Virus record (IMG/VR): IMGVR_UViG_3300008459_000385
Coordinates: 1 to 24,267 of that record
Origin: a virus
Direction: 5' to 3' (one strand)
Length of the DNA stretch: 24,267 bases
Below are positions 1 to 24,267 of the stretch, piece after piece. Position 1 is the first letter of the stretch. Each line of letters opens with the position of its first letter. A program made the position numbers and the translations under genes. A model generated the notes under the pieces. The model did not search any database, was not told where the DNA came from, and was given only the letters and a program-made list of their open reading frames with translations.

Positions 1-1
1 T

Positions 2-154
2 AAAGGAGGAAATCATTATAATCACGTTCATTATAGTAATAAAAATAAATATCCTGGATGGAATATGAAAACTGTTCCTTCACGTTTTAATTGCAAAAAT
101 TGTGCTACATTAAAAAATGATCCTGATGGGGTAAAATCCGAATTGTGTCCATAA
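2..154 (+). CDS. C-terminal end of a Cys/His-rich protein, possibly a tail-associated peptidase (partial)
   Basis: An open frame enters from the left edge and ends at TAA just before the spike-like gene, leaving about 50 residues. The remnant contains a His-rich stretch (HYNHVHYS) and a Cys-rich tail (NCKNCATL...ELCP). A closely spaced H-x-H pair of this kind occurs near the C-terminus of several zinc peptidases used by phage tails (M15-type and M23-type enzymes), and the position directly upstream of a spike-tip protein would suit a hub or tail lysin. That function is inference from a short fragment; a Cys-ligated structural tail is equally possible. AGGAGG at 5-10 lies inside this frame and is not the ribosome site of any gene here. 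Confidence 0.5.
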   Translation, partial: KGGNHYNHVHYSNKNKYPGWNMKTVPSRFNCKNCATLKNDPDGVKSELCP

Positions 155-175
155 TAAGAAAAGATATAAATTAAA

Positions 176-610
176 ATGGCAATAGATATAAACCAATATA
201 CAGGAGAACAAATAATATTATCATCAGGACGTTTAGTTTTTAACGCCCGTGCTAATGATGTCTATTTAAATGCTAAGCGTTATATTAACTTTTCAGCAGG
301 TGATAAAGTAACTATTGACGTAGGTAATATAGATAGTGATGATGAACAAAATATGTTTTTAGTTAACGCTCCTAGAATGCAATTTGGTCTAGATAAAAAT
401 GGAGTTGCTGAACCAATAGTTAAAGGTGAACAATTAGATGAAATATTATCTCAATTAATGGAAACCTTAGCTATGTATAGTGATATGGTAGCAGCTACAG
501 TTGCAACACCTCCATTAGTAGCGACATCAGCGACATTTCTAAAAGGTAGATTACAAGGAATAAAAGCTAATCTAGAAAATTTTAAATCAACTAAATCATT
601 TACAATATAA
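176..610 (+). CDS. Baseplate spike/tip-like protein
   Basis: 144 residues. Residues 15-75 are a run of short alternating beta strands (LSSGRLVFNA, VYLNAKRYINFSAGDKVTIDV, MFLVNAPRMQFGL). This is the register expected of the trimeric beta-helix at the end of gp5/VgrG-type puncturing spikes, where each strand ends in a statement such as 'lnaprmqfG'. A Gly-rich turn with EPIVKGEQLDEIL follows, then a helical C-terminus with a PPLVATSATF segment that is typical of phage spike C-terminal proteins. No lysozyme domain is present, unlike T4 gp5. It overlaps the next gene by one base (TAATG) and heads the baseplate operon. The leader 'gatataaattaaa' directly precedes ATG and has no Shine-Dalgarno sequence. 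The family assignment rests on recognised pattern and context. Confidence 0.65.
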   Translation: MAIDINQYTGEQIILSSGRLVFNARANDVYLNAKRYINFSAGDKVTIDVGNIDSDDEQNMFLVNAPRMQFGLDKNGVAEPIVKGEQLDEILSQLMETLAMYSDMVAATVATPPLVATSATFLKGRLQGIKANLENFKSTKSFTI

Positions 611-1707
611 TGGCTTCAAATTTATCAATACCAAGTAACTTAAGTTCCTCTCAAATAGGTAATGTTGTAAATAACATACCAGGAGCGGGTGCTGCTATAG
701 GTAATGCTAAAGCATTAGTTGGAGCCGCCGCTGGACAAGCACAAGCAAAAATTGAAGCAGCTCAAGCCCAACTTAAAAAAGCAAAAGCAACAGCTGATAA
801 AGCTAAAAAGGAATTAGAAAAAGCTAAAAACGCTAAAAACTTTTTGAAGGACCAAACTAAATTAAGTCCTGCGGATGTTAAAAATTTATTAGTAGCAGCA
901 GCACTGCCTATATTAACTAAATTTATCAACACAGAAAAAGTAGTAAACTTACTAATAGATAAACTTACTAATGAAGCTAAAAAGAAATTAGAAAAATATG
1001 GCCGTGTAGAAATATCAGGAGGTACAATCACATTCACTCCTAAAAGTAAAGGTGATTTTGAAAAATTTGCTCAAAATTTTAAACGTAAAGTTGACTCGTT
1101 AAAAAGTGCTGTTGCAGCATTAAAAAAAATAGTAGACACATTAGTTACTTTACTTAAAGTAGTTAGAGCGGGATTAGTAGCAATTAAAGTATATATAGCT
1201 ATTTTGAAGGCTAAATTAAAATCAATGGCCGCAGCCGCAGCAACTGAAGCCGCTTTACCACTCCCAACTAAACCAGCAACCGCTGCTTATTTAGCATTTA
1301 AAGAATCAACTGATCCTATAATAAATGTATTAGAAAAGAAAGTAGATGATTATATATTAATGACAACAGTTATTAGTGGTATATTAGGTATATTTAAAAA
1401 AATGATTGATAAAATCAAAGAAAAATTAGATAGAATAAACATTATTATTAATGGTATACCTGATCAATCAAAATCATTATCTGATGAATTAAATACAACT
1501 AAAACAGCAGTCGGCCAACAAACCCCAGAAGACTATGAGGACGATAAGGGTAACCAATATACTATTAGAGTTACTACAAATCCATCAGGAGCTATACAAG
1601 TTACGGCTTATGATAAAAATACTAACTTAAAAATAGCTGAAACAGCTCCTAGTAAAACGCGTGGAGCTGATAAATTACTTGACGAAATTAAACAAATAAT
1701 AGGATAA
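610..1707 (+). CDS. Helical, coiled-coil-rich baseplate/tail structural protein
   Basis: 365 residues, not a named family to me. Residues 45-80 are an Ala/Lys/Gln-rich coiled coil (repeats of AQAQLKKAKATADKAKKELEKAK). Residues 95-295 are mostly long amphipathic helices with several hydrophobic stretches (around 185-205 and 250-265) that could pack in a bundle rather than cross a membrane. The last 60 residues switch to a beta-rich domain (YTIRVTTNPSGAIQVTAYDK) followed by a final helix. The start codon overlaps the upstream stop. Lying between a spike-like gene and gp25, it is most likely a hub or tube-proximal assembly component; the helical composition would also fit an internal chaperone. 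No signal peptide is visible. Confidence 0.55.
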   Translation: MASNLSIPSNLSSSQIGNVVNNIPGAGAAIGNAKALVGAAAGQAQAKIEAAQAQLKKAKATADKAKKELEKAKNAKNFLKDQTKLSPADVKNLLVAAALPILTKFINTEKVVNLLIDKLTNEAKKKLEKYGRVEISGGTITFTPKSKGDFEKFAQNFKRKVDSLKSAVAALKKIVDTLVTLLKVVRAGLVAIKVYIAILKAKLKSMAAAAATEAALPLPTKPATAAYLAFKESTDPIINVLEKKVDDYILMTTVISGILGIFKKMIDKIKEKLDRINIIINGIPDQSKSLSDELNTTKTAVGQQTPEDYEDDKGNQYTIRVTTNPSGAIQVTAYDKNTNLKIAETAPSKTRGADKLLDEIKQIIG

Positions 1708-1712
1708 TAAAA

Positions 1713-1720
1713 TATTTATA
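1713..1720 (+). promoter_or_regulatory. TATTTATA motif upstream of 1724 gene
   Basis: Exact TATTTATA ending 3 nt before the ATG at 1724, in a 16-nt intergenic gap. It is one of seven gene junctions in the window with this octamer or a one-base variant. Its function is unknown; if it were a -10 box the transcript would be nearly leaderless. Confidence 0.4.
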
Positions 1721-1723
1721 AAC

Positions 1724-2188
1724 ATGAAAGCGGATACATTCGTAAAATTATTAAGAAAAGTTGTACGTGAAGAAGTACAAGCTGTTGTAAGGGAAGAGCT
1801 AGGATTATTATTAGAGGCGCCAGCGTCTAAACCGGTAGTGGCAGAGTCCAAAAAACCGGCTGTTAAAAATTCCATGGTCGAGGCAATACGACCTGCCAAA
1901 CCTACACAGCCTGCTAAAGCTATGAATTTTTCTAGTAACGATGTTTTGAACCAAATTTTAAATGAAACAGCAAACTCAGGTGAGTGGAGAACAGTAGCTG
2001 ATATGAAAGCTGAAAATGCTATGGGCTTCAGCGGAAACGCATACGGAAATGAACCTATGGTAGTAGAAAGTGTAGACCAAATGTTTGCTAATACAAGACC
2101 AGCAGGTAGTGTTGAGTCTGCTAGAATTGATGTTGTACCTGACTTTACCGGGTTAATGAGTAAAATGAAAGAACAAGGACAAATCTAA
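1724..2188 (+). CDS. Small baseplate-operon protein, N-terminal amphipathic helix
   Basis: 154 residues of unknown function. The N-terminus is a charged amphipathic helix (MKADTFVKLLRKVVREEVQAVVREE), a pattern often seen in small structural or assembly proteins of T4-like phages from non-enteric hosts. The middle (residues 30-75) is Pro/Ala/Lys-rich and probably disordered. Near the C-terminus a hydrophobic element with FTGLMSKMKEQG resembles a docking helix. The gene follows a TATTTATA motif and its stop overlaps the start of the gp25-like gene (TAATG), so it is probably co-translated with wedge components. A helper or connector role in baseplate assembly is inferred from position only. Confidence 0.6.
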   Translation: MKADTFVKLLRKVVREEVQAVVREELGLLLEAPASKPVVAESKKPAVKNSMVEAIRPAKPTQPAKAMNFSSNDVLNQILNETANSGEWRTVADMKAENAMGFSGNAYGNEPMVVESVDQMFANTRPAGSVESARIDVVPDFTGLMSKMKEQGQI

Positions 2189-2610
2189 TGCTAAAAAGAC
2201 CTACATATACACTAAATCCACAAGACGTCGGACAAAAACGAGGTATTGGAATTAGTGTTCTTTTTAATAACGGTAATAATGTTTTTAACCAAACCTTTAC
2301 TACCAAAGACCAAGTGAAATCTAATTTAATTAATTATATATTAACTAATAAAGGTGAACGCTTATTTAATCCTACATTCGGTGGGGACTTAAGAGCATCA
2401 CTGTTCAACCCAGATTCATCGTTTGATGGTATAGCTGCGTCATTAGAACAAGAAATATACGCTTATGTACCTAATATTATTATTCGTAATATAGCTGTTA
2501 AAAAGTTTTCCGATGAAAATATAGTGAATATAGTACTAGACTACTCAATAAATAACCAAGATGATAATTTAGTAATAAATGTATCAACAAATGATTTAAT
2601 CAAACAATAA
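2188..2610 (+). CDS. 25: Baseplate wedge protein, gp25-like (GPW/gp25 family)
   Basis: 140 residues, the normal size for T4 gp25. The family signature lies at residues 45-75: a helix, then LTNKGERLFNPTFGGDLRASLF, the conserved 'T-x-x-GER-x-x-P-x-x-G' arrangement with E57, R58 and P62. It is followed by a helical segment ending IYAYVPNIIIRNI and a C-terminal beta sheet with YSINNQDDNLVI. In T4 and other contractile tails gp25 joins the wedge to the sheath and supports sheath initiation. The gene is sandwiched by one-base TAATG overlaps with its neighbours, and gp6 follows directly, the usual partner order in T4-like and Mu/P2-like tails. Assignment is strong from motif plus synteny. Confidence 0.9.
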   Translation: MLKRPTYTLNPQDVGQKRGIGISVLFNNGNNVFNQTFTTKDQVKSNLINYILTNKGERLFNPTFGGDLRASLFNPDSSFDGIAASLEQEIYAYVPNIIIRNIAVKKFSDENIVNIVLDYSINNQDDNLVINVSTNDLIKQ

Positions 2611-4481
2611 TGGCAAACGTACCTGATATAAAATATTTTGATAAAGACTTTACCACATTAAAGTCAGACCTAATTAATTATGCTAGAACATATTTTCAGA
2701 ATAACTACATGGACTTTAGTCCATCTGCTCCTGGTAATATGTTTATGGAAATGGCTGCTTATGTAGGTGATGTTTTATCGTTTTACACTGACACTCAGTT
2801 ACAAGAAACATTATTATTGTATGCTCAAGAAAGAAAAAATATTATTGCTTTAGCATATGCTTTAGGTTATAGACCTAAAATAACATCAACTTCATCAGTA
2901 ACATTAGATATATTTCAATTAATACCTTCCACAGGTGCTCCTAACTATACTCCAGATTATAGATATGCTTCAACAGTAAGTAGAAATACTGTAGTTAAGT
3001 CAAATTCTAATCCATCAATAACTTTTGTTACACAAGATTCAGTTAACTTTAAGTTTTCATCATCTTTTGATCCAACAGAAGCTAATATATATCAATATTA
3101 TAGCTCAACAACTAACCCACAATATTATTTACTTAAAAAACAAATAAAAGCAATATCAGGGGAAATTAAAACAACTACTTTCTCTTTTAATAACCCAGAA
3201 CAGTTCCCGACTGTTACTATTAATGATAAAAATATTATTGAGATAATTAGTATAACTGATAGTGATGATAATACATGGTATGAAGTACCTTATTTAGCTC
3301 AAGATACAGTATTTGATGAATCATTAAATTTACCTACATTTGAACCTAATTACAGTGGTGATAATAGTGCTCGATTTTTATTACGTTTAAAAAAGGTTCA
3401 AAGACGTTTTACAACACGATTTAACGATGATAATAATTTAATATTAGAATTTGGTAGCGGCGTTACTTCAGTTCCTGATGAGACAATTATACCTAATCCT
3501 GACAATGTTGGCTTAGGTTTAGTAGATGGTATAAGCAAAATGAATATGGCTTATGATCCATCAAATTTTCAATACACAAATGAATATGGTATTGCTCCAT
3601 CAAACACTACTTTAACAGTAACTTACTTAACAGGGGGTGGTGTTGAAACAAACTTACCATCAGATGATATCAATTTAAATGATGTTATTACTGTTGATAT
3701 TAATGAATATAATTTAGATCCAACAATAGTTAATATTTCTAAAGGATCAGTTAGATTCAATAACCCAACTCCTTCATCTGGAGGTGGACCTGGTGAAAGT
3801 ACAGAACAAATAAGATTACAAGCTTTAGCTAACTTTCCAACTCAAAATAGAAATGTAACTAAGGCTGATTACTTAGTTCGTACCTTATCATTACCATCAA
3901 AGTATGGTTATATAAGTAAGGCTTATGTAGCGCAAGATTATTTAGTAGCGAATGACTCAGACAAACAAAACTTTATTAATAATAATCCATTATCACTTTC
4001 TGTTTATATTTTATCAACAGATATAAATGGTAAATTGACAAAAGCAAATAATATAGTTAAACAGAACTTAAAAACATACTTATCATATGAAAAAATGATG
4101 AGTGACGCTGTATTAATTAAAGACGCTTATTACGCTAATATTAAAGTTAATTTTGACATTTCATGTCTACCAGCATATAACTCTCAAAATGTATTAACTA
4201 AATGTATTGAGGAATTAAAAAATTATTTTGATACATCTAAATGGCAAATCAACCAACCAGTTATACATTCAGATATATATAATTTAATTGGAGCTGTTAA
4301 AGGTGTTCAATCAGTAATTAAAGTTGAAATTTTAAATTTAACTGGAGGTAATTATTCTCCATACAGTTATGACATATCAGCTGCTACAAAACAAGGAGTT
4401 GTTTATCCATCTCTAGATCCAATGATCTTTGAAGTAAGATATCCTAACTCAGATATTTATGGCCGCGTTGTAACATACTAA
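2610..4481 (+). CDS. 6: Baseplate wedge protein, gp6-like (baseplate J family)
   Basis: 623 residues, close to T4 gp6 (660). The N-terminus carries the recognisable gp6 block: a helix leading into YFQNNYMDFSPSAPGNMFM, then a domain with YVGDVLSFYTDTQLQETLL and a region ending ALGYRPK. Residues 95-380 are mainly beta strands. From about residue 400 comes a baseplate-J-like core with STEQIRLQALANFPTQNRNVTKADYLV, followed by alternating helices and strands. gp6 dimers form the inner ring that links the six wedges and drives the hexagon-to-star transition. It sits directly downstream of the gp25-like gene with a one-base overlap. The family call is strong. Confidence 0.9.
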   Translation: MANVPDIKYFDKDFTTLKSDLINYARTYFQNNYMDFSPSAPGNMFMEMAAYVGDVLSFYTDTQLQETLLLYAQERKNIIALAYALGYRPKITSTSSVTLDIFQLIPSTGAPNYTPDYRYASTVSRNTVVKSNSNPSITFVTQDSVNFKFSSSFDPTEANIYQYYSSTTNPQYYLLKKQIKAISGEIKTTTFSFNNPEQFPTVTINDKNIIEIISITDSDDNTWYEVPYLAQDTVFDESLNLPTFEPNYSGDNSARFLLRLKKVQRRFTTRFNDDNNLILEFGSGVTSVPDETIIPNPDNVGLGLVDGISKMNMAYDPSNFQYTNEYGIAPSNTTLTVTYLTGGGVETNLPSDDINLNDVITVDINEYNLDPTIVNISKGSVRFNNPTPSSGGGPGESTEQIRLQALANFPTQNRNVTKADYLVRTLSLPSKYGYISKAYVAQDYLVANDSDKQNFINNNPLSLSVYILSTDINGKLTKANNIVKQNLKTYLSYEKMMSDAVLIKDAYYANIKVNFDISCLPAYNSQNVLTKCIEELKNYFDTSKWQINQPVIHSDIYNLIGAVKGVQSVIKVEILNLTGGNYSPYSYDISAATKQGVVYPSLDPMIFEVRYPNSDIYGRVVTY

Positions 4482-4491
4482 AAATTAAACT

Positions 4492-5091
4492 ATGGACTTA
4501 AACAAATTAAAAGGACACGTTCCTGACAAAGTAATTAATCAAATCCCAGGAGTAATGGATAAATTCCAAATCAATACTCCACTACGTTTAGCTCATTTCT
4601 TAGCTCAATGTGGTCATGAATCAGGTGGATTCCGTTTAACTAAAGAAAATTTAAACTATAGTGCTAAAGGTTTAGCAGGTACATTTAAAAAATATTTCCC
4701 AACAGAAGCTGCTGCCGCATCATATGCTAGACAACCTGAAAAAATTGCCAATAAAGTATATGGTAATAGAATGGGTAATGGTCCTGAAGCATCAGGTGAC
4801 GGTGCTAAATTCTGTGGTCGTGGTTACATTCAATTAACAGGTAAAGATAACTATACAGCATTTGGTAAATCTATTAATGAGGACTTAACAAAAGATCCAA
4901 CATCAGTAGCTGACAAATATGCATTATTATCAGCTGCTTGGTTCTTTAACAAGAATGGTTTACATAAGATGGCTGATGAAGGTGCTACTGACGCAGTTGT
5001 AACTAAAATTACAAAACGTGTTAATGGTGGTACTATTGGATTAGCAGATCGTATTAAACACTTCAAAGAATACCATCACTTACTAGCTTAA
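4492..5091 (+). CDS. GH19 chitinase-like endolysin (peptidoglycan hydrolase)
   Basis: 199 residues, a complete single-domain GH19 enzyme. The general acid is E43 in AQCGHESGGF and the second catalytic Glu is E52 in TKENLNYS, nine residues later, as in phage GH19 lysozymes. The Gly-rich substrate-binding segment CGRGYIQLTGKDNYTAFGK is at about residues 108-126, and the C-terminal NGG...RIKHFKEY helix closes the fold. The family cleaves beta-1,4 bonds in peptidoglycan or chitin; peptidoglycan is the likely target in a bacteriophage. There is no signal peptide or transmembrane helix, so it needs a holin or must be carried in the virion. It lies between gp6-like and other baseplate genes rather than in a separate lysis cassette, which leaves a tail-associated role open. 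Confidence 0.9.
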   Translation: MDLNKLKGHVPDKVINQIPGVMDKFQINTPLRLAHFLAQCGHESGGFRLTKENLNYSAKGLAGTFKKYFPTEAAAASYARQPEKIANKVYGNRMGNGPEASGDGAKFCGRGYIQLTGKDNYTAFGKSINEDLTKDPTSVADKYALLSAAWFFNKNGLHKMADEGATDAVVTKITKRVNGGTIGLADRIKHFKEYHHLLA

Positions 5092-5108
5092 TCTCTATAA
5101 ACATTCCA

Positions 5109-5116
5109 TATTTATA
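5109..5116 (+). promoter_or_regulatory. TATTTATA motif upstream of 5137 gene
   Basis: Exact TATTTATA in the 45-nt gap after the endolysin gene, 20 nt before the ATG at 5137. A weak TATAAA/TTTATA inverted repeat overlaps it, so it could also form a small AT-rich stem. Confidence 0.4.
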
Positions 5117-5136
5117 CTAGAATAATACTAATATAA

Positions 5137-6249
5137 ATGGGTGTTTACAAAATATTTCCGTCACAGGATACAACAATCTATACAGACTACGCAGAATTAA
5201 ACGCGGGATTAGATTCCATATTGGACTTATCTAAGAATGCTCCGTTTCTGTATCCTTCGTCTTCTACTAGCCGTATTTTAATTAAGTTTGATAATGATGA
5301 TATAGCTGACGCTGTCTCAAAATCAGGCGCTAACTTTACAGCTTCATTAAAACTATATAATGCTAATGTAGAGGGCATACCATCTACTTTTGATATTGAA
5401 GTACACCCAGTATATCAAAGTTGGGATATGGGTACAGGTCGTTTTAATAATATTCCTGAAACAGTAGATGGAGCTAGTTGGAGATATAGAACAGCAAATC
5501 TTACAAATCTTTGGACAGTAGCAGGTTTACCAACAGGTGTAACTTCATCATATTTTGGATTTATGACAGGTGGAGGCAACTATTATACATCATCTGCTAC
5601 ACAATCATTTAATTTCTTTTCAACTAAAGATATTAATGTTGATGTGACTAGATTTGTTGGATGGTGGACAGGAAGTGTTATTAACAATAACGGATTTATT
5701 GTTATGAATAGTAGATCAGCTTCACCAACAGGTACAGGCTCATTTGAATTCGATCCTCATTATCAATATACATTTAATTTCTTCTCTAGAGATACTAACA
5801 CTATTTACCCTCCATGTTTGGAGTTTAAATGGAATGATAGTACATTCAACACGGGTTCAGCAGTGACTATACCTAATGAAGAAATAAATATCGCTATTGC
5901 GAATAATAAAAGTTCATTTTATGATACTGAATATGTGAAGTTTAGAGTATATGCTAGAGAGAAATATCCCGCTAGAATTTACTCACAAACATCATTATAT
6001 CCTTATAATAAAATTTTACCTACTGCTTCATACTACTCAATTATAGATTTAAATACAAATCTAAAAGTAGTTGATTTCGACACTTCAGCTACTAAATTAA
6101 GTGCTGATGTAACAAGTAGTTATTTCAGAATGTATATGAATGGATTAGAACCTGATCGTTATTATAAAATACAAATTAAGTCTATCATTGATGGTGGTAC
6201 TTATATTTTTGATGATGATTATTATTTTAAAGTATTACAAACAGTTTAA
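5137..6249 (+). CDS. Baseplate/tail structural protein with DNRLRE-like domain
   Basis: 370 residues. The N-terminal 170 residues follow the DNRLRE/disaggregatase-related pattern: FPSQDTTIYTDYAELNAG, a strand ending in a small loop, SRILIKFDNDDI, then TASLKLYNANVEG and HPVYQSWDMGTGRFNN. This is a beta-sandwich found in surface-binding proteins, including phage structural proteins. The remaining residues are beta-rich and Ser/Asn/Tyr-rich with two aromatic-rich segments and end in TYIFDDDYYFKVLQTV. No catalytic motif is visible. It lies in the baseplate operon and is followed after 2 nt by the next gene, so a peripheral wedge or fibre-attachment role is likely. It does not look like T4 gp8, which occupies a comparable position in T4. 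Confidence 0.6.
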   Translation: MGVYKIFPSQDTTIYTDYAELNAGLDSILDLSKNAPFLYPSSSTSRILIKFDNDDIADAVSKSGANFTASLKLYNANVEGIPSTFDIEVHPVYQSWDMGTGRFNNIPETVDGASWRYRTANLTNLWTVAGLPTGVTSSYFGFMTGGGNYYTSSATQSFNFFSTKDINVDVTRFVGWWTGSVINNNGFIVMNSRSASPTGTGSFEFDPHYQYTFNFFSRDTNTIYPPCLEFKWNDSTFNTGSAVTIPNEEINIAIANNKSSFYDTEYVKFRVYAREKYPARIYSQTSLYPYNKILPTASYYSIIDLNTNLKVVDFDTSATKLSADVTSSYFRMYMNGLEPDRYYKIQIKSIIDGGTYIFDDDYYFKVLQTV

Positions 6250-6251
6250 TA

Positions 6252-6593
6252 ATGTCAGAACTACAAAAAACTATTTATAGCCTAAACGGTTTTAATAATG
6301 TTGTAGATACTAATTTTTCGCAATTAGCTAAAACAAATACTAATGTTGCAACTATTACTACATTAGATAAAACTGTTAGTCAATTCTTTCAAGAATATGA
6401 TTCACTATTTTTTGAAATACCACCAACAGGTTCAGACCAATCACATTTAGGTTTAGCAACTAGAAGTCTAGAATATTTAGGTTTATCATTAGAGACTTTA
6501 CAAAATGAAATTGATACTTTAAGAGAAGAAAATGTTAATTTGAAAAATCAAATTTTACTAACTTCTCAAATTAACACAGGAACACAAATATAA
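6252..6593 (+). CDS. Small coiled-coil baseplate-operon protein
   Basis: 113 residues, no recognised family. The N-terminal half is polar (LNGFNNVVDTNFSQLAKTN); the C-terminal third is a clear coiled coil (LETLQNEIDTLREENVNLKNQI) with leucine/isoleucine at heptad positions. It starts 2 nt after the upstream stop and ends 1 nt before the next start, so it is probably translationally coupled to both. A short trimerising or docking protein bridging the DNRLRE-like protein and the giant downstream protein would fit, but this is inferred from position and composition. Confidence 0.6.
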   Translation: MSELQKTIYSLNGFNNVVDTNFSQLAKTNTNVATITTLDKTVSQFFQEYDSLFFEIPPTGSDQSHLGLATRSLEYLGLSLETLQNEIDTLREENVNLKNQILLTSQINTGTQI

Positions 6594-6594
6594 T

Positions 6595-9500
6595 ATGGCA
6601 ACAACAGTTACTAGCGTATTTTCATCCTCTAATATCCTCCCAGGATCATCTTCTCAGTTAGTAGTAACTAGAGATATGGTTCGTAACTTTGGTGCTCCTG
6701 AAGATTTTGTTGAGTTACATATAAGTGACCCATCAGGTAAAATACTTTACTCATTTGTTCCTTTTAAAGGATACACTATACCAGGTAAGTTCCAGGCGTC
6801 AACTGCTTACACAATACAGGAATTAATTTTTGATCCTGCTAAAGATTTAAAAGACGTAGGTATTAGTTATGGTGATTATAGACTTACTTATAACGTTTTT
6901 AAACCTAAAATTGTTAAGGATTCTAATCCAAGTTTATTCATTAAAGAAATATCTAGTGATAGAACTGAAATTAGATTAAGTACTAATAATATTTCTACCA
7001 CTGACATTCAGATTAATACAAATGACTTTATCCGAGAAGTTCAAGGATTAAGTTACTTTAAAGAATTTTATCTAAATTTTGGAAAAAATCAATTAATACC
7101 AGCTACTAATGTAGCGTTAGATTTAGGCGCTTCAACAGTAACTGTAGCAAGAAGTCAAGGTAATGTTAGTGCCACTTCAGCACTATCAGGACCTCCAACA
7201 GTATTGATTAAATTACTTAATCCATTACCATTAAAATATACAGTTAATACTTTAGTTAGTGTTGTAGATGCGATTGCTAACCCACGAATTTATGATGTTA
7301 ATGCTACTCCAGATCCAAAACCTGTAGTTTATCCTTCATTACGTGGACCTAATTTTGATTTAGATTTAGATAATTTAAGAGTAGGACCTACTCCATATTA
7401 TAATTTTAATCAAATTACTAGTTCACAAGCTTCTTTTGGACCATTACAACAATTACTTGGTCAATTAAGTGCTTCTAATTTTCAAATTAATATTGACTAT
7501 ACTGATTATGAGGACTTTGTTCATTTTTCTTCCGCTGCTCGTCGTTTAGAAGGATTTAGATATAAATTAATTAATCTTGAAGCAACAACATCATTAAGTG
7601 CGTCTGTTGCTTTAAGTACGGCCCCTACAGCACAATTAGACGCTGTTAAGTATCAAAATAGTATAAATAAAATTGTTCAAAGTTTTGATGGATGGGAACA
7701 ATACTTATATTATAATTCAGGATCATCAACATGGCCTAAGTACACAAGTACTAAACCATACTTAAATTATTCTGTAACATCATCTCAAGCATTATCTTGG
7801 TATAGTGGTAGTCATGATTCGGCTTCATTATATGATGACAATAACCAAAACTATTTACTATATACCTTACCAGGCTATATAGCTGAAAATGATAGTAATG
7901 AATTAGCTTTTGAATTTGTAGCTTCAATTGGGCAAATGTTTGATGATATTTGGATTCATATTAAGGCTATAACTGATTTATATCAAGCTAAAAACTCACT
8001 AAATGAAGGTATATCTAAGGATTTAGTATACTTTTCTTTACAGTCTTTAGGTATTGATGTATACACTGATCAAGATGGTAAAGATGTATTTCAATATCTA
8101 TATGGTGTTAATTCTGATGGTACTTACAAACCACAAGTAGCATCATATCAAACATTAGTTAGTGCTTCTAACTACCAAATACCAGGACAAGACCAACAAA
8201 AAGGAATTTATAAGCGTTTATATAGTAACTTGCCTTTATTATTAAAGTCAAAAGGTACAAATCGCTTCAATCAATATTTAAACACTATATTTGGTATTCC
8301 ATCAACAATAATGGGATCATTAGAATATGGTGGTGTAGATAAAGTAACATCTTCATTTGAATATGAATATGATAGATTTAACTACGCTCTACAAACATCA
8401 GGTTCAAATAATGTAAGCATTCCTTGGACTTATGTCTCACAAAGTGCTACTAGAACTACTCATACAGATATAGTACCAGATGGTATTGAATTTAGATTCA
8501 AAGCATCTCCATCATACGCTACTACTCAATCATTATTTTATAGTGGTTCTGATCTTAAGTTAGATGTATTATATACTAATACAGGTTCTAGTAATTCTAT
8601 TTATGCTAATACTATAGGTAATTTTGGTTATTTCCAATTTAAATTAGGTACAACTGTAGTTACTTCATCAACAATACCTGTATTTACAACAGGTTCAGAT
8701 GGTGATACTAGTTGGTATAATGTATTAGTACAAAGACGTACTCCTAATTTAAGAATAGGACAAACAAGTACTTCTCAAACATATGATGTTTATGTAAAAA
8801 ATAATGTTTGGGGAGCTGTAGGACACGTAGCAAGTGCTAGTTTAACAACTGCAACTGCTGCTTCTAACTCATTATGGTACACTCAAGGTGCTATAACATT
8901 TGGAGGTGGTAGTTATCCATTTAGTGGTTCAATTCAAGAAGTAAGATTATGGTCTTATAAATTAAATGAAGATGTATTTAACTCACACGTATTAAATCCT
9001 GAATCAATTGAAGGTAATACTTATACTTCATCATTCTCAGATTTAGTCGCTAGATGGCCATTAGGAAATAACTTATATACATACAATCATACTTTAACTT
9101 CAAGTGTCGCTTCAGTAGCTCCTGATCAAAAGATTCAAGCATTCACTGCTTCATTTGCTAGTTTTCCAAATAAAAATAATTACACTTCATTTACTGAAAC
9201 ATATTATGCTGATGTTGCTAACTCAGGATATGCTAATCCAGTAACTGATAAAGTTAGAATTATAAGTGGAAGTACATATGGTACTCAATTAATGCCTAAT
9301 AAGAGCATTCAAACACCAGATTTAATTCCTATAACTAAAGATATACATTTATTAGATGCGAGTTTATCTCCTCAAGACGAGATAGACAGAGCTATTATAG
9401 CAGCATTCGGTTCATCTTATAGTATAGATGATATTATTGGTAATCCTGCTACAGGATCATACTATGAATTACAGCCAATTCAAAACGAATTCTTTAAGAA

Positions 9501-11493
9501 ATTTGTTAATAAATACAATTACAAAGATTATATTCGTTTAATTGAATTCTTCCATAATTCATTATTCAGAACACTTAAAGATTTTACACCAGCTAGAACT
9601 AATTTAGCTACAGGTATTGTTATTAAACCACATTTACTTGAAAGACCTGTTATATACAGAAGTGAACCTACATTTACTTCATTTGATGTAACTGCTTCAA
9701 TTGACACAGCATTTATAAGTGCTAGTAATGGTGGTAACTATAGCCAATCATTATACCCAATAACTTATAAAGGAAATTTTGGAGCAGTAACTGTAACATC
9801 AGACGCTAGAGATTTCTTTACAGGAGTATTACCAAGTTCATCTATTAATTACCATGAAATATTCATATCAGGAAATGTAGATCCTTATAACCGTTTTGCT
9901 CCAGGTAACACAAGTTCATTCTCAGGTTCAGTTTGGAATTATTCATATAATCCATTATTTAATAATGTTAGTACTTCTTCTTATATATCAAATGTAAGAC
10001 AAAAGATAGATTGGATTACTAGTGGAAGTAAATTAGTTCAAGCACTTTCCCCATATTCTATTCAAGATTTTACTTACGAATATGCTCGTCATACTAGACC
10101 AAGATATTTTGGTTCTAGAACAACAAGTGCTAATTTTAATTTTTATAATGCTAATGTTGATTATAGCTTTGGTATATTAGGACCATTAGGTAAAAATGCT
10201 ACTATTAATGACAACTCAGTTTTCTTCGGATATTTTTCAGAAGCTGTAGCTACAGGTTCTCAATTAATAGGTGCTCCAGAACGTACTAATTTGTATTTAA
10301 AATACTTAATTGAAGAAAGTGGTTCATTAACAGAGTTATTTCAACGTAATTATGAAACTGTAACTGATAGTCAATACTATGACTTATACCAAGTTCAAAG
10401 TATTTTTAAACCAGGAGAAACAGCGAATATATCTTTATTTGATAACCAATCCCCCTCCCATCAAAAATCATTAGATGGTAATCAATATATATTTGCTAGT
10501 GGTATTAAATACTATCCAACATTATGGAAAGTAAATAGTGGAAGCTTTGGACAAATATATGGATTACCATCAGGTAGTTCTACAAATCCATATTTACAAT
10601 CTAGTAATTATAGAATAGTGCCTGGAAGTATTCGTTTTCGTACTCTTGTAAGTTGGGGTGGTATAGAATCAAGTATTGAAGGCGATGTTGAATACTACCC
10701 AGGAGCTACTCCAGTAGGTTATTTACCCTTTGATATCACTGTCCGTGTTGAACTTCCAGTTCAATTCGGACAAAGTAGTTTTGAAGATGTATTAATTCCC
10801 GCTAGAAAACCAAATGGCACTCCAAACTATACAGGACATTTTAGACATGATAGAGGATTTTGTATATATTTGTATCCACTAATTAAAACATCAAAACCAA
10901 CAAAAGGTATTGATAGTATATTTGTATACTCTGTTACAGATGGCGCTCCTCAATTAACTGTAGATTCATCTAATAAAAGTGTAGTATCCTGCTCAGCAAT
11001 AATGTCTAATCATTATAAAGAAGGATTTTATATGTCTGCTAGTATTATAACAGCAAATGCAAATGTAGATCCTACATTAAACTTATATAATTCATTTTAC
11101 CCTTTAAATTACTCATTCCAACTAAATCCAGGTGATATTGTTCGTTTTGATAAAATTCAAACTGCTAATACACCAACAACTAGATTTAGACCTGAAAATG
11201 AATATACTATTATTGAATCATATACTACAGGATCTATTATAGCATTTAAATTAGATAGAGAAGTACAAAACGAAGTAACAGCTAGTGGTACTCCTTATAA
11301 AATTGATAGATATGTATTTTCAAGAAGAATAATAGATGAAACAAACATTGTTCTTAATCATGAAAAATCATTAGGACAAACCTCAGCGGGTATTGTTAAA
11401 AATATTGACTTACGTCCTGACATTGATAAGAATGTAGGAAATATAGTAAGTAGTCTGAAGAGTAAGATATTTAGTACAGTTCTGAAACAATAA
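6595..11493 (+). CDS. Giant baseplate/tail protein with LamG-like insert (gp7-analogue candidate)
   Basis: 1632 residues, the largest gene here. The N-terminus is beta-rich (FSSSNILPGSSSQLVVTRDMV, then VELHISDPSGKILYSF), like cyanophage-type wedge proteins. About residues 440-560 are helical (FEFVASIGQMFDDIWIHI; GIYKRLYSNLPLLLKSKG). Residues about 600-830 look like a LamG/concanavalin-type carbohydrate-binding sandwich: GIEFRFKASPS, WYNVLVQRRT, and the hallmark SGSIQEVRLWSYKLNEDVF followed by LVARWPLGN. A mixed region with a helix at KKFVNKYNYKDYIRLIEFF and long beta-rich stretches follow. T4 gp7 (1032 residues) is the large scaffold of the wedge; position next to gp25/gp6 suggests an enlarged analogue, but I cannot show homology. 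It may also bind host glycans through the insert. Confidence 0.7.
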   Translation: MATTVTSVFSSSNILPGSSSQLVVTRDMVRNFGAPEDFVELHISDPSGKILYSFVPFKGYTIPGKFQASTAYTIQELIFDPAKDLKDVGISYGDYRLTYNVFKPKIVKDSNPSLFIKEISSDRTEIRLSTNNISTTDIQINTNDFIREVQGLSYFKEFYLNFGKNQLIPATNVALDLGASTVTVARSQGNVSATSALSGPPTVLIKLLNPLPLKYTVNTLVSVVDAIANPRIYDVNATPDPKPVVYPSLRGPNFDLDLDNLRVGPTPYYNFNQITSSQASFGPLQQLLGQLSASNFQINIDYTDYEDFVHFSSAARRLEGFRYKLINLEATTSLSASVALSTAPTAQLDAVKYQNSINKIVQSFDGWEQYLYYNSGSSTWPKYTSTKPYLNYSVTSSQALSWYSGSHDSASLYDDNNQNYLLYTLPGYIAENDSNELAFEFVASIGQMFDDIWIHIKAITDLYQAKNSLNEGISKDLVYFSLQSLGIDVYTDQDGKDVFQYLYGVNSDGTYKPQVASYQTLVSASNYQIPGQDQQKGIYKRLYSNLPLLLKSKGTNRFNQYLNTIFGIPSTIMGSLEYGGVDKVTSSFEYEYDRFNYALQTSGSNNVSIPWTYVSQSATRTTHTDIVPDGIEFRFKASPSYATTQSLFYSGSDLKLDVLYTNTGSSNSIYANTIGNFGYFQFKLGTTVVTSSTIPVFTTGSDGDTSWYNVLVQRRTPNLRIGQTSTSQTYDVYVKNNVWGAVGHVASASLTTATAASNSLWYTQGAITFGGGSYPFSGSIQEVRLWSYKLNEDVFNSHVLNPESIEGNTYTSSFSDLVARWPLGNNLYTYNHTLTSSVASVAPDQKIQAFTASFASFPNKNNYTSFTETYYADVANSGYANPVTDKVRIISGSTYGTQLMPNKSIQTPDLIPITKDIHLLDASLSPQDEIDRAIIAAFGSSYSIDDIIGNPATGSYYELQPIQNEFFKKFVNKYNYKDYIRLIEFFHNSLFRTLKDFTPARTNLATGIVIKPHLLERPVIYRSEPTFTSFDVTASIDTAFISASNGGNYSQSLYPITYKGNFGAVTVTSDARDFFTGVLPSSSINYHEIFISGNVDPYNRFAPGNTSSFSGSVWNYSYNPLFNNVSTSSYISNVRQKIDWITSGSKLVQALSPYSIQDFTYEYARHTRPRYFGSRTTSANFNFYNANVDYSFGILGPLGKNATINDNSVFFGYFSEAVATGSQLIGAPERTNLYLKYLIEESGSLTELFQRNYETVTDSQYYDLYQVQSIFKPGETANISLFDNQSPSHQKSLDGNQYIFASGIKYYPTLWKVNSGSFGQIYGLPSGSSTNPYLQSSNYRIVPGSIRFRTLVSWGGIESSIEGDVEYYPGATPVGYLPFDITVRVELPVQFGQSSFEDVLIPARKPNGTPNYTGHFRHDRGFCIYLYPLIKTSKPTKGIDSIFVYSVTDGAPQLTVDSSNKSVVSCSAIMSNHYKEGFYMSASIITANANVDPTLNLYNSFYPLNYSFQLNPGDIVRFDKIQTANTPTTRFRPENEYTIIESYTTGSIIAFKLDREVQNEVTASGTPYKIDRYVFSRRIIDETNIVLNHEKSLGQTSAGIVKNIDLRPDIDKNVGNIVSSLKSKIFSTVLKQ

Positions 11494-11495
11494 TA

Positions 11496-11503
11496 TATTT
11501 ATA
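11496..11503 (+). promoter_or_regulatory. TATTTATA motif upstream of 11521 gene
   Basis: Exact TATTTATA, embedded in a longer A/T-only tract (11493-11507), 17 nt upstream of the ATG at 11521. It marks the start of the fibre-gene group after the giant protein. Confidence 0.4.
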
Positions 11504-11520
11504 TAAAACAACATTAACAA

Positions 11521-12189
11521 ATGGCGTATTTAAATAACCAATATGTAACAATTGACGCGGTCCTAACAAAGAAAGGCCGTGAATTGTTAGCTCGTAATGA
11601 CGGGTCTTTTCAAATAACTCAATTCGCATTAGCTGATGATGAAATTGATTATACCCTTTATAACCCAAACCATCCATCAGGTTCTGCTTTCTTCGGAGAA
11701 GCAATTGAATCAATGCCTTTATTAGAAGCATTTGTAGACGAAACACAAATCATGAAGTATAAACTAGTTACACTTAACCGTGGTACAAGTAAATTACCTG
11801 TATTAAACTTAGGGTATACAGCTGTATCATTACGTCAAGCAGCCGCTATTAATATTACTCCTCAAACATTAAACTACTTAGGTGCTGTTTCAACATTTGA
11901 ACCATCAGGTTATTTATTAACTGTGGGAGATTCAAGATTCTTAAGTACATTCACTGGTACTGGTATTGATACAACAGGATTAAACATCACTGCTCCAACA
12001 CCAAATGCTAGTGGTGCTAGTTTATCAGCTACTCAAGTTGGTACTTCATTTAGTTTAATTGCAACAACAATTAATACTTTATTCCCAACAAGTGCAGTTG
12101 CTGGTGCCTCAATTTCTACTACAATCACAGCGATGGGTAGAGATAGTGGAGCTAGATTTACTATACCTTTAACATTAATTAAAACCTAA
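11521..12189 (+). CDS. Conserved T4-like phage structural protein
   Basis: 222 residues. The N-terminal 65 residues (NNQYVTIDAVLTKKGRELLA, then FQITQFALADDEIDYTLYNP) form a block I recognise as recurring in tail/baseplate proteins of T4-like phages from environmental hosts, where it begins a fibre-proximal structural protein. The rest is beta-rich and Thr/Ser-rich with no cysteine and no catalytic motif. The C-terminus (residues about 140-222) is Ala/Thr/Ser-rich low-complexity sequence ending in a strand FTIPLTLIKT. It follows a TATTTATA motif and precedes the next gene by 7 nt. A connector between baseplate rim and fibres is the likely role; no precise family name can be given. Confidence 0.65.
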   Translation: MAYLNNQYVTIDAVLTKKGRELLARNDGSFQITQFALADDEIDYTLYNPNHPSGSAFFGEAIESMPLLEAFVDETQIMKYKLVTLNRGTSKLPVLNLGYTAVSLRQAAAINITPQTLNYLGAVSTFEPSGYLLTVGDSRFLSTFTGTGIDTTGLNITAPTPNASGASLSATQVGTSFSLIATTINTLFPTSAVAGASISTTITAMGRDSGARFTIPLTLIKT

Positions 12190-12196
12190 TTAAAAT

Positions 12197-13273
12197 ATGT
12201 CTTTCGGAACATACGCAAACGATGACCAAGTACTTAGCTCTGATGCTATAGTAGCTCCTATGTGGAGCAATAATGTCACTCAGTTAAATACTTTTTACAG
12301 TTGGTCAACCCAAGAACAAGCAACAAGTCAAGGTAAATTTTTCCTTAACGTGTATGCTTCCAATGCTGCTCTTACCCAATCTGCTGAGAATCAATTCTCA
12401 ATAGCTTATGGTCATATCAGTGGTTCAGGTTCAGCTTATTTTAATGCTTTAGTACCAGATAAAACTCCAACTAGAGATGTTTATGGTCAATTTAGATCAT
12501 TAATCTATGGTGATGAAAATACTTCATTCACTTTTGGAACAACTACTAATCCATCAAAAGACATTATTGTTATATCTGTAGCTAGATCTCGTTTTAAAGA
12601 ATCATTCAATCCAGGATCTTTCTTTTTAACTTTAAAATATAGTTCTGCTCAAATTGGTTTAGTAGATGACTCTACAGTAACATCAACTTCTACTTATGTT
12701 GGTACATCTCGTGTTTACCAACTATTAAGTGGTTCTTATAATACTGGTACAGGATTAGCAACACCTTCTTCTTCTAATTATACACCTAGTGGATCTTATG
12801 GTATTATGATTCCTGATGAAGGATTAATCATCTTAAACCCAAGAGCATTAGCTCTACCAGCTGGCCCATTAGGTGGCGTTGGTGCTGTATTTAATGAATT
12901 TAGTTCATCTCAAGCAGCAACATTCTTCTCAGCAATTTCTTCTTACAATCTTAATAATAGGATAGTATATGATATGATTGCTACTACACCTACCAATCCA
13001 ACATTTAGTTTACAAAGCTACGAAACAATATCATCACGTTATTTCTTCACTCGTGTTAAAAACAGTGAATTTAACTATACAACTAACCCAACAGTAATTG
13101 ATTCAAACGGTAACTTACTTTATACTCAATTAGTATATAATCCTCAAACATTTATTACAACTGTAGGTTTATATAATAATACTGGTGATTTATTAGCTGT
13201 AGCTAAATTAAACAAACCATTAGTAAAAGACTTTACTAAAGAATTATTATTAAGAGTTAAACTAGACTTCTAA
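12197..13273 (+). CDS. Tail/baseplate structural protein with C-terminal GLYN-type module
   Basis: 358 residues. The body (residues 1-275) is beta-rich with SRFKESFNPGSFFLTLKYSS and an IPDEGLIILNPRALALP element that reads like a shared phage structural family. Residues 281-358 form a separate module: FFTRVKNSEFNYTTNPT, TTVGLYNNTGDLLAVAKLNK, ending LLLRVKLDF. The same module begins the protein at 15069-16196 (FIKCTIKDYEFNLSYNPT; VSTIGLYNDAQELLAVAKM; FLVKFDTQW), so the two are partial paralogues. No enzymatic motif is visible. Placement between the wedge proteins and the stalked adhesins suggests this module is a docking platform for fibres; that is inference. Confidence 0.65.
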   Translation: MSFGTYANDDQVLSSDAIVAPMWSNNVTQLNTFYSWSTQEQATSQGKFFLNVYASNAALTQSAENQFSIAYGHISGSGSAYFNALVPDKTPTRDVYGQFRSLIYGDENTSFTFGTTTNPSKDIIVISVARSRFKESFNPGSFFLTLKYSSAQIGLVDDSTVTSTSTYVGTSRVYQLLSGSYNTGTGLATPSSSNYTPSGSYGIMIPDEGLIILNPRALALPAGPLGGVGAVFNEFSSSQAATFFSAISSYNLNNRIVYDMIATTPTNPTFSLQSYETISSRYFFTRVKNSEFNYTTNPTVIDSNGNLLYTQLVYNPQTFITTVGLYNNTGDLLAVAKLNKPLVKDFTKELLLRVKLDF

Positions 13274-13283
13274 TGTTACGCCC

Positions 13284-14438
13284 ATGTCAGCAAATGTGTA
13301 TAAAAGACTTAGTGTATCTGATACTTTCGTAGTACCATATACAGCGAATAAAAGCTGGGATATCACCTCAGGGTCTTTTACCGCTAATAAAATAACTGTT
13401 AACATAGGGACTAATTATAGTGGATCAATATTCGATCCAACTTCAGAATATATTACTAATGGTCAGTATGATAGACTAGTTTACGACTCTATCAACATGA
13501 TTTATTACCCTAATTTTCTACCTAGATATGTTGATACATCATCAAGACAAAATACTTTACTTAATGATGGTACATTAACAACATCTTCTTATTTTAGAGG
13601 ACATATTGAATTAGGTAACGCAGATACTGTAAAATATTTTCCAACTGGTGCTAATGCTTCTATTTATGTTTTAAACATACCTAGAAATTTAACTAGCGAT
13701 AAAATATTACCTACTACATTTGAAGCTTATTTTACTACAGGTTCAACATCATTTAAATTATATGATGATGGAAATTATAATTTACTTTATAGTGGAAGTA
13801 GCATGGTTTCATCTATTGGAACTACATTAACTTATGGTTCTCAAGTTGGTAATGTATTTTACGAACAAAATGTAGCTATAATAACTGTTATTCCTAATAG
13901 TATAAGACAAACAGCTTGGAGAGGAAGTAATCCATATTGTATTCAAGCATCTCCTTCTCCTAGTGCTACCCCAAGTGTAACACCAACCATAACACCAACA
14001 GTAACACCATCTGTTACTCCGACAATAAGTGTAACACCAAGTCCAGGAACTAGTCCAAGTACTACTCCAACTATATCTGTCACACCAACTATAAGTGTAA
14101 CACCTACAATTAGTGTAACACCAGGTGCAAGTACACCGCCTTCACTTAGTATAACACCTACAATTAGTGTAACACCTACTATAAGTGTAACACCAACAAT
14201 AAGTTTAACACCAAGTATTACACCATCTGAAACACCACCAATTACCCCTATAGAATCATCAGCTGTTTGTTACAGTTATATAAACTATACTGGAGGTACA
14301 GTGACTGTGAGTTACGTAGATTGTGTTGACTTTACTCATAATAATGAAATGGTAGGTCAGTTAGGTTCTATATGTGTTAAATCATTTATTGGTGGTAATG
14401 GAGGTTTGACTAACGTAAATCAATTCTGTACTTCTTAA
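13284..14438 (+). CDS. Adhesin-like tail protein 1: beta head, TPS-repeat stalk, Cys-containing tip
   Basis: 384 residues in three parts. Residues 1-218 are a beta-rich domain (SVSDTFVVPYTANKSWDI; YVLNIPRNLTSD; VFYEQNVAIITVIPN) probably anchoring to the baseplate. Residues 222-326 are a low-complexity stalk built from TPTISVTP/TPSVTP-type units, rich in Thr, Pro, Ser, Ile and Val. Residues 327-384 form a compact C-terminal domain with four cysteines (CYSY, VDCVDF, SICVK, FCTS), a plausible receptor-binding tip. It is the first of three adjacent genes sharing the stalk. The upstream TAATG at 13271-13275 opens a different frame that stops quickly, so ATG at 13284 is the start. Receptor binding is inferred from architecture. 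Confidence 0.7.
   Translation: MSANVYKRLSVSDTFVVPYTANKSWDITSGSFTANKITVNIGTNYSGSIFDPTSEYITNGQYDRLVYDSINMIYYPNFLPRYVDTSSRQNTLLNDGTLTTSSYFRGHIELGNADTVKYFPTGANASIYVLNIPRNLTSDKILPTTFEAYFTTGSTSFKLYDDGNYNLLYSGSSMVSSIGTTLTYGSQVGNVFYEQNVAIITVIPNSIRQTAWRGSNPYCIQASPSPSATPSVTPTITPTVTPSVTPTISVTPSPGTSPSTTPTISVTPTISVTPTISVTPGASTPPSLSITPTISVTPTISVTPTISLTPSITPSETPPITPIESSAVCYSYINYTGGTVTVSYVDCVDFTHNNEMVGQLGSICVKSFIGGNGGLTNVNQFCTS
13947..14261 (+). repeat. TPS-stalk coding repeat, copy 1
   Basis: Degenerate tandem repeats of about 15-18 nt encoding (T-P-T/S-I/V-S/T-V) units. Segments are identical at DNA level to parts of the next gene: 14157-14177 equals 14676-14696. Confidence 0.85.
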
Positions 14439-14441
14439 AAA

Positions 14442-14449
14442 TATTTATA
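14442..14449 (+). promoter_or_regulatory. TATTTATA motif upstream of 14454 gene
   Basis: Exact TATTTATA ending 4 nt before the ATG at 14454, within a 15-nt gap. Confidence 0.4.
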
Positions 14450-14453
14450 AAAA

Positions 14454-15059
14454 ATGAGTAATACAGGATTTAAAGCATATACAAACCTAGAACAATACTA
14501 TGTAGATAATGGTGTAGCTACAGGTATCACTAAAACAAATAGTATTAGTGATCCTGACTATGTTGCTCCTGTTTATGATACTAATTATTGTCCTTTACCA
14601 TCTTTATCAGCTACACCAACCCCAACAGTGAGTATAACTCCAAGTATTACTCCTACAGTAACACCTACAGTTACACCTACAATTAGTGTAACACCTAGTA
14701 TAACAGTATCAACAAGTGTACCTCTTTCACCTAGTATAACACCAACAATAAGTGTTACTCCTACAGTTAGTATAACACCTAGTATAACTCCAAGTGTATC
14801 AGGTAATCCAGCTTTAGTTTATAAGTATCTTGCTGATAGATACATATGTACTGGTGGAAATATTGACTATTTTGAAACTATAGTTATTCAAAACAATGTA
14901 TCAATCTCTCCTATAGAAGTTGGTAAGTATTATTTTGATTATGGTAATTGCGCTATATTCCAAATTGTAACTGAATCAATACAATCACCATCATTATTCA
15001 CTATGATAACTGATCCACCTGTTGTTAATGGTTCATCATTATGTTACGCACCATGTTAA
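14454..15059 (+). CDS. Adhesin-like tail protein 2: short head, TPS-repeat stalk, Cys-containing tip
   Basis: 201 residues. A short N-terminal domain (residues 1-48) is aromatic/Asn/Asp-rich and ends NYCPLPS, the same kind of Cys-Pro junction that precedes the stalk in protein 1 (PYCIQAS). Residues 49-116 are the TPTVSITPSITPT stalk. Residues 117-201 form a distinct C-terminal domain with four cysteines (YICTGG, YGNCAIF, SSLCYAPC) and beta character (YFETIVIQNNVSISPIEV). Head and tip sequences differ from those of proteins 1 and 3 while the stalk is shared, so this looks like a modular adhesin. It is preceded by TATTTATA and followed after 9 nt by protein 3. Receptor binding is inferred. Confidence 0.7.
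   Translation: MSNTGFKAYTNLEQYYVDNGVATGITKTNSISDPDYVAPVYDTNYCPLPSLSATPTPTVSITPSITPTVTPTVTPTISVTPSITVSTSVPLSPSITPTISVTPTVSITPSITPSVSGNPALVYKYLADRYICTGGNIDYFETIVIQNNVSISPIEVGKYYFDYGNCAIFQIVTESIQSPSLFTMITDPPVVNGSSLCYAPC
14598..14801 (+). repeat. TPS-stalk coding repeat, copy 2
   Basis: Tandem degenerate repeats encoding Thr/Pro/Ser/Ile/Val units, shorter than in the flanking genes. It shares a 21-nt identical run (14676-14696) with copy 1. Confidence 0.85.
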
Positions 15060-15068
15060 TAATTTAAA

Positions 15069-16196
15069 ATGAATTCAAGAAACTTAGATATAAACCTTAC
15101 AAAAATAAAACTCAAAAACAACCACGTTGTTTATGAGAATTTTATCAAATGTACTATAAAGGACTATGAATTTAATTTAAGTTATAACCCAACTTTATTA
15201 TCAGGTTCTCAAGCTACACTTTATCCTTATACTTATAAAAGTGGATCAGGAAGTGGAGCAATAACAGGTAGTGAGACATTTTATGAAGTAACAGGATCTA
15301 AATACTTTGGAATATTAAAGGATTTTGTTACTGGTTCTATAATGTCATCTGATGGAACATCATCATTTTCTCCATATGTTAGTACTATTGGTTTATATAA
15401 TGATGCTCAAGAATTATTAGCAGTAGCTAAAATGGCTGTTCCAACACCAATATCTGCTAATACAGATATGACTTTCTTGGTGAAGTTTGATACTCAATGG
15501 ATTGAAAAACCTTATTTTACTCCAACACCATCACCATCAAGAACACCAGCAGCATCAACCACCCCAACCCCAACTGTTAGTAAAACTCCAAGTGTTACTC
15601 CTACAGTGACGCCTTCAGTCACTCCAAGTATAAGTGTTGGAACTTCACCTTCAGTTAGTATAACACCAAGTGTGACTCCAACAATTAGTGTAACACCAAG
15701 TTTAACCCCAACTGTAAGCATAACTCCAACAATAACTGTCACACCTAGTATTAGTATAACTCCAACAGTTACACCTTCTGCTACTTTAGCATGTTATGCA
15801 TTTGACTCATCTAGTAAAGATAGTGGAACAGGTACTTTCACAACTTCAAGCATTAAAACAGAAATATATTCTTCTACTATACCTGGCTCTACAGTTATAT
15901 CAGGTTCATTTGTGACTACTTGTTCAAATCAAGTATTAAGATTATACGCGTTTAGTGGTACAGGAGGATCAAAATCACAAGGAACCATGAACGCAGTGAA
16001 CGTATTAGGTACTGGCTATGGTAACTATTCATCAGTAACTGCCTTAGTAGGACCAGGTGGAGGTTTACAAGATAACACTGAAATTATTATTAGCTTACCA
16101 GGTGTTTATAATTATACTTTAATTGGAGCTTTTTATAGTGATTCTAACCCTCCAACAACTTCAAATAGAGTATGGCTTCAATTTGAAGCACCATAA
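15069..16196 (+). CDS. Adhesin-like tail protein 3: GLYN-type module, TPS-repeat stalk, beta tip
   Basis: 375 residues. Residues 27-144 are a paralogue of the C-terminal module of the protein at 12197-13273, with a larger insertion between NLSYNPT and STIGLYNDAQELLAVAKM. Residues 151-239 are the stalk (TPTPSPSRTP, then TPSVTPTVTPSVTPS and similar). Residues 240-375 are a beta-rich C-terminal domain starting ACYAFDSSS and including FVTTCSNQVLRLYAFSG and GVYNYTLIGAFY, a jelly-roll-like pattern. The likely role is a tail adhesin whose N-terminal module docks on the baseplate and whose C-terminal domain contacts the host. It is the last structural gene before the nuclease and primase genes. Confidence 0.7.
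   Translation: MNSRNLDINLTKIKLKNNHVVYENFIKCTIKDYEFNLSYNPTLLSGSQATLYPYTYKSGSGSGAITGSETFYEVTGSKYFGILKDFVTGSIMSSDGTSSFSPYVSTIGLYNDAQELLAVAKMAVPTPISANTDMTFLVKFDTQWIEKPYFTPTPSPSRTPAASTTPTPTVSKTPSVTPTVTPSVTPSISVGTSPSVSITPSVTPTISVTPSLTPTVSITPTITVTPSISITPTVTPSATLACYAFDSSSKDSGTGTFTTSSIKTEIYSSTIPGSTVISGSFVTTCSNQVLRLYAFSGTGGSKSQGTMNAVNVLGTGYGNYSSVTALVGPGGGLQDNTEIIISLPGVYNYTLIGAFYSDSNPPTTSNRVWLQFEAP
15519..15785 (+). repeat. TPS-stalk coding repeat, copy 3
   Basis: Tandem degenerate Thr/Pro/Ser/Val/Ile-coding repeats. The long open frame on the opposite strand (15512-15742) is a by-product of this repeat composition, not a gene. Confidence 0.85.
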
Positions 16197-16212
16197 ATTA
16201 AAATAAAATGTT

Positions 16213-16671
16213 ATGTCAAATTGGTTATATAATGACGATGGTATTAAAATAGCTATCGCTGAAGATTTTACAACAGATTATTATGGGTTTACCTATAAAA
16301 TAACTAACCTAGAAACAGGTAAGTATTATATTGGTAAAAAAGCATTTTTCCATAATAAGAAAAAGAAACTTACCAAAAAGGAACTCGCTGAACAAACAGG
16401 ACCTGGCCGTAAAGCAACTACTCGAGTAGATAAAGTAGATAGCGGTTGGCAATCATATTGGGGTTCATCTAAAGATTTACTATCCGATGTTAAACAACTA
16501 GGTGAAGATAAATTTGAACGTGTAATACTTACATTCGCGAATAACAAAAAACAACTTACGTACTACGAATTAGAAGCTCAGATACGTTCTAATGCTTTAT
16601 TCGATGATAACTCATATAACGACAATATATTAGGCAAGTTCTATAGAAGAGATTTTGCTACTCAAAAATAA
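16213..16671 (+). CDS. GIY-YIG nuclease, probable free-standing homing-type endonuclease
   Basis: 152 residues. The GIY-like strand is YGFTYKITN (residues 24-32), followed by the YIG element GKYYIGKK (36-43). Next come a basic insert (HNKKKKLTKKELAEQ), the segment WQSYWGSSKDLLSDVKQLGEDKFERVIL and a helix YYELEAQI that supplies the acidic metal ligand (E119 or E121). The C-terminal YNDNILGKFY matches the YN-x-x motif that ends many phage GIY-YIG domains. Such enzymes act as Seg-type homing nucleases or DNA-degrading nucleases in T4-like phages. It lies between fibre and replication genes, a typical place for a free-standing homing gene. No DNA-binding C-terminal extension is present, so substrate specificity cannot be told. 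Confidence 0.75.
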   Translation: MSNWLYNDDGIKIAIAEDFTTDYYGFTYKITNLETGKYYIGKKAFFHNKKKKLTKKELAEQTGPGRKATTRVDKVDSGWQSYWGSSKDLLSDVKQLGEDKFERVILTFANNKKQLTYYELEAQIRSNALFDDNSYNDNILGKFYRRDFATQK

Positions 16672-16689
16672 GACGTTATATTACCGGTT

Positions 16690-17625
16690 ATGATCAATGC
16701 AGCCTTACTACATACGGTAAATAGTGTATTAGGAAAAGGAAAAGAAACAAGTAGTAATAACTACGCTTATAAATGTCCTTTCTGTAATCACCATAAACCA
16801 AAACTAGAAGTAAACATGGTTCCTAACCTAAAAGGAGAAAATCCATGGCATTGCTGGGTATGTAACGCTAAAGGTAAAACATTAGTAGGTTTATTTAAGA
16901 AAATAAAGACAACTTCTGACAAAATATCCGAGTTAAGATCGATACTTGGTTTCACTACAAAGGAAGAAGTGGTTCATGACAAAACAAAAGTTGAATTACC
17001 TAAAGAATACAAACCACTTACTAACCTCGCGCGCACAGATATCGCCGCTAAACACGCTTTAATGTATTTAAAAAAACGAGGCATCAATAAGGCGGATATA
17101 TTGAAGTATAATATAGGTTATTGTGAAGAAGGCAGGTATAGCAACAGAATTATTGTACCATCATATGATGCTAACGGCGAATTAAATTACTTTATTGCTC
17201 GAGATATCAATCCAGACTCTAAAAAGAAATATGACGCGCCTAAATGTAACAAAAATGAATTAATAGGACTAGAATATTTCATAAATTGGGATGTTCCCGT
17301 TATATTATGTGAAGGAATATTTGATGCTATCGCAATTAAACGTAACGCAATACCCTTATTAGGTAAATCAATACCAAAAGCACTAATGTTAAAATTAGTA
17401 CAACCAAGTGTTAAAACAGTATACGTATCTTTAGACAGGGACGCCTTAAAAGATGCTTTATCATACGCAGAACAACTTCTCAATTTAGGTAAAGACGTTT
17501 ATTTAATTGACTTACAAGATAAAGACCCATCAGATATGGGTTTCGAAAAATTCACCAAATTAGTTCACGAAGCTGAGCAATTAACGCTCGGGCAACTAAT
17601 TTATAAAAAACTAGAATTAGCATGA
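16690..17625 (+). CDS. DNA primase (zinc-ribbon plus TOPRIM, T4 gp61-like)
   Basis: 311 residues, similar in length to T4 gp61 (342). The N-terminal zinc-binding domain uses C29 and C32 (KCPFCNHH) and C55 and C58 (WHCWVCNA). A linker leads into the RNA-polymerase core (RIIVPSYDANGELNYFIARD). The TOPRIM fold follows: E208 in VILCEGIFDAIA, then D249 and D251 in VSLDRDALKDA, with DLQDKDPSDMG after that as the usual third acidic cluster. The enzyme would make RNA primers for lagging-strand synthesis with a phage helicase that is not in this window. Its stop overlaps the start of the next gene (ATGA), linking it with a nuclease. Confidence 0.9.
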   Translation: MINAALLHTVNSVLGKGKETSSNNYAYKCPFCNHHKPKLEVNMVPNLKGENPWHCWVCNAKGKTLVGLFKKIKTTSDKISELRSILGFTTKEEVVHDKTKVELPKEYKPLTNLARTDIAAKHALMYLKKRGINKADILKYNIGYCEEGRYSNRIIVPSYDANGELNYFIARDINPDSKKKYDAPKCNKNELIGLEYFINWDVPVILCEGIFDAIAIKRNAIPLLGKSIPKALMLKLVQPSVKTVYVSLDRDALKDALSYAEQLLNLGKDVYLIDLQDKDPSDMGFEKFTKLVHEAEQLTLGQLIYKKLELA

Positions 17626-18404
17626 TAGAAAGAAATGCCAACATAATCAAAGATCCCAAAATCAAACGTATCGTAGATTACAATGAAGGGGACAAACAAG
17701 TGAATGTACTAGATAGTAGATTCTACCGTCGTGGAGAAGAATACTATCCCTCAGTAACTTCCGTATTAAATTATTTTCCTAAGAATCAATTTTTCCATTC
17801 ATGGTTAAAAGACGTAGGACATAACAGTGATATTATTGCTAATAAAGCTGCTTTCGAAGGTACTCAAGTACACAACGCTATTGATAGATTTTTAGCGGGA
17901 GAAGAAATTAATTGGTTAGACCAATATGGAAAAGCTGAGTATAGCTTAGATGTATGGAAACTAATCCTTAAATTTGCCGACTTTTGGAACACACAAAAAC
18001 CAGAATTAATAGTAAGTGAGTATCATGTATTCTCTGATGAGTACAAATACGCAGGTACAGCCGATTTAATTGTAAAAATGAATGAAAAGATTTGGTTATT
18101 AGATATTAAAACATCAAATTCACTTCATACATCATATGACTTACAATTAGCCGCATATGCTAAAGCATGGAATGAAACTCATGATACACCAATTGAAGAA
18201 ACAGGTATTATTTGGTTAAAAGCCAATACAAGAGGTGAAGGTAAAGGAGATAAAATACAAGGTAAAGGATGGGAATTAAAACACATCAGTAATATTGATA
18301 TCAACTTTAAGTATTTTACAAACATATACGACATATATAGACTTGAAAATCCAAATATGAGACCTATGACGGAATCATTACCTACATCTATTAAATTAGC
18401 GTAG
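17622..18404 (+). CDS. PD-(D/E)XK nuclease, RecB/Cas4-like exonuclease family
   Basis: 260 residues. Core motifs appear in order: YYPSVTSVLNYFP (residues 41-53) and EGTQVHNAID with H84; E133 in SEYHVF; GTADLIV with D148; the D161-I-K163 catalytic pair in LLDIKTSN; and the QLAAY helix (residues 175-179) typical of RecB/Cas4-type enzymes. No cysteine cluster for an iron-sulfur site is present, so it is closer to RecB-like or viral exonucleases than to canonical Cas4. The start overlaps the primase stop, and the gene ends at a TAG just upstream of a hairpin terminator. A role in phage recombination or DNA-end processing is likely. Confidence 0.85.
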   Translation: MIERNANIIKDPKIKRIVDYNEGDKQVNVLDSRFYRRGEEYYPSVTSVLNYFPKNQFFHSWLKDVGHNSDIIANKAAFEGTQVHNAIDRFLAGEEINWLDQYGKAEYSLDVWKLILKFADFWNTQKPELIVSEYHVFSDEYKYAGTADLIVKMNEKIWLLDIKTSNSLHTSYDLQLAAYAKAWNETHDTPIEETGIIWLKANTRGEGKGDKIQGKGWELKHISNIDINFKYFTNIYDIYRLENPNMRPMTESLPTSIKLA

Positions 18405-18425
18405 AATATAAATTTATACTATATA

Positions 18426-18462
18426 GAGGCGGTTCGGTTAATTCCGAACCGCTTCCTTTATT
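18426..18462 (+). terminator. Rho-independent-type terminator
   Basis: Inverted repeat GCGGTTCGG (18429-18437) and CCGAACCGC (18444-18452) with a 6-nt TTAATT loop. The stem extends to 12 bp when the G-T pair 18428/18453 and the A-T and G-C pairs at 18427/18454 and 18426/18455 are included. A T-rich stretch (ttccttta) follows. It closes the replication-nuclease transcription unit; a 12-nt A/T palindrome (18407-18418) lies between the stop codon and the hairpin. Confidence 0.8.
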
Positions 18463-18468
18463 GACCGC
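18460..18468 (+). repeat. ATTGACCGC repeat, copy 1 of 3
   Basis: Nonamer ATTGACCGC, also at 18543-18551 and 18708-18716. Copies 1 and 2 share the longer 13-mer TTTATTGACCGCG (18457-18469 and 18540-18552). Confidence 0.7.
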
Positions 18469-18503
18469 GACTCCTATGCTAAATTTATTATATAATAAGA
18501 AAT
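18461..18503 (+). promoter_or_regulatory. Duplicated promoter-like element, copy 1
   Basis: TTGACCGC at 18461-18468 and a 25-bp A/T-rich block at 18479-18503 containing TATAAT. The block is repeated exactly at 18727-18751, and the TTGACC-to-block distance is 18 nt in both places. The TTGACC/TATAAT pair is 24 nt apart, so it is not a textbook sigma70 promoter; TATTAT with a 19-nt spacer is the nearest alternative. Sits just after the terminator, 8 nt before the ATG at 18511. Confidence 0.6.
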
Positions 18504-18510
18504 GAAAGAT

Positions 18511-18702
18511 ATGAACACACAACAATTAATGGAAAAAGTTTTATTGACCGCGGAAGAGCGTGATAGTGTAAATTCAATTAATCCGGAATGGGTTAAGAAG
18601 TTCTTATTTCATAATACGTGGAATAACACGTATTTAAATTTAGACGTATATAGTGAGGTTGACCACGAAAAACGTCAATTTGAAATGGAACGCGGTTATT
18701 AA
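18511..18702 (+). CDS. Small protein of unknown function
   Basis: 63 residues if started at 18511 (MNTQQLMEKVLL); an upstream in-frame ATG at 18502 would add three residues. I prefer 18511 because the 25-bp leader block ends at 18503 and the ATG is 8 nt further on, exactly the arrangement at the next gene (block end 18751, ATG 18759). The protein is acidic and helical at its N-terminus, with an aromatic-rich middle (WVKKFLFHNTWNNTYLNLDVY). No known family. It contains a third copy of the ATTGACCGC sequence in its coding region (18543-18551). It starts the small-gene island and may be an early host-takeover protein by position. Confidence 0.6.
   Translation: MNTQQLMEKVLLTAEERDSVNSINPEWVKKFLFHNTWNNTYLNLDVYSEVDHEKRQFEMERGY
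18543..18551 (+). repeat. ATTGACCGC repeat, copy 2 of 3
   Basis: ATTGACCGC inside the coding region of the 18511 gene, 83 nt downstream of copy 1, without the A/T-rich block that follows the other two copies. Confidence 0.7.
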
Positions 18703-18707
18703 GATTG

Positions 18708-18716
18708 ATTGACCGC
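18708..18716 (+). repeat. ATTGACCGC repeat, copy 3 of 3
   Basis: ATTGACCGC in the gap before the 18759 gene, 165 nt downstream of copy 2; part of the second promoter-like element. Confidence 0.7.
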
Positions 18717-18751
18717 AATTAGTTCACTAAATTTATTATATAATAAGAAAT
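18709..18751 (+). promoter_or_regulatory. Duplicated promoter-like element, copy 2
   Basis: TTGACCGC at 18709-18716 followed, at the same spacing as copy 1, by the identical 25-bp block at 18727-18751, then 7 nt and ATG at 18759. It makes the small genes look individually promoted. Confidence 0.6.
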
Positions 18752-18758
18752 AAAAGTT

Positions 18759-18950
18759 ATGGTAAACGAACAATTAGTACAAGACGCAGTTAATTTATTT
18801 GTTGAAACAAGATCATTAGAGAGTATGGATGCTGAACATCCGATGTTTGAGGAATTGTATCAAAAAGAATGTCAATTGTATGTGCTATTTGGTAGTATGT
18901 CTGATGACGATATGAATGAATATAGAATTGTAGTTAAATATATTAAATAA
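18759..18950 (+). CDS. Small acidic protein of unknown function
   Basis: 63 residues, strongly acidic and predicted all-helical (VNEQLVQDAVNLFVET; HPMFEELYQKECQLYVLFGSMSDDDMNEY). There is one cysteine (C38) and no recognised motif. It has its own copy of the duplicated promoter-like leader and the 'aaaagtt' start context shared with the next gene. Size, charge and position suggest an early phage regulatory or inhibitory protein, but no function is visible. Confidence 0.6.
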   Translation: MVNEQLVQDAVNLFVETRSLESMDAEHPMFEELYQKECQLYVLFGSMSDDDMNEYRIVVKYIK

Positions 18951-18955
18951 AAGTT

Positions 18956-19216
18956 ATGAATAAATCTGAAATTAGAAAAGCCGTTAATAAGGCTGTGTTT
19001 GAATTTGCTGAATCTTTAGGTTATATGGTTGATGACCACGGTGAAGGTGGTAGAGTAACATTTGTTAAACATGACGCGAAAACTATAGATGATTCTATTG
19101 AATATAGTCGCTCACAACAATCAACTTGTACATTAAATTGGGCAAGTAAAGCTACAAAAGCTGATGAAACTAAAATTGAGAAATTTATTGACCATATTGT
19201 AAAAATTATTAAATAA
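18956..19216 (+). CDS. Small protein of unknown function
   Basis: 86 residues. The N-terminal helix (MNKSEIRKAVNKAVFEFAESLGY) is followed by a short beta hairpin (RVTFVKHD) and a C-terminal helix ending KIEKFIDHIVKIIK. One cysteine lies in the middle (STCTLNWASK). No family recognised. It starts 5 nt after the upstream stop with the repeated context taaaagttATG, so it is probably read from the same transcript as the preceding small gene. Confidence 0.6.
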   Translation: MNKSEIRKAVNKAVFEFAESLGYMVDDHGEGGRVTFVKHDAKTIDDSIEYSRSQQSTCTLNWASKATKADETKIEKFIDHIVKIIK

Positions 19217-19221
19217 GAGTT

Positions 19222-19704
19222 ATGAAAGTAATCGATGTAGAAGCACCTATCTACCCACGTAAAGCATATGTGGTAGAAGCTCATGAACAAGAATACCTAA
19301 ATTTTACTAAAGGTATTGAAGTATTACCTGCTCAGTATTATGAAAATGATAATGGTAATAAGTTCTACTTCAAAAAATATCACCCAGACGGGACTCCAGG
19401 TTGGAAAGGTGGTGGTTATGAATGTACTGATACTACAGGTGCTAGTAGAGCATTTTTTGCTGATTCATTAATTATACACCCTAGATATTTTAAACGTAAG
19501 GCGAAAGCTGAAAAAATACGTACAAGTACTGGTACAGGTAAACGTGGTCGTCCAAAAATGGATCCATCACTTAAAAAGGAAGTTATAGCATATGTTAAAA
19601 CAGGTGGTAAAAGAGGTCGTCCAAAAATGGACCCAACATTAAAGAAATCAATTGTTTACGTTAAAACAGGCGGAAAACGCGGACGCCCAAGGAAAGATAG
19701 TTAA
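19222..19704 (+). CDS. AT-hook DNA-binding protein
   Basis: 160 residues. Residues 1-95 form a compact alpha/beta domain of unknown family (MKVIDVEAPIYPRKAYVVEA; FYFKKYHPDGTPGWKGGGYE; SRAFFADSLIIHPRYFKRK). Residues 105-160 carry three AT-hook motifs with the GRP core at 109-111, 132-134 and 154-156, each in a GKRGRP context and separated by 22-23 residues. AT-hooks bind the minor groove of A/T-rich DNA, which fits an AT-rich genome. It starts 5 nt after the preceding gene in the same 'gttATG' context. Likely roles are nucleoid binding, transcription control or DNA packaging; which one is not shown. Confidence 0.75.
   Translation: MKVIDVEAPIYPRKAYVVEAHEQEYLNFTKGIEVLPAQYYENDNGNKFYFKKYHPDGTPGWKGGGYECTDTTGASRAFFADSLIIHPRYFKRKAKAEKIRTSTGTGKRGRPKMDPSLKKEVIAYVKTGGKRGRPKMDPTLKKSIVYVKTGGKRGRPRKDS
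19540..19701 (+). repeat. AT-hook coding repeat (3 units)
   Basis: Three tandem degenerate units of about 66-69 nt encoding GKRGRP-x-x-D with the linker Y-V-K-T-G-G. Synonymous differences between units (cgtggtcgt, agaggtcgt, cgcggacgc) show divergence after duplication under coding constraint. Confidence 0.8.
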
Positions 19705-19711
19705 TATTTAT
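19704..19711 (+). promoter_or_regulatory. TATTTATC motif upstream of 19719 gene
   Basis: TATTTATC, a one-base variant of TATTTATA, beginning at the last base of the stop codon of the previous gene and ending 7 nt before ATG at 19719. Confidence 0.3.
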
Positions 19712-19718
19712 CGGTAAC

Positions 19719-20468
19719 ATGAGAATTAGAATAAAAGAAACTAGTAATACACCACAAGCGATATTTTTAGCAGGCCCAGCGGGTGCTGGTAAATCGTTTA
19801 TAGCTAAATCATTACCATTATCTAAATTTCAGGTCATAAATGTCGACGACACTTATGAAGAATTGTTAAAAGCATCAGGAATGGGCATGAAACAAAAGGA
19901 TTTTAATCCTGATGAATTGTCACAAGCCGCTAAGTTAATGGGACAGGCGCAAAAAGCTACCAAAGAAAAATACGCTAAAGCACTTGAAAATTTAAACGAC
20001 ATTATTATTGATGGAACAGGTGCAGCTTCTAAACCATTACTCAAGAAAAAGGCAGAATTAGAGGCTTTAGGCTATGAAACAATGATGGTAATGATATGGG
20101 TTTCACCTGTAACGTCACTTGAACGTAACGCTAATAGAGACCGCTCATTAATGCCAGGTATTGTTTTAAGAACATGGAGAGACATTAATTACAATGACGA
20201 AATATACGCTAAAGCATTTGGTGATAATTTAGTTATTATAAATAACGATCCAAAAGACGCTGATAAAAGCTTTGATCCTCAAGAAATAAAGCGTAGATTT
20301 TTTGACACATCTAAGGCTAAAGGTAAACCAAAAACACCTGAAGAAATAGAAAAAACAAAAGCAGATGTTGCTCAATTAAATAAAGATATTGAGTTAGCAC
20401 TTCAACAACAACCAAAATTCACACCAGCCACAACAGCTGTTGCTAAAATAAAGGCATTCATTAAATGA
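19719..20468 (+). CDS. P-loop kinase (zeta-toxin/AAA_33-like)
   Basis: 249 residues. The Walker A motif is GPAGAGKS at residues 19-26 in IFLAGPAGAGKSFIAKSL. VINVDDTYEELL (39-50) is the substrate-side acidic element seen in zeta-toxin and polynucleotide-kinase-like folds, and IIIDGTGAASKPLLKKK is the 'DGTG' loop of the same group. The lid contains ERNANRDRSLMPGIVLRTW. The C-terminal 50 residues are Lys/Gln-rich and probably disordered. The leader MRIRIKE is almost the same as that of the gene at 23800. The last codon overlaps the next start (ATGA). The substrate (nucleoside, nucleotide sugar, polynucleotide or protein) cannot be decided from sequence. Confidence 0.8.
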   Translation: MRIRIKETSNTPQAIFLAGPAGAGKSFIAKSLPLSKFQVINVDDTYEELLKASGMGMKQKDFNPDELSQAAKLMGQAQKATKEKYAKALENLNDIIIDGTGAASKPLLKKKAELEALGYETMMVMIWVSPVTSLERNANRDRSLMPGIVLRTWRDINYNDEIYAKAFGDNLVIINNDPKDADKSFDPQEIKRRFFDTSKAKGKPKTPEEIEKTKADVAQLNKDIELALQQQPKFTPATTAVAKIKAFIK

Positions 20469-22273
20469 TAGATTTAAATACAATATTAAACGAGTTAACT
20501 GAGGATGATGATAAAAAATCAACCTCAACTATTTGTTTCTACCCAGGTGGATTTAAACCACCACACGAAGGACATTACGAAGTACTTAAAGATTTAGCTG
20601 CTCGTCCTTATATTACTAAAGTAATAGTATTAATTGGACATAAAACTCGTGATGGTATAACTAAAGAAATGAGTAAACGTATCTGGGATTTATACCTAGC
20701 TGCTGCTCCAATGGCTAAAGTAGAAGTTAAATTATCTGATAATCCTGCTCCTATTAAAGATATTTTCTCTACAATGGATAATAATTTAGAATTACAAGCA
20801 TATGTTGCTGGTACACCTGAAGATGGAGAGGATCAATCTTATTTTCAAGGCTTAACTAAAGCATTTGGTACTAGAATAAAACCATTATCAATTGAAGAAA
20901 AAGTAGTTACTCAAGGCAAAAGATTATCTGGAACTGATGTTCGTAATTTAATTACTCAACTTAAAAAATCAGTACTTGCATTACGTTCTGTATCTGATAA
21001 AAATTCAACTGAATATTCTAAGGCGAGAAACGCTTATTTGAACACATTAGAAACACTTAAAGGATGTTTTCCTGAAGTAATAGTTCAAAAGGGACAATTT
21101 GATGATATTTTAAAAATATTAGGTATTCCTGTTTTAAATATAGATCAACTTCAAGAAAATCAAGAAGATGGTAACTTAATTATACGTGTACCTTATAAAT
21201 TAACAACTAAAATTGAGAATTTTTTAGATACAATGTTAATACCGTTTGAGTATTCTCAACAATCATTTGGTGGTCAAGAACGTCGTATGTTACTTCCTAA
21301 TTTAAGTGACAATAATGAACAACGTGAAAAAGTATTACAATATCTTTCAAAAAATAACATACCAGTTAATGTAGAAGAAGATATGTTCACTGTTAAATGG
21401 TGGAAAAAAAGTTTAGATGAAACATTAGCTGAACCTCAAGACACAACAGACAATATTATAGCAGATTTTATTGAATTTGCATCTCAAGCACTTGATTTAC
21501 AACAAGTACCTAAAATTACTTTTACTGATGATGAGAATGTAGCTAAACAAATGCATTCATTAGGCGCATACCAACCATCAACTGATAAATTATTAGTAGT
21601 AAAAGGACCAAGATTAACAGCAGACATATTACGTACATTAGCTCATGAGTTAGTACACCGTAAACAAGCTGAAATAAGACCATTAAGCGCTGAAGACGGT
21701 AAAACAGGATCAGAAATAGAAAATGAAGCTAATGCCGCGGCAGGAGTTTTATTAAGACAATTTGGTCAATATAGACCTGAAATATTTGAAGAAGGAACTG
21801 AAGAAAAATCACATAAAATATATTGTGATATGGATGGTGTGTTAGTTGACTTTGAAAAAGGATATGAAGACTTAACAGGACAAAATATTAGAGGACAACA
21901 CGTTTCAGGTGGTCCTAATTTTTGGGATCCAATCACTAAAGCAGGTGCTCAATTCTGGATTAAATTACCTTGGATGGCTGATGGAAAACAATTATGGGAA
22001 TATATCAAACAATATACTCCTGTATTATTATCAGCACCATCAAGAGAAGAGTCATCAAAAATAGGTAAGTATGTTTGGGTAAAAAGAGAAATGCCTGGTA
22101 CTAAATTAATTTTACGCTCAGCTGAACGTAAACAAGAATTTGCAACACCACAATCAATACTAATAGACGATAGAAAAGATAATATTGATAGATGGAAAGA
22201 AGCAGGTGGTATAGGAATTTACCATACATCATCCGCTGACACAATCCAGCAGTTAAAAAAATTAGGGTTATAA
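20465..22273 (+). CDS. Three-domain fusion: NMNAT-like nucleotidyltransferase, HExxH zincin, HAD phosphatase
   Basis: 602 residues. Domain 1 (about 20-165) is a HxGH-family nucleotidyltransferase: FYPGGFKPPHEGHYEVL with HEGH at 34-37 and the second signature SGTDVR at 155-160, matching NMN/nicotinate-mononucleotide adenylyltransferase-type enzymes. A mixed alpha/beta segment (185-320) of unknown family follows. Domain 2 (about 330-430) is a zincin: HELVH at 394-398 with likely third ligands in EIENEAN (417-423). Domain 3 (about 450-602) is a HAD phosphatase of the 5'(3')-nucleotidase type: D455-x-D457 in CDMDGVLVDF and LIDDRKDNI at 566-574. It is one uninterrupted frame overlapping the kinase gene. 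How the activities cooperate is unknown. Confidence 0.85.
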   Translation: MIDLNTILNELTEDDDKKSTSTICFYPGGFKPPHEGHYEVLKDLAARPYITKVIVLIGHKTRDGITKEMSKRIWDLYLAAAPMAKVEVKLSDNPAPIKDIFSTMDNNLELQAYVAGTPEDGEDQSYFQGLTKAFGTRIKPLSIEEKVVTQGKRLSGTDVRNLITQLKKSVLALRSVSDKNSTEYSKARNAYLNTLETLKGCFPEVIVQKGQFDDILKILGIPVLNIDQLQENQEDGNLIIRVPYKLTTKIENFLDTMLIPFEYSQQSFGGQERRMLLPNLSDNNEQREKVLQYLSKNNIPVNVEEDMFTVKWWKKSLDETLAEPQDTTDNIIADFIEFASQALDLQQVPKITFTDDENVAKQMHSLGAYQPSTDKLLVVKGPRLTADILRTLAHELVHRKQAEIRPLSAEDGKTGSEIENEANAAAGVLLRQFGQYRPEIFEEGTEEKSHKIYCDMDGVLVDFEKGYEDLTGQNIRGQHVSGGPNFWDPITKAGAQFWIKLPWMADGKQLWEYIKQYTPVLLSAPSREESSKIGKYVWVKREMPGTKLILRSAERKQEFATPQSILIDDRKDNIDRWKEAGGIGIYHTSSADTIQQLKKLGL

Positions 22274-22287
22274 AATAAAATATTGTT

Positions 22288-22863
22288 ATGAGCGAATCAA
22301 ATTTAAAAAAAGAATTCTCTAAACGTGATGTTCAGAGAATGCGAAATATTATCACTAAAAACTCAGGCGCCGCTACAGGTACTCAAGTAGGTTATAGTAA
22401 ACAACACCAAGACTACCAAGAAGGAGATATTTGGGAAGAAAATGGTAAACAATGGACCATCAAAAACGGTATTAAACAAACAGTAACTAAGTTTGATAAA
22501 CTTAAGAAAATGTTTATTATGCCTATTGCATGTCCTAAGTGTAGTCAAGCAATGGTTGTAAATGATTTAAATAAAAAGATGTGGAATATACATCAAATGT
22601 GTTTTGATTGTGTTATTAAAATGGAGGCACAACTTAAAGTTGAAGGCAAGTATGAAGAATACGAGCGTAGTATGTTAAATCAAAATAAAAATGCTATGGT
22701 TGATGATTTTGAAAAAGCTATAGAAGATTTTTATAGCAGTCGCGCAGAATCATATGTAACTGAACAAGGTGATGTTGAAACATGGGGAGGTGGTAAAGTT
22801 AATGAAGAAGAAATTAAAGAAGTTAAAGAATATCTTAAAAAATTACGCGAACACCAGATATAA
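22288..22863 (+). CDS. Zinc-ribbon phage protein of unknown function
   Basis: 191 residues. The N-terminal motif FSKRDVQRMRNIIT (10-23) and the segment EGDIWEENGKQWTIKNGIKQ (45-64) are a combination I recognise as recurring in phage proteins of unknown role. A four-Cys zinc site follows: C82 and C85 (ACPKCSQ), C105 and C108 (MCFDCVI), in a 26-residue knuckle. The C-terminal third is a charged helix ending LKKLREHQI. No catalytic residues are visible. The start lies 14 nt after the fusion gene in the context 'attgttATG'. A nucleic-acid or protein-docking role is inferred from the zinc ribbon. Confidence 0.65.
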   Translation: MSESNLKKEFSKRDVQRMRNIITKNSGAATGTQVGYSKQHQDYQEGDIWEENGKQWTIKNGIKQTVTKFDKLKKMFIMPIACPKCSQAMVVNDLNKKMWNIHQMCFDCVIKMEAQLKVEGKYEEYERSMLNQNKNAMVDDFEKAIEDFYSSRAESYVTEQGDVETWGGGKVNEEEIKEVKEYLKKLREHQI

Positions 22864-22866
22864 GGA

Positions 22867-22874
22867 TATTTATA
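22867..22874 (+). promoter_or_regulatory. TATTTATA motif upstream of 22878 gene
   Basis: Exact TATTTATA ending 3 nt before the ATG at 22878, in a 14-nt gap. Confidence 0.4.
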
Positions 22875-22877
22875 GCT

Positions 22878-23174
22878 ATGAATGATAATATTTACACAGT
22901 TTTAATGACAGCTATCACAGTATTAGGTAGTGCCGCTGCGTTTCGATTCTATGAAAAGAAAGCTATGCATAGAGAACGTGATGAAGATTTTATCCGCCAT
23001 GATTGCAAAGATCGTATCGCCAAATTAGAGGCGTTATTAGTAACATCTGCTAGAGAAAAAGATGAATTACGCACTATGGTACTTAGTCTAACTAAAGAAG
23101 TAGCTGCACTTACAGTTAAAGTCGAGTATTTAACAGCTGAAAATGCTAAACTCGAAAAGTCACTAAAGAAATAA
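22878..23174 (+). CDS. Membrane-anchored coiled-coil protein
   Basis: 98 residues. Residues 5-23 (IYTVLMTAITVLGSAAAF) form one N-terminal hydrophobic helix long enough to cross or anchor in a membrane, followed by a basic stretch (RFYEKKAMHRER) and a long coiled coil from about residue 45 to the end (LEALLVTSAREKDELRTM...LTAENAKLEKSLKK). Phages carry many proteins of this build; a spanin/Rz-like or holin-accessory function is possible but no lysis gene is adjacent (the GH19 gene is at 4492). It is preceded by TATTTATA. Confidence 0.7.
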   Translation: MNDNIYTVLMTAITVLGSAAAFRFYEKKAMHRERDEDFIRHDCKDRIAKLEALLVTSAREKDELRTMVLSLTKEVAALTVKVEYLTAENAKLEKSLKK

Positions 23175-23195
23175 TCAATTTACCGTCCATTAATA

Positions 23196-23203
23196 TATTT
23201 ATA
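23196..23203 (+). promoter_or_regulatory. TATTTATA motif plus small hairpin upstream of 23225 gene
   Basis: Exact TATTTATA, 21 nt before the ATG. It overlaps an A/T-rich inverted repeat (23199-23206 with 23215-23222, 8 bp, loop gataaaat) that ends 2 nt before the start codon and could affect initiation. Confidence 0.4.
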
Positions 23204-23224
23204 TAGGATAAAATCTATATAATT

Positions 23225-23800
23225 ATGCCATATACTCGCAAAGGAAACTGCGTATACAAAGAAACCGGTAAAAAAATGGGATGTTCAAAAGACGCATCTG
23301 CAGCCGAAAAATACATGAGCGCGTTATACGCCGCTGAAAAAGGACAATTAAAAGAAGGATATGGTGAGGACACAATTAATCCAAACGAACCTGAATTAGC
23401 CGTAACTATTGCGTTACCAAACCCAACACAGTTAATGGCTTCTTTTATCTCTACATTATTTTCATCTCGCACACAAGCACATATTTTCCATTTACAAGTA
23501 ACTGGACCTGGTTCATTTGCTACACATAGCGCTTTAAACTCTTACTATGACGGAATCATTGGTTTAGCTGATGGTTTAGTTGAGTCATTCCAAGGTCGTT
23601 ACGGTATTGTAACTGGCTATAAAGGTGAAGGACAATGGATCGAAAATACAAGCGACATAGTTAAATACTTTGAAGCACTTTGTATGTATGTTGAAAAAAA
23701 CCGTGTTTCCCTAGTACAGGATTCGTATATTCAGAATCAAATAGATGAAGTAGTTGCTTTAATCGAATCAACTAAATATAAATTAGTAAATTTACATTAA
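23225..23800 (+). CDS. Dps-like ferritin-family protein with N-terminal leader
   Basis: 191 residues. Residues 65-191 match the Dps/ferritin-like bundle of phage DUF5856-type proteins. The ferroxidase residues fall at H89, H101, D116 and E120, i.e. H-x11-H-x14-D-x3-E, the same spacing as H51/H63/D78/E82 in E. coli Dps. The helices are recognisable: TQAHIFHLQV, THSALNSYYDGIIGLADGLVESFQG, and IVKYFEALCMYVEKNR. Residues 1-44 are a leader (RKGNCVYKETGKKMGCSK; AAEKYMSALYAAEKG) not found in cellular Dps. Dps proteins oxidise Fe(II) with peroxide and can bind DNA. Its stop overlaps the next start. Iron chemistry is predicted, not shown; the bundle could also be purely structural. Confidence 0.75.
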   Translation: MPYTRKGNCVYKETGKKMGCSKDASAAEKYMSALYAAEKGQLKEGYGEDTINPNEPELAVTIALPNPTQLMASFISTLFSSRTQAHIFHLQVTGPGSFATHSALNSYYDGIIGLADGLVESFQGRYGIVTGYKGEGQWIENTSDIVKYFEALCMYVEKNRVSLVQDSYIQNQIDEVVALIESTKYKLVNLH

Positions 23801-24174
23801 TGAGAATCCGCATAGTAAAAGAAGAAGACTTTACTCCAATAGCTGACCCTAAGGAACCAAAACCAGCAGCTAAACAATTTCAAATATTAGCATCAATGAT
23901 TACTAACACTAAAGTTAATGATCAGACTAATATTTTATCTGCTATGCGCGCTTTACCAGGTGTAACTATTGTAAATTCACAAGCGGCTATTCCGGGTTCT
24001 AACTCTGAAGGTCAATTACGTTACAAAACAAACTGCGATATCAAAATTGACACATCAGCTCTTGAAGGTGATATAAAAGACGGTATTAGAAAAATTGTTG
24101 AAGATATTAAACAAATACCTGGTGTAGTTGAATTTAAGATATTACCTAAAGCTAAAGAAACAACTCCATATTAA
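23800..24174 (+). CDS. Small alpha/beta phage protein of unknown function
   Basis: 124 residues. It opens MRIRIVKEED, nearly the leader of the kinase at 19719. Residues 35-115 alternate helix and strand (NILSAMRALPGVTIVNSQ; YKTNCDIKIDTSALEG; GIRKIVEDIKQIPGVVEFKIL), a beta-alpha-beta-beta-alpha-beta order of the ferredoxin-like kind, with the repeated 'pGV' turn before each second strand. No catalytic motif is visible. It overlaps the Dps-like gene by one base (TAATG), so the two are likely co-translated and may act together. Confidence 0.6.
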   Translation: MRIRIVKEEDFTPIADPKEPKPAAKQFQILASMITNTKVNDQTNILSAMRALPGVTIVNSQAAIPGSNSEGQLRYKTNCDIKIDTSALEGDIKDGIRKIVEDIKQIPGVVEFKILPKAKETTPY

Positions 24175-24176
24175 TC

Positions 24177-24267
24177 ATGAATAAGATTCAATTAAAAGAA
24201 CATATCGAAAAAATCATTGATTATGTAGGCCAGGAGTATAATCACGGCCCTAAACTTGTAATTAATG
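24177..24267 (+). CDS. Start of a further gene (partial, runs off the right edge)
   Basis: ATG two bases after the preceding stop opens a frame without stops to the window edge, 30 complete codons (MNKIQLKEHIEKIIDYV...GPKLVIN). The N-terminus is a charged helix containing an LKE tripeptide, reminiscent of the other short leaders in this block. Too short to assign. Confidence 0.5.
   Translation, partial: MNKIQLKEHIEKIIDYVGQEYNHGPKLVIN

Follow-up and report, generated by a model that had tools for sequence, protein, structure and literature searches.

We analyze a 24,267-nt window of viral DNA (IMG/VR virus record IMGVR_UViG_3300008459_000385, positions 1-24,267) that encodes a 602-aa protein joining an N-terminal tag, a nucleotidylyltransferase, a small domain, a zincin and a HAD 5'(3')-deoxyribonucleotidase in one chain (20465-22273, + strand). 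The best explanation, to which we give a probability of about 0.6, is that this fusion from a T4-like phage is a virion enzyme polyprotein, which would be packaged into the head, cut in the prohead and injected. We infer these steps with unequal confidence: packaging into the head is likely, and cutting at the internal linkers is a more tentative proposal. The tag could target the fusion without any internal cutting.

In the proposed mechanism, the fusion would be synthesized late, and its first residues, MIDLNTILNE, would act like a T4 capsid-targeting sequence that carries it into the prohead together with other tagged proteins of the same gene block. A gp21-type prohead protease would remove the tag after the [LI]xE motif and would probably also cut the linkers at their [LI]xE motifs, so that the mature head would store a free adenylyltransferase-type enzyme, a metallopeptidase and a deoxynucleotidase. 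The freed enzymes would be delivered to the host alongside the DNA and be active before phage gene expression; going by their folds, the HAD enzyme would hydrolyse deoxynucleotides, the nucleotidylyltransferase would modify some acceptor and the zincin would act on some protein. The first two steps are suggested by sequence statistics and homologues, the linker cuts by conserved motifs.

Capsid-targeted enzymes and polyvalent proteins are both already known, and the fusion combines the two. In the literature searched, we found no chain of several enzymes that has prohead-type cut sites where its parts join and whose modules also occur as separate tagged genes. If the explanation is correct, the injected members among the many uncharacterized proteins of T4-like phages from marine and freshwater habitats could be recognized from sequence alone, and there would be a mechanism for the nucleotidylyltransferases in cyanophage virions as well as an account of how multi-domain effectors turn into separate enzymes. 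It would also provide natural tags with which enzymes could be loaded into phage heads, a set of first-minute effectors testable one by one, and a simple code that turns almost any enzyme into injected cargo.

A conserved multi-domain fusion and its parts

The gene is a single uninterrupted ORF that starts with ATG and overlaps the 3' end of the upstream P-loop kinase gene by 4 nt. The original prediction had proposed a single-chain fusion of three parts, and all the motifs it named indeed lie in this one frame: HEGH (residues 34-37), SGTDVR (155-160), HELVH (394-398), ENEAN (419-423), DMDGVL (455-460) and LIDDR. Full-length fused homologues with 60-82% identity are present in more than 10 IMG/VR contigs, and every domain has a dN/dS of 0.13-0.29 relative to the nearest homologue. 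Because the full-length homologues come from independent contigs, an assembly artefact is rejected; together with purifying selection in all domains, they show that the fusion is not a chance reading either. The prediction had allowed that the parts might always be separate genes and the frame an artefact. The full-length fusions speak against this, although the HAD part does form a separate gene in some relatives (G007, G009, L045 and L032), so the parts are not always fused. In related phages, the domains are encoded by adjacent, separate genes, which might suggest a recent chance fusion with no functional consequence, but we regard this as extremely improbable; it is already largely refuted by conservation, the fused frame having been kept across more than 10 divergent contigs under selection throughout. 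One more fusion, L096, turned up in a MAG when genome contigs were scanned. The window as a whole had no megablast match among phage records, and PADLOC gave none for the fusion and two marginal ones for its neighbours.

An AlphaFold model built from 26 sequences is ordered in four parts, with breaks of low confidence at residues 8-17, 231-234, 304-324 and 443-448; with an overall pTM of 0.41, the model does not fix the relative placement of the parts. The three fold assignments of the original prediction hold up. It had missed a small domain at about residues 236-303, the N-terminal tag and the cleavage-type sites, and the last two bear most on how the fusion protein is used.

The first domain (about residues 18-228; 20516-21148, +; GGFKPPHEGH, SGTDVR) belongs to the HIGH nucleotidylyltransferase superfamily by its fold matches and by sub-threshold NCBIfam scores for coaD, NadM and NadD. 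Its HEGH and SGTDVR are conserved and fit the HxGH and [ST][GS][ST]xxR motifs, and CoaD/PPAT heads the structural matches to its model (Z about 14); Foldseek also matches it to NadD. The small alpha/beta domain that follows (21170-21373, +) is taken from the AlphaFold model and is cleanly absent in two relatives (L028 and L029). The zincin domain (about residues 325-440; 21437-21784, +; HELVH...ENEAN) appears IrrE/ImmA-like: its BFVD match is IrrE-like with 42% identity, the HExxH and the downstream E are conserved, and the matches of its relatives to M78, DUF6782 and M91 are all sub-threshold.

The C-terminal HAD domain (about residues 449-602; 21809-22270, +) matches PHROG 2643 (5'-3' deoxyribonucleotidase) with E 6e-25, and its model (residues 448-601) aligns with the 5'(3')-deoxyribonucleotidase structure 3bwv with Z 15.8 and an rmsd of 2.3 over 141 residues, in keeping with the mononucleotidase activity predicted for it. 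It shares the fold and the catalytic DxD...IDD motifs (DMDGVL, IDDR) with the 5'(3')-deoxyribonucleotidases NT5C and mdN but, unlike them, is the last domain of a fused phage protein. On this modelling, it resembles the dNMP enzymes and not NMN enzymes.

Two further modules accompany these domains in some relatives. An extra pol-beta/MNT-type nucleotidyltransferase (GSSANYN...SDVDLHI) lies beside the HIGH-type domain in L036:8001-10793, L045, L047 and L010 gp88, and some fusions (L026, L006 and L007) have a DVDPEQLKKGIEVEKEHTNDEKTAKKIALAHLGEDPKYYSKL module, presumably DUF5661-like, inserted in the linker before the zincin.

The original prediction suggested that the nucleotidyltransferase and HAD ends could share an NMN/NAD pool, with the adjacent P-loop kinase as a third step, such that NMN, NR and NAD could be salvaged or remodelled, for instance against NAD-depleting defences. 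Several observations invite this reading: the HxGH and SGTxVR motifs of the first domain, the best of its weak matches in a PDB profile search (archaeal MJ0541, E 0.006 over about 38 residues), the annotation of the homologue as NadR in the record of Flavobacterium phage immuto, and the designation of virion homologues as NMNAT in cyanophage papers. Yet among the NCBIfam models the domain scores best, weakly, as CoaD (TIGR01510, 26.0 bits against a cut-off of 103.3), ahead of two NMNAT models (19.2 of 127 and 17.4 of 181 bits) and NaMNAT (13 bits), all of them far below cut-off; the fold matches are likewise led by PPAT. The HAD domain is of the deoxyribonucleotidase, dNMP-acting type, and the kinase matches Zeta_toxin and AAA_33, not ribosylnicotinamide kinase. 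NadV/NAPRTase was found in 0 of 12 relatives, including the complete immuto, Melnitz and HTVC008M genomes (controls positive; the genome behind the window is incomplete). Neither the family scores and the fold nor the partner genes and the class of the kinase lend support to NAD salvage, which we consider very unlikely.

N-terminal tags and candidate capsid targeting

The first ten residues of the fusion, MIDLNTILNE (20465-20494, +; pLDDT is low at residues 8-17), form a proposed capsid-targeting peptide ending in [LI]xE, and a second site of this type, LTE, follows at residues 11-13. Among the fused homologues, [LI]xE is present at residue 10 in 13 of 16 and the second site at residue 13 in 15 of 16. 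The peptide is like the N-terminus of T4 gp24, MAKINELLRE. For the internal proteins of T4, an N-terminal peptide of this kind is enough for packaging, and gp21 cleaves it after [LI]xE (PMC9026906); Alt and these proteins carry a similarly short N-terminal peptide ending in [LI]xE.

Tags of this kind recur in the block of genes around the fusion, which we delimit as the region between the exonuclease and terminase genes. The recurring N-termini include MIKLIDILKE, MIKLTDILNE, MIDLNTILNE, MRIRIKE, MKKSELKQLIRE and others, and they end in or beside [ILV]xE. In the window, the upstream P-loop kinase (19719-20468, +; assigned to Zeta_toxin/AAA_33 by domain matches) has its own tag, MRIRIKE, and a 124-aa ORF in the same block (23800-24174, +) starts with MRIRIVKE. 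Across seven contigs and 165 protein families, an N-terminal [LI]xE with its E at residues 6-15 is found in 32 of 64 block families and 17 of 101 families elsewhere (Fisher 7e-6), where internal windows would lead one to expect about 6 of 64; several of the 17 are head genes. A stricter tag pattern gives 44 of 154 block proteins versus 3 of 262 elsewhere, with homologues counted more than once. [LI]xE is a short, common motif, and the tag rules and statistics are post hoc, drawn up after seeing the data, with homologues that are not independent events.

Homologous enzymes also carry different tags, and parts of the fusion stand alone elsewhere as tagged genes. Homologues of the kinase in G007 and G009 start with MIRLINLLLE or MVKLINLLRE, and their homology to the window's kinase begins where the tag ends; in the same two genomes, the HAD enzyme is a separate gene with its own tag. 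In Synechococcus phage B23, the zincin is encoded on its own, with the N-terminus MNYKQFLRE. Elsewhere, each of the domain types occurs in tagged genes that lack one or both of the other types; the separate HAD gene of L032 has no tag. A broader reading follows the same pattern: the clade would use a modular cargo code in which an enzyme is either a separate tagged gene or part of a polyprotein with [LI]xE linkers, from which the protease would free the enzymes before injection. We would put this at a little short of even odds.

Some of the proteins that carry such peptides are known from virions. Mass spectrometry detected an NMNAT-like protein or cytidylyltransferase in cyanophage virions (PMC9602691 and PMC10665884). 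The annotated nucleotidylyltransferases in question, of S-SCSM1 and S-CREM2, belong to the same superfamily as the first domain of the fusion and have T4-like N-terminal tags (gp91, MKSFLQFLKE|A, and gp154, MKNFSSFLTE|A, respectively); in contrast to the fusion, they carry no zincin or HAD in their annotation, which is the basis of this comparison. The S-CREM2 virion proteins gp6 (SAM hydrolase), gp13, gp14 (kinase) and gp136 also have such peptides. The passages of the two papers that were consulted make no mention of a targeting peptide. A stricter pattern, built from other contigs and T4 sequence after seeing the detected proteins, is present in 5 of 28 detected non-structural virion proteins of S-CREM2 versus 3 of 153 undetected proteins (p 0.0025). 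The broad [LI]xE pattern reaches only weak significance (7 of 28 versus 14 of 153, p 0.025); most detected non-structural proteins have no tag, and three undetected genes have one. In the Cas9-like gp12 of S-CREM2 (OR473000, 7704-10313), which is detected in the virion, RFASFMAEA occurs about 18 residues in; its true start may lie downstream of the annotated one, and a capsid-targeting tag may be present.

The shared N-terminal peptides might instead be another localisation or assembly helix, or a feature of translation initiation, given that they stand at the 5' ends of genes that are closely spaced and often overlap, and that the capsid as their target is read here from sequence. However, the tags are written in different codons across genes, and their residues show synonymous changes with almost no change of amino acid; because the codons differ while the peptide is conserved, selection acts on the protein. 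Their likeness to MAKINELLRE of T4 gp24 and to the tags of virion proteins detected by mass spectrometry further argues for capsid targeting, and we judge the alternative quite unlikely.

Relatives of the window also have the machinery that capsid targeting would involve. The window is a genome fragment, and genes for a gp21-type protease and capsid proteins are absent from it; the protease gene (PF03420, E down to 3e-32) is found in 8 of 20 relative contigs. Those contigs that reach the head genes carry a T4-type protease together with a gp23-type capsid protein, and the capsid cleavage site of T4, FLTE^A, aligns with LVVE in the relatives' capsid proteins. The arrangement is like that of T4 in its gp21-type protease and gp23-type capsid genes, with enzymes as the likely cargo. 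It differs from T4 in having many more candidate cargo genes in this clade and several enzymatic domains per chain with candidate cut sites between them.

[LI]xE sites at domain junctions

Within the fusion, candidate cleavage sites cluster where the domains meet. LQE (residues 229-231; 21149-21157, +) marks a domain junction and is present in 16 of 16 fused homologues. LDE and LAE (residues 317-323; 21413-21433, +) lie in the linker before the zincin, with LxE at residue 319 again in 16 of 16, and IFE (residues 440-442; 21782-21790, +) lies in the linker between zincin and HAD in 14 of 16. Overall, the tag and linkers cover 12% of the fusion's length and contain 6 of its 8 [LI]xE sites (p 7e-5), and the conserved ones adjoin the low-pLDDT breaks of the model.

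Longer fusions with extra modules follow the same layout. In L096 (795 aa), every apparent junction has an [LI]xE, and one of the modules corresponds to a gene that stands alone with a tag in G004 (73% identity). For L036, a 931-aa fusion, five sites at probable junctions were listed before modelling; four fell inside low-confidence segments of the model and one abutted such a segment, a modest test, as 27% of the model's residues have pLDDT below 50.

In a wider survey, we located the mature parts of tagged proteins inside longer proteins, which gave 39 junction classes, each examined in a 20-residue window; the junctions of fusions are not independent events. [LI]xE was found near 66% of these junctions versus a background of 22% and was the most enriched of the motifs tried. 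The motif [LI]xD was found near 21%. The reversed motif, E.[LI], was also raised (44% versus 22%), so composition accounts for part of the signal; the linkers are glutamate-rich.

The fusion might also work uncut, as a polyvalent effector that is packaged and injected whole, with domains that act together and linker [LI]xE motifs that are incidental. Like the polyvalent proteins, it has at least two unrelated catalytic domains in one polypeptide; these, as described in PMC5512222, likewise combine unrelated catalytic domains, including a zincin, in one phage chain predicted to be injected. The same paper reports that the N4 virion RNA polymerase is packaged unprocessed, and the linkers of the fusion are glutamate-rich. 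The domain set of the fusion was not found in the passages of that paper that were consulted. Against incidental motifs stand the conservation of [LI]xE at residues 231 and 319 in all 16 homologues, its top rank among the motifs tried at junctions and the occurrence of the same domains elsewhere as separate tagged genes. The T4-type targeting peptide and junctional [LI]xE sites also distinguish the fusion from polyvalent proteins and suggest release as separate enzymes. We consider an uncut effector unlikely, and favor a polyprotein that would be processed in the prohead.

One neighbouring gene also has a site of this type. The product of 23225-23800 is DUF5856/Dps-like (PHROG 858), with a short N-terminal part (MPYTRKGNCVYKETG...) joined to a ferritin-like part and LKE near the junction; the ferritin-like part of its homologue is a separate gene in G003 and G009.

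Immuto and the neighbouring genes

Flavobacterium phage immuto encodes a homologous nucleotidylyltransferase-zincin, gp88, next to a homologous HAD protein, gp87, and the two genes lie behind primase and exonuclease genes, as does the fusion. In contrast to the fusion, the HAD enzyme (NT5C) is a separate neighbouring gene with its own leader, NLADLLLE, and the NadR-like gp88 lacks an N-terminal tag and includes an additional pol-beta-like NTase.

A conserved protein with CxxC pairs (22288-22863) directly follows the fusion in nearly all relatives, and in immuto as gp86; it has a weak match to PADLOC PDC-S64. On the other side of the fusion and kinase genes, 19222-19704 encodes a 160-aa protein with three near-identical C-terminal repeats whose GRPK/GRPR cores are like AT-hooks, and the product is probably DNA-binding. 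In a relative (G002, L069:6404-9682), the phage block includes, just after the exonuclease gene, a gene for a 1092-aa outer-membrane beta-barrel with CarboxypepD_reg and a signal peptide, as in the TonB-type receptors of Bacteroidota.

Follow-up and report, generated by a model that had tools for sequence, protein, structure and literature searches.

Why does a phage carry a Dps-like gene with an additional N-terminal leader, and where would the product act? We addressed this in the window, the whole stretch of 24,267 nucleotides that was analysed (positions 1 to 24,267 of IMGVR_UViG_3300008459_000385), whose source is an uncultured T4-like phage. We favour, with a probability of roughly 0.66, the reading that its DUF5856 mini-ferritin is carried into the prohead by a leader that can be swapped and cleaved off, and is then freed by the prohead protease.

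Results

The body of the protein has a Dps-like fold

The gene and its predicted body lie as follows.

23225..23800, plus strand: leader-DUF5856 (Dps-like mini-ferritin) gene, a 191-aa ORF (PF19174; phrog_858)
23423..23791, plus strand: Dps-like four-helix bundle of the AlphaFold2 model, residues 67-189 (helices 67-91, 97-126, 142-160 and 167-189)

By sequence family the body is DUF5856. Residues 97-187 matched PF19174 with 58.4 bits against a Pfam cut-off of 34.6, and the protein matched phrog_858, 'starvation-inducible transcriptional regulator', at 8.6e-17 in PHROGs. The listed function of the family is either unknown or that PHROGs label, and most members are found without the leader and linker described below. 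No paper on DUF5856 was found in the literature searched, which covered few subscription journals.

A profile of 66 relatives gave nine matches in the PDB at E ≤ 1, the best to HP-NAP (E 0.0035), and its alignment to Dps runs through the ligand residues. Seven of the nine are named Dps, DNA-binding stress protein or neutrophil-activating protein (Dps); the other two, 5lbh ('CAIP') and 1jig ('Dlp-2'), we take to belong to the Dps family too. The AlphaFold2 monomer model of the whole protein (pLDDT 89.6, pTM 0.69) has a beta-beta-beta-alpha leader followed by the four-helix body. Foldseek returned Dps proteins throughout its top 50, none with an E value below 0.001. In a second structural comparison M. 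smegmatis Dps2 gave a Z of 14.4 (rmsd 2.5 over 127 residues), but helical bundles can reach a Z of about 13 through their common arrangement alone, so the sequence profile and the ligand register also carry weight. The Dps-like fold and the four ligand residues of the initial annotation are backed by sequence profile, predicted structure and conservation.

The window protein shares the four-helix fold and the H, H, D and E positions with Dps (E. coli Dps, H. pylori NapA, B. subtilis MrgA, M. smegmatis Dps2). Unlike these it has no Asp at the position of E. coli D67, its body is short and its leader is foreign. In Dps the ligands lie at the two-fold interface of a dodecamer, an assembly that the window protein may share. 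The short BC helix of Dps is also missing from the model, which gives residues 127-141 as coil, a prediction rather than a final assignment. Since D67 has no Asp counterpart and the model shows no BC helix, we file the protein as DUF5856, Dps-like, and not as a bona fide Dps, yet its function may resemble that of Dps, which oxidises Fe(II) with H2O2 or O2 and protects DNA.

No cellular relatives were confirmed in the genome contig collection. Searching phages with E. coli Dps (an approximate query sequence) gave ordinary phage Dps matches. In BFVD, three viral entries named 'prohead protease' (A0A6J7XDU5, A0A6J7WPK9 and A0A6J7WIS1) matched the Dps-like fold along some 140 columns or more, and judging from these models they are possible Dps/prohead-protease fusions.

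Four of the five classical ferroxidase ligands are under strong constraint

The positions concerned are these, with counts among the 66 relatives.

23489..23491, plus strand: H89 codon, aligned with E. coli Dps H51; invariant, 66/66
23525..23527, plus strand: H101 codon, aligned with Dps H63; invariant, 66/66
23537..23539, plus strand: N105 codon, the Dps D67 position; N44, Q12, G9, E1
23549..23551, plus strand: D109 codon, a family-specific acid; D/E in 65/66
23570..23572, plus strand: D116 codon, aligned with Dps D78; invariant, 66/66
23582..23584, plus strand: E120 codon, aligned with Dps E82; invariant, 66/66

The alignment has 13 invariant columns and these include all four ligand positions (chance ~7e-5). 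H89, H101, N105, D116 and E120 lie where the initial annotation had put them, with ligand spacings of 12, 15 and 4 residues in the window protein. The distances of 15 and 4 are fixed family-wide, but the distance of 12 between the histidines is no family constraint. This was 12 residues in 28 sequences and 9 in the other 38, with all other spacings constant, and an exact 12-residue H-H spacing was therefore rejected as a signature.

The annotated replacement of D67 by Asn (N105) was borne out and extends beyond this protein, as the position was never Asp in the 66 sequences. The fifth Dps ligand is thus lost family-wide. Such a loss (N, Q, G or E in 66/66), an H-H loop three residues shorter in 38/66 and an unpredicted BC helix would all suit a Dps-fold protein that lacks ferroxidase activity and serves, for instance, as a structural component or DNA binder within the head. 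We consider this alternative somewhat unlikely, as it sits poorly with two His, an Asp and a Glu that are invariant in 66 sequences and with a nearly invariant extra acid at 109. That acid (D or E), one helical turn after residue 105 and specific to DUF5856, could compensate for the loss of D67. With four ligands constrained, the fifth lost and a family-specific acid at 109, we infer from the alignment that the metal site is modified rather than dead.

The leader is a module shared with unrelated phage proteins

Upstream of the body the protein has two further segments.

23225..23356, plus strand: leader, residues 1-44, from alignment and recurrence (in models, strands 3-6, 9-12 and 17-20, helix 24-38)
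23357..23422, plus strand: variable linker, residues 45-66, from alignment and model

The first 44 residues do form a leader containing Cys and Lys, as initially described. That it is missing from cellular Dps was also correct, but most phage relatives are without it too. Among 80 DUF5856 loci the leader was on Dps only in L001-L017, plus the window; the other 63 mostly encode leaderless proteins of 117-135 aa that begin at the body.

The same leader, a beta-beta-beta-alpha module of ~41 residues, was found on other proteins and as stand-alone genes of 41-67 aa in T4-like contigs. BLAST placed the fusions in 12 cargo groups. Groups 1 and 2 were later recognised as one family and others may be distantly related, so a cautious count is at least nine unrelated cargoes. 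The leader is therefore not peculiar to the window Dps but a module common to many unrelated phage proteins. In three T4-like contigs (L113, L133 and L155) it is fused to DUF5661, and no L/I-x-E is present close to where the leader ends.

The module went unrecognised when its sequence was searched against Pfam, PHROGs and the PDB. Predicted alone, it kept the same secondary-structure elements (pLDDT 81.6) and had no significant match among PDB structures (best Foldseek E 2.7; VIA Z 4.8). C9 and C20 are invariant across an alignment of 48 homologous leaders, and a clearly related form (MPYTHKKVGNKYVVYKHGKKVGETKG...) has no Cys at all. This Cys-free form makes it unlikely that the leader depends on a metal or a disulfide, and a Zn ribbon or other Cys-dependent domain was rejected. 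Among isolated phages, INPHARED contained no convincing match, although a low-complexity filter may hide one. Neither the leaders nor the tag islands reported below were found described in the literature searched, which covered few subscription journals.

Leaders are exchanged on a neighbouring gene

Directly upstream of leaderless Dps genes lies a gene of a 27-member family, whose members bear the window-type leader (leader A), the Cys-free A-like form, leader B (MPFKSKAQQRFM...), leader C (MPAKSKAQQKFMG...) or none. In one pair of phages, ~99% identical (L046 and L047), the leader has been exchanged, the difference being confined to the stretch that runs from the ATG to the (L/V)KE codons; the flanking 600 bp on the upstream side and the cargo are nearly identical. 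The swapped-leader gene is:

L047 3716-4294: gene upstream of Dps, with leader B at L047:3716-3832

In the window lineage the homologue of this upstream cargo lies ~3 kb downstream and carries the tag MKKSELKQLIRE, and it is the Dps that bears leader A. A leaderless sister of this Dps, in L018, is missing the leader and linker between matching flanks. Leader A thus appears, from these comparisons, to be an exchangeable cassette that is interchangeable with unrelated leaders on the upstream gene. In many loci the leaderless Dps gene adjoins a leader-bearing gene, so co-packaging via that partner is possible there.

Leader B resembles positions 3582-3704 of MT497075.1 (53.7% over 39 residues, E 0.01), from Flavobacterium elemovirus phages. 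The match falls inside an 11-kb 'structural protein' gene, and on this resemblance a leader-like module inside the giant virion protein of these phages is possible.

Some bacterial Dps have DNA-binding N-termini. By analogy, the window protein could be a cytoplasmic Dps-like protein that acts during infection, its leader a Lys-rich DNA- or partner-binding tail that is never removed. The leader is indeed Lys-rich and most relatives have none, and earlier work suggested that Dps-like proteins of phages act in infected cells to counter oxidative stress (PMC8008677; PMC6669764). We nevertheless regard this account as distinctly unlikely, because the same leader occurs on unrelated cargo and is swapped at the KE site, a homologous Cys-free leader form exists and the neighbourhood is full of tags like the T4 capsid-targeting sequence (CTS).

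The leader ends at a predicted prohead-protease site

The T4 prohead protease gp21 cuts after Glu in L/I-X-E (PMC9026906). A site of this form stands at the junction of leader and linker.

23348..23359, plus strand: predicted prohead-protease site L42-K43-E44 / G45 (conservation; coil in model)

L42-K43-E44 is the sole [ILMF]xE within the first 60 residues and lies exposed in coil in the model. Among the leader-Dps proteins (L/I)KE is present in 17 of 18 and E44 in 18 of 18, despite varying linker length. Some observations run against packaging: one leader-Dps (L017) has no L/I-x-E at the junction, the sequence is HVQKE in L057 and L061, and the DUF5661 cargo group is without a site close to its leader. 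Across cargoes, [ILM]KE occurred within 26 residues after the leader in 5.7 of the 12 groups versus 1.0 after shuffling, and none of 1000 shuffles scored as high.

The window is a fragment without head genes of its own, which also weighs against the reading. Peptidase_S77, the T4-type prohead protease, was present in 9 of 15 Dps contigs, including the leader-Dps contigs of the close relatives L002, L009 and L012. It was also found in 13 of another 25 contigs, which mostly bear the leader and are in many cases fragments. The head block of the relatives is T4-like, with genes resembling terminase, portal, protease, scaffold and capsid following one another in that order; apart from the protease, these names rest on order and sequence and not on profiles. 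In L120 and L134 a leader protein is encoded directly between the S77 protease and the scaffold-like and capsid genes. Their capsid-like proteins share ...LENQAKQL(V/I)xE (VVE, VTE or IDE), at a position that we take to correspond to the gp23 cleavage site of T4.

Neighbouring genes start with short tags ending in Glu

In relatives, genes around Dps start with short tags such as MIKLTDILKE, MRIRIKE and MKLVNILKE. The whole loci L001, L009 and L061, and many of L018-L080, contain runs of unrelated genes with a 10-residue tag of the MIKLxxLLxE type. A first test of N-terminal enrichment was blurred by one cluster of 467 members and was superseded by two others. In the first of these, 22% of 113 families had [ILMF]xE ending at residue 10, compared with a background of 1.9% (residues 30-79); controls with Asp, Lys, Gln or a small residue in place of Glu stayed close to background there. 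In the second, with one member per family, there were 24.7 matches versus 2.4 after shuffling (maximum of 2000 shuffles, 9). Removing MIKL-like starts lowered this to 9.5 versus 2.1, the highest shuffle reaching 10; a single tag thus accounts for much of the signal. Proteins starting MIKL had Glu at residue 10 in 97 of 112 cases, and synonymous codon variation within the tags suggests conservation at the protein level. In phages of other types the share with [ILMF]xE at residue 10 was 3%.

Three genes of the window itself start in the tag style.

19719..20468, plus strand: Zeta-toxin/polynucleotide-kinase-like protein (PF06414, 2.2e-9), starting MRIRIKE/T
20465..22273, plus strand: 602-aa protein, starting MIDLNTILNE/L, with a C-terminal 5'-3' deoxyribonucleotidase (phrog_2643, 6.1e-25 at 447-602)
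23800..24174, plus strand: 124-aa protein, starting MRIRIVKE; its L061 orthologue starts MIKLVELFNE/E

Orthologues of the first start MKLKVIKE/A, MIRLSSILLE/A and MIRLVDLLLE/A. For the second, an FKPPHxGH sequence alone suggests a nucleotidyltransferase-like N-terminal part. None of the 17 plus-strand window ORFs left of 18404 had such a site at residues 5-16.

In T4, the targeting sequence of IPIII is its first 10 residues, and processing is determined at positions 8 and 10 (PMC9026906). The neighbouring MIKLxxLLxE tags match the T4 CTS in length and cleavage position, and on this analysis the tagged genes are candidates for a large set of head cargo. Alternatively, the leaders and MIKL tags could be N-terminal signals for sorting or regulation that have nothing to do with heads (membrane, tail or expression), LxE being incidental. 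This would agree with the rarity of Glu at exactly residue 10 in head-gene loci (2%) and with the many leader genes far from head genes, but is very unlikely given a motif specific for Glu at position 10 and conserved at the protein level, the co-occurrence with S77 and the presence in L120 and L134 of a leader gene within the head operon.

A model for head loading and its relation to known systems

Placement of an oligomer inside the capsid, one of the three roles offered in the initial annotation, is something that we infer by comparison, from the portable leader, the junction site, the leader swap and the tagged neighbourhood. Protection of DNA from Fenton chemistry and sequestration of iron may be further roles, and the initial interpretation is in part supported. 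Under the head-loading model, the leader would fold as a beta-beta-beta-alpha domain and dock onto the prohead core or inner shell. Peptidase_S77, the gp21 homologue, would then cut after E44, at the site seen in the sequence, and free a mature protein of 147 residues. This protein, perhaps oligomeric like Dps, would stay with the packaged DNA, where it could oxidise or bind iron via H89/H101/D116/E120 and so limit Fenton damage. It may also enter the host together with the DNA; an oligomer of Dps size would be wide for the tail tube, which counts against the model. So do the missing fifth Dps ligand and a leader four times as long as that of T4. Most DUF5856 proteins are leaderless, even in T4-like contigs; podophage genomes have the gene beside the portal in some cases and beside lysis or replication genes in others. 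Packaging is thus not general for the family, and the idea that DUF5856 always lies in head operons was rejected on the mixed podophage contexts.

The principle is known from the T4 CTS and from phage Dps-like proteins; the leader type, the cargo and the scale are new. T4 IPI-IPIII and Alt, whose CTS is cut by gp21, offer a parallel: there too a phage with S77 has unrelated cargoes that carry a detachable N-terminal element with L/I-x-E at its end. The window leader differs in being folded and 44 residues long, versus ~10 (about 10-20) for the CTS, and in carrying a mini-ferritin. To judge from its sequence features, it would work like a CTS without being the same element.

Encapsulins have an HK97-type shell and load ferritin-like cargo through targeting peptides. 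The system proposed here similarly combines an HK97-type shell with ferritin-family cargo brought by a peptide, and differs in that the shell would be an infectious phage head and the leader a cleavable, N-terminal one. On balance we lean slightly towards a broader proposal, that a modular loading code, made up of several cleavable, swappable leader families and the MIKLxxLLxE tag, fills the heads of uncultured T4-like phages with dozens of cargoes, including a mini-ferritin that protects DNA from iron damage, as a counterpart of the ferritin-loaded encapsulin. Gp217 of the Vi01-like phage Sajous1, also a ferritin-like protein of a myophage, was detected by virion mass spectrometry (PMC10892097). 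It was proposed as a tail-associated 'ferrojan' component, and no leader was described (PMC10892097).

If the proposal is true, a leader or tag with an L/I-x-E junction is a sequence-readable handle for head-packaged, and possibly injected, proteins of uncultured T4-like phages. Kinases, nucleotidases, a mini-ferritin and proteins of unknown function would then be among those expected to travel inside the head. The question of why phages carry Dps-like genes would also become open to test, a candidate answer being that they protect packaged DNA and not the infected cell alone. The leaders might further find use as natural tags for loading capsids.

Other genes in the window

Several further genes of the window could be assigned. 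Positions 4492-5091 encode a protein with a Glycoside hydrolase 19 (chitinase class I) domain, a probable lysin. Three successive proteins at 13284-16196 have long low-complexity repeats of the SVTPTISVTPT type and are probably fibre-like, and they are followed at 16213-16671 by a SegE-like GIY-YIG endonuclease (PF19835, 5.4e-25). The 160-aa protein at 19222-19704 has three AT-hook-like GKRGRP(K/R) repeats at its C-terminus.
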